Position numbers and translations under genes: made by a program | The notes under the pieces: generated by a model | What the model saw: the letters and a program-made list of their open reading frames with translations, nothing else | What the model was told of the DNA's origin: nothing | The model's database searches: none | Assembly: GCA_018823135.1 (NCBI GenBank) | Contig: JAHJJF010000151.1 | Location: forward strand, 1-53,617 | Direction of reading: 5' to 3' | Length of the DNA: 53,617 bases | Origin: Pseudomonadota bacterium | GTDB lineage: Bacteria; Desulfobacterota; Desulfobulbia; Desulfobulbales; CALZHT01 | In this document: one piece after another, positions 1 through 53,617 of the stretch | Layout: every line of letters starts with the position of its first letter | Position numbering within the stretch: the stretch's first letter is position 1

Positions 1-165
1 GCTAATACAGCAGGCTACTGCGATCCTATCCCAAGGCGAATGATGGTGGGTGACTGACTACAACATATGGGTTTGTCGCATAGTTAACTGCATATTCAGC
101 ATATTTAATTGACAAACTTTTGAAGTCAAACAATAATGAATTTTCAACAATACCGAGATCATAAT

Positions 166-1383
166 ATGCCGATAAAACATATTTATTTATATTTCTTTTT
201 ATTATGGCCGACTGTTTCTTTGGCTGGTGGTCCGGTGCATGGCAGCAAGGCGGCAGGCATGGGCACGGCGTTTATCGCGGTTGCCGACGACCCTTCCGCC
301 ATCCTTCATAATCCCGCCGGAATTTCTTATATCGAAGGAAACAATCTTTATGGCGGTTTTACAACCATAGCGCCTTCGTCAAGTTATGAAAGCAATACGG
401 GGGAGCAGGAGGATACCGATTTCCAGCTCTTTTTCCCGCCGCACCTGTATTATACAAGGGAATCGGAATTCAAGGATATAACTCTTGGAATCGGCCTGTA
501 TTCTCCTTTTGGCATCGGCGGCAGAAAATGGAGCGATACCGGGCTCACCAGATATCTGTCCACCGAAGGAAGCATCGCCACTGTTGCGGTTAATCCCACC
601 GTTTCCTGGAAGTTTCACCCGACAGCTTCTCTGGCTATTGGTCTCGATTACATGTATGCCAGGAAGGAAGGAAGTCGGATGATTGATTTCGGTACCGGTG
701 ACGGTTTGAGCAATATTGAAGCGGATGGGGGAGGATGGGGATATAACTTCGGTCTTCTCTGGTCTGCACCTGATAATTTTCGCATTGGCCTGGCTTATCG
801 CAGCAGCATTAACGTTAAGTTTGAAGGCGAACTCACCGTAACCGGCATTGCTCCGGCACTGCAGTCGGCATTCGGTGGCGCCGGCTATACAACCGATGTG
901 TCGACGGAATCAGATTTCCCTGAAAGCTACGGCTTTGGCATAGCCTATATCCATAATAAAAAATTAACTCTTGCAATGGACGTGGAACTGGTTCGATGGT
1001 CAAGCTTTGATCAGAGCCATCTTGATATTGCCAATGAGGTCCCTGCGGCAGGTCTTGTCGATTCAACGACCATTCTGGACTGGGAGGATTCACTGCAGTT
1101 CAAGCTTGGCATTGAATATCGCTTGAATGACAAGTATTCCCTCCGTGGCGGTTACGCCTATATCCCGACAATGGTGCCGGAACACACCATGGATCCCGGC
1201 AACCCGGACGCAGATTCACATAATATCAGCATTGGTTTCGGTCGATTTTTCAATAACTGGACATTGGACGGTTTCTACAATCTCGGTCTGTATGAAGACA
1301 GAAAAGTCGATAACGAAATTCTTGACGGAACATACGGTAATCTGGTGCATGCATTCGGTTTCAGCGTCTTGAATCGTTTTTAG
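166..1383 (+). CDS. FadL/OmpP1/TodX-family outer membrane transport protein
   Basis: Outer-membrane beta-barrel of the FadL family, which lets hydrophobic compounds such as long-chain fatty acids or aromatics enter the cell. The start at 166 gives a compact signal peptide (MPIKHIYLYFFLLWPTVSLA, cleavage before GGPVHG). The in-frame ATG at 136 would add ten polar residues. The mature N-terminus holds the family's hatch-like segment with the motifs GSKAAGMGTAFIAVADDPSA and HNPAG. Amphipathic strands follow, and the protein ends in an aromatic residue (LNRF), as barrels recognised by the BAM machinery do. At 405 residues it is of usual length for the family. The substrate cannot be read from sequence. 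It stands alone, with no fatty-acid gene beside it. Confidence 0.85.
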   Translation: MPIKHIYLYFFLLWPTVSLAGGPVHGSKAAGMGTAFIAVADDPSAILHNPAGISYIEGNNLYGGFTTIAPSSSYESNTGEQEDTDFQLFFPPHLYYTRESEFKDITLGIGLYSPFGIGGRKWSDTGLTRYLSTEGSIATVAVNPTVSWKFHPTASLAIGLDYMYARKEGSRMIDFGTGDGLSNIEADGGGWGYNFGLLWSAPDNFRIGLAYRSSINVKFEGELTVTGIAPALQSAFGGAGYTTDVSTESDFPESYGFGIAYIHNKKLTLAMDVELVRWSSFDQSHLDIANEVPAAGLVDSTTILDWEDSLQFKLGIEYRLNDKYSLRGGYAYIPTMVPEHTMDPGNPDADSHNISIGFGRFFNNWTLDGFYNLGLYEDRKVDNEILDGTYGNLVHAFGFSVLNRF

Positions 1384-1475
1384 TTCCTTACTGCGCGGAT
1401 CATGTAAAAGAACAAGAAATTTCAAAAAGCATAATGCTTTTGAGGTACTACAGGCCACTGTTAAGGCACTTATAC

Positions 1476-1512
1476 CCCCATTCGGGGTATTGAAAAGACT
1501 CCCCGAATGGGG
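1476..1512. repeat. Perfect 12-bp inverted repeat after the FadL gene
   Basis: CCCCATTCGGGG at 1476-1487 is repeated inverted as CCCCGAATGGGG at 1501-1512 with a 13-base spacer. Each arm is also partly self-complementary (CCCC/GGGG). It lies 92 bp after the porin stop codon. No run of T follows on either strand, so it is not a classical intrinsic terminator, although the hairpin could protect the 3' end of the transcript. Confidence 0.6.
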
Positions 1513-1586
1513 ATAGAATACTTTGGCAGGGCTGGGTTCAACAAACTCCACATTAAGAATTTTTTACGGTGTATTTCCATTTTGGG

Positions 1587-1633
1587 CAGGCTTGACTGGT
1601 GGGCATTCTCACGCCTCATGCCAGTCAAACCTG
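1587..1633. repeat. Hairpin with 12 paired bases
   Basis: CAGGcTTGACTGG (1587-1599) pairs with CCAGTCAAaCCTG (1621-1633) with a single mismatch and a 21-base loop. It lies just beyond the 3' end of the minus-strand lipoprotein gene that stops at 1659. It has no T tract on either strand. It may be a weak transcript end or an unrecognised element. Confidence 0.4.
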
Positions 1634-1658
1634 ATGTCTTTAAGCCTGTTTCGTGGCG

Positions 1659-3125
1659 CTAAAAATCCGTTATATAAGTGTAATCTGATTTTTTGGGGTC
1701 GTCATCGGTAAACCATACGCCATCAGTACCCGGATCTTCGAATCTTTCAAGGATGGTTATATTGCCGGCGGCGTCATAGGTGTAAGTATTATAGAACGAA
1801 AACTGATCATCATCGGTATGCCAGACACCGTCCGTTCCGGGGTCATTGCAGGAAGCAAGTTGTGTTAGTTGTCCGGCTGCATCGTAGGTTCTGTTTGTAT
1901 AAGACGATATGTCGTCGTCTGCGGTTTGCCACACCCCATCCGTCCCTGGCCCATTGAATCCAGTTTGGGCGAGTATATTCCCATTGGAGTCAATTACATT
2001 TGTGCCGTGATTTATTTTCAGGTCATCGGACGTAAACCAGATGCCATCCCCGCCTGCCCCATCGTAACTTATGGTCATAAGAGTGTTTCCAAAGGAGTCG
2101 TGGGAATAATCCGAATAATTTGCTACAGAATCATCATCGTTGAACCAGATGCCGTCGATGCCCGCATCGTTGATATATGCACTGCGGGTTTTATTGCCGA
2201 GGGTGTCAAAGGTGAAAATGTTATAAGAGTTTACGATATCATCATCGTTAAGCCAGATGCCATCGGCACCGGGGCCATTATTCACAAGGTGCGTCATATT
2301 ACCGGCAGCGTCATAAATGTTAGTACTATTATAGGTAATATCATCATTGGTAAACCAGATGCCGTCAGCGCCGGCAGTGTTATGTTGCAAACTGCGCGTC
2401 ATGTTGCCGGCAGCGTCATAAGTGTAAATATAATAGTCTGAAATCTGATCATCATCAGTATGCCAGACGGCGTCCGGTCCGGGTCCATTGTAGCTGTTCC
2501 TCTGTGTATTGTTACCGTCCGCGTCGTAAGCAGATGCACTGTAACCGCTTATATCGTCGTCAACGGTGAGCCATTCCAGGTCTGCTCCGGGACCGTTGTA
2601 GTATGCATATTGTGTCAAAAGTCCCGAGGCGTTATAGGTGTATGCGGTATACTGCGAAATACTGCCGGCTGCATAATTTATTATCTTATCAACCGGATTG
2701 TGAAAGGTATGAAAAGTGATTTCGAGATCAGCCAGGGCGCTGCCGGACAGGTAGCGAACACCCGCAATGTTCAGGATGTAGCTGACATCGTATCGTAATG
2801 GTTTTGAGGGGGAAAATATAACCGTATCGGTGACATCATCATAAGAAACATCGCCCTGGATCGGAAGCGCCTTGCCGAGGATTTTCAGGGTTACCGTGGT
2901 TTCATCGATGGTCGCAGGATCAAGTTCTATGGTGGAGGTTACTTTGATATCCGAAAGTACGCTGACAGAAGACGCCCCATCTTCGGGAAGAGCGGTTATT
3001 TCCCCTGCTGCCGGGGTGGAGTCGCCGCCGTCTGAGCCCCCGCCACAGCCCGACAACACCATTGTCAGGAAAATCGATATCAGTCCATAAATCCAAAAAG
3101 TCTTAAACATCCATCTGAAAGTCAT
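1659..3125 (-). CDS. Lipoprotein with SbsA-type Ig domain and nine 36-residue YD-like repeats
   Basis: Predicted lipoprotein: the signal peptide ends in the lipobox VLSGC, with lipidated Cys27. Residues about 41-145 look like a Big_5/SbsA Ig-like domain (PEDGASSVSVLSDIKVTST, ELDPATIDETTVTL, FSPSKPLRYDVSY). From about residue 159 to the C-terminus there are nine tandem repeats of roughly 36 residues. Each combines a YDAAGN core, as in RHS/YD repeats, with a second block of the form GPGADGIWFTxDDD. The acidic ends could bind calcium (inference). The start is supported by AGGAG seven bases upstream of the ATG. A surface or periplasmic structural role is likely; no enzymatic domain is visible. 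A GGTCACA direct-repeat site lies about 180 bp upstream. Confidence 0.8.
   Translation of the reverse strand: MTFRWMFKTFWIYGLISIFLTMVLSGCGGGSDGGDSTPAAGEITALPEDGASSVSVLSDIKVTSTIELDPATIDETTVTLKILGKALPIQGDVSYDDVTDTVIFSPSKPLRYDVSYILNIAGVRYLSGSALADLEITFHTFHNPVDKIINYAAGSISQYTAYTYNASGLLTQYAYYNGPGADLEWLTVDDDISGYSASAYDADGNNTQRNSYNGPGPDAVWHTDDDQISDYYIYTYDAAGNMTRSLQHNTAGADGIWFTNDDITYNSTNIYDAAGNMTHLVNNGPGADGIWLNDDDIVNSYNIFTFDTLGNKTRSAYINDAGIDGIWFNDDDSVANYSDYSHDSFGNTLMTISYDGAGGDGIWFTSDDLKINHGTNVIDSNGNILAQTGFNGPGTDGVWQTADDDISSYTNRTYDAAGQLTQLASCNDPGTDGVWHTDDDQFSFYNTYTYDAAGNITILERFEDPGTDGVWFTDDDPKKSDYTYITDF
1662..2651 (-). repeat. Nine tandem repeats of about 108 bp inside the lipoprotein gene
   Basis: The coding sequence repeats with a period of about 108 bp. 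Conserved stretches encode YDAAGN and (G/D)PG(A/T)DGxWxTxDD. Copies are diverged but recognisable; on the plus strand, segments such as cagatgccatc and gccggcggcgtcata recur. In-frame expansion and contraction by recombination is expected for such an array. Confidence 0.75.
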
Positions 3126-3290
3126 AGTTTTCTCCTTTTGTTGGTGTGATATATTTCAAATAAATCAGCTTATCCAACCCGTCTTGCCGGTGTGCGGCAG
3201 TCCATCGGCACTGATGGTTACCCCGGAAAAACGGTCGGATTCCTTATTGATTTCAGGTGATTTCAAGTCCAGGGACAAAACCTATTGAGA

Positions 3291-3324
3291 TGTATAACTG
3301 CCGGAAGGTCACAAACAGGTCACA
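3291..3324 (-). promoter_or_regulatory. Direct-repeat operator with -10-like box (candidate BTAD-regulator site)
   Basis: On the minus strand the unit reads TGTGACC-tgtt-TGTGACC (plus strand GGTCACA at 3307-3313 and 3318-3324). That is two identical heptads on an 11-bp repeat. Ten bases downstream on the minus strand is TATACA (3296-3291), a plausible -10 box. Streptomyces SARPs, which share the wHTH-BTAD architecture, bind heptameric direct repeats of this spacing just upstream of -10. The same sequence recurs at 6532-6548. The half-site resembles a CRP half-site, but the arrangement is direct, not palindromic. Confidence 0.55.
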
Positions 3325-3436
3325 GGGTGATTTTTTTGATTGGCGTCAAATTTTACCCTGTATTTTCGAGTGGTTGTAACAGAATTATTTTGCGAGGAAA
3401 GCTTACGGTTGCCGGTTTTTGCTTTAAGGAAATCAC

Positions 3437-3480
3437 AAAAAAGAGGAGCTGCCTCACTTCCGGGACAGCTCCTCTTTTTA
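3437..3480 (-). terminator. Intrinsic terminator, usable on both strands
   Basis: AAAAAAGAGGAGCTG (3437-3451) pairs with CAGCTCCTCTTTTT (3466-3479) around a 14-base loop. The T run lies on either side depending on strand. It sits 19 bp beyond the stop codon of the minus-strand gene ending at 3499, which it most likely serves. Confidence 0.85.
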
Positions 3481-3498
3481 TAATGCTTTGCTTATCGA

Positions 3499-6147
3499 TT
3501 ATTCCGCTTCATTTCCAGTGGTGAAATGGCGCGTATCGCTTGGTGTTTGACCGCCATTACCGTCGTCTGCCGCCACGGACCAGTAATAGGTCGTATCAGG
3601 GGCAAGGTTGCTGGCAGTAAAGCTGCCCTGGTTTGGGTCGTGATTGCCGCCGGAACACGAGACAAGAAGAACCCCGGCGGTCAACAGCATGCCGACTGCA
3701 AGGCCTTTTCTTCTCTGCAGGAAATGGGCGGCGCCAAGCACGGTCAGAGTGAATGCAAACAGCATCATAGTGCCGTTTCCAGGACCAGCAGGTATCTTTG
3801 GAGCGACAACCGCTGCTGTCGGATTCACATATGGCTGGCAGTTATTAAAAGGATCGCTGTCAGTGCAAAGGTAGAGTTCATAGGTCAACGGATCAGCGTC
3901 GGGATCAGTGCCTTTAAGATATGTCAGGGTCACCAGGGTGGTGGCCACTCCTTGCTGGCCGTTTGCCGGAGAAAGCAGCTGCGGCGCCGAAGGTGGATTG
4001 TTTGTTGCCGCCGAAAGGCCGGTGCCGCTGACGTTTATTGTTACCGGATTTTCGTCCGGGTCATTGGAAGGAATATCAAGACTGTCGCTGAAAGCTTCCG
4101 CAGCTATGGGAGCAAAGCGGACTGTGAACGTACAACTTGCCGACGGCGCAATGGTTTGCGTTGAGCAGTTATCATTAATAATTGTAAATGGCGCTGCCAG
4201 GGGATTATTCTGGGCGATCTGGCCGATTACAAGATCAGCGCTGCCGAGGTTTTCGATGGTCACCGTCTGTTCGCCTGAGACTCCAACCGTAAGATCAGCA
4301 AAGGGTATTATGTGGTCATCAGCCGGGGTCACGGAATCACTGACCGCGATATCCGCAACCGGTGTGGCAGCGCCGGTGCCGCTTACGTTCACTGTTACCG
4401 GGTTTTCGTCCGGGTCGTTGGAGGGAACATCGAAGCTGTCATTGAAGCTGCCGATTCCCAGAGGGGCGAAGCGGACCGTGAGGGTGCAATTTGCCGTCGG
4501 CGTCAGGGTTTGAGCCGAACAATTGTCATTAATGATGCTGTAAGGCGCGGCAAGAGTGTCGCTGGCCCCGACTGTGCCGAGCACGAGATCGGCATTGCCG
4601 TTGTTGGTGACGGTGACAACCTGATCGACGGTTGTATTTTCGGTGACAGAGCCAAAGGGAATCTGTAGAACATCAAGGGTGATATCAGGAGCGGGTGTAC
4701 CGATTCCGTTGCCGTGCAGCACCATGGTGACCGGGTTTTCGTCCACGTCATTGGAGGGGATGTCGAAACTTTCCACAAATGCATCGACCGCGTCCGGAGT
4801 AAAACGAACGGTGAATGTGCAGCTTGCATCCGGATTCAGGGTCTGTGATGAACAGGTATCGTTGAGAATGCTGAACGCACCTGCCACCGGGTTCGCCTGG
4901 GCAATGAGGCCTATGACAAGATCGGCGCTGCCGTCATTGGTGATGGTGACTGTCTGGTCTGATGAGGTGTTTAGGGTTACATCTCCGAAAACGACATCAA
5001 GGTCCGTTGCTGGTGCGGCTGAATCGGTGACGGTTATATCCGGCACAGGAGTTACAACGCCGCCGCCTTTTACCGGCCAGGCGTACCAACCATCCGGGAA
5101 AACCTTGAGTTTTGAAGTAGTTGCTAGTCCGCCATCGCCCATAGAAATATACCAGGCTGTGTCCGTACCATAATTAGTAGAAGTCCAATACACGCTATTT
5201 ACAGATGGAAGATTTACAAAAGAATGTCCGGGCGTCAACGCCGGCAATGATTGCGAATAGTCGATCAGGCTGCGCATCTCCACCCGATTGGGGAGATGCC
5301 ATTCACCAGCAGCTGAACCGTCGGTTAAGCCACAGAGGCCGTCTGCCAGACTGTTGGCATCTGCCAGAGCGTCATACCAGCCTTGTTTTCCGAAACATTC
5401 TGCATTTTTGAGCCAGATGAGAGTTGTGATATTGTCGGTGACTGTGCCATCGCCGTTGTCGCTAAACCGAGGGGACGGTAAGACCGCCCCTGCCTGGAAA
5501 TCTCCATCATCACCGGTCAAGTAACTGGTCGACTGTCCGGTGCGCAACACTTGGGCTGGCCCGGTTGAAGTGCCACGTACTGCCAGGAAATTAAAGCCCC
5601 CGCTGACTTTATTATAGGTCAAGGTGTAATCGCTACTTAGTTCCACACGCCAAACCTTTGTAGTATCATAGGCATAAGTAGTGGAGGTAACATAATCTAC
5701 ATCCTGCACATTAATGAACCCCTGGGTATTCAACCAGGTAACTGTATTGTCCCCAGAGTTTATCAGGCTTCGCAGCTCATTTATATTGGGAAGCCGCCAG
5801 TCGCCTAAGGCTGAACCATCCGTCAGTCCGCATACGTTGTTTTGTAAAACAGAATTAGCATAGGTTAAAGCATCCGGAAAATTTAAATATCCGAAACAGT
5901 TTGCATTCTGAAGCCAGATGAGTCCGGTGAGATTGTCGGTTAAGGTGCCGTCACCATTGTCGGTAAACCTTGGATCGGGCCAGGCGAGTCCCGCCTGGGT
6001 GTCGCCATCCTGACCGGTGTTTGTACAGTTAATCGTACCGAAGTTATCCCGGCAGGTCGTCTGGCCTGTCTTCGGAAGATCTACGGCACTGGCAAAACCC
6101 GCCCACAGAAACATACACATAAGCTGAATAATAATTTTTTGAGCCAT
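3499..6147 (-). CDS. Exported multidomain protein: two DUF1566 domains, three choice-of-anchor D domains, Fn3-like domain
   Basis: Signal peptide MAQKIIIQLMCMFLWAGFASA. Residues about 50-195 and 210-365 are two DUF1566/Lcl C-terminal domains (RFTDNGDGTLTDNLTGLIWL, DWRLPNINELRSLI; then DNGDGTVTDN, EWHLPNRVEMRSLID). Residues about 370-705 hold three choice-of-anchor D/ASPM-like Ig repeats, each with a version of NPVTINVSGTG. The end is a fibronectin-III-like domain (PPSAPQLLSPANGQ, then LAPDTTYYWSVAADDGNGG). This domain is interrupted at about residues 775-835 by two hydrophobic segments flanking QRRKG and a Cys in a lipobox-like LLVSC. It is probably surface-attached or periplasmic. Ribosome site GAGGTGA precedes the ATG. 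The 73-residue gene lies upstream on the same strand, 138 bp away. Confidence 0.8.
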   Translation of the reverse strand: MAQKIIIQLMCMFLWAGFASAVDLPKTGQTTCRDNFGTINCTNTGQDGDTQAGLAWPDPRFTDNGDGTLTDNLTGLIWLQNANCFGYLNFPDALTYANSVLQNNVCGLTDGSALGDWRLPNINELRSLINSGDNTVTWLNTQGFINVQDVDYVTSTTYAYDTTKVWRVELSSDYTLTYNKVSGGFNFLAVRGTSTGPAQVLRTGQSTSYLTGDDGDFQAGAVLPSPRFSDNGDGTVTDNITTLIWLKNAECFGKQGWYDALADANSLADGLCGLTDGSAAGEWHLPNRVEMRSLIDYSQSLPALTPGHSFVNLPSVNSVYWTSTNYGTDTAWYISMGDGGLATTSKLKVFPDGWYAWPVKGGGVVTPVPDITVTDSAAPATDLDVVFGDVTLNTSSDQTVTITNDGSADLVIGLIAQANPVAGAFSILNDTCSSQTLNPDASCTFTVRFTPDAVDAFVESFDIPSNDVDENPVTMVLHGNGIGTPAPDITLDVLQIPFGSVTENTTVDQVVTVTNNGNADLVLGTVGASDTLAAPYSIINDNCSAQTLTPTANCTLTVRFAPLGIGSFNDSFDVPSNDPDENPVTVNVSGTGAATPVADIAVSDSVTPADDHIIPFADLTVGVSGEQTVTIENLGSADLVIGQIAQNNPLAAPFTIINDNCSTQTIAPSASCTFTVRFAPIAAEAFSDSLDIPSNDPDENPVTINVSGTGLSAATNNPPSAPQLLSPANGQQGVATTLVTLTYLKGTDPDADPLTYELYLCTDSDPFNNCQPYVNPTAAVVAPKIPAGPGNGTMMLFAFTLTVLGAAHFLQRRKGLAVGMLLTAGVLLVSCSGGNHDPNQGSFTASNLAPDTTYYWSVAADDGNGGQTPSDTRHFTTGNEAE

Positions 6148-6219
6148 ACATTCACCTCATTCTTAAGCTTGTTTTTCGTTTATAATCTGGCAGTATTTCG
6201 CCTTTCGTCTTATTCAACC

Positions 6220-6242
6220 TGGGCCGGGGGCCCACTTTTTTT
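6220..6242 (+). terminator. Short hairpin with T run, plus-strand orientation
   Basis: TGGGCC-GGG-GGCCCA (6220-6234) is followed by CTTTTTTT. It is terminator-like on the plus strand, although both neighbouring genes are on the minus strand. If active it would stop antisense transcription; it may also be coincidental. Confidence 0.35.
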
Positions 6243-6285
6243 GATTATTATCGAAGCTGCTGCTTTTGTTTCTCTCTTGGACGAC

Positions 6286-6507
6286 TCATCTTCTGCCGCC
6301 TTGACGTGAGCCAATTTTTTCCTTGGTCAAAATATTCCAGAGTTCGTCCGGGTCCGTAAACGAAACCCGCTCGCCGCTTTCTGCATATTCAACAGTCCCG
6401 AGGATTTCCGTTTGAGCGTCAGGCAACTGCTTTCTGTTCCGCCTGTAGATGCGAACAAGATAACTTTCCAGGAGCTTGGTGCCTGATGAGCATGGAGAAT
6501 CTTTCAT
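6286..6507 (-). CDS. Small conserved-looking protein of unknown function beside a BTAD regulator
   Basis: A 73-residue soluble protein with a basic middle (ESYLVRIYRRNRKQ) and an acidic, aromatic end (VSFTDPDELWNIL). I recall similar LVRIYRR...LW.IL small proteins in deltaproteobacterial genomes but know no function for them. ATG 6507 is preferred over GTG 6525, because 6525 falls inside the putative promoter: heptad repeats at 6531-6548 and a -10-like TAAATT at 6520-6515. That would make the transcript nearly leaderless. It may be co-transcribed with the 882-residue protein downstream, and its own regulator may be the large activator gene ending at 6731. Confidence 0.6.
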   Translation of the reverse strand: MKDSPCSSGTKLLESYLVRIYRRNRKQLPDAQTEILGTVEYAESGERVSFTDPDELWNILTKEKIGSRQGGRR

Positions 6508-6514
6508 ACTGGTG

Positions 6515-6548
6515 AATTTACTCACCGGCGAGTCACAAACAGGTCACA
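6515..6548 (-). promoter_or_regulatory. Second GGTCACA direct-repeat operator with -10-like box
   Basis: Plus strand AGTCACA (6531-6537), aaca, GGTCACA (6542-6548). Seventeen consecutive bases (6532-6548) are identical to 3308-3324. On the minus strand, ten bases separate the repeat from TAAATT (6520-6515). This is the same spacing as at the other site, which argues that the whole arrangement is selected and not only the repeat. Confidence 0.55.
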
Positions 6549-6661
6549 CTTTTAAAAAAAAATTGCAGGGGGATAATGACTGGCTGTAATGACAGGAAGT
6601 TTTCAGGGGATAAATCAGGAAGACGGGGAAACACAGTGAAAGGCGTTTGGGCTATAGATCA

Positions 6662-6688
6662 GCATGCCAGACCCAAAGCCCGGCATGC
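6662..6688. repeat. 7-bp perfect inverted repeat downstream of the BTAD regulator
   Basis: GCATGCC (6662-6668) and GGCATGC (6682-6688) flank a 13-base loop, 43 bp beyond the stop codon of the regulator gene. There is no T run on the minus strand, so terminator function is uncertain. Confidence 0.35.
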
Positions 6689-6730
6689 ATGAGTGTTTTT
6701 GAAAATATCGCCAGTGTTGTTTTCAGGCTT

Positions 6731-9700
6731 TTACCTGGAAACGATGCGTTGGCGGAGTGATTGGGTCTTTGCCGAGGGTTCAATGCCAAAGGCATCGGAT
6801 AACTGCTCGCAACACCTGGTATACACGGCAAGGGCACGGGAGGAGTCGCCAAGTGAAACGTAGCATTCCATTAACCCCTGGTAATATTCTTCGGTGAGCG
6901 GATCAAGCTCCAGGGCTTTTTCATAGAGCGGAGTCAATGCCAGACAATCACCGCTCTGCTTGAAAATGGCCATAAGGCGCTCTATCGTCCGCAGCACTTT
7001 AAGGTGCAACCTCTCCCGCGGCCCGATAGCCCACCCTGCCTGTGCATCGTTGACCAGAAAGGGCCCTTTGTAGAGAGAAAGTGATTGTTGTATCTGTTCA
7101 AATGCCGCATTTCTAGAATCCGTCGGGCCGGCAAGCAGCTTTTCCACCTCGCCGAGATTTCTTTCCAGCGCCCAGGTATCGACCCAGCAACGCCGGTCAT
7201 CAATGGTCAGTTTGCCGTGGTTCATCACCAGGATGTCGCCGGGAATAATTTTTCGCAACCGCGACAGCGTCGTGGTGAATGAGCTGTGGGCTGCGTCGCC
7301 GTCGGCGTCGGGCCACAAACAATCGGCAAGTTTTTCCTCGGGCACCGCGCGTCCGCCAAAGGCGATCATGGCCATCAGCAGTTCAAGGGTTTTTTTACCC
7401 GTCTTAACGTTTAAGCGAAGCGATCTGTCTTCCACCACAATGCTGAAACGGCCCAGGGTGTAGATTCTGACCTCCCACGGCCAGTTCGTCAAATGCAGAG
7501 GCGGACTTTTCGGCACTACCTTTCGTTTGCGGATCATCTTCCGGACATGCGCTGTTTCCAGGTCGTTTTCCAGGGCCGTGATCAGGAGATTGTTCATGGT
7601 TTGGGGACGCCACCAGTCAAGATTGTAGATCTCTTTGGCTCTGCCGATGGCCAGTCCTTGGGCCAGAAATTTCAAACCCTTCTTTTTCAGCCCTTGTACA
7701 AAGGCCAGTTCCGCCAGGCCAAGATGCCGGGAATAATCGAGGTAAAGACTCTTGATATGTGCTGCTATTTCACCGGCCCGGTTGAAATATTGCTCAGCTT
7801 CATCATATCGTGCCAGTTCAATCAAAACCGCTCCCATGCCAATGGTGCTGAGCCCTTCAGGAAAGACCCCACCTCGTTCGATGGCAAAGTCCAGTGACTT
7901 TTTCATATGGATCAGAGCGCGTTCTTCTTCATTATCGGCAAGGGCATAAAGTGCCGCCACGAAGTTGAAGTGCCCTTGGTTGAGTTTACCGAATAGATCT
8001 TTCACCGCAGATAATTTGGCCAAGGCTCGGCACCGTTCTTCCGGGTCGGCTGATTCCAGGGTAAGATAGCAGTTCTGAGCCCGCAGAACAAAATCAAAGA
8101 TGTGAATGCCGGATTTATCCGCCAATGCCAACCCTTTATTCGCCCTGGCGGAACTTTTCTCAAAATCTCCATTCAGCCAGTAAAACATGGCCTCGGTTTG
8201 CAGCCAGGGCAGGAGATAGAAAGGTTCGACCTTGTCGAGATCAGCACCGTGCACCATGTGATTGATAAAAATGGTTGCCTCGGAAAACGATCCCATCCAT
8301 ATGAGATAGATCAGATATTGGGTGGCCATGGCAAAGCGGTGGTTGATATTGGGCGCGGTTTTACAGATCATTGCTACCTGTTCCGACCACTTGGGCATAT
8401 CAGCGTGTCCCGGCGAACGGTACAGCAGGAGGCCGAACATACCGAATGCCACCCGGGCCAGTATCTCCGGAGAGGAGATGGACGGTTTCCCGGCAAGAAA
8501 ATCATCCATCCAGATCTTCCAGTCATCCAGCGGCGCAAAGTCATCCCATATGAAGAAATGGGAATCGATCATTCCGGCCCAACTCAGGCACATCCCATCC
8601 TCAAGCTTTTCTTTCTCAAATGTATGCAATGCTTCTTTAAATCGACGGCGGGCCGCCAGTGGATCCACCGAAAGCAGTGCCGTGCCGGCCCAGTAGTTAA
8701 TCCACGGGGCTTTTTGATGAGCAGGTGGAAGGGCGTCAACAAGAGAAAGCAGTGCCCGGAAACGGCCCTGTTCAAGGTAGGGTCGGCTGTTGGCGAGGAT
8801 GAATTCGCTCAGGCCGATCCAGTCTTCGGCGTCTTGCAGCAGAAGGGATGCCTCTTCAGCCATTCCATCCTCCAGGAGCAGGGCGGCCGCCTGTCGCTGC
8901 AGGTCCTGGATATGTTCGCGGGGATACGCAACTTTTCCTTTTTCCAGAAGAAATTCTCGAAACATCGGGTGGAACTGGTAGATCGCGGTGACCGGATCAT
9001 GGCGGGTGGTAAAATATCCATTTTTATGAAATTTCTTTATCAGGTCGCCGGCCTGTCCGTCGCCGGTAAGGGCGTTCACTGAAACACTGGTCATCTCCGG
9101 CAGGAGTGCCGACTTGAGAAGGATGTCCCTCTGGGGATTCGGCATACGGTTGAAAACTTCCTCGGACAGAAATGAAAAGACCTCCTCAGGGGATGAATGA
9201 GGAACTTTGTTGTTCATGTCGCTTACAAAATCAAACCGAGAGTGCAGAACCATACCGGCGACCCAGCCGTGATATTTTGCTTGTATGGCATCGATGTCTT
9301 CCGGTGTAAGGGTTTGGGGATGTCGTGCAGATAAAAACGCTTCGGTTTCATCCCTGGTGAATTCCAGGTCATGATTTGTGATAAAAGACAAGGATTGCCC
9401 GGCTGTGAGGCGCACGAATGAAGGCGTCGAAGGCTCACGGCTGATAAAAATGATACGCCCCTCTTCCGGCAGGATCTCGGCTGCGACCCGCAACATGTCA
9501 TGGACCTGTGCGTCGGGCGCCAGGATCTGGTAGTTGTCAAAGACCATGACAAAACCTTTGGGTAAAACCTGGTAAATCTCTTCAAAATAGTTGCGGCTGA
9601 ATGTGGCCAGGTCAAAGTTGTATTCCGGTGTCAAGCAAGGGAGTTGCTTGCGATAACGGGGAGCACTCTGCCTGACGGCAAGGTTGAGGAAATTGATAAA

Positions 9701-9946
9701 GGTGGCCGGATCACTATCCCGTTCATCGATCTGATACCAGAGAGGCTTGATGCGACGCTCTTTCAGATAACTGCAAACAGCCCAGGTTTTGCCCTGGCCC
9801 GGCGGCGCATATACCCAGACAACAGGTTTGGTGCAGGCCTGGTCAAAAAGTGAAAAGACCCGCAAGCGCTTGAGATAATGCTCCAGCCGTGGGAATTTGA
9901 TTTTTACGGGAACCGGCGGCTTGGCTGAGGGCGTTTTTTTTGTCAT
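6731..9946 (-). CDS. BTAD-domain transcriptional activator with MalT-like ATPase and TPR region
   Basis: A 1071-residue regulator of LuxR-LAL/MalT-like build at the N-terminus and SARP build at the C-terminus. Walker A is APPGQGKTW (residues about 47-55) and Walker B is GFVMVFDNYQIL (about 134-145). A long helical, TPR/MalT-like repeat region spans about 340-800. It ends in an OmpR-like winged helix (about 828-925: IYTLGRFSIVVEDR, KKTLELLMAMIAFGG, SSFTTTLSRLRKII) and a BTAD domain (about 940-1068, SLYKGPFLVND, EEYYQGLMECYVSLGD). Such proteins sense a small molecule or protein through the TPR region and activate nearby promoters. Two sites of SARP geometry upstream of adjacent minus-strand genes are the obvious candidate targets. 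The ligand is unknown. Confidence 0.88.
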   Translation of the reverse strand: MTKKTPSAKPPVPVKIKFPRLEHYLKRLRVFSLFDQACTKPVVWVYAPPGQGKTWAVCSYLKERRIKPLWYQIDERDSDPATFINFLNLAVRQSAPRYRKQLPCLTPEYNFDLATFSRNYFEEIYQVLPKGFVMVFDNYQILAPDAQVHDMLRVAAEILPEEGRIIFISREPSTPSFVRLTAGQSLSFITNHDLEFTRDETEAFLSARHPQTLTPEDIDAIQAKYHGWVAGMVLHSRFDFVSDMNNKVPHSSPEEVFSFLSEEVFNRMPNPQRDILLKSALLPEMTSVSVNALTGDGQAGDLIKKFHKNGYFTTRHDPVTAIYQFHPMFREFLLEKGKVAYPREHIQDLQRQAAALLLEDGMAEEASLLLQDAEDWIGLSEFILANSRPYLEQGRFRALLSLVDALPPAHQKAPWINYWAGTALLSVDPLAARRRFKEALHTFEKEKLEDGMCLSWAGMIDSHFFIWDDFAPLDDWKIWMDDFLAGKPSISSPEILARVAFGMFGLLLYRSPGHADMPKWSEQVAMICKTAPNINHRFAMATQYLIYLIWMGSFSEATIFINHMVHGADLDKVEPFYLLPWLQTEAMFYWLNGDFEKSSARANKGLALADKSGIHIFDFVLRAQNCYLTLESADPEERCRALAKLSAVKDLFGKLNQGHFNFVAALYALADNEEERALIHMKKSLDFAIERGGVFPEGLSTIGMGAVLIELARYDEAEQYFNRAGEIAAHIKSLYLDYSRHLGLAELAFVQGLKKKGLKFLAQGLAIGRAKEIYNLDWWRPQTMNNLLITALENDLETAHVRKMIRKRKVVPKSPPLHLTNWPWEVRIYTLGRFSIVVEDRSLRLNVKTGKKTLELLMAMIAFGGRAVPEEKLADCLWPDADGDAAHSSFTTTLSRLRKIIPGDILVMNHGKLTIDDRRCWVDTWALERNLGEVEKLLAGPTDSRNAAFEQIQQSLSLYKGPFLVNDAQAGWAIGPRERLHLKVLRTIERLMAIFKQSGDCLALTPLYEKALELDPLTEEYYQGLMECYVSLGDSSRALAVYTRCCEQLSDAFGIEPSAKTQSLRQRIVSR

Positions 9947-10299
9947 GGCAAAAAACTAACGTTTTCCAATGTTATTCCGTCGCTTTCCGGAGGTGAGGTG
10001 AAAGGAATTTGCTTTTCGACGCAATGCCAAAATTGAAAAATAGGCTATCAGACACCTGCGCCCATGTCAACTACTGTAAATGGTTAGCAAAACACATGCC
10101 AAGAACCTTTTCATGCGTAGATAATCATATTTTCAGTAACTTACTGATTTACGAAAGGCAATTACGTTGATCATCAATACCGTCAATCCAGTGCAGTAAG
10201 AATTTTCATATAAAATCAAAAAAACTTAAACGGATTATAGTTGGCAGGAGTAAATATGCAAAGTGAACCCGAAGGGACTATCTTAAGAACCTGTCAAAC
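9947..10299. other. Intergenic region, promoter area of the BTAD regulator
   Basis: No open frame of interest. It is AT-rich in its right half. One clear palindrome, TCAGTAA-C-TTACTGA at 10133-10147, lies 187 bp upstream of the regulator start and could be an operator. I see no terminator for the cyclase gene that ends at 10300. Confidence 0.4.
10133..10147. promoter_or_regulatory. 15-bp perfect palindrome upstream of the BTAD regulator
   Basis: TCAGTAA, a central C, then TTACTGA. Odd-length perfect dyads of this kind are typical operators for dimeric repressors. The position suggests control of the large regulator, but no cognate protein is identified. Confidence 0.35.
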
Positions 10300-12351
10300 C
10301 TATTTTGTCTTGTGAGAATATACACCATCCCAGTCCTGCTCCGGAGGATTGGCGATAAAATCTTTGCACCTGGCAATGAATATCTCTGATGGCTTGTCTC
10401 CCATATTGTCTGCGAGGTCTTCAAAAATTGCCATGGCTTGCGAAAATTCCTGGGAAAAATATTTTTCAAGCCCTTGTTCAAATCGTTGTTTGATCTGTTT
10501 ATTGTCTTCGGTGGTTTTCATGGCCTCAAAAATATGCACTGGAATGTTTTTGCCTTTTACCCGCACCCGGTCAAGCTGCCGGACAAGCACCCCGTCCGAA
10601 AGCTGCTCTCTGGTTGCATCGCTGATCACCACCCGGCATTTATAGGTTTTGCATAATCCCTCAAGGCGCGAGGCAAGATTCACCGCATCGCCGATGGCGG
10701 TATATTCAAAACGCACCTTGGAACCCATGTTGCCGACAATGCACTTGCCGGTATTGACGCCAATACCCACATCAACCTCGGGATATCCCTGAGCACGAAA
10801 CCGGCCATTGACTTCATGCAGGGTCTCAATCATTGCAAGGGCCGAATGCACTGCCTTGTCCGCGTGATTTGCCACATCCAGGGGTGCATTGAAAAGAGCC
10901 ATCATCGCATCGCCGATATATTTATCAAGCATGCCTTTGTTGTTTAAGACAACATTGGTCATGGGATCGTGAATCTGGGTCAGCATCTGCACCAGCTGGG
11001 TAGGAGTCACCTTTTCGGAAAGGGAGGTGAAGCCACGGATGTCGGAAAACAGCACGGTGATTTCCCGCTCCACGCCGCCCAGTTCCAGTTTATCAGGATC
11101 TTTGAGGATTTCGCCCACCACCTCGGGCGAAACATAGGAGGTAAAGGCTTTTTTCACCTCGCCGGCGCGTAATTCGGTACGCACAAAGGCAAAAATTTCA
11201 AGAACAATCATCAGCAGAATTACTCCGGCAAAGGCAAAAAATTCACGCAGCCAGATATTCACAGCAATAAGTGCGCCGTTTGCAACAACGGAAAGAAGCA
11301 TGAGCACGGCGATATAAAGGGCGACGCGCTGCCAGAGAATCCGATGAAAACTGATGGCAAAAACCAGAAGCAATCCGAATAGTATCAGTGAAACATCAAG
11401 GGTCCTTGATCCAACAAGTATTTCATTGTTAAGGAGATTTGAAAGCGCCGTATAATGCAGCCACACCCCGGGAGTCACAGGATTAACCGGCGTGGGGCGC
11501 ATGTCATACAACCCCATTTCAGTAACCCCCACGAGGACGACCTTATCCTTGAAAAAATCAGGGGGAACAGTGCCGTCATACACGTCCACTGCCGAAATAA
11601 AAATATCCTGGTCCAAAGTATAAAAGTTGAACTTGAAATAGTTCTCATCCGAAAGATCAACCTCACCCAGGCGAAAGCTCTTCACCCCGTCTTTATCGAG
11701 AACGATTGCGGCCTGTTTATTCTGGTAAAATCTCACAAGCTGCACGGCCAGGGGAGGAAACACAAATCCCTGATGGATATACCCCAGCGGGTACCTCCGA
11801 TAAAGTCCGTCAGGATCCGGCTGGTTTGTAAAAAATGCGCTGGTCAGGCAGGAGGAGGATATTTCAGGGATGTTGATGTCTGCATATTTGTAGTTGCCGA
11901 GGCCGACAACTTCATCAAGAAATTCAATATTGAGATAGTCACTATCATTATGCCGTAATAAATCCAGAGCTTCGACTGATGTCTGCACAACAGCTTCATT
12001 CCGAAAAAGATAGCCGCAGACAATGTTTTCGTTTTGAGAAATAACATCGGCAAGATACTGGTCGTTTTCCTGTGTCGTCCGCTCGCCAAAGATTATATCG
12101 AGTCCGACAATACTCGCCTGATCAAGTCTGGCGAACAAATCCGCATGAACCCTGCGGTCCCATGGATAACGGCCCAGACTTTTTACGGATTTTTCGTCAA
12201 TTGCGACAATGACGACGTTTTCATTGGCTGTAGGCACAAGACCCAGAGAATCACGGATACCGAATTTCGTGTCTTCAAGCTGGAGGGCAAGTTTGTTGAC
12301 GAAATCAAGGTTAAGGAAATAAAGCCCGATTACGATGGCGGTAATTACCAA
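10300..12351 (-). CDS. CHASE2-domain adenylate/guanylate cyclase
   Basis: Class III nucleotide cyclase. An N-terminal membrane segment (ITAIVIGLYFLNL) precedes a CHASE2 sensor domain (residues about 30-300, with VVIVAIDEKSVKSLGRYPW and VVLVGVTEMGLYD). Three close membrane segments follow at about 320-390. The catalytic domain is at about 425-620 (VLFSDIRGFTSLSEK with metal-binding Asp, DKYIGDAMMALFNAP, VGIGVNTGKCIVGNMGS, DAVNLASRLEGL). It makes cAMP or cGMP in response to a periplasmic signal. There is no ATG start: the frame is closed by TAA at 12421-12423, and TTG 12351 is only a formal choice. A strong GGGGAGG (12399-12393) stands five bases before an ATC codon (12387-12385), so the true start may lie there. 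Confidence 0.88.
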   Translation of the reverse strand: MVITAIVIGLYFLNLDFVNKLALQLEDTKFGIRDSLGLVPTANENVVIVAIDEKSVKSLGRYPWDRRVHADLFARLDQASIVGLDIIFGERTTQENDQYLADVISQNENIVCGYLFRNEAVVQTSVEALDLLRHNDSDYLNIEFLDEVVGLGNYKYADINIPEISSSCLTSAFFTNQPDPDGLYRRYPLGYIHQGFVFPPLAVQLVRFYQNKQAAIVLDKDGVKSFRLGEVDLSDENYFKFNFYTLDQDIFISAVDVYDGTVPPDFFKDKVVLVGVTEMGLYDMRPTPVNPVTPGVWLHYTALSNLLNNEILVGSRTLDVSLILFGLLLVFAISFHRILWQRVALYIAVLMLLSVVANGALIAVNIWLREFFAFAGVILLMIVLEIFAFVRTELRAGEVKKAFTSYVSPEVVGEILKDPDKLELGGVEREITVLFSDIRGFTSLSEKVTPTQLVQMLTQIHDPMTNVVLNNKGMLDKYIGDAMMALFNAPLDVANHADKAVHSALAMIETLHEVNGRFRAQGYPEVDVGIGVNTGKCIVGNMGSKVRFEYTAIGDAVNLASRLEGLCKTYKCRVVISDATREQLSDGVLVRQLDRVRVKGKNIPVHIFEAMKTTEDNKQIKQRFEQGLEKYFSQEFSQAMAIFEDLADNMGDKPSEIFIARCKDFIANPPEQDWDGVYSHKTK

Positions 12352-12499
12352 CAGACCCGGTATTCGATAATTGTCAAAAAGCTTGATAAAGGCCTCCCCG
12401 CTGAAATTACAAAAAGATTGTTAAATTTTACTGTAAACGATCTGCAATTGCGAAAAAAACCTGCACCGATTCTTTTACCAAATGACCAGGCAGAACGGG

Positions 12500-13687
12500 T
12501 CAACTGCAGGATTTTACAAGTAAAACAACGGCCTGGGCGGCAATGCCTTCGCCGCGACCGGTGAACCCCATTTTCTCAGTGGTGGTGGCCTTGATATTGA
12601 TTACATTTCTGGAAACCCCGCAGGTCCGTGCCAGGTTATCAAGCATGTCTTCAAAATACGGCACAAGTTTCGGTTCCTGGGCAATTACCGTGATATCGGC
12701 ATTGATCATGGAAAAATTACCAGCCTGCGCTAAATCCATGACTTTTGATAAAAGCACCAGGCTGTCAGCCCCCTTATATTGCGGATCGGAATCAGGAAAA
12801 TGCCTGCCGATATCGCCTTGGCCCATGGCGCCCAAAATAGCATCACAAAGGGCATGCACCAAAACATCGGCATCCGAGTGCCCGAGCAATCCTTTAGAAT
12901 GAGGAATATTAACCCCTCCGAGGATAAGCGGTCTGCCCCCAACCAGTCTATGGGCATCAAAACCCTGCCCGATTCTCAATCCATGCATATCGATGTTCCC
13001 AGATTTCTCGTGGTGTAATAATGCCTCGGCAACCAATAAATCTTCCGGCCTGGTGATCTTGATATTCCTCTCCGATCCCTCCACCACGGTAACAGGCAGG
13101 CCTATATGCTCCAGGAGCGAAGCCTCATCGGTGCCGACAAAACCATCGTTATCCGCAGCGGCAAAGGCCTTGCGTAACAAGTCAGCCCGCACCACCTGCG
13201 GGGTCTGCGCCTGCCAGAGGGTTGACCGGTCAATGGTCTTGATAATTCCGCCCTGCTCATTGACCTTTTTCAGGGTATCCTTCACCGGTATGGCAAGCAT
13301 CGCAGCGCCGGTAACACGTGCTTTTCCTATGGTTTGTTCAATCAATTCCGGGCTGATAAGGGGACGCACAGCATCATGGACCGCGACCAGAGGATTATTC
13401 TCTAATACTTTAAGGCCGGCTCGCACCGAATCCTGACGATGTGTACCACCGGCAACAACGGTGCATCTGTCTTGAAGTGCGTATTTATCGAGTAAATCAA
13501 TGGTGGATTGAAGATATTGTTCCGGAACCGCAACAATAATTTGCCCGATGGACGGGCTTTGCGTAAAAACACGGATGGTATGGATGAGAATCGGAATGCC
13601 GCCAAGGGCAAAAAACTGTTTGGGGGTATCAAGCCCCATGCGGATACCCGATCCTCCTGCAGGTATTATGGCTGCGGTATCTGACAT
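12500..13687 (-). CDS. ispDF: Bifunctional IspD-IspF enzyme of the MEP isoprenoid pathway
   Basis: Fusion of 2-C-methyl-D-erythritol 4-phosphate cytidylyltransferase (IspD, residues about 1-228) and 2-C-methyl-D-erythritol 2,4-cyclodiphosphate synthase (IspF, about 234-395). IspD shows the nucleotide-binding loop IIPAGGSGIRMGLDTPKQF, VAVHDAVRPL and the ERNIKITRPEDL region. IspF shows the metal ligands in GQGFDAHRL, GHSDADVLVHALCDAI and the late TTTEKMGFTGRGEGIAAQA. The fused form is known in several proteobacterial groups; IspE, which acts between the two steps, is not in the window. The gene stands 80 bp upstream of the cyclase frame on the same strand and may be co-transcribed with it. Confidence 0.95.
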   Translation of the reverse strand: MSDTAAIIPAGGSGIRMGLDTPKQFFALGGIPILIHTIRVFTQSPSIGQIIVAVPEQYLQSTIDLLDKYALQDRCTVVAGGTHRQDSVRAGLKVLENNPLVAVHDAVRPLISPELIEQTIGKARVTGAAMLAIPVKDTLKKVNEQGGIIKTIDRSTLWQAQTPQVVRADLLRKAFAAADNDGFVGTDEASLLEHIGLPVTVVEGSERNIKITRPEDLLVAEALLHHEKSGNIDMHGLRIGQGFDAHRLVGGRPLILGGVNIPHSKGLLGHSDADVLVHALCDAILGAMGQGDIGRHFPDSDPQYKGADSLVLLSKVMDLAQAGNFSMINADITVIAQEPKLVPYFEDMLDNLARTCGVSRNVINIKATTTEKMGFTGRGEGIAAQAVVLLVKSCS

Positions 13688-13768
13688 AGGAAGAGTAAAT
13701 AAGCCCGATTCTTAAATAACAGTCAGCGATAATACGATCTTTAACAACTATCGTAATGAAAAAAAATT

Positions 13769-14121
13769 GGAGTGGGCTATAAGCCGAATTCTGTACCCGC
13801 CAAGGCGGGCCATGATCATTTCTCTGGGATGCCGGTCGCCCGGCACCTCTAGCAACCTACCCGGAAACTCGGACGGGCCGCCCTCAAACGTTTCCCTATT
13901 TGGTCTTGCTCCTGGTGGGGTTTACCATGCCTTTCATGTCGCCATGAAAGCGGTGAGCTCTTACCTCGCCTTTTCACCCTTACCCCGCAAGCGGGGCGGT
14001 ATATTTTCTGTGGCACTTTCCCTAGGGTCACCCCCGGTTCGCGTTACGAACCACCCTGCCCTGCGGAGTTCGGACTTTCCTCCAACCCGCCTTGACGGAT
14101 CAGCGATCATGCGCCCACTCC
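13769..14121 (-). ncRNA. rnpB: RNase P RNA (type A)
   Basis: The catalytic RNA that removes 5' leaders from pre-tRNAs. The ends pair as the P1 helix (minus-strand GGAGTGGGC at 14121-14113 with GCCCACTCC at 13777-13769). Near the 5' end is the P4 sequence GGAGGAAAGTCCG, and near the 3' end is ACAGAATTCGGCTTATAGCC, both diagnostic. The region between holds many GC-rich helices. A run of T on the minus strand (13766-13761) directly after P1 probably ends transcription. About 353 bases, normal for bacterial type A. Confidence 0.95.
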
Positions 14122-14184
14122 AAACACTTAACAGATACTTCAAGATAGTCTAATCTTGTATACTAAACTTGAGCAATTGCAGAA

Positions 14185-14829
14185 TTACAGTTTTTCGTCA
14201 ATACCGAGATTAGCCAGTTCGTCGGCCCTTTTGTTCTCATTTCTGGGAACATGCCTTACTTCCCAGGCAGTAAATTCATTAAGGAGAGTGCTTACCTCAA
14301 TGAACAGGGGTTTTAGTTTCTGGTCTTTTACTTTATACCGACCCTGCAACTGCCTGACAATGAGCTCGGAATCGAGGAATATCGAGATATTTTCGGCACC
14401 GTGGTCTTTCAGCGCGGCAAGCCCCATGATAAGCGCCTGATATTCCGCCATATTATTGGTGCATTGCCCAAGGTATTTCCCCCTGGCATAGATCTCGCCG
14501 CCGCTTTCATCAAAAATCACCGCGCCGGCGCCTGCTTCTCCCGGATTTCCCCGGGAAGCGCCATCGGTGTAAACGGTGAGCCTGGAGCCTGCTTTTTTAC
14601 AGGCAGTAAGGTTTTTATCCTCAATCGATTTCTGGACAAATCCACCTTCAGGTTTACTGAGGCGGGAAGCGCAGCTTGCCAAAATTGACCTGATATCACC
14701 GGGCAGTTCGCCTGGAAAACATTTGGATAAAAAATCATCCGTCAACCGCTTCTCAAGAACCAGCAGGACGTCACCCGGACTCGATTGGATTTCGTCTCCG
14801 GAACTTACAATCAGGCGTTCGCTCACCAA
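14185..14829 (-). CDS. Ribonuclease HI family protein with N-terminal extension
   Basis: Cleaves the RNA strand of RNA-DNA hybrids. The RNase H fold occupies residues about 80-212 with all four acidic positions: YTDGASRGNPG, the Glu in NNMAEYQAL, the Asp in FLDSELIVRQL, and NKRADELANLG near the end. The first 80 residues are a helical extension I do not recognise. The start is TTG 14829 or GTG 14826; the ribosome site GGAGG overlaps the stop region of the zinc-ribbon gene three bases upstream, so translation is probably coupled. Confidence 0.88.
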   Translation of the reverse strand: MVSERLIVSSGDEIQSSPGDVLLVLEKRLTDDFLSKCFPGELPGDIRSILASCASRLSKPEGGFVQKSIEDKNLTACKKAGSRLTVYTDGASRGNPGEAGAGAVIFDESGGEIYARGKYLGQCTNNMAEYQALIMGLAALKDHGAENISIFLDSELIVRQLQGRYKVKDQKLKPLFIEVSTLLNEFTAWEVRHVPRNENKRADELANLGIDEKL

Positions 14830-14831
14830 CC

Positions 14832-15548
14832 TTATTCCTCCGGCTGATAATAAAGCATCCGGTTACAGGTAGGACACGAGAGAATTTTTTCTTCCTTGAG
14901 CACTTCATTATAAAATTGCGCAGGAACATTCATATAGCAACCGGTGCAGATACTGTTGGTGACCCCGACAATTGCGATGCCGTTTCGCTTCTCCCGGAGC
15001 ATCTCATATTTTTTCAGACTTGCCGCTGGAACCTTTTTGGATTTGGTCTCACGTGTCTTAAGGAGATCTTCCTTCTTCTTGTTCAGAGTCGTTGCGTTTT
15101 TACCGACTTTCTCATTCTCTTCGGACAACAATGTTTCTTCCGTCGCACAGATAGTAGACTGTTCATGTTCTTTGTTTTTCAGGGTCTCTACCTGTTCCAT
15201 GAGCAAAACAATCTCGTCTTCCCGTTGCTTGTTATTTTTCTTTGCATCCTCAATTTCCTTGAGTAAACTCTGATATTCCCTGTTGGTCTGGACATTCATC
15301 AACTTCGTCTGCCTGTCCTTGATTCGCGCAAGCTCGTCTTCGACCTCAGCTTCGAGTTCCCGGCGGCGTCTTTCACCCGCTCCCTTTTTCTCGTCATATT
15401 TGACAATTGATTCCTGGCGTTCAGCAATGGTAAGTTTGCGTTTTTCCAGTTCTTCCTCTCCAAGGGCCAGATCTTCATCAATCTTACTGATTTGAAGGTC
15501 TATAGCCTGGAGTTCACGAAGGCTTTTCATATCATTCTTTAATCCCAT
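14832..15548 (-). CDS. Coiled-coil protein with C-terminal C4 zinc ribbon (COG1579 family)
   Basis: A 238-residue protein: a long charged coiled coil (about 5-170, many E/K/R heptads), then a C4 zinc ribbon with CTGC and CPTC (about 200-230). COG1579 proteins are putative nucleic-acid-binding proteins of unknown role. In deltaproteobacteria they are often found between Nif3-like and RNase H genes, as here. ATG 15530 (MKSLRELQAID) is an alternative start that fits family members better. Confidence 0.85.
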   Translation of the reverse strand: MGLKNDMKSLRELQAIDLQISKIDEDLALGEEELEKRKLTIAERQESIVKYDEKKGAGERRRRELEAEVEDELARIKDRQTKLMNVQTNREYQSLLKEIEDAKKNNKQREDEIVLLMEQVETLKNKEHEQSTICATEETLLSEENEKVGKNATTLNKKKEDLLKTRETKSKKVPAASLKKYEMLREKRNGIAIVGVTNSICTGCYMNVPAQFYNEVLKEEKILSCPTCNRMLYYQPEE

Positions 15549-15570
15549 TTTTCAACCCGTCTCTCATGTA

Positions 15571-15673
15571 TTGATGAAATCGTAAAAGACTGATTTCATC
15601 GAGTTATTACCTTGTAACCTGTTGATTTTGCTTGGTGGACCTTTTACTACTGCGACTTTTTACGAGTTAATCG
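15571..15673. repeat. Short intergenic element with imperfect inverted ends (TCGTAAAAG motif)
   Basis: The left end TTGATGAAATCGTAAAAGAC and the right end ACTTTTTACGAGTTAATCG form imperfect inverted repeats about 100 bp apart, filling the gap between the zinc-ribbon and Nif3-like genes. The core CGTAAAAG matches the ends of the larger element at 32198-32362. No coding potential. It may be a MITE-like or REP-like repeat. Confidence 0.4.
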
Positions 15674-15687
15674 TGTATTGATTATTT

Positions 15688-16536
15688 CTAATGACTGTTC
15701 TTCAAATATAATTGAAAAGGCCCTTTTTGATCTGACGCAACCTTTACACTTATCCGTATTGAGTTAGCTTCAAGCTGTTTTTTAAGGGTAGCAGCAATAA
15801 CCGGAACTACTATATTTTCAGTTGCAAAATGTCCTGCATCGATAACGCAATGGCCGTTTGCCTCAGCCCATCTCGCCACACTATGCTTCACCTCGCCGGT
15901 GATAAAAACCTGCGCCCCACTGGAAAAAGCCGTCTCGGCGAGATCAGAGCCGCTGCCGCCGCAGACTGCGAACCTATTGATTTTCTCAGGAAATTTTCCG
16001 GCTATATTCGCTGCCGGAATCTTTAACACCTCAAGGAGCTGATCAAAAAACACAGCAGCGGGAATCGCTTCCTTAAGTTTGCCTATCCGCCCGAATCCGA
16101 TGCTGTCTCCCGCGGTGGCCTCAAGGCCCCTGATCTCCTTTCCGGTGACCAGGGGCATTATGTCGATCATCCCCAAGTCTCTTGCCAGAACATCACTCAC
16201 CCCGCCGGCAACAACATCAAGATTTGTATGACAGCCAATAACCGCCATACGATTATTCAATGCTTTACAAAGAAATCTGCCGATGGATTCATCGGTGCGA
16301 ACAGCTTTCAATGGTTTGAAAATCAATGGATGATGAGTAATTATTGTATTGGCGCCTGACGCAATTGCCTCATCCAGAAGATCTTCGGTGGGGTCAAGGG
16401 CCACGAGTATGCCGCTTACTTCCTGCTCAGGATCACCAACCAGCAACCCGACATTATCCCACGATTCCGCAAGGGTAAAGGCCGCAATGCCGTCAAGGAT
16501 TGTAAGAATTTCCCTGAGTAAAATACCGGCAGCCAT
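15688..16536 (-). CDS. Nif3-like dinuclear metal centre protein (YbgI/DUF34 family)
   Basis: The family forms hexameric rings with a di-metal site; it is often annotated as GTP cyclohydrolase type 2-like, and its true function is unsettled. Motifs seen: ESWDNVGLLVGDPEQEVSG, the metal-binding THHPLIFKPLKAV, GCHTNLDVVAGG, GEVKHSVARWAE and the C-terminal DAGHFATENIVVP that supplies late metal ligands. At 282 residues it is the short form without the roughly 100-residue insertion found in some bacteria. First in a minus-strand group with the zinc-ribbon and RNase H genes. Confidence 0.88.
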   Translation of the reverse strand: MAAGILLREILTILDGIAAFTLAESWDNVGLLVGDPEQEVSGILVALDPTEDLLDEAIASGANTIITHHPLIFKPLKAVRTDESIGRFLCKALNNRMAVIGCHTNLDVVAGGVSDVLARDLGMIDIMPLVTGKEIRGLEATAGDSIGFGRIGKLKEAIPAAVFFDQLLEVLKIPAANIAGKFPEKINRFAVCGGSGSDLAETAFSSGAQVFITGEVKHSVARWAEANGHCVIDAGHFATENIVVPVIAATLKKQLEANSIRISVKVASDQKGPFQLYLKNSH

Positions 16537-16562
16537 AGGGTGTTTATCCCAAAAAAAATAAT

Positions 16563-16601
16563 AAAAAAAAGGTCCAACCCTTTTGTGGTTGCACCTTTTT
16601 T
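16563..16601 (-). terminator. Intrinsic terminator after the tRNA gene
   Basis: AAAAAAAAGGTCCAACC pairs with GGTTGCACCTTTTTT (one mismatch) around a short CTTTTGT loop. It lies between the minus-strand tRNA (ending at 16703) and the Nif3-like gene start, so it most likely ends the tRNA transcript. The T run is present on both strands. Confidence 0.75.
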
Positions 16602-16702
16602 GTTGAAACCCGAGAGAGTTCTCTCAAGTAAATAAATTTTTCACAGAGTTTGTTAATAGTTGGGACAATCAAATGATTTTTCTCTATCACGTTCAGCGAA
16701 TC

Positions 16703-16779
16703 TGGTGGGCCTACCTGGACTCGAACCAGGGACCAACCGGTTATGAGCCGGTGGCTCTAGCCAACTGAGCTATAGGCCC
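16703..16779 (-). tRNA. tRNA with CAU anticodon, probably tRNA-Ile2 (lysidine-modified)
   Basis: A full cloverleaf on the minus strand: acceptor GGGCCTA/TAGGCCC, D-loop AGCTCAGTTGGCTAGAGC, anticodon arm ACCGG-CTCATAA-CCGGT, T arm CCTGG-TTCGAGT-CCAGG, discriminator A and encoded CCA. The anticodon is CAU. The loop CTCATAA and the overall body resemble bacterial Ile2 tRNAs better than elongator Met (usually TTCATAC) or initiator tRNAs. An assignment to Met cannot be excluded by eye. Confidence 0.9.
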
Positions 16780-17312
16780 AAATTTTATGCTCTTATAAAA
16801 AGTCGTAAAAATCAACGGCGATCCAGTATATACGGCTGGTTGCGGTCATGAAACTCGTCAACCAATTACCTTTCACAAGGTTGTCATTTTACTTAGTAAA
16901 TCCCGGTGATTATATCCTCGATAAAATCTTTGTCAACTGCTTTTTCACTGACCATCTTTCATCCTGACATCTAGATAGGCTTCCTTGTCTCGTTGCAGAA
17001 CCATTCCTTTGTCCCTATGTTTACAGCATTGTTATTTTCCGTAATGTAAATTTAAATTTCGACACTTTTCTTTTCGTTAATGCGGCATACTGCTAATTTA
17101 TAGTTATTCGTCATACTTCAACCTTGACCTGAATCAATAAAACAGATTTAATCCAAATCGATGCTCAAGAACCCTTACCATTTGATACCAATCCCCGTAG
17201 CTCCCGGTCAATTTCCTATTTACCGGAGCCTAAGAAATCGAATATCAGCAAAAACTAATACTCCATTTAACTTATTTTTCAAGCCACTTTTTCGAAAAAA
17301 CATACAACTCGC
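16780..17312. other. Non-coding gap between tRNA and rmuC
   Basis: About 530 AT-rich bases between divergent genes. It holds promoters for both sides, though none is strong enough to mark. At 16795-16813 it carries TATAAAAAGTCGTAAAAAT, related to the end motif of the 32198-32362 element. No open frame of interest. Confidence 0.4.
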
Positions 17313-18869
17313 ATGATCAACATTTCTCTCATAGTCTCACTGATTTCCGGACTGCTACTAGGCTGCGTCGCAACATGGATTTTCATTCGCTCCGGAATAC
17401 TTTCCGAATTGCATGCCCACAAGGTTGAATCTGAAGCGGAGCTAATGATTTTAAGAGAACGACTTCAAACCAGAGAGGATCAACTCCGAGAGTTAAAAAA
17501 CTATGAGCTGAAGATCGATGAAGAAATAGTAAAACTCCGGCTGGAAATCAGTCAGCTCGCCGAACTCAAGACCAAGGCCCAGGAAAAAATTGTCCATCTT
17601 GAAAAACTTGAGCCGAAATTAATTGAAAAAGACGAGACCATCTCCGGTTTACAAAATGAAATCCTCCACCTGCGGACCCGGATCGCCGAAATCGAAAGCC
17701 GGATGGAGGAAGAACGAAAAGGCGCTCAGGAAAAACTGTCGCTGTTAAACCAGGCAAGGGAAGAACTTTCAAATTCCTTCAAGGCCCTTTCAACGGATAT
17801 TTTCAAAAACAACAGCCGTTCCTTTCTTGAACTTGCCAAAGAAACCATGGGCAGTTTTCAGGAAAAATCCACAAAAGAAATCGAAATGCGCAAACAGGCC
17901 ATTGACGAAATGGTCAAGCCGCTCAGCGAATCACTCAAAAAAGTCGACACACAAATCCGTCAGATAGAACAGGCCCGCACCGAGGCATATGCGACACTCA
18001 CAGAACAGGTGAAATCCATGGCCAAAACCCAGGCGCAGCTTCATAGCGAAACCGCCAATCTCGTCAAATCGCTCAGCGCGCCAACGGTCCGGGGCCGCTG
18101 GGGTGAAATACAACTCAGGCGTGTTGTGGAAATGGCCGGCATGGTTGAATACTGTGATTTCATTGAGCAGGAGTCGGTTACCACCGAGGAGCATGGCCGT
18201 CTGCGCCCGGACATGGTTATAAAATTACCAGGAGGAAAAAATATTGTGGTGGATTCCAAGGCGGCGCTCATGGCATATCTGGAGGCCCAGGAAGCGCAGG
18301 ACGACCAGACCCGTCTTAAAAAACTGAAAGAGCACGCCCAACAGGTCAGGACTCATCTGACGCAACTTGCCAGCAAATCCTATTGGCAACAGTTCCATCC
18401 GTCGCCTGAATTCGTGGTTCTTTTCCTGCCCGGCGAAAATTTCTTCAGCGCCGCATTGGAACAGGAACCAGAGCTCATCGAATTCGGCGTCGCCCAGAAA
18501 GTCATCCTGGCAACGCCAACTACCTTGATCGCCCTCTTACGAGCAGTCTCATACGGCTGGCGGCAGGAAAGGATCACCGAACATGCTTATGCAATCGGTG
18601 AACTGGGCAAAACCCTCTATAACCGCATCCACACCCTTGCCAAACATTTCGCAGAAATCCGTACAGGGCTGGACCGGACAGTTTCTTCCTATAATAAGGC
18701 GGTGGGCTCCTTTGAAACCCGTGTTCTGGTGACCGCCCGGAAATTTCAAGAGATCGACCCCCATTTACCTGGCAAAATAGAACATCTTAAAATCGTCGAA
18801 AAAACAACCCGGCCGCCCCTGGACATTGACAGTCCGGCAGATAATGATGATATTCCGCTTACGGATTAA
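17313..18869 (+). CDS. rmuC: DNA recombination protein RmuC
   Basis: RmuC family, PD-(D/E)XK-like proteins that limit inverted-repeat recombination in E. coli; more recently linked to defence against foreign DNA. An N-terminal membrane anchor (residues 3-25, [20 protein letters not shown]) is followed by a coiled coil to about residue 190. The conserved catalytic core is at about 250-450 ([74 protein letters not shown]). 518 residues, normal length. No clear ribosome site; ATG 17313 places the anchor right at the N-terminus. Confidence 0.93.
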
Positions 18870-19098
18870 TTTAGCCGGCGCCAATTGTATTCTGTTCAGA
18901 TTCAAACCGATTAATCCCTGAAATTATTATTATACAAAGTTTTTGTTGCCTGAAATCGACTCCTTTCTTATAATCATCCCTCTTCAAATATATCTCAGGC
19001 ATAATCATCTTCAACCAGTAACAAAACATCTTATAACTGTTTAATTTATTATATATGCACTAGACTGGCATATTCATTAATAAGCAAAAGGGGTTACA

Positions 19099-20316
19099 AT
19101 GAAACTTGGAATTAACGGACTCGGTCGTATCGGTAAACTTTCACTCTGGCATCATGTCGGTCGCAAGCATTTCTCGGAGATTATCGTCAATACCGGAAGG
19201 GAAGTCGGGACCGGAATACAAGACATAGCCGCCTCAATTGAACGGGACAGTACGTATGGACGCTTAAGCGCTTATTTATATGGAAGCTGCAAGGATTCCC
19301 GGGCAATAGAAAACCTCAATGAAGCCGAAGGCTCAATGGTAATCAATGGTGTTCCGGTAAAAATCCTCAGGGAATCAAGAAACCCGGCTGATATAAAATG
19401 GAAGGACAACGATGTCCGCCTGGTTGTGGACACCACCGGAGTTTTCAACGATCCCACCGCCGACGCCAATGCACCGCGTGGTGCCTTGCGGGGTCATCTT
19501 CAGGCCGGTGCAGAAAAAGCCATTTTATCAGCGCCGTTCAAAATCAAGGATAAAGGCCTGAACATGCCAGAAGATGCAGTGACTACCGTCATGGGTATCA
19601 ACGATGAGGATTATAATCCATCCAAGCACCTACTGGTCTCGGCAGCATCGTGCACAACCACTTGTCTTTCCTATATGATCAAGCCGTTGCTTGATCATAT
19701 AGGCGCGGAAAATTTCTTAAGCGCCTCAATGGTCACCGTCCATGCTGCAACCGGCAGCCAGCAGGTTCTTGACCGACTACCCAACGCCGGCGCAACCGAT
19801 CTCAGAAAGAGCAGGAGCATCCTGAACAATATCATCCTGACCACAACCGGCGCAGCCCGCGCCCTGCCGCTGGTCATCCCTGAAATGAAAACCATCGGCT
19901 TTATTGCTGAATCCGTGCGTATTCCCACAACCACCGGCTCACTTATCGTCCTTGTTCTTAACCTGCAGGACGACCTTGACAACCCGATAAAACGCAACAG
20001 GGTCAATGATATTTACAAAGAATACGCAGCTTCCTCAAAATATCTGGTTTACACTGAAGAACAGAATGTTTCCTCGGACATTATCGGCATGCCGTTTGCC
20101 GCGGCAGTGATTGAAGGCACTGAAACCCACACCCGTACCGCATCAATAAAGGTAAATCTCGAAAAGCTGAAAGCCATCGGCTGCAGCGACAGCTCAAGAA
20201 CTCTGGAAGTTCCCATTACCCAGGCGGTGATTTACGGTTGGTATGATAATGAGCTGGGCAGTTACACCAACATGCTGGCTGATCGGACCGTTTCGGTTGC
20301 CGAACAGATGATTTGA
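19099..20316 (+). CDS. gap: Glyceraldehyde-3-phosphate dehydrogenase, long form
   Basis: Phosphorylating GAPDH of glycolysis/gluconeogenesis. It has the Rossmann start INGLGRIGK, catalytic Cys185 in ASCTTTCLS and His215 in TVHAATGSQ, followed by PLVIPEM and the C-terminal WYDNELGSYTNML. At 405 residues it is about 70 longer than usual, with extra sequence near residues 35-75 and 120-160. The usual Asp after the second strand, which binds the NAD ribose, is replaced by NTGR (31-34); this may loosen NAD specificity or favour NADP (inference). Also odd: SCTTT where most enzymes have SCTTN. Ribosome site AGGGG. First gene of the glycolysis operon; its stop overlaps the rimI start. Confidence 0.92.
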   Translation: MKLGINGLGRIGKLSLWHHVGRKHFSEIIVNTGREVGTGIQDIAASIERDSTYGRLSAYLYGSCKDSRAIENLNEAEGSMVINGVPVKILRESRNPADIKWKDNDVRLVVDTTGVFNDPTADANAPRGALRGHLQAGAEKAILSAPFKIKDKGLNMPEDAVTTVMGINDEDYNPSKHLLVSAASCTTTCLSYMIKPLLDHIGAENFLSASMVTVHAATGSQQVLDRLPNAGATDLRKSRSILNNIILTTTGAARALPLVIPEMKTIGFIAESVRIPTTTGSLIVLVLNLQDDLDNPIKRNRVNDIYKEYAASSKYLVYTEEQNVSSDIIGMPFAAAVIEGTETHTRTASIKVNLEKLKAIGCSDSSRTLEVPITQAVIYGWYDNELGSYTNMLADRTVSVAEQMI

Positions 20317-20768
20317 TGGTTGAAAAATGGGTCATCTCGCCAATGACTTCTGGTGATATTGAAGGGGTATACGAAATAGAACAACACACTCTATCCTCTT
20401 GGAGCAGAGGACAGCTGGAGATTGAACAGGCCCATCCCCTCGGCTGGCATTATATTGCTAAAGACCCTCTGGAAAGTCAGATACTGGGATTTATTTTTGG
20501 TCGCACCGTTATTGATGAAGCAGAGATTCTCAAACTTGCCGTGCATGAAAATTTCCGCCGACAGGGCATAGCCGGCGAATTGATTGGTTCTTCCATGGCG
20601 CAACTTAATGCATCCGGGATCAAGAAATGTTTTCTGGAATTACGCTCAAAAAATATACCCGCAAAAAATCTTTATGAAAAAAAAGGATTTATTACGACTG
20701 GTATACGAAAAAACTACTATAATCATCCCATTGATGATGCAATAATGATGGCAATACATTTATCTTAA
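20316..20768 (+). CDS. rimI: Ribosomal-protein-alanine N-acetyltransferase (RimI-like GNAT)
   Basis: GNAT acetyltransferase that modifies the N-terminal alanine of ribosomal protein S18 in E. coli. The acetyl-CoA loop appears as VHENFRRQGIAGELI (motif A, residues about 76-90). The C-terminal pattern LELRSKNIPAKNLYEKKGF followed by GIRKNYY and DAIMMAIHL is typical of RimI. ATG 20316 overlaps the GAPDH stop codon (TGATG), implying translational coupling. 150 residues. Its place inside a glycolysis operon is unusual for function but fits a housekeeping transcript. Confidence 0.88.
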   Translation: MVEKWVISPMTSGDIEGVYEIEQHTLSSWSRGQLEIEQAHPLGWHYIAKDPLESQILGFIFGRTVIDEAEILKLAVHENFRRQGIAGELIGSSMAQLNASGIKKCFLELRSKNIPAKNLYEKKGFITTGIRKNYYNHPIDDAIMMAIHLS

Positions 20769-20800
20769 CGCTTTAATTTTTTTTACGCAGGGAGACAGCT

Positions 20801-21985
20801 TTGAAAAATATACGCGATCTGGATATAGCGGGAAAACGTCTGCTTATCCGGGTAGACTTTAACGTCCCGCTTGACACCCAGGGCAATATCACCGATGACA
20901 CGAGAATCAGGGGGGTTTTACCCACCATCAATCACGCCCTTGACGAGCACGCAAAGGTAATTATCTGCTCCCATCTGGGACGCCCGAAAGGCGAAAGACA
21001 GGAAAAATTCAGCCTGGCACCGGTGGCAAAACGTTTGTCCCGGTTGCTTTCCAAGGATGTGATACTTGCTCCCGATTGTATCGGATCAGAAACCAAAAAA
21101 CTTGTGGATCAGATGGAACAGGGCGATGTGATCATCCTGGAGAATCTGCGGTTTCACAAGGAAGAACAGGAAAATGACCCCAACTTTGCAAAGCAATTAT
21201 CTGAAATGGCTGATATTTTTATAAATGATGCCTTTGCCGTTGCACACCGCGCTCATGCATCCGTAGTCGGAGTCACCGAATATTTCGATGACTGCGCAGC
21301 CGGTTTTCTCCTGCAAAAAGAAATGGATTATTTTCACAGATCCATGGGGGATCCCATGCGGCCGCTGGTTGCCATTATCGGCGGCGCAAAGGTTTCGAGC
21401 AAGCTCGGTGCCCTGCGCAACCTCATAGATAAAGTCGACAAAATGATTATCGGCGGCGCCATGGCCAATACTTTTCTTAAAAGCATCGGCTTTGATGTGG
21501 GTGCCTCAAAAATCGAGGAAGACCTGATCGACACCGCCAAAGAGCTTCATGAAAAAGCCATCAGGCAAGGGGTAAAGCTTTATCTGCCAGTGGATTGTAT
21601 CGTTGCGGATAAATTCGACCCCAGGGCTGAAACCAAACGCACAACCGTGCAGGAAGTTCCGAATCACTGGATGATCCTTGATATCGGCCCGGCAACAACT
21701 CTGCTCTTTTCAGAGGCCCTTGAAAATGCCAAGACCATCATCTGGAACGGCCCCATGGGCGCTTTTGAGATGGATGCATTTTCGCGGGGCACCATGGCAA
21801 TGGTTCAAAGCGTTGCAGCATCGCATGCATTGACCATAGTCGGCGGCGGCGACACCGATGTTGCCGTGCATAAAGCCGGTGAATCGAATAATATCTCCTA
21901 TATGTCCACCGGCGGCGGCGCCTTTCTCATGCTCATGGAAGGCAAGGAGCTTCCGGGTGTTACGGCCCTTGACGCCAAAGGGTGA
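20801..21985 (+). CDS. pgk: Phosphoglycerate kinase
   Basis: Makes ATP from 1,3-bisphosphoglycerate in glycolysis. Motifs: [12 protein letters not shown] (about 14-25), [46 protein letters not shown], and nucleotide-binding [16 protein letters not shown] and [14 protein letters not shown] near the C-terminus. 394 residues, normal length. The start is TTG, supported by a good GGGAG ribosome site nine bases upstream and by alignment of the N-terminus ([16 protein letters not shown]) with the family. Confidence 0.96.
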
Positions 21986-22318
21986 TTCAATAATTTTTAA
22001 AGTAAGAAAAGGATATGCCAAATTTGATAGCAACAATAATAACTGTGAAAATTATATAAAAAATAAGGTCATACACTCCCGAAAGAATTCGTATGACCTT
22101 ATCAAGGGAAACTGAGAACTCTCATTGATGTTACAGCATCAACAAAAGTTGTTTCAGTTACCCCTTCCCCATTGAGGCTTCTCTACCATTTTGAGATGGA
22201 AAATATTTTTATCATATCAAGATGAAAAAGCAAGGTTCATTCTGGTAATCGATTAAAATATTTCTTTCCTCCACTTGAGATGCCTCTTCCCCTCAACCTG
22301 AACCAGAAGGAGGAGGCT
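21986..22318. other. Spacer between pgk and the small membrane-protein gene
   Basis: Contains a 12-bp perfect hairpin (22063-22102) and a smaller one, TTGATG-ttacag-CATCAA (22125-22142). No coding frame of interest. The spacer is long for an operon, so the small gene and tpiA may have their own promoter here. Confidence 0.5.
22063..22102 (-). terminator. Strong hairpin, terminator-like on the minus strand
   Basis: ATAAGGTCATAC (22063-22074) and GTATGACCTTAT (22091-22102) pair perfectly over 12 bp with a 16-base loop. On the minus strand the stem is followed by TTTTTATATAA. On the plus strand only ATCAAGGG follows. It may end pgk transcription less efficiently, or block antisense transcription. 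Confidence 0.5.
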
Positions 22319-22450
22319 ATGGAAGATTTTATTTGGCGGGCAATACAAGATCATGGACTTATGGGGGCGATAATCGGTGGAATTCTTTTCTTGGTCTATA
22401 AAGGAATAATTTACATCGAAATAATCATCGGTCCAAAACCAAAGAGATAA
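22319..22450 (+). CDS. 43-residue single-pass membrane protein upstream of tpiA
   Basis: A short frame with a textbook ribosome site (AGGAGGAGG, five to six bases before ATG). The protein begins MEDFIWRAIQDHGLMG, continues with one hydrophobic segment of about 16 residues (AIIGGILFLVYKGIIYI) and ends in a basic tail, GPKPKR. The TAA at 22448-22450 is 19 bp before the tpiA start, and a second ribosome site (AAAGGAG) lies in that gap. I do not recognise the protein. Candidate roles are a membrane-bound regulator or stabiliser of a neighbouring product, but nothing in the sequence proves one. Small genes like this are easily missed by automatic annotation. Confidence 0.65.
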   Translation: MEDFIWRAIQDHGLMGAIIGGILFLVYKGIIYIEIIIGPKPKR

Positions 22451-22469
22451 ATCTTCAAAGGAGCTTATT

Positions 22470-23225
22470 ATGCCCCGCAGACCTCTCATTGCCGGAAACT
22501 GGAAGATGCACACAAGTATCGCGGAGGCCAAGGAACTTGCTCAGACAATTGCCAGAGCGAGCGCTGATGTGAGTGACCGGGATGTAATGATTGCTCCTCC
22601 CTTCACTCATCTTGCTGCGGTGGCGGATGTCCTTGCGGGCTCGAAGGTTATTCTCGCTTCACAGAATATCTGCTGGGAGGAAAAAGGCGCTTTCACCGGC
22701 GAAATATCTCCGGTGATGCTCAAAGAATTCGGCTGCAGCATGGCGCTGGTCGGTCATTCCGAGCGCCGGCATGTTTTCGGTGAAACAGACAGCATCATTA
22801 ATAAAAGAATAACAGGAGCCCTTAAATTCGGCATCACCCCCATTCTCTGTGTTGGGGAAACAATAGAAGAGAGAGAAGGCGGTAAAACCTTTGGAGTCCT
22901 TGAAACCCAAACCAAGAAAGGCTTATTGAATGCCGAAATCACCAATGCCGATCGGATAGTAGTTGCCTATGAACCGGTCTGGGCTATCGGCACAGGTAAA
23001 ACAGCAACCGTTGAGCAGGCCCAGGAAGCTCATGCTTTCTTGAGAAAACTCCTGTCTGAACTGTTTGAGAAAAATATTGCTAGCCAAATAAGAATATTGT
23101 ATGGTGGCAGCGTCAATCCGGACAATGTAGATCTTTTGATGAACCAGGAAGATATTGACGGGGCGCTCGTCGGTGGAGCGGCACTGAAGGCAGATTCTTT
23201 TTCAAGGATCATACATTTTAATTAA
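22470..23225 (+). CDS. tpiA: Triosephosphate isomerase
   Basis: Interconverts dihydroxyacetone phosphate and glyceraldehyde 3-phosphate. It has GNWKMHTS with catalytic Lys, GHSERRHVFGE with catalytic His, AYEPVWAIGTGKTAT with catalytic Glu and the flexible loop, and the phosphate-gripping YGGSVNPDN and GALVGGAAL. 251 residues, normal length. Ribosome site AAAGGAG. Upstream lies the 43-residue membrane protein and pgk; downstream is secG. Confidence 0.96.
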   Translation: MPRRPLIAGNWKMHTSIAEAKELAQTIARASADVSDRDVMIAPPFTHLAAVADVLAGSKVILASQNICWEEKGAFTGEISPVMLKEFGCSMALVGHSERRHVFGETDSIINKRITGALKFGITPILCVGETIEEREGGKTFGVLETQTKKGLLNAEITNADRIVVAYEPVWAIGTGKTATVEQAQEAHAFLRKLLSELFEKNIASQIRILYGGSVNPDNVDLLMNQEDIDGALVGGAALKADSFSRIIHFN

Positions 23226-23254
23226 CATATTGAAATAACTTAAAAAAATTACAA

Positions 23255-23653
23255 ATGACCCTAATACTTACAATTATCCATATCATCGTCTGCTTTTTCC
23301 TGATTGTAATAGTGCTGTTGCAGCATGGCAAAGGCGCTGATATAGGAGCGACGTTCGGCGGTTCAGGACAGGGGGTATTCGGTACAGAAGGCCCTTTGCC
23401 TCTGCTGAACAAGATCACCACTAGCGCTGCGGTTATCTTTATGATGACTTCGATATCCCTTGCCTACCTTTCCTCGCACAGGGATTCCGGCTCAGTCATG
23501 ACTGAAATACAACAGGCAGCTCCTCCCATTGAGGCTCCGCTGGCGACTCCTGCTGAAAAACAAGGGCCGGTTACGATTCCGATGCCTACTGCGGATGCGG
23601 AAAATACAGGCGCTGCACCTGCTCAGTTTCCCGTTGAATCCTCATCGCATTAA
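23255..23653 (+). CDS. secG: Preprotein translocase subunit SecG
   Basis: Small subunit of the SecYEG channel. Two membrane segments (residues about 2-22 and 53-73) flank the conserved loop LLQHGKGADIGATFGGSGQGVFG. The tail of about 55 residues is rich in Pro, Ala and Thr, common in SecG of this group. The tpiA-secG-tRNA-Leu order is widespread among bacteria and supports the call. Confidence 0.93.
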   Translation: MTLILTIIHIIVCFFLIVIVLLQHGKGADIGATFGGSGQGVFGTEGPLPLLNKITTSAAVIFMMTSISLAYLSSHRDSGSVMTEIQQAAPPIEAPLATPAEKQGPVTIPMPTADAENTGAAPAQFPVESSSH

Positions 23654-23810
23654 ACGAACTCAGGAGTGGCTCAACGAATAATTGTCAGTCAGTATAATGA
23701 CAATTCATAAATAGTGAAAAACAAAATTGTCGGACTCGCAGAAAGCACTCGTCGGACGCGTATTCCGCCTTTAACTTATAGAAATTATTGGAGACGATAA
23801 TTCAGTAACC

Positions 23811-23835
23811 GACTTTTTTACGAGAGTATCAAAAT
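23811..23835. repeat. Single copy of the GACTTTTTACGA-type motif before tRNA-Leu
   Basis: GACTTTTTTACGAGAGTATCAA on the plus strand, i.e. TTGATACTCTCGTAAAAAAAGTC on the minus strand. It matches the terminal motif of the element at 32198-32362 (TTGATGG..TCGTAAAAA). It lies a few bases before the tRNA-Leu 5' end. No partner end was identified with confidence. Confidence 0.4.
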
Positions 23836-23839
23836 TGTT

Positions 23840-23925
23840 GCCGAAGTGGTGGAACTGGTAGACACGCTATCTTGAGGGGGTAGTGACCTACGGTCGTGCG
23901 AGTTCGATTCTCGCCTTCGGCACCA
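23840..23925 (+). tRNA. tRNA-Leu (anticodon GAG)
   Basis: A class II tRNA with a long variable arm: acceptor GCCGAAG/CTTCGGC, D arm TGGTGGAACTGGTAGACACG, anticodon loop TTGAGGG (GAG), T arm GCGAG-TTCGATT-CTCGC, discriminator A and encoded CCA. 86 bases. It follows secG, as in many genomes. Confidence 0.95.
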
Positions 23926-23932
23926 TTTTTTT

Positions 23933-23976
23933 AAAAGGGGCTTTAATCTTAAATGATTACAGCCCCTTTTCTTTTG
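23933..23976 (+). terminator. Intrinsic terminator after tRNA-Leu
   Basis: AAAAGGGGCT (23933-23942) pairs with AGCCCCTTTT (23961-23970) around an 18-base loop and is followed by CTTTTG. It probably ends the gap...secG-tRNA transcript. Confidence 0.8.
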
Positions 23977-24220
23977 TGGATATGGAAAAATCAGGCATAC
24001 TACAAAAAAACACAACAATCAAATACAGGGAAAAAGAGGGTAAATCACCTGAGTCAATACTGTCTCCATGCCCTGCAGTGCATCTCAGTCTGATTAAATT
24101 TTAATTTTCACGATGTGCCCAACATATTTCCCTTAACTAGTCAGGTTTGTTGAGTGTATACATAGAGTGCAAGGCTTAATCCAGAGGACGAATCTGCCAA
24201 AGTAAAAAAACAGGAAATTA

Positions 24221-24982
24221 ATGATGCGAACTCCGACGATTGACATCAAAGAATCCGACAAAATATTCTCAACCCCAAAACGTTTGATCGGCGACTTCAG
24301 CTTTGACGAAAAAACAGCCTCTGTTTTTGATGACATGCTGGTCCGTTCCGTGCCTTTCTATCTTGAAATGCAGCGAATGCTGGCTGAACTTACCAACGAT
24401 TTTGCGGTTAAAGGAACCAATGTATACGACATGGGCTGTTCCACCGGAACGACCCTCATCCTCCTGGACCAGATTCTTGCCAAGGGAGTCCGACTGGTTG
24501 GCTATGATTATTCCGGGGACATGCTGGTTAAGGCCCGCGAAAAGATGGACAAACACGGCATGCAGCACGAGTTCAATCTCCTGCAGGCTGACTTCAACAA
24601 GGATGTCCATATCGAAAACGCTTCGGTAATAATCATGAATCTGACCCTGCAGTTTGTGCGCCCCCTGCAGCGGGAGAGCCTTATCAAACAGATCGCCAAA
24701 GGCGTCAACGCCAATGGTTGCATTATCCTCATCGAAAAGGTTCTGAGCCAGGATTCGCTGCTTAACCGCTACTTCATTAAATATTATTACGATTTCAAGG
24801 AAGCCAATGGCTACAGTAAGCTCGAGATCAGCCAGAAACGTGAAGCCCTGGAAAATGTTCTTATCCCCTACCGGATCCAGGAAAATACCGAACTCCTGCT
24901 CAATAATGGTTTTGACCACTGCGAGATCTTTTTCAAGTGGTACAATTTTTGCGGCTATATTGCCAGAAAGGGTGCAAAATGA
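24221..24982 (+). CDS. cmoA: Carboxy-S-adenosyl-L-methionine synthase CmoA
   Basis: Converts S-adenosylmethionine and prephenate to carboxy-SAM, used to modify uridine 34 of tRNAs. Family signatures run the whole length: FSTPKRLIGDFSFDEKTA.VFDDMLVRSVP, the SAM-binding VYDMGCSTGTT, MNLTLQFVRP, and the very typical YYDFKEANGYSKLEISQKRE followed by ALENVLIPY. 253 residues. The partner CmoB, often adjacent in other genomes, is not in the window. Start ATG 24221 or 24224; AGGAAATTA precedes. Confidence 0.9.
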   Translation: MMRTPTIDIKESDKIFSTPKRLIGDFSFDEKTASVFDDMLVRSVPFYLEMQRMLAELTNDFAVKGTNVYDMGCSTGTTLILLDQILAKGVRLVGYDYSGDMLVKAREKMDKHGMQHEFNLLQADFNKDVHIENASVIIMNLTLQFVRPLQRESLIKQIAKGVNANGCIILIEKVLSQDSLLNRYFIKYYYDFKEANGYSKLEISQKREALENVLIPYRIQENTELLLNNGFDHCEIFFKWYNFCGYIARKGAK

Positions 24983-25353
24983 CTTTTTTTTAATCCCTTC
25001 ATGCCAGCCTCCGCAATTTTGTATTCCGGTGGTGGGCCTACATGAGTCCCCTTATCTTAATTGTACTGCTTTTCACCTTCCGGCCCCAAATCATCATTAA
25101 ATGAGAGGGGTACCTATATGATTACCTGGATTGGTTCTAATTACGCTTCTGAGGCAAAGACTGCGAATTTTCACCATAGAAAAGGATGAGCCAGTTTAGT
25201 TTAACCAACAGTATACGAAACCGAAGGGTTTTCAGTTTCTTTCTGATTGCAAACGCTCCAAATAAATTCATGCCAGACTCGGATAAATGGGGTATACTTT
25301 TTATTTGTTGGTATGTTAAACTTGATGGTACTTCATGGGATAATTGATTCCAT
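24983..25353. other. Spacer with a loose long inverted repeat
   Basis: No coding frame of interest. The segment 25199-25216 (GTTTAACCAACAGTATAC) has a gapped inverted counterpart in 25292-25321 (GTATAC...GTTGG...GTTAAAC). The pairing is broken by insertions, so it may be a decayed repeat element. Confidence 0.35.
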
Positions 25354-26355
25354 GTGGAGAATGATTTCTTGAAATTTTGCCACCCTACCTATTTTTTTTC
25401 TCTCCTTCTGCCCCTGCTAGTCGTTTTATTCCTCTTTGACTTACAACAATCCTCTGCCAGAGATAATGCAATGGATCCTGAATCCATCAGTATACGCGCT
25501 AATGCTGAGGACCCGGCAGCGCAATACCTCCTCGGCGAGATGTATCTTTCAGGAAATGGTGTTGAAAAAAATATCCTCGAAACAACCAAGTGGTGGTCAA
25601 GGGCCGCCCACCATGGACACGTCCAGGCCCAGTATGATCTCGGTTCTCTGTACAGTAAAGGCAATGGAGTTAAGCAGGATTACGCCACAGCGGTCAAATG
25701 GTGGACTAAGGCAGCGGAACAAGGAAACATCAACGCCCAGTACGATCTTGGGATCTATTATTGTATAGGCAAAGGCGTTCAGCACAAGGATGAACAAGCT
25801 TCAAAACTGTTCGCCATGGGAGAAGGAAGGCCGTTGGATTACAGCTTGGCCGCCAAATGGTGGGGGAAAGCCGCAGACCAGGACCACACCCCTTCACAAT
25901 TCAATTTAGGCACGCTCTATTTCAATGGCACCGGAGTCAGCCGTGATTTTGCCAAGGCTGCAGACCTCTGGACCCAGGCCGCTGAAAAAGGATATGCCGA
26001 GGCTCAATATAATCTCGGCGATATGTATGCGCGGGGATTCGGCAGAAAACAGAACTATGAAACAGCAACATCATGGTGGGAAAAAGCCGCAATGCAGGGT
26101 CATTGCAGGGCGCAGTTCCTGCTTTCGCAGATGTATTTTATCGGCAAAGGCGTGGATCACGATATTATCGCGGCATATGCCTGGGTAAACCATGCGGTCA
26201 AGGATGGAGAATCCGAGATAGTGGCCTGGAGAAACTCCATGAGTGAATCCCTGACCCGCGATCAAATCCTTGAAAGCAAAAAACTCTATCTGGAAATTCT
26301 CAAAAACATGAGCAGCAAAGGGAATGAACAGGAAAAGCAAGTGCATTCCCCGTAG
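25354..26355 (+). CDS. Sel1-repeat (SLR/TPR-like) exported protein
   Basis: Six Sel1-like repeats of about 36 residues (for example AQYLLGEMYLSGNGVEKN, AQYDLGSLYSKGNGVKQD, SQFNLGTLYFNGTGVSRD). The third repeat has an insertion (EQASKLFAMGEGRPLDY). Repeats follow an N-terminal hydrophobic segment (residues about 12-30) that acts as signal peptide or anchor. Sel1 proteins scaffold protein contacts, often in envelope or signalling complexes. The start is GTG 25354 by frame; no good ribosome site is seen. It lies upstream of the ExbB/ExbD operon and could be functionally linked, but 345 bp separate them. Confidence 0.8.
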   Translation: MENDFLKFCHPTYFFSLLLPLLVVLFLFDLQQSSARDNAMDPESISIRANAEDPAAQYLLGEMYLSGNGVEKNILETTKWWSRAAHHGHVQAQYDLGSLYSKGNGVKQDYATAVKWWTKAAEQGNINAQYDLGIYYCIGKGVQHKDEQASKLFAMGEGRPLDYSLAAKWWGKAADQDHTPSQFNLGTLYFNGTGVSRDFAKAADLWTQAAEKGYAEAQYNLGDMYARGFGRKQNYETATSWWEKAAMQGHCRAQFLLSQMYFIGKGVDHDIIAAYAWVNHAVKDGESEIVAWRNSMSESLTRDQILESKKLYLEILKNMSSKGNEQEKQVHSP

Positions 26356-26666
26356 TGCTGAGTCTTTGCTTTCCTGCCCGCAGGGAGTTTCATTAATTAA
26401 CCAGACAAAGATTATTGGCCTTCTTATCCTCTCTCGCCCAAAAATCGTTTATATTTCGGTTGACTGACACAAGGTTTATACGCTATAAATAAAATGATTT
26501 AAATAAGTTGCATCAGTTACAATCGTATTTAAATCACCTTGTAACTATTGCTTTACATATCTCAAAATCCAATACCCCTTATGCACTCATTTGAATTGAA
26601 AAGTTGTGCTGAAATCCAGGAAGAGAATTAGTTGAATTCTCAAAAAGTTATACTGGTTATTCTTAT
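26356..26666. other. Promoter region of the six-gene envelope operon, with interleaved inverted repeats
   Basis: No coding frame of interest. Holds two perfect inverted repeats whose arms alternate (see 26495-26546). The AT content is high and suits a promoter, but I could not assign -35/-10 boxes with confidence. Confidence 0.45.
26495..26546. promoter_or_regulatory. Two interleaved perfect inverted repeats
   Basis: Arm A1 TGATTTAAATA (26495-26505), arm B1 AGTTACAA (26515-26522), arm A2 TATTTAAATCA (26526-26536), arm B2 TTGTAACT (26539-26546). A1/A2 and B1/B2 pair perfectly over 11 and 8 bp. The two-base gap between A2 and B2 is too short to span an 11-bp stem, so in RNA the two stems should exclude each other. 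As DNA these could be overlapping operators. Located about 120-200 bp upstream of the operon start. Confidence 0.45.
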
Positions 26667-26699
26667 GTGGACAATCGGGTTACAGCGATAGGTTCTATT

Positions 26700-27680
26700 A
26701 TGATTATCATATCCGGAAAAACTATCCCTTTAAGAAAACGTATTTTCACGAAACTTCCCTTTTACTTTCTTCACTTGCTGCTTACCCTCTCCGCCGGTGC
26801 ACTGCTGATCTCAGCAGGTTGCGGCGGTTCCAGCACGGAAATGAAACGAACGCTTGTTCTGGACAAAGACGATGCGCCACCTCAAGCCGTACATAAACCT
26901 GAAGCAAAACCCGCTCCCGTGTCGCCGGCTATGCAGGGAATTTCAAAGACTTTTGAAAAAGCTTCACTTGTTGCGCAACCAGGCTATCAGGCACTTGCTG
27001 AACAGCTGGATAATCAGGAAAAAAAGAAAGGCGTAAAACTCTTTCGAAACACTGACAACGCGTATCAACTTTTCTCCTCTAACTCCCCAACAAAATTTAC
27101 TATTTCCGACAAATCCGGAACCTGTCTCTTTGAAGTAGAAATTCCCGTTGCAGATCCTCAAAACGGTATTGGCAAAAAAGAGGAAATGCTTATCACTTCA
27201 GGCCCATGCGGCTTAAAAATTCCCGACGTTGATAAAAGAGTTGAAGCCCTGGTCAAAACCATGGCAAATGATTTTTATGCTTCCCTGATGGAAGTCCTTA
27301 ACAGCCAGGAAGTTTCCGAAAACTGCACTGGAGCGGATTTCCTTAAAAAGACCCTTCTTAAGAATTACCCTTTTGACCTCAAGGTCGAAGGAAACGATCT
27401 TGAAGGATATATCGCCGGCATCGGCTATGAAATCGTTAACTCCTTGGATATTGCCTTCGGCGACGTGGTTTTTTTCTCTCCCGGCAAAGACAATAAAGTG
27501 GTCGGCCTTTATGCAGGTTACGGCCTGGTTGTCTATAATAAAGGATGCCAGGCAGTAGTGCATCGTTTGGCTGGAAATTATCGTTACCGCTTTTATAGAA
27601 TTCTCACCGGCTATGCCTGGACTAATTACCAACTGCCCGGGGCCAATGTTCTTCAGGAGATGATCGAGAATCCCCGATGA
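26700..27680 (+). CDS. Lipoprotein with degenerate NlpC/P60-like domain, first gene of the ExbB/ExbD operon
   Basis: Numbered from ATG 26700: a basic start and hydrophobic core lead to the lipobox ISAGC (Cys41). A low-complexity Pro/Ala/Lys linker follows (about 58-80). The C-terminal third resembles NlpC/P60 cell-wall peptidases: NCTGADFLKKTL (Cys209, compare DCSG), then FGDVVFFSPG and KVVGLYAGYGLVVY (compare HVGIYLG). Where active enzymes have His the sequence has Val, and the second His is Tyr, so it is probably a non-catalytic binder of peptidoglycan or protein (inference). A longer version could start at GTG 26667. The stop overlaps the next start (ATGA). Confidence 0.7.
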   Translation: MIIISGKTIPLRKRIFTKLPFYFLHLLLTLSAGALLISAGCGGSSTEMKRTLVLDKDDAPPQAVHKPEAKPAPVSPAMQGISKTFEKASLVAQPGYQALAEQLDNQEKKKGVKLFRNTDNAYQLFSSNSPTKFTISDKSGTCLFEVEIPVADPQNGIGKKEEMLITSGPCGLKIPDVDKRVEALVKTMANDFYASLMEVLNSQEVSENCTGADFLKKTLLKNYPFDLKVEGNDLEGYIAGIGYEIVNSLDIAFGDVVFFSPGKDNKVVGLYAGYGLVVYNKGCQAVVHRLAGNYRYRFYRILTGYAWTNYQLPGANVLQEMIENPR

Positions 27681-28885
27681 GTGACAAAAATCCCGATCAA
27701 CTGGAAACACCTCAACAAATACCCCTTCCTCTCAATGAACTTACCGACGAGGAAAGTGCTGACATTTTTTTCTCCTTTGATATTACCGCACTTGCCTTTC
27801 TCTGGGAACACGAAGCGGTCGGCATCAGCAATCTTTCTCTGACCAGAATTCATAAGAAAGAAGAGCAGGGAGACCTTCAGGGAATATTTGGGATCCTTCT
27901 TCAATTTTTCCGGGAAATTTTTTCCAACCCCACAACCTACGGATATATAATCCTGGCAGCTCTGCTCGTCATGCTCGCCACCAATATCGGCGACATCCAG
28001 CATAAAATCCAGGAAACCATGACTCAGATGCTTGCGCCGGAGCTTGATGCTCCAAAGCCGCCGCCACCCGCGCCAAAAGCCCTGCAGGCCAAACCAAAAC
28101 CCCCAAAAGAAGAAGCTCCAAAACCCAAAGAGCCGCTCAAACTGGAAAAGCCCAAACCAATCAAGAAAGCAATTCCCCCCCAGGAACCTCCAAAGGTTAA
28201 ACAAAGGCGCCTCGATCCTCCGGAGGCCCCAAAGCTCGATTCTCTTCAAAAGAAAAAGTTAATGCGCGAGGAACAGACGCCGCTTACCAAAATACAAACC
28301 AATAAACGAAACGAACTTGCCAACAAAGAGATGAATAAGCTTGAAACTTCCACTGCAAGGCGATCTGACGATGCCCCGATGACTAATCTCGGCACCGTGC
28401 AGCGCCGGGCGGTTGATTCTGAGGCTGCTTCCGGGTTCAAAGTTCAGGCAAGAAGCGATTCAGATGGTCCTGGAGACCTGCCGGCCTCCTTTGCAACAAC
28501 CACACCAAAAAGAGGAATCAGTGACGAAATCCCCACAACTTCAAGTCTCTCCACCCTGGGCACGAAACCACGGATTGCAAGACCAGAAGATGAGGAAATA
28601 GTGGAAGCTGCCGCCCTGACAATTAATGTTGCTCAGCGTGAGGCCGAAGATGAAATCAACCTGGATGATATAATTCCATTATTAGAAAAGAGTGGACCTG
28701 CTGACTTCATACTTGAAGAAAAATTCCAAGGAAGATTGCAAAAAATGGATAATATTGGCCCGTTAGCTCATTTAAATGCCAATTGTTATGGAATCCCTGA
28801 TAAAAAAGTTATAAGATACCGGAACTATATTTTCAGATGCTCAAAGAATCAAATTATGGAAGCCTGGAAACAAATCAATAACTGA
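27677..28885 (+). CDS. TonB-like proline-rich membrane-spanning protein
   Basis: 402 residues. An N-terminal soluble part of about 80 residues precedes one membrane segment (about 95-113, YGYIILAALLVMLATNIG). A Pro/Lys-rich stretch follows (about 130-185, PKPPPPAPKALQAKP-type), as in TonB and TolA, where it spans the periplasm. The rest is polar and apparently disordered until an unfamiliar C-terminal part (about 300-402) with two Cys (NANCYGIPDKK, YIFRCSKNQI). No TonB C-terminal fold is seen. The context, with ExbB- and ExbD-like genes downstream, supports a role as force-transmitting arm. Start overlaps the previous stop. Confidence 0.7.
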   Translation: MSDKNPDQLETPQQIPLPLNELTDEESADIFFSFDITALAFLWEHEAVGISNLSLTRIHKKEEQGDLQGIFGILLQFFREIFSNPTTYGYIILAALLVMLATNIGDIQHKIQETMTQMLAPELDAPKPPPPAPKALQAKPKPPKEEAPKPKEPLKLEKPKPIKKAIPPQEPPKVKQRRLDPPEAPKLDSLQKKKLMREEQTPLTKIQTNKRNELANKEMNKLETSTARRSDDAPMTNLGTVQRRAVDSEAASGFKVQARSDSDGPGDLPASFATTTPKRGISDEIPTTSSLSTLGTKPRIARPEDEEIVEAAALTINVAQREAEDEINLDDIIPLLEKSGPADFILEEKFQGRLQKMDNIGPLAHLNANCYGIPDKKVIRYRNYIFRCSKNQIMEAWKQINN

Positions 28886-28909
28886 CCTTGGATCCTGAAG
28901 GAAATGACA

Positions 28910-30421
28910 ATGTATGTTTTCATAAAACCAAAGAGAAAAAAGTTACCGCCAATGAGTCGCTTCATCTGTATTCTGCTGCTGATTCTCTTTACAACTCCTG
29001 CACATGCTCTTGATGTCTCCAAATTCAGGGAGAAATATCTCGCAGAAGATTTTGAAGGACTTGCTGCCCTCTGCAGTCAAAAGGAAAAGGAAATTGAAAA
29101 GGATGAATATATTGACCGGCTCCTTTTCTACTGCGGCGAGGCAAAATTCAACCTCTACCAAAAAGGCGGCCCCCCCGCCCTCCTTGATGAGGCAATTGAC
29201 TCCCTTCAATGGTCCGTACATACGTATTATCTCCCTTCAACTGCTTTTGCACTTGGCAAAGCCCATTTTGCATCGATTAATGATAAAATGAGCAACGAAG
29301 AACGTCTCGCCCGCCAGAAACTCGCGCTCGGTGAAATGTGGGACGCAATTATTAAAAAGCATGCTCAGGAAGATTTTCGCAAAGATATCTTGTCTGACCA
29401 GATCATGAGCTGGACCATTACTTATTACAAGGCCCTTATTGACGGACTCACCAAGGGCGATAAGACCTCTGTCGGCTGGCTTACCGCAAAGACCCGCATG
29501 ATTGCCGACCGGTACGCCGATGTTGTCCCTGCAAATGCTGAAAATAAAACCCGGCAGGGTAATATTGAAACGGTTTCCGCTTGGATGAAAGACCTGTATC
29601 AGTCGACTTATTTTGACGGTAACTCGGTAACCGGTATTTACAAATTCATGGGAGACCGGGCAAAGGAAGAATACGACCAGACCGAAGCGACAGAAGACAA
29701 ATTTGTTCAATCCCTTGAGCATTACAAAAAGGGACTTTCACTTGCCGGAAGCCTGAAGGCAAAGTCTGTACTCAAAGAAAAAATCAGTGATCTCACCCAA
29801 TGGATCATCAGTGAGGACAAGGAAAAGAAAATTTCCTATTACAGCATGGGATACCAGCATGCAAGCGACGCGCTGAAACTTCTCGGATCCCGGGGCAGGA
29901 ACATTGAAGGCCCGACATACAATTTTGAGCCAGACACCGATAAACTCATCGAGATGATCGAGGTCAATTATGGCCGTAATCTCTCGGGGTTGCTTTATTT
30001 CCTTTGGGAAAAAAAGGACCACCATGGTGTGGTTGACCTGCGGCAAGGGCTCCTTACCGCTGATTTTGACTGGAAGACAAAACTCCATGACCTGCTGAGA
30101 GTTGCTGATTCCTCATCAAAAATCGCCCGTTCAGAATTTGGCCTTCCGAAGACTCGAAGCAGCCTGACAAATTACAATAAATATAAAGGGCTTTGCCTTA
30201 CAACGGCCTATCGGGCTTTCCACCATATTACCTATAAATATGAATCCCGCGACCCTGCCTACCGCGAGGACTTTTGTACCACCCTTGACACATACAGTGC
30301 TTTTCTTTTAGGTTTCGGTGAAATTACCTGGGCTGGACAGATCACACGATTATACGGACCACTTTGTGCGGAAAAATCCTCGGATACTAGTAAGCAACAA
30401 TCCGCTAAGGAGGGTAAATAA
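28910..30421 (+). CDS. Exported helical protein of unknown function in the ExbB/ExbD operon
   Basis: About 503 residues from ATG 28910, which has GAAGGA at the right distance. A basic N-terminus and hydrophobic core (RFICILLLILFTTPAHA) form a signal peptide with cleavage before LDVSKF. The remainder is largely alpha-helical with loosely spaced TPR-like pairs (LLFYCGEAKFNLYQKG, AFALGKAHFASIND). No catalytic motif is visible. I do not recognise the family. It overlaps the next gene by one base (TAATG), so the two are translationally coupled and their products probably work together in the periplasm. Confidence 0.7.
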   Translation: MYVFIKPKRKKLPPMSRFICILLLILFTTPAHALDVSKFREKYLAEDFEGLAALCSQKEKEIEKDEYIDRLLFYCGEAKFNLYQKGGPPALLDEAIDSLQWSVHTYYLPSTAFALGKAHFASINDKMSNEERLARQKLALGEMWDAIIKKHAQEDFRKDILSDQIMSWTITYYKALIDGLTKGDKTSVGWLTAKTRMIADRYADVVPANAENKTRQGNIETVSAWMKDLYQSTYFDGNSVTGIYKFMGDRAKEEYDQTEATEDKFVQSLEHYKKGLSLAGSLKAKSVLKEKISDLTQWIISEDKEKKISYYSMGYQHASDALKLLGSRGRNIEGPTYNFEPDTDKLIEMIEVNYGRNLSGLLYFLWEKKDHHGVVDLRQGLLTADFDWKTKLHDLLRVADSSSKIARSEFGLPKTRSSLTNYNKYKGLCLTTAYRAFHHITYKYESRDPAYREDFCTTLDTYSAFLLGFGEITWAGQITRLYGPLCAEKSSDTSKQQSAKEGK

Positions 30422-31323
30422 TGACTAGGAAAACTTTACTTAAGGGCATTCAACTTGTCATCGCCTATGTTCTATTTGCCGTGTTTGCCGGGTCCGCTCT
30501 TGCAGGAGACACTACGACACCGCCGATTGATTCACTGCTTCGCGACAAAATCCTCTGGACCATGTCTGATATCACTCGACTTGTCGAGGAAATCAGAAGA
30601 CTTGAAGATCCATGGGCCAAACGTCTGCTGATTGAAGAAGTCGAAAACATCCTCTACAAAGAAATTGAATTCCCTTTCTACATTCATACCATCGGCCAGG
30701 AAACGGCCAATGCAGTTAATGTGGCATCTGGGCAAAACCACGAAACATCAAATTTATCAGAACTCTTTGCAAAAACATATGCACTTGCAGGCATTGCCAG
30801 AGCCTATGAAGGAAATGCCATTGCTGCGGAAGATTATATCGATAAGGCAAAAAAAGTCTTTCCCGACATACAGACACTCACCCTTAAAATTGACAGTTTT
30901 CAAAACCCCCGTACAGTTCAGGAATGGATTGAAGAAGCCAATCTCGCTTTAGGTGAATCTCCCTATGTCAAGGTTACCTTCCATAGCAAAATGGGCACCC
31001 CATCAGTAACTGTCCTTGAGAAACTTCAACCGGAAACGGTTAAATTCAGTACAGATCGAATGGAGATGGAATATCCATTATATGTTGCTGAGAGTGATTT
31101 TCTGAAAGGTATTCAAGGCAAAATCAGCTCTATCGTACCAACAGACATCTTCAGCATCTATCTGCCTGCAGGAAAATATCAGCTCCTTGTAAACCTCCAG
31201 GAGGTTTACACAAGTACCATCCAGGTGTATCCCGATCCAACAAGGAACCACCTGCTCATCGAGGGAATAAAAGAGGGTATAACCGTTTATCCTTCGCCGG
31301 CATTCCAAGGATTAACACAATAA
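30421..31323 (+). CDS. Exported protein of unknown function, partner of the upstream gene
   Basis: 300 residues. Signal peptide at the N-terminus (LVIAYVLFAVFAGSALAG). The middle is helical (IARAYEGNAIAAEDYIDKAK is TPR-like). The C-terminal third is beta-rich (YVKVTFHSKMG..., FSIYLPAGKYQLLVN, STIQVYPDPTRNHLLIEG), somewhat like PEGA-type domains that sit on cell-wall or envelope complexes. An excellent ribosome site (AAGGAGG) lies inside the previous gene. I do not recognise the family. Confidence 0.68.
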   Translation: MTRKTLLKGIQLVIAYVLFAVFAGSALAGDTTTPPIDSLLRDKILWTMSDITRLVEEIRRLEDPWAKRLLIEEVENILYKEIEFPFYIHTIGQETANAVNVASGQNHETSNLSELFAKTYALAGIARAYEGNAIAAEDYIDKAKKVFPDIQTLTLKIDSFQNPRTVQEWIEEANLALGESPYVKVTFHSKMGTPSVTVLEKLQPETVKFSTDRMEMEYPLYVAESDFLKGIQGKISSIVPTDIFSIYLPAGKYQLLVNLQEVYTSTIQVYPDPTRNHLLIEGIKEGITVYPSPAFQGLTQ

Positions 31324-31367
31324 TCATTTAACACAGCGTCAGGAATTAAAGGGGGCCAGATTCTACA

Positions 31368-32174
31368 ATGGCTATCAAAATCAGCTTATTCAAAACCAAC
31401 CAGTTGAACATTTGGGTAATCCTCTTCTGTACCGTAGGATTAACAATTTTTAGCCTTTACAAAGGGGATATACTGGATTCTCAATACCTGGCTTCATTTA
31501 TTGTGCCTTTGGTGCACAGGATGAGTCTTTTGACCATGTTTGTCCTCTATACCACGGCAATAATTCTTGTGGTGAACTGGATTTATTACAGTGTATTCAA
31601 GCTGACCAGGTCGCGTTATTACGATCCTGTTCAACGATCAAAATTGATTCACGTGTTAAAAGATCCTTCAATACAAGGCAACTTTGAAGAATTTCAAAAA
31701 AAGTCTGCAAAACTCGTGACCGGGTATTCCAACTACCTGAGTGAAATTATCGGCGCCATCATACCCAATGCGATTAAACAGCCATTTATGCTCGAACAAT
31801 ATTTCCGGGCAAAAGTAGAAAACATCAACGATAAATACATCGACGGCATCAACACCATCAACCTGTTTTCAAACATTGCGCCGATCGTCGGTTTTTTCGG
31901 GACCCTGCTCGGTCTGATCCAGGCTTTCCGAGAATCCTCCAATACCATGCTTGCTCAAGGCCAGATGACCCCTGAAAGCTTTGCCGCACTGCAGGCATCC
32001 ATTATGATCGCGATTATCACCAGTCTTGCCGGCGTCAGCCTTAAAATCATCGGCTCGATCATGCGCCACCACCTTGTTTCCAAAATGGGCATGATCGGTG
32101 AGGAAATCGCATCGATTCCCATTGAAGTTTTATACAAAGATTTCGGCAGAAGACAACATGACTTCGAAAAATGA
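31368..32174 (+). CDS. ExbB/TolQ/MotA-type proton channel subunit
   Basis: 268 residues with four likely membrane segments: about 12-30, 45-72, 164-187 and 207-231. The MotA/TolQ/ExbB core is clear in the last two: NLFSNIAPIVGFFGTLLGLIQ and ALQASIMIAIITSLAGVSLK, matching the family's G-(L/F)-x-GTV-x-G and A-l-x-T-x-x-G-L patterns. ExbB-type proteins form a pentameric ring around ExbD and use proton flow to move a periplasmic arm. Two N-terminal hydrophobic segments rather than one set it apart from classical ExbB. It sits between the periplasmic protein genes and an ExbD-like gene. Confidence 0.82.
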   Translation: MAIKISLFKTNQLNIWVILFCTVGLTIFSLYKGDILDSQYLASFIVPLVHRMSLLTMFVLYTTAIILVVNWIYYSVFKLTRSRYYDPVQRSKLIHVLKDPSIQGNFEEFQKKSAKLVTGYSNYLSEIIGAIIPNAIKQPFMLEQYFRAKVENINDKYIDGINTINLFSNIAPIVGFFGTLLGLIQAFRESSNTMLAQGQMTPESFAALQASIMIAIITSLAGVSLKIIGSIMRHHLVSKMGMIGEEIASIPIEVLYKDFGRRQHDFEK

Positions 32175-32197
32175 TCCAGCTCTTTCACTAATTATGG

Positions 32198-32362
32198 TTG
32201 ATGGGCTTATAAAAAGTACATCGTACCGCTTTAGGAGGCTAAGTAAAAAGTTGATATACAAGAAGTAACGGTGCCGCGAAAGCGGAGGCATACACATGGT
32301 ATGTCGAGCATTTCGCGAACCCGGCTACGACGCAGTAGAGCAAATTTTTACGACGCCATCAA
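32198..32362. repeat. 165-bp structured, MITE-like intergenic element
   Basis: Ends are imperfect inverted repeats: left TTGATGGgcTTATAAAAAGT (32198-32217), right ATTTTTACGAcgCCATCAA (32344-32362). Inside are GTAC-atc-GTAC (32216-32226), the perfect tetraloop hairpin CCGC-GAAA-GCGG (32274-32285) and CATAC-acatg-GTATG (32289-32303). Nothing codes. It fills the space between the exbB-like stop and the exbD-like start, ten to twelve bases before the latter. I recall similar sequences from other deltaproteobacterial genomes but cannot confirm that here. It may be a mobile repeat or a structured RNA within the operon mRNA. Confidence 0.55.
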
Positions 32363-32374
32363 GGTTAGCCATCC

Positions 32375-32935
32375 ATGAGACGATTGATTGAAGAAGAAGA
32401 ACTGAATCTCCAGGATCTCATTTTTATTCTGCTTTTTTTCTTTGTTATTTCACAAACCCTTATTGTATTCAAGGTACAGAAAGATATTATTGTACCTCCC
32501 AAGGTCGATAAAAACCCTGACCTTGTTGTGAACAAAGAAAACAATGAAATAATCACCGTAATTATCGATGAGCTGTCCGGAGTATCAATTCTTGCCGGTG
32601 AAAAGAAAAAACACGTCCTTACCGGCTTTAATATCAATGCCCCTGACGCAACTTACGCCGACTATTATGATCCGGTTAAAGGCAAAGAACTTTTTCTGCC
32701 CACTGAAGAATCCCAGGCCTACCGGAAACTTATCCTCGATATCAAGGAATACAAAAGTGCGAACAGGTTCAAAATGCCCAGGGTGGGTCTTATTGCCGAC
32801 CACCGAGCCCGTTACGGAACAATTTTCCAGGTAAATGTTGCGATCCAGGAACTGATCAAAGAAAACGTTATTGACCCTACGGTTAAGTGGAAGGTTTTCG
32901 TCGATAAGAAAGAAACCCCTCCTCCTGAATTTTAA
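32375..32935 (+). CDS. ExbD/TolR-type subunit
   Basis: 186 residues. A short acidic cytoplasmic start (MRRLIEEEEL) leads to one membrane segment, NLQDLIFILLFFFVISQTLI. The Asp at residue 14 aligns with the proton-carrying Asp of ExbD/TolR (family pattern FIDVMLVLLIIF). The periplasmic part of about 150 residues includes a long stretch (about 75-150) without close similarity to ExbD that I can see, and ends in Pro-rich ETPPPEF. Proton-motive partner of the upstream ExbB-like gene. A shared terminator follows. Confidence 0.78.
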   Translation: MRRLIEEEELNLQDLIFILLFFFVISQTLIVFKVQKDIIVPPKVDKNPDLVVNKENNEIITVIIDELSGVSILAGEKKKHVLTGFNINAPDATYADYYDPVKGKELFLPTEESQAYRKLILDIKEYKSANRFKMPRVGLIADHRARYGTIFQVNVAIQELIKENVIDPTVKWKVFVDKKETPPPEF

Positions 32936-33010
32936 TCAAACATTCACCGCAACTCGGAGTCTTGCTTTCCTCCTTTGTGAAGCTTCAATCCGTAAGAGTC
33001 TTTACCAAAC

Positions 33011-33052
33011 AAAAAAAGGCGGGTGCAATAATAATTGCATCCGCCTTTTTTT
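33011..33052. terminator. Bidirectional intrinsic terminator between convergent operons
   Basis: AAAAAAAGGCGGGTGCAAT pairs with ATTGCATCCGCCTTTTTTT (one G-T pair) with a short AATA loop. T runs lie on both sides. It ends the ExbB/ExbD operon from the left and the metV operon from the right. Confidence 0.9.
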
Positions 33053-33074
33053 GTAAAAACAATATGTAATTCTT

Positions 33075-33743
33075 TTAGACCGTCAGATCATCACGAACAA
33101 CCTTTCTTGGACCACCGTGACCGGCAGTGCTCCAATCTCGAATCGGAGCAACACGGAGCATATCCTCTTTCTTGCCGGTACGTTCCAGGCGGTCATGGAT
33201 AGACTGCCAGATACAGTTCACATCGGGATTAATTTCGCAACGGCCGCCCTGGGACCCGCCGCAGGGGCCGTTCATCAGGCTCTTGGCACAACGAGCAACA
33301 GGACAAAGCCCACCAGTTAAATGCAGAATGCAGTTGCCGCAACCGGCGCATTGTTCGGACCAGACCCCCTGTTCGGCTGAACCGCCCAAAAAACTTGTAT
33401 TTACACCGGGATAAACAATTGTCTCCGGTCTCAGATTTGCTATAAAATTCACACCAACGCCGCATGCCATTGAAACAATGGCATCATACTTGCCTTTCCA
33501 GTTATCAAGGCCATCGATGTATTCCTTGTCACACTGTCTTACCAGAGCACCGTCAGTAACTTCTACCGTTCTGCCTTGTTTGTTGGCGCCAAGACGAATC
33601 AGCGAAGCCAGTATCTCTACTTCACGTTCCCCGCCGGCAGAGCAAACCGTCACACAGCCCTTGCAGCCAAGGACAAGGACGCGCTTGACATCCTTAACCA
33701 TTTCCATAATCTCATTTATCGGCTTACGTTCAGCAATGATCAT
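33075..33743 (-). CDS. metV: MetV-like methylenetetrahydrofolate reductase C-terminal domain protein
   Basis: 222 residues with many cysteines: LGCKGCVTVCSAGG near the N-terminus, then SMACGVGVNF, and a zinc/Fe-S-type C-terminal cluster QCAGCGNCILHLTGGLCPVARC followed by NGPCGGSQGGRCE. The last block is the MTHFR C-terminal domain (MetV), which associates with MetF in acetogens and sulfate reducers using the Wood-Ljungdahl methyl branch. Here no metF is adjacent. Upstream and overlapping by four bases are mvhD- and hdrC-like genes, so the protein probably belongs to an electron-transfer complex feeding methylene-THF reduction (inference). Confidence 0.85.
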   Translation of the reverse strand: MIIAERKPINEIMEMVKDVKRVLVLGCKGCVTVCSAGGEREVEILASLIRLGANKQGRTVEVTDGALVRQCDKEYIDGLDNWKGKYDAIVSMACGVGVNFIANLRPETIVYPGVNTSFLGGSAEQGVWSEQCAGCGNCILHLTGGLCPVARCAKSLMNGPCGGSQGGRCEINPDVNCIWQSIHDRLERTGKKEDMLRVAPIRDWSTAGHGGPRKVVRDDLTV

Positions 33744-34183
33744 TTCTTTCCTCCCTTCAGGGGACTGGGGCCCATTTCTTTAATCCTCCGGTCCATTTCC
33801 TGGGCGGCTGCAACAAATTCCGGATGAAAACCTCTTTCAAGGTGATACATTTCTACACGATCGGCTTCCACATCCAATTCCGTAAGGGCTTTCCTAACCG
33901 CGCCAACACGTTTTGCAGCTCGCTGACTTCCCATGAGATTATGGCATTTATCTTCCGGACAGCCAACGACATAGACACCGTCAGCTCCATCTTCAAAAGC
34001 CTTTAAAATGGCACTTACCTGTAGTTTACCGGAACAAACCAGTCTTTCGATTGCTACGCTTTTGGGAAAACCTTCACGGTTTAAACCTTCATCTCCTTCA
34101 GCACAGATCTGCTGGGAGGTATAATGACAACAAAAAGCACGAATATTTGGAGTAAAGTCACTCATTGGCATCTCCGTTTTCAA
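33740..34183 (-). CDS. mvhD: MvhD-like hydrogenase iron-sulfur subunit
   Basis: 147 residues of the MvhD/FrhD family, which pass electrons through a [2Fe-2S] cluster to heterodisulfide reductase. Cysteines in AFCCHYTS, RLVCSGKLQ and YVVGCPEDKCHN match the family pattern. ATG overlaps the previous stop by four bases, and the stop overlaps the metV start by four bases. In sulfate reducers MvhD links formate, hydrogen or NADH oxidation to Hdr-like complexes. Confidence 0.88.
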   Translation of the reverse strand: MKTEMPMSDFTPNIRAFCCHYTSQQICAEGDEGLNREGFPKSVAIERLVCSGKLQVSAILKAFEDGADGVYVVGCPEDKCHNLMGSQRAAKRVGAVRKALTELDVEADRVEMYHLERGFHPEFVAAAQEMDRRIKEMGPSPLKGGKK

Positions 34184-34746
34184 CGTCCGCTGCCGCAGGC
34201 GGCAATCAGACGCTCATCTTCAGACTCATTTAAGTTAATTGCTTGTGCAGGACATTCCGCGACACAGATCCCGCATCCCCTGCAGTCTATTGGATCAATA
34301 GCCGCCAACCCCTTAACATCTATCTCAGGAACTCTCCAGGGGCAGACTCTGACGCAGGTAAGACAGGACACACATTTGTCCCTGTCCACCGATGCCGCTT
34401 TTCCTTTGTCAACGAGATCCTGTACGGTGATATACGCTTCTTTCAATGCCATTTGACGAAGGGCTGCCATGATCTCGGCAAACCTGACATCCTGGGGACA
34501 GACAAAAACACAGCTGCGGCATTTAGAGCAGAACCAAAGCAGATCTGAGGCAAGTATTTTATCCTTGAGTCCCATGCGGACCATGTGGATAATTTTTCTC
34601 GGATCAAAATCATGTATCGCCTGACTCACGGGGCAAATACCACTACAGGCGCCACAGGAAAAACATCGATTCAAGTACTCGCCGCCCGGTAAAGCGGTTA
34701 CTTCAGCACTGAATGCTGAATTTATTTCTTTGCTGGTGATTCCCAT
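34180..34746 (-). CDS. HdrC-like 4Fe-4S protein with additional ferredoxin clusters
   Basis: 188 residues holding four cysteine clusters. The N-terminal pair (CFSCGACSGICPVS, WFCSKCRSCVFVCPQD) is HdrC-like. The C-terminal pair (CVSCLTCVRVCPW, CRGCGICVAECPAQAI) is ferredoxin-like, as in the C-terminal part of HdrA. It can therefore wire four [4Fe-4S] clusters. It is the first gene of the operon, with a good ribosome site (AGAGGAAG). No HdrA flavoprotein or HdrB is in the window, so the rest of the complex must be encoded elsewhere. Confidence 0.85.
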   Translation of the reverse strand: MGITSKEINSAFSAEVTALPGGEYLNRCFSCGACSGICPVSQAIHDFDPRKIIHMVRMGLKDKILASDLLWFCSKCRSCVFVCPQDVRFAEIMAALRQMALKEAYITVQDLVDKGKAASVDRDKCVSCLTCVRVCPWRVPEIDVKGLAAIDPIDCRGCGICVAECPAQAINLNESEDERLIAACGSGR

Positions 34747-35016
34747 ATACTTCCTCTTTTAAAAAATATTTTCTCCGCCTAAATCCATTGCAACCTGGCT
34801 GGCAGTAACTGGGTCAACGTTGAAACGATAGTTATACCACAAGGGATGAACCTGCAGAGGAAAGCCTATACATGCCTTTGAAAAATCTAGAGCGGGCTTG
34901 GCTGATCCTGATTGATTCGACCCTGAATGCTACCCAAAACAAGTCCATTTGTCAATATTCTGAGCAATTACTTGTACGAAAAACTCTTACAGATTGCTTG
35001 TACGATTTCAACCCGC

Positions 35017-35988
35017 TTAAACCAGAAAACGGAACTCCCCTTTGCCGAGTAAATCCTGAAGATGAAGAATGCCGACCAGCGAACCCTTATCATCTTTCAC
35101 CGGCAATACCGTCACCTCATGTTGCTGCATGATGCTTAAGGCATCCGCAGCCAGCTTATCCTGATTAATACACTTGGGATTGCGGGTCATGACCTCGCTT
35201 ACTTCAACTTTTATCAAGGCATTATGCTTGATAAACTGACGCCGGACATCTCCATCAGTAAGTATTCCCACCAGCTTGCCCGGAGCTGAGACAACCAGAA
35301 CCGCCCCGAGGTTCTTGTCATTCATAACCTGAATCGCCTCGGAAAACATTGATTTTTCATGAACAACCGGAATGAAATCATCAATGATCATCACCTCGCT
35401 CACACTGACTTTGAGACGTTCACCAAGACTGCCGCCGGGATGATTCCTCCTGAAGTCACTGGCCTTGAACTTTTTCTTCTGCAGCAGAACAACCGCAAGG
35501 GCATCGCCCATGGCAAGGGACGCAGTAGTGCTTGCAGTGGGCGCCAACCCCAGAGGACATGCTTCTCGTGGAACAGCGATATCCAGTACCGCATCGGCAA
35601 GTTGCGCAAGATTTGATTCTGTATTGCCGGTCATGGCGATAATTTTTGTGCCACGGCTCCTGAGACTTGAGAGTAATAAATTCAGTTCAGCGGTTTCACC
35701 ACTGTATGAAATCGCCAGCACCACATCGCGAGGATCCACTACCCCAAGATCGCCGTGCATTGCTTCAACCGGATGCAGAAAAAAAGATGAGGTGCCGGTG
35801 CTGTTCAAAGTCGCGGCAATCTTCTGGCCGATTATGCCGGATTTGCCGATCCCGGAGATGATTACCCGGGAGGGGCATTCCATAATGAGGCTTATGGCTT
35901 TTTCAAAATCACTGCCGATCTTATCGACAAGTGAAAAAAGCCCTTCGGCCTCAATTCTTAAGACTTCTTTTGCTTGAGTTATATCCAT
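35017..35988 (-). CDS. kdsD: D-arabinose 5-phosphate isomerase (KdsD/KpsF)
   Basis: Makes arabinose 5-phosphate for Kdo, a core sugar of lipopolysaccharide. The SIS domain covers residues about 20-180 (VIISGIGKSGIIGQKIAATLNSTG, FLHPVEAMHGDLGVV, AISYSGETAELN, PLGLAPTASTTASLAMGDALAV). Two CBS repeats follow (about 205-320). The start at 35988 (MDITQAKEVLRIEAEGL) matches the family; an upstream in-frame ATG at 36033 would add 15 residues. 323 residues. The finding implies an LPS-bearing outer membrane. Confidence 0.93.
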   Translation of the reverse strand: MDITQAKEVLRIEAEGLFSLVDKIGSDFEKAISLIMECPSRVIISGIGKSGIIGQKIAATLNSTGTSSFFLHPVEAMHGDLGVVDPRDVVLAISYSGETAELNLLLSSLRSRGTKIIAMTGNTESNLAQLADAVLDIAVPREACPLGLAPTASTTASLAMGDALAVVLLQKKKFKASDFRRNHPGGSLGERLKVSVSEVMIIDDFIPVVHEKSMFSEAIQVMNDKNLGAVLVVSAPGKLVGILTDGDVRRQFIKHNALIKVEVSEVMTRNPKCINQDKLAADALSIMQQHEVTVLPVKDDKGSLVGILHLQDLLGKGEFRFLV

Positions 35989-36042
35989 GTCACACAAATA
36001 TCTGATAGAGTCTTTTACCGGATGAAAATGCAAAGTTGCGGC

Positions 36043-37461
36043 TCAGGTATCGCCGCATCCCAAAGCAAGCTTATGGAATTCCAGGTCCGGCTGCACTGGA
36101 TAATCCCCGTTAAAACATGCCAGACAGAATGTGTCTTTATTCATGCCGGTTGCCTTCACCATACCTTCAAGACTGAGGTAATAAAGCGTATCAAGGTCAA
36201 GAAAACGCCTGATATCCTCAATTGTCTTCGATGCCGCAATCAGTTCACCGCCGGTGGGAAAATCTATGCCATAAAAACACGGATGCCTGGTGGGCGGACA
36301 GCTGATCAGCATATGAATTTCCTTGACGCCCACTTCACGAAGAGAGCGAACCCTGCTGCGACCGGTGGTGCCCCTGATAATGGAATCCTCAATAATAACC
36401 ACTCGTTTATCCTTGAGAAACGAACGTACCGGGTTCAGTTTTACTTTTACAGAAAAATCACGCATGGACTGGGTCGGCTGAATAAATGTCCGTCCCACAT
36501 AATGATTACGGATCATTCCCATTTCCAGAGGAATACCCGAGGCCTGAGAATAACCGATAGCTGCGTAATTGCCTGAATCGGGAAAGGGCATGACAAAATC
36601 CGCATCCAGCTTGCATTCTTCAGCAAGAATTTCGCCCATTCTTTTTCGGCTTTCATAAACGTTGATACCAAAAATATCACTGTCAGGACGCGCAAAATAT
36701 ACATGTTCAAAAATACAGAAGCTATGCCGCCCTTCCTTGGGAAGATACAAAGATCTCGGCCCATCTGCATCAATTATCAAGATTTCCCCGGGCTCTACGT
36801 CTCGAATGTACTGGGCCTCAACAAGATCCAAAGCGCAGGTTTCCGAAGCAACGATGTAGGCGCCGCCATTGATTCTACCAAGGCAGAGGGGCCGGAATCC
36901 CTGAGGATCTCTGATGGCGATAAGCTTATCCTTGGTCATCAGCAGAATAGAGTAAGCCCCCTTAATCTGCTTGAAGGTTTCAACAACAGCCTTTTCCAGA
37001 CCCATGGCTGAAAAACGGGCCATGAGGTGCATGACAACCTCGCTGTCCATTGTTGAATGAAAAATGGAACCCTTCTTTTCGAGATCATCACGCAATTGTC
37101 GGATATTGACCAGATTGCCGTTATGGGCAACGGCCATGCAGCTTCCCATATGGGTTGCGGTAAACGGCTGTGCATTCCCAACCACTGAAGCGCCGGTGGT
37201 AGAGTATCGGACATGACCAACTGCCAAATGCCCGATTAGTTTCTGCAGATCATCTTCGCTGAAAACTTCCGGCACAAGTCCCATTTCCTTGTGCTGAGTC
37301 ATTTTATTACCGTCTGAAGTAACAATCCCGGCGCTCTCCTGCCCCCGGTGTTGTAAGGCGTAAAGGCCAAAATAAGTTAATTTTGCCGCATCGTTATGAC
37401 CGAAAATACCGCAGATGCCGCATTCTTCCCGGGGCCGGTCTGATATTTCACCCTGAGTCAT
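36043..37461 (-). CDS. purF: Amidophosphoribosyltransferase
   Basis: First committed step of purine synthesis, transferring glutamine amide nitrogen to PRPP. From ATG 37461 (ribosome site GAGGA) the protein has a 13-residue propeptide, then the catalytic Cys in ECGICGIFGH. The Ntn glutaminase domain includes ALQHRGQESAGI and GHVRYSTTG. The PRPP motif VVIIEDSIIRGTTGRSRV is in the C-terminal half. Cysteines in the last third (SCPPTRHPCFYGIDFP, FCLACFNGDYP) suggest the Fe-S-bearing type. 472 residues. The frame is open about 180 bp further upstream but that part is low-quality sequence without family similarity. Confidence 0.95.
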   Translation of the reverse strand: MTQGEISDRPREECGICGIFGHNDAAKLTYFGLYALQHRGQESAGIVTSDGNKMTQHKEMGLVPEVFSEDDLQKLIGHLAVGHVRYSTTGASVVGNAQPFTATHMGSCMAVAHNGNLVNIRQLRDDLEKKGSIFHSTMDSEVVMHLMARFSAMGLEKAVVETFKQIKGAYSILLMTKDKLIAIRDPQGFRPLCLGRINGGAYIVASETCALDLVEAQYIRDVEPGEILIIDADGPRSLYLPKEGRHSFCIFEHVYFARPDSDIFGINVYESRKRMGEILAEECKLDADFVMPFPDSGNYAAIGYSQASGIPLEMGMIRNHYVGRTFIQPTQSMRDFSVKVKLNPVRSFLKDKRVVIIEDSIIRGTTGRSRVRSLREVGVKEIHMLISCPPTRHPCFYGIDFPTGGELIAASKTIEDIRRFLDLDTLYYLSLEGMVKATGMNKDTFCLACFNGDYPVQPDLEFHKLALGCGDT

Positions 37462-38025
37462 AAAAAAATCCTCATTGTAATTTTCCAATCTTAACAACTC
37501 ATCCCGACAGTAAGTATTAAAAGCAGAAAGACGGAAAATGATATTTGCGCTAGAAAAAAAGAAGGAAATATACCCTTTTTTGATACGGATTAAAATGTTT
37601 TTTTCACTTCTCCCAAACCCGCTTTCCTGCCCATACCTTTGCACCTGAATACAGGAAGTGCTTCACAGTCCTGCCAGCAGGGTATTTGTTCACTGCCAAC
37701 TGGTATAAATCTTGAATGATATCAACAGTAAACAAAACAAACCTCGGTTATCCCTTCAAAGACACAAAAAAAGAACCCATGGGAGACGCCGGGAGGCCAA
37801 CAAAAAATTCATGATAACAAGTAGTTAAGAAAAAAATCAACCATGAACAGACAAAAAAATAGCTGAACTAACTCCCTGACAGACTGACAACTCTTGACAT
37901 AAAATGGCCAAAAAATGTCACTGGATTTAAAAAAACCACCACATTGCAGGCAGTTAAAAGAAAACAAAGCCAGGAAGACTCAGACGGTTTGAGAAAAGTG
38001 GATGCCATAAAACAAGGAGACGACC
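37462..38025. other. Divergent spacer between purF and an uncharacterised gene
   Basis: About 560 AT-rich bases without an acceptable gene. Near 37893 is TTGACATAAAA, and TGACAT...ATGTCA forms a small dyad (37894-37919) around TGGCCA; it could be part of the promoter for the gene at 38026. No purine riboswitch fold was recognised on the purF side. Confidence 0.35.
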
Positions 38026-38577
38026 ATGGGACAGAGAGTCTATCAACAACAGGAATATCATTCAGACAAAGCAGCTGCACTTAATACACTGGGTATTGAC
38101 TTTGCGGAGCTCTTCGCAAGACGCGGCTGGAATCTTTACAAGGTTGACGAACCGGTCACAGGCCTTGAGGCCTTGCAAGATATTATCCGGCAAGGAAAGG
38201 CCTTTCCCGCAATTAAATACCAGCGTTACATCCTCCTTCCCGACACCGATACCCCGGATAATCCTGCGCATATCTTTTATCTGATGCAAAGCGGTTTGAT
38301 CCGATATCCTTTTTTTGTCGATATCCAGGAAGATGATGAAAACGGTACACCGGTTGCCCGGGCTGAAGGTGCTTATCTTATTGATTCGGTGATGATGACA
38401 GAAGACGAAGTGATTATCCAGGTTGATGTTCGCGCCATGATCTCTATGGGCCTCTGGGTTCCTGAAAAAGTGCTTGGATTGAACAATCCGTGCATCTCCT
38501 TTGATATTCTGGATATGTATTACAAGATAATCCAGATAACAAAGGCCTATCGTCAACCTTGTTCTGAAGCAGCGTGA
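38026..38577 (+). CDS. Uncharacterised 183-residue soluble protein
   Basis: Good ribosome site (AAGGAG) before ATG. The protein has no signal peptide or membrane segment and no motif I know. It is mixed alpha/beta with acidic stretches (FVDIQEDDENGTPVARAEGAYLIDS) and a helical C-terminus (ISFDILDMYYKIIQITKAY). It converges with the metF-type gene, and the two reading frames overlap by 25 bp at their ends. Function unknown; it may be related to C1 metabolism by position only. Confidence 0.65.
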   Translation: MGQRVYQQQEYHSDKAAALNTLGIDFAELFARRGWNLYKVDEPVTGLEALQDIIRQGKAFPAIKYQRYILLPDTDTPDNPAHIFYLMQSGLIRYPFFVDIQEDDENGTPVARAEGAYLIDSVMMTEDEVIIQVDVRAMISMGLWVPEKVLGLNNPCISFDILDMYYKIIQITKAYRQPCSEAA

Positions 38578-40097
38578 TCCCTTCCCTGGTAATAATTCAA
38601 CCAGGAAGAGGTAGCATTTAACGACCAGTTTCGTGGGGGGACAAAACCATCCTTCATCGTCTGTTCCCTGCCGCACCCTAATAGCCTTTCATATAAACGT
38701 ACGTAGAAACATCTTTTCACGCCGGGAAAGACCTCGCACCAACCATCCCGGCTGCCGCCGCAGGGTCCGTTCAACAGGTATTTAGCGCATCCTGACTGGG
38801 GGCATAAATATCCAAGATCATGCAAGGCGCAATCACCGCAATTCCTGCATTCAAACGCGAGAAATTTCAATAGATGCTCAAACCGTACCCAGGCCGGAGC
38901 CATCCTGCCCATGCCCAATGTTTCACAGGTGCTCTTCATCGGCATGTATAATAGCCCCTTTTTCTCGAACATCAGATCATGAAACAGTTTTGCCAATGTA
39001 TATGCAATGCTGCAGGGGGCCTTTTCTTTGTGCTCAACCGCCAGTTGATCGCTATTGAGCCCGGTCTGATGATCTTTTTGAAAATAATAACAACCGGCCT
39101 CATACCAGTAGGACATTTCTGAAACAAGACTCTTCCAATCCGGATAGTACGCCTCAGCTTCATTCAGGACGAAATCAATATCCGCAAAAGTCAAACCCGG
39201 GCCACCGATATGAGCGCCGTTATATCCCAAGCCCCGCAGGACACACAATAATTTTGCCGCACGGACCAATCTTGCCTTCCGCCCCTTATCCGGCGACTTA
39301 CTCTCGCCAATTATCTGTTCATAAAGTTTTTCGGTAATTATGCATCCGGGAATCCCTCCTTTATACATAATTTCCGTAACCGCCAGATTTGGAATAAAGA
39401 CATTACCGATCAGGGGCAGGTTAAGATTGTTCTGCTTCATGTACAGAAGAATTTCTTGAAACTTCCGGGCATCGAAACCTACCTGGGTGATGACATAATC
39501 TGCGCCTGCCGCAGCTTTGCGGTGCAGTTTGTAATATTGCGGTATAAGCTCAGACCTCAGGCGTTTGAATGGTGAGACGGCAACACCATTGAAAAAAGAC
39601 GTCGGCTTTATATGGCAGTTTTTCGGCTTCTGATTGCGTTCGCTGAAAAGGCCTTTATTCAGTCGGGATATAAGATCAAGGGCATGAACCGAACCGAGGT
39701 CGAATACCGGCTTAGGAAACCCTTTATACCCGGCTTGTGGATAATCCCCGGTAATAACCAGCAGATTACGCATCTCCTCCCGGTCCCAGCCAAAAAGCAG
39801 ACTTTCCATCTGATTGCGGTTCTTATCCTTGCATGAGAAATGGATAATCACCTCAAGCCCCATGGCCTTTATTTCAATGCCTAAAACCTCAGGCGAAAGC
39901 GCCGAATGACCGCCGGCATTTTCAGTAATACTCACAGCCCGGATCCGTCCATCCAGAGCAATTTCTTTAGCAAGGGCAATGGTTCGCGCATGTTCCTTGC
40001 TCCGACCGCCTCTGCTTGGGACCAGCTCAAAGGTCAGGGTAAAATCATCAGGATCACGAAGATAATCGGCAAAAGTCGATTTGTTTTTTGTAGTCAT
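38553..40097 (-). CDS. metF: Methylenetetrahydrofolate reductase fused to a MetV-type domain
   Basis: 514 residues. The N-terminal two thirds are MetF (TIM barrel, flavin-dependent): FELVPSRGGRSKEHA, VSITENAGG, HFSCKDKNRNQ, LLVITGDYPQ, DYVITQVGFDARKF, IGNVFIPN. The last 100 residues form a MetV-type cysteine domain (CRNCGDCALHDLGYLCPQSGC, NGPCGGSRDGWCEVFP). It reduces methylene-THF to methyl-THF for methionine or the Wood-Ljungdahl path. This fusion carries its own MetV domain, while a free-standing MetV is encoded 5 kb away. The 3' end overlaps the convergent gene by 25 bp. Upstream lie paired operator-like repeats. Confidence 0.9.
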   Translation of the reverse strand: MTTKNKSTFADYLRDPDDFTLTFELVPSRGGRSKEHARTIALAKEIALDGRIRAVSITENAGGHSALSPEVLGIEIKAMGLEVIIHFSCKDKNRNQMESLLFGWDREEMRNLLVITGDYPQAGYKGFPKPVFDLGSVHALDLISRLNKGLFSERNQKPKNCHIKPTSFFNGVAVSPFKRLRSELIPQYYKLHRKAAAGADYVITQVGFDARKFQEILLYMKQNNLNLPLIGNVFIPNLAVTEIMYKGGIPGCIITEKLYEQIIGESKSPDKGRKARLVRAAKLLCVLRGLGYNGAHIGGPGLTFADIDFVLNEAEAYYPDWKSLVSEMSYWYEAGCYYFQKDHQTGLNSDQLAVEHKEKAPCSIAYTLAKLFHDLMFEKKGLLYMPMKSTCETLGMGRMAPAWVRFEHLLKFLAFECRNCGDCALHDLGYLCPQSGCAKYLLNGPCGGSRDGWCEVFPGVKRCFYVRLYERLLGCGREQTMKDGFVPPRNWSLNATSSWLNYYQGRDHAASEQG

Positions 40098-40409
40098 AAT
40101 CTGGATAACACACAGCCTTCCGGAGAATTACAGATTTTTTTTGTCAAACAAAACTACATACTATCAATTTATCATGATAATCTCTGGGTATCACAATCAA
40201 TTTTCATGATAAATGCTTGATCATCATGACACATCTCGAGTATGCATAAAAGGCAATTATGCTGAATATGGATCAAATTCCTGGAGAATCATAAAGTCCT
40301 TCAGGCTGAAAAACCATGGGCAAAGGTTTTCACTTTCTCGCAGTTTTCGCCTTCAAACGATGCCTGCGACAATCCTACACGAATAAATAAATACACCTGA
40401 TCACATACC
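40098..40409. other. Divergent promoter region between metF and ste24
   Basis: No gene. Holds two 33-bp-spaced repeats around TCATGATAA (40163-40213) and a third partial copy (TCATCATGA at 40221-40229). The ste24 gene has no obvious ribosome site. Confidence 0.5.
40163..40213. promoter_or_regulatory. Paired palindromic repeats upstream of metF
   Basis: ATCAATTTATCATGATAA (40163-40180), containing the perfect palindrome TTATCATGATAA, is repeated as ATCAATTTTCATGATAAA (40196-40213). The copies start 33 bp apart, three helical turns, so a dimeric regulator would bind both on the same face. The site lies 66-116 bp upstream of metF and 200-250 bp upstream of ste24. It does not match MetJ (AGACGTCT) boxes. 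Confidence 0.5.
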
Positions 40410-41669
40410 ATGGAACTACTTCTAATCATTATTTTTTGTGCATACCTTGCCGTACAGCTCTTCGAAAATATATTTTCCTACATAAATCTACATTACCAGG
40501 CGCGGCATGGCGGAAATGTCCCGCAGGGTTTTGAAGACAGGGTCGATGTCGAAACGCTGAAAAAAATGCGGGACTACACTGCCGCACATACCAGAGTTGA
40601 TTTTGTCGCATCCTTTTTTGACACAGCGATTACGGTATTTTTTATCTTCGGAGGTCTGCTGAACTGGTACAATAACTGGATTACCGGGAACCACTGGTCT
40701 TTCATGGTCTCCGGCGCTCTTTTCTTCCTGTTGATCAGCTACGGAGAAATATTTCTCAAACTCCCTTTCAGCCTCTATAACACCTTTCACGTCGAACAAA
40801 AATTCGGATTCAACACCCAGACCATCGTTCTCTGGCTGGTTGATCTGCTTAAATCACTGCTCCTTTCATCTGTTCTTTACGGAATCCTGCTCTTCAGCGG
40901 TTTCTGGATCATTGAGAATTCCCCCCAATACTGGTGGCTGATCCTCTGGGCTTTCCTCTGCCTTTTCAGCGTCTTTATGATGTATATTTCCCCATACGTC
41001 ATCGAACCGCTGTTCAACAAATTCTCACCGATCAAAAATGAAACTCTGGAAATTAAAATCAAGGAATTGATGAAAAAGGCGGGAATTTCCATCACCAAAG
41101 TGCTGACCATGGATGCCTCCAAACGAAGCACCCACAGCAACGCCTATTTTACCGGCATCGGCCATGTCAAAAGGATCATACTTTTTGATACATTGCTTGA
41201 AAACAATAGCGATGAGGAGTTATTGGCAATTCTTGCCCATGAAGCAGGACATTGGAAAAAGAAACATATCCTTAAAAGACTCTTACTCATGGAAGGGCTT
41301 GCGCTTCTGGGCTTTTTTGTTGCTTATCAGCTCATAAAAAGCGATGCAATCACCACCCTTTTCAACATCGACCATCCGACCATTCATGTCAAATTACTGC
41401 TGGTGGGTTTTGTTGGTTCGCTGGTTCTTTTCCCCATAAAGCCTCTGGGAAGCCTTTATTCGCGGATTCATGAAAAAGAGGCCGATGACTTCGCCGTATC
41501 CTTGACAGGATCGCCTGCGGCCCTGGCGACCGCCCTGGTGAAACTCGGCGAAGAAAACCTTTCAAACCTGCATCCCCATCCCTGGTATGCGGCATTTTAT
41601 TACAGCCACCCGCCCCTTCCGGAACGCGTCAAAAATCTATATGCCATGGCAACTGATCAGATTGTTTAG
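40410..41669 (+). CDS. Ste24-type M48 metalloprotease (CAAX prenyl protease 1 family)
   Basis: 419-residue membrane zinc protease. Several membrane helices precede the catalytic site. The zinc motif is AILAHEAGHWKKKH (HExxH, about residue 277), with the third ligand in IHEKEADDFAVSLTG (about 355). N-terminal CAAX-protease-type region FENIFSYINLHYQ through GLLNWYNNWI. In bacteria the role is envelope protein quality control or unknown. No partner gene is adjacent. Confidence 0.9.
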   Translation: MELLLIIIFCAYLAVQLFENIFSYINLHYQARHGGNVPQGFEDRVDVETLKKMRDYTAAHTRVDFVASFFDTAITVFFIFGGLLNWYNNWITGNHWSFMVSGALFFLLISYGEIFLKLPFSLYNTFHVEQKFGFNTQTIVLWLVDLLKSLLLSSVLYGILLFSGFWIIENSPQYWWLILWAFLCLFSVFMMYISPYVIEPLFNKFSPIKNETLEIKIKELMKKAGISITKVLTMDASKRSTHSNAYFTGIGHVKRIILFDTLLENNSDEELLAILAHEAGHWKKKHILKRLLLMEGLALLGFFVAYQLIKSDAITTLFNIDHPTIHVKLLLVGFVGSLVLFPIKPLGSLYSRIHEKEADDFAVSLTGSPAALATALVKLGEENLSNLHPHPWYAAFYYSHPPLPERVKNLYAMATDQIV

Positions 41670-41743
41670 ACTGTAGCCGACAGCCAATCGAACTGGATAA
41701 TTATGGACTGAGGGGCTTGATCCGGAGTCAGGGGCGAACAAGA

Positions 41744-41959
41744 CTATTTCTTGAGCCAGTTGCGTCGCTCTTTGAGATACTCGGCAGTTATCAATGCGAC
41801 GCCGCCGGCTATTAAAGCTGTTGCGAGAATCGCGGATATTACACCGATGGATTTCTTGTGAGATACTTTGATTGCGGGAATATCCTTTCGGCAATACCTG
41901 CAAACCGTAGCAAACCTTTTGATTTTTTCCCTGCAGTATGGACAGATTCGTACTTTCAT
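41744..41959 (-). CDS. Small zinc-ribbon membrane protein
   Basis: 71 residues. The N-terminus is a C4 zinc ribbon (ICPYCREKIKRFATVCRYCRKDI) and is followed by one membrane segment (about 39-58, IGVISAILATALIAGGVALI) and a basic tail. Proteins of this layout are common in proteobacteria, with no known function. It lies just upstream of and convergent with ste24, and downstream of the Crp-type regulator on the same strand. Confidence 0.7.
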   Translation of the reverse strand: MKVRICPYCREKIKRFATVCRYCRKDIPAIKVSHKKSIGVISAILATALIAGGVALITAEYLKERRNWLKK

Positions 41960-42038
41960 AATTCTTTTTTATATCAGAGGAAGTATTCTGTCAAGATTGC
42001 GGGTCGATGACAACAATGCCCTCAACCCGAAGAATCAT

Positions 42039-42698
42039 CTACCAAGAGTAAGGCAACTTCTTCTTAATTTCGATAAGTTTATTATTCACCTCAATATATT
42101 CGCCAGTGGTCAATTCCTTCATGACTCTGCTGACCATCTCACGAGAAGAACCAACCATATTGGCGATATCCTGATGGGTTAATTTTTCTTCAATTATCTG
42201 AGTCTCGCCGCTAGACTGGGCAAATTGCATAAAGAGCCTTGCTATCCGTCCATAAACATCCATCAAGGCAAGACTTTCAATTTTTTTATTGGCTTCGCGA
42301 AGCCGCTCAAGTGAACCCTTAAGAAGGCTGAAAACAATATCCGGATGTGTTGAGAGAATCTCCCTGAAATCATTGCGGGATATAACAAGCAGTTCACTGG
42401 TTTCCCGGGTCATGACGGAAGCGGAACGGGTCTCATCGTCAATCAGGGCCGCCATCTCTCCAAAGTATTCTCCAGGGCCGAGAAGCGAAAGAATAATTTC
42501 TTTTCCGTGAGAATCAATGATTGTCACCTTGACCTTGCCGCTGTAAACAATGTAGATCGAATCCGTTTTATCGCCTTCGTTAAAAAGAATCGTGTTTTTA
42601 GGGTAGGTCTTTTTCACAGCCACACTCGCCAGTGCGGTAAGCTCGGTTTCGTTCAGGCACGAAAAAAGCGGATTTTTTCTCAAGATTTCTTTTGGCAT
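42039..42698 (-). CDS. Crp/Fnr-family transcriptional regulator
   Basis: 219 residues. Cyclic-nucleotide-binding domain at about 20-130 (GDKTDSIYIVYSGKVKV, LLGPGEYFGEMAALIDDETRSASV, the last with the Arg-Ser-Ala phosphate-binding signature). Crp-type helix-turn-helix at about 170-205 (LTHQDIANMVGSSREMVSRVMKEL). There is no N-terminal cysteine cluster, so it is not an oxygen-sensing FNR. A CHASE2 nucleotide cyclase is encoded 30 kb away, which could supply its ligand (inference). A ribosome site GAGGGTG precedes the start. Confidence 0.92.
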   Translation of the reverse strand: MPKEILRKNPLFSCLNETELTALASVAVKKTYPKNTILFNEGDKTDSIYIVYSGKVKVTIIDSHGKEIILSLLGPGEYFGEMAALIDDETRSASVMTRETSELLVISRNDFREILSTHPDIVFSLLKGSLERLREANKKIESLALMDVYGRIARLFMQFAQSSGETQIIEEKLTHQDIANMVGSSREMVSRVMKELTTGEYIEVNNKLIEIKKKLPYSW

Positions 42699-43168
42699 GT
42701 CTTTTCACCCTCGTTTATCTTCTTGCAACAAGACGTTTGACAATTGAGTGATTGAAGTTCACCGCAACAGAAAAAAGCAAGCATTCAAGCTAGGGGAAGC
42801 CTTCAGGAGTCCGGTTCAATTCATTTCCCAACCAATACGGATTGGGCGGAAAATCAGATAATTACCCAAATTACCGGGTTTGGCCAGTGAAGGAAAAAGT
42901 ACTGAAAAAACAACAAGTTATTGATCCGGAAAATTTCCCCCTGAAACTGATCTGAAAAAAATTAACAGCAACGGCCAAAGGCATCAAGAAAATTAATAAA
43001 TCCCATCCAGGAAATAAAGCAACAGGTGTAAATTTATCTTTCAATACCTTGTCTTTCGTGTACTAAACGGGAAAGAAAAACTATAAAAAAAGGTCTCTAC
43101 GTCAAAGACGGAAACCTTGTTATTGAATCTCTCACTTTTATACTAATCAATAATCTTGGGGCATCACC
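42699..43168. other. Spacer without a gene
   Basis: About 470 bases, AT-rich and without a coding frame of interest. It holds the terminator of the gene ending at 43169 and the promoter region of the Crp-type gene, for which no distinct boxes could be assigned. Confidence 0.4.
43084..43118 (-). terminator. Intrinsic terminator of the 89-residue protein gene
   Basis: On the minus strand AAGGTttcCGTC-ttt-GACGtagagACCTTTTTTT: inner stem CGTC/GACG, outer stem AAGGT/ACCTT with an internal loop, then a T run. It lies about 50 bp beyond the stop codon at 43169. Confidence 0.6.
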
Positions 43169-43438
43169 TCATAGCAGGTCTTCTATGCCTTCAATAACCA
43201 CCTGGTCATTTACCGACTCCTCGCGCTTTTCTTCACACTTTTCGGTTTTTTGTCCTCCCCGGATAACTTCAAAAAAGGTCATATATTTATTAATGTGATC
43301 ACACATAGAATCCAGAAACTTGAGCTCATCATATGACATACTATTGATGCGCTCTACAAGGTGAGACCTGAACTGCTCTATCTCAAGTGATTTCACCAGG
43401 GAATCATGATCGTCCGGCTCATGCATAAATTTTTCCAT
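43169..43438 (-). CDS. Uncharacterised 89-residue acidic protein
   Basis: Starts at ATG 43438 with GGAG just upstream. The sequence is helical and acidic (SLVKSLEIEQFRSHLVERIN, YDELKFLDSMCDHINKYM), ending in a charged tail. It has no signal peptide or membrane segment. I do not recognise it. The terminator downstream and ribosome site upstream support a real gene. Confidence 0.55.
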   Translation of the reverse strand: MEKFMHEPDDHDSLVKSLEIEQFRSHLVERINSMSYDELKFLDSMCDHINKYMTFFEVIRGGQKTEKCEEKREESVNDQVVIEGIEDLL

Positions 43439-43567
43439 CAAACTCCAAGCCCCCCCCGCTGCAATAAGTCCTACGGTGTACTCAATAAATTCCCTGCACT
43501 GATGATTCTAAATTTTTCGTAAAAAAGTTTCAAGTATATAAAATCAAAAGAGAATTGAACAACCCTA

Positions 43568-44047
43568 TCATTCTTCCACCGGATTGCCTAATTTCTGTTC
43601 CAACCAATTGTAAAATTCACTGCAGGATTTGAAGATAATCCCTCCCATCAACGTGGTTTTTTCTTGAATATCAGCAACAACCTTCTGGGTTACACTGTCA
43701 TCACATTTACCCTGTTTTTCAAGCCAGTGGATGGTGTTGCCACCTGCAACAATACTACCTGAAACAATAAAAGAACCGATGGGAACTGAGATAATTCCTG
43801 CAGGAATAATCAATAGGCACTCAGGTTCTCCACAGCGAAGTGATAAATCAATCGCGGCGTTGCCAAATGCAGATATGTCGTCGTTCATGTCCAAGGTCAA
43901 TTCCCTGGTAACCAGTTTACATTCAGCCGTTTCATTTGATTGATCCACCACCCTTGGTGCAAAACAACCCGAAATAAATAAGGCTGAGATCATACTTAAG
44001 GTGGCGATAGTCTGCAGGTTGTGCGATTTACTGCTCCATTGATTCAT
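43568..44047 (-). CDS. Uncharacterised lipoprotein
   Basis: 159 residues. Signal peptide with lipobox LFISGC (Cys28). The mature part has three or four further cysteines (AECKLV, LRCGEPECLLI, QGKCDDS, KSCSEF), likely paired as disulfides, and a hydrophobic glycine-rich segment (IIPAGIISVPIGSFIVSGSIVAGG), which may insert into or lie on a membrane. Function unknown. Confidence 0.65.
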   Translation of the reverse strand: MNQWSSKSHNLQTIATLSMISALFISGCFAPRVVDQSNETAECKLVTRELTLDMNDDISAFGNAAIDLSLRCGEPECLLIIPAGIISVPIGSFIVSGSIVAGGNTIHWLEKQGKCDDSVTQKVVADIQEKTTLMGGIIFKSCSEFYNWLEQKLGNPVEE

Positions 44048-44248
44048 AACTTCATATTTGCGGCATGGACGATAACCAATAAAAATACGCGATGAGGTTT
44101 TCTTGAAACAAGCAAACCCTGACAGATTTTCAATTAATCGTCAAGGTTATTGAAAGGACTGGATTTCCACACAGACGTTTCCGGGCGTAACTTAATTATC
44201 AGATGCAAAAGGGGATAAACTGGAATTCTTCAGGTATAAGTCTTGAGC

Positions 44249-44668
44249 TCAGGAATCGGCAATGATTTGCTTGACTTCGCCCGCAAGGGCGAATGAAGGA
44301 GTTATGACAACCTCTTTGCCGCCGATATTCGAGGTAAACCGCTGATGGTCTTCGCTTCGCTGGTATGCCTCTTTAAGTTTATCAACCATACCGGCAAACT
44401 GATCCTGCCCCATGCCTTTGGAATCCGCAAGGTTCTGCAGATTGTGGATATTGCCCTTCTCTATCCAGGCCATGTTGAGTTCCTGCCGGGGATTTCCAAT
44501 AAATACAAAAGCGCAGTCATCGTCAGGAACAACTTCCAGTGGTTCTGAAAGCTGTTCACTGAGTTCCCCGATAAGGGCATTGGTTGATTTAACTTCAGGA
44601 ATCCCAGGATTGACTGATGAATGAAATGTCTGTTTCTTGGCACCAAAAATTTTGTCTAAAAAACCCAT
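44249..44668 (-). CDS. Uncharacterised 139-residue protein
   Basis: A perfect ribosome site (AGGAGGAAG) precedes the ATG. The protein begins MGFLDKIFGAKK, typical of small cytoplasmic proteins with an amphipathic start. It then has an acidic mixed alpha/beta body (VVPDDDCAFVFIGNPRQELN, KGMGQDQFAGMVDKLKEAY). No motif recognised. Monocistronic by position. Confidence 0.65.
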   Translation of the reverse strand: MGFLDKIFGAKKQTFHSSVNPGIPEVKSTNALIGELSEQLSEPLEVVPDDDCAFVFIGNPRQELNMAWIEKGNIHNLQNLADSKGMGQDQFAGMVDKLKEAYQRSEDHQRFTSNIGGKEVVITPSFALAGEVKQIIADS

Positions 44669-44976
44669 GGCTTCCTCCTAAAAAAGTTATCCCTGCAGCT
44701 GAATACAGATTTTTTCACGGAGTAACAATTAGATATATCATCTAATCATCTTACAATCCCAATTGTCAAGAAAGAAAACACCGTTTATCCAATCCTGCGC
44801 CTGCGACAATTTGCCACATTCCCTGCATTGCCACTCCGTGGTATTGCACATTACATTTTTAATCAATGTTTGCAGATGGTTAAAGTTATTATGGTGATTG
44901 ATTATCAAGAATAACTAACAGCCATTATGCCTAATGTTTTTTTGCGATAATTTTTTATCTAAGCAAGGGAGACATC
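44669..44976. other. Promoter region of the TonB-dependent receptor
   Basis: Divergent spacer of about 308 bases. AT-rich close to the receptor. TTGATTATCAA (44898-44908) and GATAA-TTTT-TTATC (44946-44959) are small dyads that may be regulator sites. No Fur box of good quality was seen. Confidence 0.4.
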
Positions 44977-47013
44977 ATGAAGCAATATTTGTTGGGGGGA
45001 TTTTTTCTACTTATGGCCACAACCGTCTCTGCAGAAGGGCTGTTGCTGGATGAAATAGAAATTAAAGCCGGCAAGGAAACCGAAGTCGATACCATGGAGG
45101 TTCGGGAAGTAAGGGAAAGCAATGCCAAAGATCCGGGAGAAGCGCTGCAGAGCGTGCCGGGCATAACCAAGTTGAGAAAAGGAGGCATTGCCAATGACAT
45201 CGTGCTTCGCGGTTTTTCAAAGGACAACATCAACGTTCTGGTGGACGGCGCAAAAATCTATGGTGCCTGCCCCAGCAAGATGGATCCGCCTGCCTTCCAT
45301 GTAGACTTTGCCGAAGTCGACAGGATCGAAATAACCAAAGGTCCATACGATGTCACCACTCAGGGCAGCATGGGAGGGGTGGTCAATATTGCTTCCAAAT
45401 CCGCAAAACCGGGGTTGCACAGTGATGTTATTTTCACTTACGGTTCCTTCAACGAAACCAACACCTCAACGGTGGTTTCCTATGCTGAAGACAATTACAG
45501 CCTGCTTGGCGGGTTCGCCTTCAAATATTCAAATCCCTATGAAGACGGCAACGGCGTAAAATTTACCGAGATATACCCGGAAACATCCGCAGCACGATAT
45601 CGATTATCCGAACAGGACAGCCCGGCTTACAATATCAAGACATCCTGGTTCAAAACCGGCATCAAACCGAAGGATAATCAGGATTTCACCTTCGCCTATA
45701 CCAGGCAGGAGGCGGATGATGTCCTGTATCCTTATCTGACAATGGATGCTGATTATGATGACGCCACCAGGGTTGATGCAAACTATACAATAAACAACAG
45801 TGGGGAAGCGCTTAATTCAATCCGGATTCACGCCTTTGTCAATAATGTCGAACATGATATGACCAACAGCAAGCGATGTGCCTCTAGCGCCAATCCTGCA
45901 GCCTGCAGCGGCGCCCTGCCCAGAGCCTACAGCATGCGTAACCTGGCAAGTTCAACAACTTCGGGCGTAAAGCTTGAAGGGGAACTCAAAACCTTCGGCA
46001 GGACAACCATGGGCATTGATCATTATCAACGCAACTGGGATGCCACCATGACAACGTACATGACAATGTCCGGCATGTACATGAGCATGGCCTCCATGCC
46101 GGATGTGGATGTGATGAATACCGGAATTTATCTGGACCAGCAGGCTGAAATCAACAGGAAAACAACCTTGAGCGGCGGACTGCGTTTCGATTATACCCGC
46201 TCCAAGGCAAATATAGACCGTACCAGCGTGTACAGCCTGTTTTATGATGACACTTCCAGATGCGCCACGGATGAATCACTGGCCGGCAATCTGAAGCTTG
46301 ATTATAAAATTACTGATTCGTTCAGCAGTTTTGTCGGTTTCGGCCGTGGCGTTCGTGTGCCGGATGCAGAGGAACGCTACTATTCGGTTTCCACAAAGGT
46401 CGGCAATCCAGGGCTCAAAACCGTTAAGAATAACGAAGTGGATCTTGGCCTTAAATATGCCATGGATATCACCCTGATCAAAGCCCAGGTTTTTTACAGT
46501 GATCTTGATGACTTCATCGTTGTAACCGATGTTACAAGTGGCGCAACCACAGCCCGGAGTTATAAAAATGTTGATGCGTCCATGTATGGCGGCGAAGCGT
46601 CGCTGATGATCTCGCTGCCCCTTGATCTCTTTGCTTCAACCGGCATAGCATACAGCCGCGGCAAAAATGACACCGACAAGACAAATCTCCAGGAAATTCC
46701 GCCCTTAAGAGGCAATCTAAAACTACGGTATGACAACGGAATTTTTTATACGGAACTCGAAGGGATCTGCGCTGACCGACAGGACAAGATTGACACGTCT
46801 GTAGGGGAAGATGAAACCGCCGGATGGGGAATCGCCAATTTCAAAACCGGCTACCAGCTCAAACGCCTCAAACTCGCGGCCGGAGTCAACAATCTTTTTG
46901 ATCGTCAATACAGCGAACATTCTTCTTATCTGCGTAATCCATTCAGCGCCAACGGCATTATTGTCCCGGAGCCGGGACGCAGCATCTACGGAACAATCCA
47001 GTATTCATTCTGA
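44977..47013 (+). CDS. TonB-dependent receptor resembling copper receptors (OprC/NosA type)
   Basis: 678 residues: signal peptide (to about 20), plug domain (about 45-150; SVPGITKLRKGGIANDIVLR, VDRIEITKGPYDVTTQGSMG) and a 22-strand-type barrel ending in aromatic SIYGTIQYSF. The plug contains YGACPSKMDPP, where Cys98 and Met102 make the CxxxM pattern known in the copper receptor OprC. At residues 358-380 there is a run with eight methionines in 23 positions (MTTYMTMSGMYMSM...), fitting copper binding. Metal identity is an inference. A terminator follows; no copper chaperone is adjacent. Ribosome site GGGAG. Confidence 0.88.
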   Translation: MKQYLLGGFFLLMATTVSAEGLLLDEIEIKAGKETEVDTMEVREVRESNAKDPGEALQSVPGITKLRKGGIANDIVLRGFSKDNINVLVDGAKIYGACPSKMDPPAFHVDFAEVDRIEITKGPYDVTTQGSMGGVVNIASKSAKPGLHSDVIFTYGSFNETNTSTVVSYAEDNYSLLGGFAFKYSNPYEDGNGVKFTEIYPETSAARYRLSEQDSPAYNIKTSWFKTGIKPKDNQDFTFAYTRQEADDVLYPYLTMDADYDDATRVDANYTINNSGEALNSIRIHAFVNNVEHDMTNSKRCASSANPAACSGALPRAYSMRNLASSTTSGVKLEGELKTFGRTTMGIDHYQRNWDATMTTYMTMSGMYMSMASMPDVDVMNTGIYLDQQAEINRKTTLSGGLRFDYTRSKANIDRTSVYSLFYDDTSRCATDESLAGNLKLDYKITDSFSSFVGFGRGVRVPDAEERYYSVSTKVGNPGLKTVKNNEVDLGLKYAMDITLIKAQVFYSDLDDFIVVTDVTSGATTARSYKNVDASMYGGEASLMISLPLDLFASTGIAYSRGKNDTDKTNLQEIPPLRGNLKLRYDNGIFYTELEGICADRQDKIDTSVGEDETAGWGIANFKTGYQLKRLKLAAGVNNLFDRQYSEHSSYLRNPFSANGIIVPEPGRSIYGTIQYSF

Positions 47014-47038
47014 TCCGGCTTTCTTCAGCTGATCCCGC

Positions 47039-47085
47039 ACAAAGAGCCGTTCTTCCTTATCTGGATGACACGGCTCTTTGTATTT
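47039..47085 (+). terminator. Terminator after the TonB-dependent receptor
   Basis: ACAAAGAGCCG (47039-47049) pairs perfectly with CGGCTCTTTGT (47071-47081) around a 21-base loop, followed by ATTTTG. The U tract is short but the stem is strong. Confidence 0.7.
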
Positions 47086-47346
47086 TGTCGCCTCTATTTT
47101 CAAAAATCATCAGTCTTCCCGGACATGTTGAAACCGGCATACACATCCACCAGTATTACTCGAAAAAAACCTTGTTATTGTTCATCTGTTTTAGGGATAG
47201 TAATTAAAGTCACAACCAACATCTAAAGTTTACTATTAAAATTGTCACGTTTTCGGAAGCAGGTTTCATCCGAATTCCTGTTTTCAAAAAATACCCTGTG
47301 AACGTTTCAATCAGAAAATAAGCAAATTAATCGAAAGGAACCTGTA
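47086..47346. other. Spacer before the 404-residue exported protein
   Basis: AT-rich promoter region without a gene or a distinct repeat; with the terminator it makes up the 333-base gap after the receptor. The ribosome site AAAGGAA stands at its right end. Confidence 0.35.
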
Positions 47347-48561
47347 ATGAAGACAGTTAATGACACTATCAGAGTTTTTTTACTAGTCGCTCTGATGCTA
47401 TTTTACGGGCAGGCCGTTCTTGCGGAAGAATCCCCCGGCAAAGCCGCCGATGATCTGCAAAAGGTTAGTGAAACGCCGGACAGGGCTGAACAATCATACA
47501 CCCAGGCCGATATGCAGAACGCGGCAAATTCTCCGGTGCTGTTTGCAACCATCCAGGCAACCGAAACAAAATTGCACGCGGCTGCAGAAGACGCCCGCCG
47601 ATTTTTGGGAATTTTTTCAAGGCTGCGCGACGCTTTCGGCAGCGGCGCGATTACCGACTTTGAAACATTGCAAAACAACCTGGTCGAACCGCAGATACGG
47701 CTGGATCAGGTTTATCAGATAATGCCTGACGCGCATGAAGCCGTGAACGCCTTCCTGAAACAATATCCTGATCTGGATGAGATAGTTAAATCCGTTGATA
47801 ACGGTGAAAGTATTCGCGATGCAGTTTTACGGCTTCAAGGGTTCTCCGCTGCCTGGCTCAATGAAATGAAACTGAATACCCGGGAAACCCTGGACATGGC
47901 AGCGCAGACCATTGACCAGCAGGGATTGAAAAGACTTAAAGAGGTTGAAAACATGCCTGCCGAGGTTAAGCGCCAGGCTGCGGATATCGCCGAGAAATAT
48001 GTCCTGGACTTTGCCGATCTCCTGCTGCAGATAGTTCCGGTCACCTTCCCGGAATTATCCCTGGAGCAGAAGGCAGAATTCCCGGAGTTTGAAGAAGCCC
48101 GGCGCACCCATTGGCAAAGAAAGCAATCCCTGTCCCTTGAAACGGACAAGGTTGCGGCGGCAATCGCTCAGATCCGTGGCCAGATTGTCGAGGCAGCGCA
48201 TCACCGTCTGGAAAACGCCCGTTTCCCGAGACCTGCTTATGCCGGCGCAGAGTGGGATGCAGTGGAAAATGACATCCGCGCCGCCTGGAGACAGGCAATG
48301 GGTGACACCATGCTCCTCAAAATTTCCATCCATTCGCCTTGGGAAGAACGCACAGAAATCCGCTGGCGCGACAATCACTGGATTATCGGCACTTACCGCT
48401 ATATCGGCGCCCATTGCCTGGGAAAACCATTCTCCGGCGAGTACAAGGTCTATAACCTGACCTTTCGGAATACCATGCAGGCCGACGGCTCATGGGGCAG
48501 ACTCGAATACTTCTCCGTGGGCCACGTCTTTGATATTCTTCTCGAGAATGTCGACAAGTAA
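47347..48561 (+). CDS. Exported 404-residue protein of unknown function
   Basis: Signal peptide MKTVNDTIRVFLLVALMLFYGQAVLA. The mature protein is mostly helical (for example DLQKVSETPDRAEQSYTQ, LRLQGFSAAWLNEMKLNTRE), with a C-terminal beta-rich part (MLLKISIHSPWEERTEIRWR, HWIIGTYRYIGAHCLGKP). I do not recognise the family. It is about 100 bp upstream of a sensor kinase with a solute-binding domain on the same strand and may be co-expressed with it. Confidence 0.65.
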   Translation: MKTVNDTIRVFLLVALMLFYGQAVLAEESPGKAADDLQKVSETPDRAEQSYTQADMQNAANSPVLFATIQATETKLHAAAEDARRFLGIFSRLRDAFGSGAITDFETLQNNLVEPQIRLDQVYQIMPDAHEAVNAFLKQYPDLDEIVKSVDNGESIRDAVLRLQGFSAAWLNEMKLNTRETLDMAAQTIDQQGLKRLKEVENMPAEVKRQAADIAEKYVLDFADLLLQIVPVTFPELSLEQKAEFPEFEEARRTHWQRKQSLSLETDKVAAAIAQIRGQIVEAAHHRLENARFPRPAYAGAEWDAVENDIRAAWRQAMGDTMLLKISIHSPWEERTEIRWRDNHWIIGTYRYIGAHCLGKPFSGEYKVYNLTFRNTMQADGSWGRLEYFSVGHVFDILLENVDK

Positions 48562-48659
48562 AAATTCTTATTCTAAATGATTGGGACGGTTCCACCACCA
48601 GCCGACCTTTTTACAATTCAGGAAGTATCAACACTTCCAGATAACGGACCGGAGGCAAA

Positions 48660-51155
48660 ATGGGTCACCGAACAAAACGATTTATCAGCCGCACAATTCT
48701 CTCTCATGCCACGCTCGGAGCGCTGCTGGTACTTACGGTGTTATTCTTCACAGCAGGTGCCGCGGCTCAAGCAGATGACTCATCAACCTTGAAAACAATC
48801 AAGGTCATCATGGACGATAATTATCCACCCTATGTTTTCAGGAATGAAAAGGGGCAGCTCCAGGGAATTCTTATTGATCAATGGAAACTCTGGGAGGAGA
48901 AGGTCGGTGTCCGCGCCGAGCTCACCGGCATGAATTGGGCCGAGGCCCAGCAAGGGATGCGAAGCGGTGAGTTCGATGTTATTGATACTCTGTTCCGCAA
49001 CGATCACCGTGAGAAAATATATGATTTCAGCAAGCCATCCGCGCCCATAGACGTACCCCTCTATTTTCACTACGATATTTCCGGTATCCGTGGAGTGCAG
49101 GATCTGAAGGGCTTCGTGGTGGCTGCAAAAAAGGGCGATAATGTCATAGAAATTCTTCACCAGGGCGGCATCACCAATATCGTCGAGTATCCCAGTTACG
49201 AGATGATCATCGAGGCGGCCCAAAGCGGCAAAATCAAGGTCTTCACTGTCGACAAACCTGCGGCCCTTTATTTCCTTAACAAGGCAGGCATCCAAGACCT
49301 TTTTCGAGAGAGTCCGCCGTTGTATACCGGTTATTTTCACCGGGCTGTGCTCAAGGGCAATTCTCAAATACTGGCCACCGTGGAAAAGGGTTTTTCACTG
49401 ATCTCCGAAAAGGAATATCGAGCAATCGACAGTCTGTGGATGGGAATGCCAATCAGTTTCACGCCGTACTTCCGCTATTTTATCTATATTCTTGCTGTTG
49501 GAATGGCTGTCTTGCTGATGATGGGAACCTGGCTCTGGATGCTGAAGTTGGCAGTAACTCGTAAAACCGGTGAACTGACCCGGAAAATCAAATTACGCAA
49601 ATTGTCCGAGGAAGCGGTTCTGTCCAGTGAAGCGCACCTGAAAACCCTGATCAAGACCATCCCGGATCTGGTCTGGCTGAAGGACCCGGATGGAATGTAC
49701 CTGGCATGTAATGAGAAATTCGAACGGTTCTTCGGCGCCCGAGAAACGGAAATTGTCGGAAGGACCGATTACGATTTTGTAGACAAGAAATTGGCTGACT
49801 TTTTCCGCCAACATGATAAAGCGGCCATGGCTGCGGGAAAGCCCTGCGTAAATGAAGAGGAGCTTGTTTTTGCCGATGATGGCCACCTGGAACTTGTGGA
49901 AACCATAAAGACACCGATGTTCGGGAGTAAGGGACAGCTTATGGGAGTCTTGGGTATCGCTCGCGACATCACCGAACGCACCCGGTCGGAGGAGGACAGA
50001 AAAAAAATGATCGCGCAGCTTCGGCAAGCCCAGAAAATGGAGGCCATTGGGACATTGGCAGGTGGTATTGCCCATGATTTCAACAATATTCTGGCGATAA
50101 TTATAGGCTACACAGATTTGGCGAAGGATGATGCACCACCAGACTCCAAAATTGTTGGTGATCTGGAGAAGGTTCTTGAAGCCGGCAATCGTGCGAAAGA
50201 CTTAGTCAAACAGATTCTTACCTTTAGCAGACAGGCAGAGATCGAACGTATTCCAACACACCTTCACCCACTCATCAACGAAACAGTAAAAATGCTGCGG
50301 TCATCCATACCGACAAGCATTGCAATACAGGCTGATATTGACGCAACTTGCGGAGTCGTCCTCGCAGACCCGACCCATGTCCACCAGATCTTAATGAATC
50401 TCTGTACGAATGCCAACCATGCCATGGAGGAATCCGGCGGTATCCTGAAAATTGAGTTGAAAAAGGTTTTGTTTGACGAAGGTAATCGGCAAATGGGGTT
50501 ACATATTACACCTGGTCAATATGTAGAACTGATGGTCTCAGACACCGGCACAGGAATCGGCCCTGATCTGATTGATAAAATTTTCGACCCCTATTTTACC
50601 ACCAAACAATTAGGCAAAGGAACGGGCATGGGCCTGGCAATCATTCACGGAATTATTGCCGATTACGGCGGGTCAATCACCGTCGAAAGCGAACTGGGTA
50701 AAGGAACGACGTTTCATGTCTATTTCCCGGTGGTTGAGCAGGAAGAACTCCCGTTTGTCGAAGACGGCGAGGAAATACCCTCAGGCAAGGAGCGGATTCT
50801 CTTCATAGACGATGAGGAATTACTGACCGAGCTGGGTCAGGACATGCTGGAACGACTTGGCTATAATGTAACCATTCGGCGGAGCAGCCTTGAGGCCTTG
50901 TCCACATTTCAAAACAATCCTGATGCATTTGACGCCGTAATCACCGATCAGACCATGCCGGGTATGACCGGCGCCGACCTTGCCAGGCGGATGCTGCAGA
51001 TACGACCGAATATCCCCATCATTCTCTGCACCGGTTACAGCACCCAGATTGACGCGGAGACAGCAAAATCACTGGGAATCAAGGAGTTTGCCCTTAAACC
51101 GTTAGTAAAAGGCACACTTGCCAAATTACTTCGCAAGGTGCTGGATGCATCATGA
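48660..51155 (+). CDS. Hybrid sensor histidine kinase with periplasmic solute-binding domain
   Basis: 831 residues. Signal or anchor helix (about 15-35), a SBP_bac_3-type binding domain in the periplasm (about 43-260: IKVIMDDNYPPYVFRNEKGQ, GEFDVIDTLFRNDHREKIYD), one membrane helix (about 270-300), PAS (about 325-440, MYLACNEKFERFFG), HisKA with phospho-accepting His in GGIAHDFNNILAIIIGYTDL, HATPase (DTGTGIGPDLIDKIFDPYFT, GTGMGLAIIHGI) and a C-terminal receiver with Asp in FDAVITDQTMPGMTG. It probably senses a small ligand such as an amino acid. The receiver is attached, so the partner is a separate Hpt or regulator not seen here. Ribosome site GGAGG. Confidence 0.92.
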   Translation: MGHRTKRFISRTILSHATLGALLVLTVLFFTAGAAAQADDSSTLKTIKVIMDDNYPPYVFRNEKGQLQGILIDQWKLWEEKVGVRAELTGMNWAEAQQGMRSGEFDVIDTLFRNDHREKIYDFSKPSAPIDVPLYFHYDISGIRGVQDLKGFVVAAKKGDNVIEILHQGGITNIVEYPSYEMIIEAAQSGKIKVFTVDKPAALYFLNKAGIQDLFRESPPLYTGYFHRAVLKGNSQILATVEKGFSLISEKEYRAIDSLWMGMPISFTPYFRYFIYILAVGMAVLLMMGTWLWMLKLAVTRKTGELTRKIKLRKLSEEAVLSSEAHLKTLIKTIPDLVWLKDPDGMYLACNEKFERFFGARETEIVGRTDYDFVDKKLADFFRQHDKAAMAAGKPCVNEEELVFADDGHLELVETIKTPMFGSKGQLMGVLGIARDITERTRSEEDRKKMIAQLRQAQKMEAIGTLAGGIAHDFNNILAIIIGYTDLAKDDAPPDSKIVGDLEKVLEAGNRAKDLVKQILTFSRQAEIERIPTHLHPLINETVKMLRSSIPTSIAIQADIDATCGVVLADPTHVHQILMNLCTNANHAMEESGGILKIELKKVLFDEGNRQMGLHITPGQYVELMVSDTGTGIGPDLIDKIFDPYFTTKQLGKGTGMGLAIIHGIIADYGGSITVESELGKGTTFHVYFPVVEQEELPFVEDGEEIPSGKERILFIDDEELLTELGQDMLERLGYNVTIRRSSLEALSTFQNNPDAFDAVITDQTMPGMTGADLARRMLQIRPNIPIILCTGYSTQIDAETAKSLGIKEFALKPLVKGTLAKLLRKVLDAS

Positions 51156-51578
51156 TGTGCTGTTTAACAATAGCTGTCTATCACTGCGATCAATTATGGA
51201 GTATTATTCCAGCCAGGAATCAGCCATTCCATTCTCATAAGAATCGACCCCCGAACCACTTTGACTCCACTCAAGCAGATGTCATGTTGAAGTTTCTCTG
51301 GGCATAAGAGCAAAAACTCCGAGGCGGAGAGCTTAAAGACCGCTTTTAATTGAAAACCGGAAGATATCAGAATATCCACTGTCAATTCATAAATTAATGG
51401 TTTTTATCAACAGGTTCGGAATTTTTACTTGATAATTATTGGTAATCTTTCTAGCATTTTAGAATGAATGATGTTTGGTAGTGAAAAAGATTTTACAAGG
51501 ATATTTCTCTGGGTTTATGTATCATGTTTTCTGCCACTCAGCAGATTATCAGATTTTAGAGGAGACACTTCCCGCCAC
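51156..51578. other. Spacer before the cytochrome gene
   Basis: AT-rich. An open frame extends the cytochrome gene upstream to 51468, but the signal peptide begins at 51579. A 63-codon minus-strand frame (51194-51385) has no ribosome site or family resemblance. Promoter boxes could not be assigned. Confidence 0.4.
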
Positions 51579-52592
51579 ATGCAACCTCTTAAAATTCTTT
51601 CACTTTTCATCCTCCTGCTCTCAATCCTTTTCAGCGGCTGCAGTAATACCCTGAAGATCTCCCGGGCCATCCTGCCGATCAAGGCATATGAACAGATGAT
51701 CGTCGGACGGCTGGATGCGGATTATGTCGGCACCAGCAACTGCCTGGCAAGCTGTCATGAACATGACCGCATGAAGCAGGACTTTGACGCCAGCACCATG
51801 GGCGCCCAGCTGAAAAGGGATTCCGGAATGCCGCTGGTTGACTGTGAATCCTGTCACGGACCAGGTAGCCTGGCCATTGAAAAATTGACCAAGGAACTGA
51901 TTGCCGAAAACACCCGCAACGCAAAAAAAACAGCCTGCGACAATAAAACACTTATTGATCTGGAAAATCTTCCGGCCCAGGCCCAGTCCCTGATCTGCCT
52001 GAAATGCCATACCGCCAATGCCACTTTTAACCTGCACAACTGGAATGCCAGCGTTCATTCGATGAATGACGTCTCCTGTTTCAACTGCCATCATGTACAC
52101 GGCAGCCCTGACCTGAAGGTCAGCCCGCGCGACACGGGCCCCATGTGTTTCCAGTGCCATGCCCTGCAGCAGACCGAATTTTCCCTGCCGAGTCATCACC
52201 CCATGAGGGAAGGTCGAATTTTTTGTTCGGACTGCCACAACGCCCACGGCGGCATGGGCGGCAAACATCTGCGCAAGGACACCGTCAAGGAGACTTGCGT
52301 CCAGTGTCATCCTGAAAAACGGGGCCCTTTTCTGTACGAACATGCTGACCTCATGGAGGACTGCATGACCTGTCACGGTCCGCACGGCTCGGTGAACAAC
52401 AATCTTCTCAAGGCCCGAGAGCCTTTGCTCTGTCTGCAGTGTCATGTGGGCCACAGGATCGATACCAACACCGGGGCCCCCACATCAGCAGAATCACGAA
52501 GGGCCTATTATACCCGTTGCTCTGATTGCCATTCCCGTATTCACGGCACTGATACCCCATCCTCATCCGGAAATGGCAGGTTCACACAATGA
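51579..52592 (+). CDS. DmsE/MtrA-type decaheme c-type cytochrome lipoprotein
   Basis: 337 residues from ATG 51579, with lipobox ILFSGC near residue 20. There are nine standard CXXCH heme motifs in order: CESCH, CLKCH, CFNCH, CFQCH, CSDCH, CVQCH, CMTCH, CLQCH, CSDCH. A CX3CH sequence (CLASCH) precedes them at the place of the first heme, for ten in all. The layout matches periplasmic decaheme cytochromes of the DmsE/MtrA family, which sit inside an outer-membrane barrel and carry electrons across it. The start of the barrel gene overlaps the stop codon (ATGA), which supports a porin-cytochrome conduit for extracellular electron transfer. Confidence 0.9.
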   Translation: MQPLKILSLFILLLSILFSGCSNTLKISRAILPIKAYEQMIVGRLDADYVGTSNCLASCHEHDRMKQDFDASTMGAQLKRDSGMPLVDCESCHGPGSLAIEKLTKELIAENTRNAKKTACDNKTLIDLENLPAQAQSLICLKCHTANATFNLHNWNASVHSMNDVSCFNCHHVHGSPDLKVSPRDTGPMCFQCHALQQTEFSLPSHHPMREGRIFCSDCHNAHGGMGGKHLRKDTVKETCVQCHPEKRGPFLYEHADLMEDCMTCHGPHGSVNNNLLKAREPLLCLQCHVGHRIDTNTGAPTSAESRRAYYTRCSDCHSRIHGTDTPSSSGNGRFTQ

Positions 52593-53617
52593 GATGGCTC
52601 ATGGGCAAAACCTTGCTGGAAAAAATCCTGCGATTGGGACTGCTCATGTGTCTGACAGCGGTCACGGCGGTTGGAGGGGAACTCCAGCCCTTTAATACAG
52701 CGGAAAGTCTGGCCCTTCATAGAGAATTCGACACCCAGGCCCATCATGAAACCGAAGTGGATCTGTCCGTGGGATACCGGTGGCTGAACCTGGACGATTT
52801 CACCAGGGCCGGCGAGTACCAGTATCCCCATTCATCTTTTGCCGGCAGCATCAACCTGGACTCCTATCCCCTTCCGCACCGTTTCCATCTTTACAGCGAA
52901 TTTCTCGGTGCCAATAATTATTATGGGGACATGGGCTACGCCTATCACGACCTGCTGCTGTTCAGAGATATTTTCACCGGCAGCTATCACAACCTGGATC
53001 ATTATGATTATCAGCAAACCGGGGCGGCAGGTATTAATTACAATGATAAGAATCCCGATGACCTATACGGAACTGAAGTATACGACAACATACTGTCGCT
53101 CAGGCTCAAAGCCCCGGATTTCCCTTTTCACACCTTTCTCACGCATCGTTATATACAAAAGGACGGTGCCATACAGCAGCGTTACCTGATCGGAACTTTC
53201 GGGAATATCAACAAGACCTCAAGTTCCCGTGAAATAGATTGGAGAACCACGGACTTGACACTGGGATTCAACAGCCATCTGGGCCCTTTGGAAGTTGAAG
53301 TCGCCCATGAACGCACAGAGTTTGATCCGGGCCGGAACAATGTACTCTATGATGCCTACCCCATCCAATCCACCAGGCCTGCCGACACCTATCCCCATGA
53401 TGTTATTCCGGAAACGGAATCATCACTCAACTCAGTGAAACTGCACACTTCCTATACCGGCGGCTTTGTCGCCTCAGCGAGTTTAAGCCACGGCAACCAG
53501 AAGAATAATTACAGCGGCGCCCAGTCGGACACCCTGCACGGGGCCATGGACCTGATCTGGATTCCTGCCCCTGATCTTAATTTATTTCTCAAATACCGGC
53601 ATCAGGAGCTGGAAACC
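52589..53617 (+). CDS. MtrB/PioB-like outer-membrane beta-barrel, 3'-truncated by the window
   Basis: ATG 52589 overlaps the cytochrome stop. The frame is open to the end of the window (343 codons), so the C-terminus is missing. The N-terminal signal (LLEKILRLGLLMCLTAVTAVGG) is followed by alternating aromatic/polar strands (VDLSVGYRWLNLDDF, HRFHLYSEFLGANNYYGD, FHTFLTHRYIQK, LEVEVAHERTEFDPG). This pattern and the position beside a decaheme cytochrome indicate the barrel of a porin-cytochrome complex. I see no N-terminal CXXC like that of Shewanella MtrB. The family assignment is therefore mainly from context. Confidence 0.75.
   Translation, partial: MRWLMGKTLLEKILRLGLLMCLTAVTAVGGELQPFNTAESLALHREFDTQAHHETEVDLSVGYRWLNLDDFTRAGEYQYPHSSFAGSINLDSYPLPHRFHLYSEFLGANNYYGDMGYAYHDLLLFRDIFTGSYHNLDHYDYQQTGAAGINYNDKNPDDLYGTEVYDNILSLRLKAPDFPFHTFLTHRYIQKDGAIQQRYLIGTFGNINKTSSSREIDWRTTDLTLGFNSHLGPLEVEVAHERTEFDPGRNNVLYDAYPIQSTRPADTYPHDVIPETESSLNSVKLHTSYTGGFVASASLSHGNQKNNYSGAQSDTLHGAMDLIWIPAPDLNLFLKYRHQELET

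Follow-up and report, generated by a model that had tools for sequence, protein, structure and literature searches.

Paired 11-bp heptad repeats beside a STAND-BTAD regulator: probable operators of a local SARP-like activator

Two copies of one short sequence next to a large regulator gene raise the question of whether they are binding sites of that regulator and, if so, which genes it would control. In the window (the whole 53,617-nt stretch of DNA that was analysed), the 17-mer TGTGACCTGTTTGTGAC stands on the minus strand at both 3308-3324 and 6532-6548. These coordinates, given in a first-pass annotation of the sequence, were correct on direct reading, as were the -10-like hexamers (TATACA and TAAATT) that it had placed ten bases past each repeat on the minus strand. 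In full, the minus strand has TGTGACC-TGTT-TGTGACC-TTCCGGCAGT-TATACA at site A and TGTGACC-TGTT-TGTGACT-CGCCGGTGAG-TAAATT at site B. The same annotation had described two identical GGTCACA heptad operators; the 17-base identity holds, but on the plus strand site B has AGTCACA as its second heptad, which differs from GGTCACA by one base. The features of the locus are as follows.

1659-3125, minus strand: 488-aa lipoprotein with Ig-like Big_5 and RHS-like DGVWxTDDD repeats (domain matches), putative target of promoter A
3291-3296, minus strand: predicted -10 of promoter A, TATACA (40-site alignment)
3307-3324, minus strand: putative operator A, TGTGACC-N4-TGTGACC (window sequence, genome scan, leave-one-out scan)
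3438-3479, no strand: terminator-like 14-bp perfect inverted repeat with runs of A and T, which separates operator A from the 882-aa gene
3499-6147, minus strand: 882-aa exported protein with Lcl_C and choice-of-anchor D domains (domain matches; signal-peptide-like N-terminus)
6286-6507, minus strand: 73-aa conserved small protein (profile match 2.2e-21 in its own genome; 35 aligned members)
6515-6520, minus strand: predicted -10 of promoter B, TAAATT, with TGAG upstream (extended -10 like; fixed position in the 40-site alignment)
6531-6548, minus strand: putative operator B, TGTGACC-N4-TGTGACT, two direct repeats with an 11-bp period (window sequence, genome scan, leave-one-out scan)
6731-9946, minus strand: 1071-aa regulator with a MalT-like STAND NTPase (residues 12-409), a helical/TPR-like middle and an OmpR-type wHTH plus BTAD (818-1071) (Pfam, NCBIfam, Foldseek)
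7247-7300, minus strand: recognition helix of the wHTH, residues 883-900 with core AAHSSFTTTLSRLRK (AlphaFold2, helix 66-83 of the 818-1071 model), which holds residues 888, 891, 892, 895 and 899

Read leftward, the order is regulator, operator B, 73-aa gene, 882-aa gene, hairpin, operator A and lipoprotein gene. The 882-aa gene probably shares a transcript with the 73-aa gene, and the lipoprotein gene would have its own promoter because the terminator-like hairpin splits the two units. The lipoprotein start codon lies ~165 nt downstream of the -10 of promoter A; the RHS-like repeats of the protein itself number about nine and follow the motif DG(V/I)W-x-(T/N)-x-DD. The ATG of the 73-aa gene follows the end of the predicted -10 hexamer by seven bases (window 6505-6520), so its predicted mRNA would have no leader or almost none.

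The regulator resembles MalT in its N-terminal part and AfsR in its C-terminal part. Its Pfam BTAD match (2.9e-21) and its predicted fold give it the wHTH-then-BTAD module of the SARP family: AlphaFold2 modelled the C-terminal 254 residues (818-1071) with a mean pLDDT of 94.7, and Foldseek matched this model to AfsR (8k60, its complex with RNA polymerase; E 5.5e-11, ~250 columns; also 8hvr) and to EmbR. AfsR and other large SARPs of Streptomyces, including SARP-LAL proteins such as PimR, likewise carry STAND/NOD and TPR-type domains attached to this homologous module. The SARP module is N-terminal in that family, whereas here the order is STAND, TPR-like, wHTH-BTAD, the reverse of AfsR, with the module last in the protein, and the host is not an actinomycete. 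The N-terminus is of the MalT type, matching structure 8bob (1.1e-20) and containing the P-loop APPGQGKT in its STAND NTPase. Against NCBIfam the regulator matched MalT at 1.3e-50 and AfsR at 1.8e-14; the MalT match is partial (residues 12-409), its 172 bits are far under the family cut-off of 537 bits, and the protein ends in wHTH-BTAD where MalT has a LuxR-type HTH. EmbR from Mycobacterium tuberculosis shares the wHTH-BTAD fold (2ff4, 2fez) but carries an FHA domain at its C-terminus and lacks a STAND module. The regulator is thus SARP-like in having a homologous SARP module, yet it is outside both the SARP layout and the MalT layout. A second BTAD protein, an open frame of 1469 aa, is encoded in the same genome (G000:C65:38788-39174, L146).

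Comparative evidence came from homologues of the regulator, about 30-36% identical, in 35 of 395 genomes sampled from the phylum, with others in a set of relatives and one in a Nitrospirae MAG (L022; contig scan, one homologue); 45 regulator loci formed the comparative set. Exact heptad repeats in the intergenic DNA of these loci most commonly had a period of 11 bp (23), with 17 at 8 bp and 2-15 at each remaining period from 9 to 30. A position-weight-matrix search of the same DNA, with TGTRAC-N5-TGTRAC as its sole seed, converged on ccaaTCTGTaacC-nATcTGTnAcc-N10-tgnTAtnnT, in which the extended -10 emerged unseeded and at a constant spacing from the repeat pair. The period was 11 bp in 40 of 40 aligned sites, and operators of the SARP family are heptameric direct repeats at 11 or 22 bp (PMC10972967, PMC10936776). 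A TTGACA-like -35 element at 16-18 bp was absent from the consensus of the 40 promoters. The end of the heptad is ten bases from the hexamer, as against 8 bp to the -10 in the SARP family, a value that hinges on how the heptad is framed; if the afsS -10 lies at -12 to -7, which is our assumption, a repeat start 17 nt before the -10 fits the register of the afs box.

We then scored each locus by a leave-one-out scan of both strands, coding DNA included, at a threshold of 10 bits. A site of at least 10 bits was the top hit in 40 of 45 loci, where the scoring was held out and the choice of motif was not, the training loci having been picked by the same motif search. Thirty-three of these 40 top sites were within 1.5 kb 3' of the regulator and on the same strand, the typical site being just 3' of the regulator gene and directed away from it, and operators A and B took ranks 1 and 2 in the window's first 18 kb. 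In three of the five loci that failed, the contig ends shortly beyond the regulator; the other two (L086 and L088) have complete flanks yet no site. The first-pass annotation had named the absence of the repeat upstream of orthologous genes in relatives as an outcome that would undo its reading; related repeats instead lie next to 40 of the 45 regulator genes compared and upstream of almost every gene for a homologue of the 73-aa protein.

Some cassettes (L073 in G104, L059 in G329 and L075 in G371) contain two sites with similar heptads, one of which precedes the regulator gene or a divergent gene pair, which suggests small regulons or autoregulation. At L113 and L089 (G103:C303), TCTATCC repeats replace TGTnnn, so that the TGT core itself is changed.

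Variation within the heptads is informative about the protein that may bind them. Positions 1-3 (TGT) are nearly invariant and positions 4-6 vary by locus; TGTGACC, previously given as the operator, is right for this window but represents a locus-specific variant of a general TGTnnn rule. The two repeats of a site agree at positions 4, 5 and 6 in 86, 78 and 76% of loci, compared with 40, 54 and 40% after shuffling, and the observed level was reached in 0 of 5000 shuffles. Mutual information between heptad and protein was computed over 1046 regulator columns. Residues 899 and 895 ranked first and second for position 4, residue 892 second for position 5, and residues 891 and 888 first and fourth for position 6. 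All five are in one helix, the recognition helix, and this 15-residue helix takes six of the 30 top-ten slots (P about 4e-6); columns 651, 658 and 289, outside the helix, also ranked high. An acidic residue at 891 (E/D) occurred with G at position 6 in 8 of 8 cases, vs 1 of 29 otherwise (Fisher 2.3e-7). Common ancestry can inflate covariation of this kind, but it is shared by all protein columns and the recognition helix is still top-ranked.

These residues also have counterparts in a solved complex. In a phmmer alignment, 891, 892, 895 and 899 align with AfsR R87, T88, S91 and K95, which contact DNA through base or backbone (PMC10936776). AfsR T88 touches repeat position 5 and R92 the T of repeat position 3 (PMC10936776); here 892, the counterpart of T88, covaries with heptad position 5, and R896, the counterpart of R92, is nearly invariant across the regulator loci, as is the T of position 3. 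From sequence, then, the covariation ties the sites to the adjacent regulator and not to another protein, and supports the earlier suggestion that the sites of this wHTH-BTAD protein are 11-bp heptad repeats next to a -10. Outside the covariation analysis, L122/L144 has a helix (AYSALTTTLSRLRQ) close to AAHSSFTTTLSRLRK and a CGTGACC/TGTGACT site, as expected, and L125 (TGTGAGT repeats) had no wHTH match in its stretch. L142 (G331:C24:1129) and L085, on the same contig, have two sites ~14 kb apart; both use an unusual heptad, GTG[TG]G, consistent with the E891 regulator located between them.

Two heptad patterns were also scanned for across whole genomes. GTGAC-N5-TGTGAC-N11-TA had seven sites in exactly five of 16 whole genomes and none in the other 11, and the five are exactly those whose cassette has this heptad type, with serine at helix residue 888 and serine or asparagine at 895. 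GTAG-N6-TGTAG, a shorter and less specific pattern, matched the expected G003, G314 and G329 cassettes and also three places, one in G184 and two in G199, that belong to no cassette. The genome search for the repeat that the first-pass annotation had proposed found two places, both in the regulator cassette: in the whole 3.6-Mb genome (95% complete), sites A and B were the only matches to TGTGAC-N5-TGTGAC without mismatch and the only matches to the pattern including the -10 bases with up to one mismatch. Allowing two mismatches added three two-mismatch matches elsewhere, and we rejected a larger regulon in this genome on these scans. The likely regulon of the annotation is retained as two promoters near the regulator, small and local, with no further genome sites at up to one mismatch. 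When the local intergenic DNA was shuffled with its dinucleotides preserved, 2 of 2000 trials produced a direct repeat of at least 17 bases. By arithmetic, 12 fixed bases are expected ~0.4 times in the genome on both strands, so the exact pair carries information but would not settle the matter alone; the deciding weight is the comparative evidence.

We conclude that the repeats are very probably the two operators of the neighbouring STAND-BTAD regulator, a local SARP-like activator with a dedicated promoter type. In the mechanism we propose, the N-terminal STAND NTPase would switch to an active form and two C-terminal wHTH-BTAD modules would bind in tandem, one per 11-bp repeat, with the recognition helix reading TGTGAC. 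The bound modules would occupy the place of the missing -35 box and, in the manner of AfsR, bring RNA polymerase with its sigma factor to the -10. Their binding would switch on the 73-aa gene and probably the 882-aa exported protein gene as one unit and the 488-aa lipoprotein gene as another. AfsR and the large SARPs likewise use 11-bp direct repeats over the -35 region, with corresponding DNA-contact positions; here, however, the heptad is TGTnnn and not the afs box, and the regulator-adjacent operators would serve a small protein and exported proteins, not antibiotic clusters.

The choice of activation over repression is made by analogy with AfsR and from the missing -35. A regulator that binds the operators as a repressor, with the STAND switch freeing the promoter, is improbable in our judgement. 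Its sites are in the -35 region, where bound protein could obstruct sigma region 4, and an extended -10 can function without a -35; but AfsR, a BTAD protein with a solved RNA polymerase complex, activates from the same position (PMC10936776), and a consensus of 40 promoters with no -35 box is what activator-dependent promoters would have.

Binding by PhoB or another OmpR-family response regulator is less credible again. The pho box, CTGTCAT-N4-CTGTCAC, consists of 11-bp repeats about 10 bp from the -10, so that the CTGTnAC heptad core, the period and the -10 distance all resemble the sites described here, PhoB shares the OmpR-type wHTH, and its CTGTnAn heptads are direct repeats as well. AfsR and PhoP sites also overlap in Streptomyces (PMC10972967). 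However, the regulator here is not a response regulator, the sites are restricted to loci of BTAD regulators and small-protein genes, and the heptads change by locus with the recognition helix of the adjacent regulator, which would be unexpected for a single global regulator. Pho control would have sites across the genome, and the two found are both in the regulator cassette. We rejected a pho box on this confinement and on the helix covariation. That the pair of repeats arose by chance or recombination with no regulatory role is barely conceivable, given that, against the chance expectation above and the possibility that one upstream region is a copy of the other, the same architecture with coupled repeats and a fixed -10 recurs at 40 of 45 homologous loci and the shuffles rarely produced such a repeat; the comparative data rule it out as a full explanation, and a copying event could be the origin of the second site.

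The 73-aa protein behind operator B belongs to a family of ~70 aa with the motif YxVRIYR...GxVE...F...ELWxIL. Members occur in 23 of the 395 sampled genomes, and 15 of these 23 are among the 35 with the regulator (chance about 2, P 2e-12); a plasmid collection yielded none. Among copies identified by HMM profile alone, nearly all are preceded by a repeat site at a distance of 8-260 nt, in most cases the rank-1 site of the locus. This extends to copies whose fetched stretch lacks a regulator (L119/L135, L126, L129 and L142); the exceptions are L117 (a weak hit), L132 and, with poor scores, L113 and L123. The protein from the window is predicted to fold as beta-beta-beta-alpha in a model of moderate confidence (pLDDT 70), which had no significant match in the PDB, and its sequence matched nothing in Pfam or NCBIfam. 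Three of 35 family members match DUF7889 (PF25417; best E 3.4e-5), whereas the window's protein and most other members do not. The first longer gene past the site looks exported in 24 of 39 cases, compared with 129 of 473 ORFs generally (P 3e-5, by a crude signal-peptide rule).

Because the small protein is often the first gene of the target operon, its position suggests feedback on the regulator or a role as co-factor. Genomes G345, G417 and G306 (L057, L082, L096, L128, L130 and others) each contain five or six copies. Most of these copies have a site of their own in front of them, and the heptads differ, as though the paralogous cassettes were insulated from each other. It is possible, if on balance doubtful, that regulator, private promoter and ~70-aa protein form a self-contained and repeatedly duplicated cassette in which feedback on the STAND-BTAD activator, or co-regulation with it, is the dedicated role of the small protein and a helix-to-heptad code separates the paralogues.

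We found no prior description of the regulator class or of the small protein in open-access papers, which is weak evidence of novelty. SARP-type control has so far been described almost entirely from antibiotic producers, and here a STAND-SARP regulator of reversed domain order is spread through another phylum, and is also present in a Nitrospirae MAG, with its promoter alongside. The adjacent, recognisable promoter would make the targets of uncharacterised regulators predictable and link an unnamed family of small proteins to a regulatory role. A natural specificity code of a wHTH that binds tandem repeats may be useful for understanding and designing orthogonal promoters.
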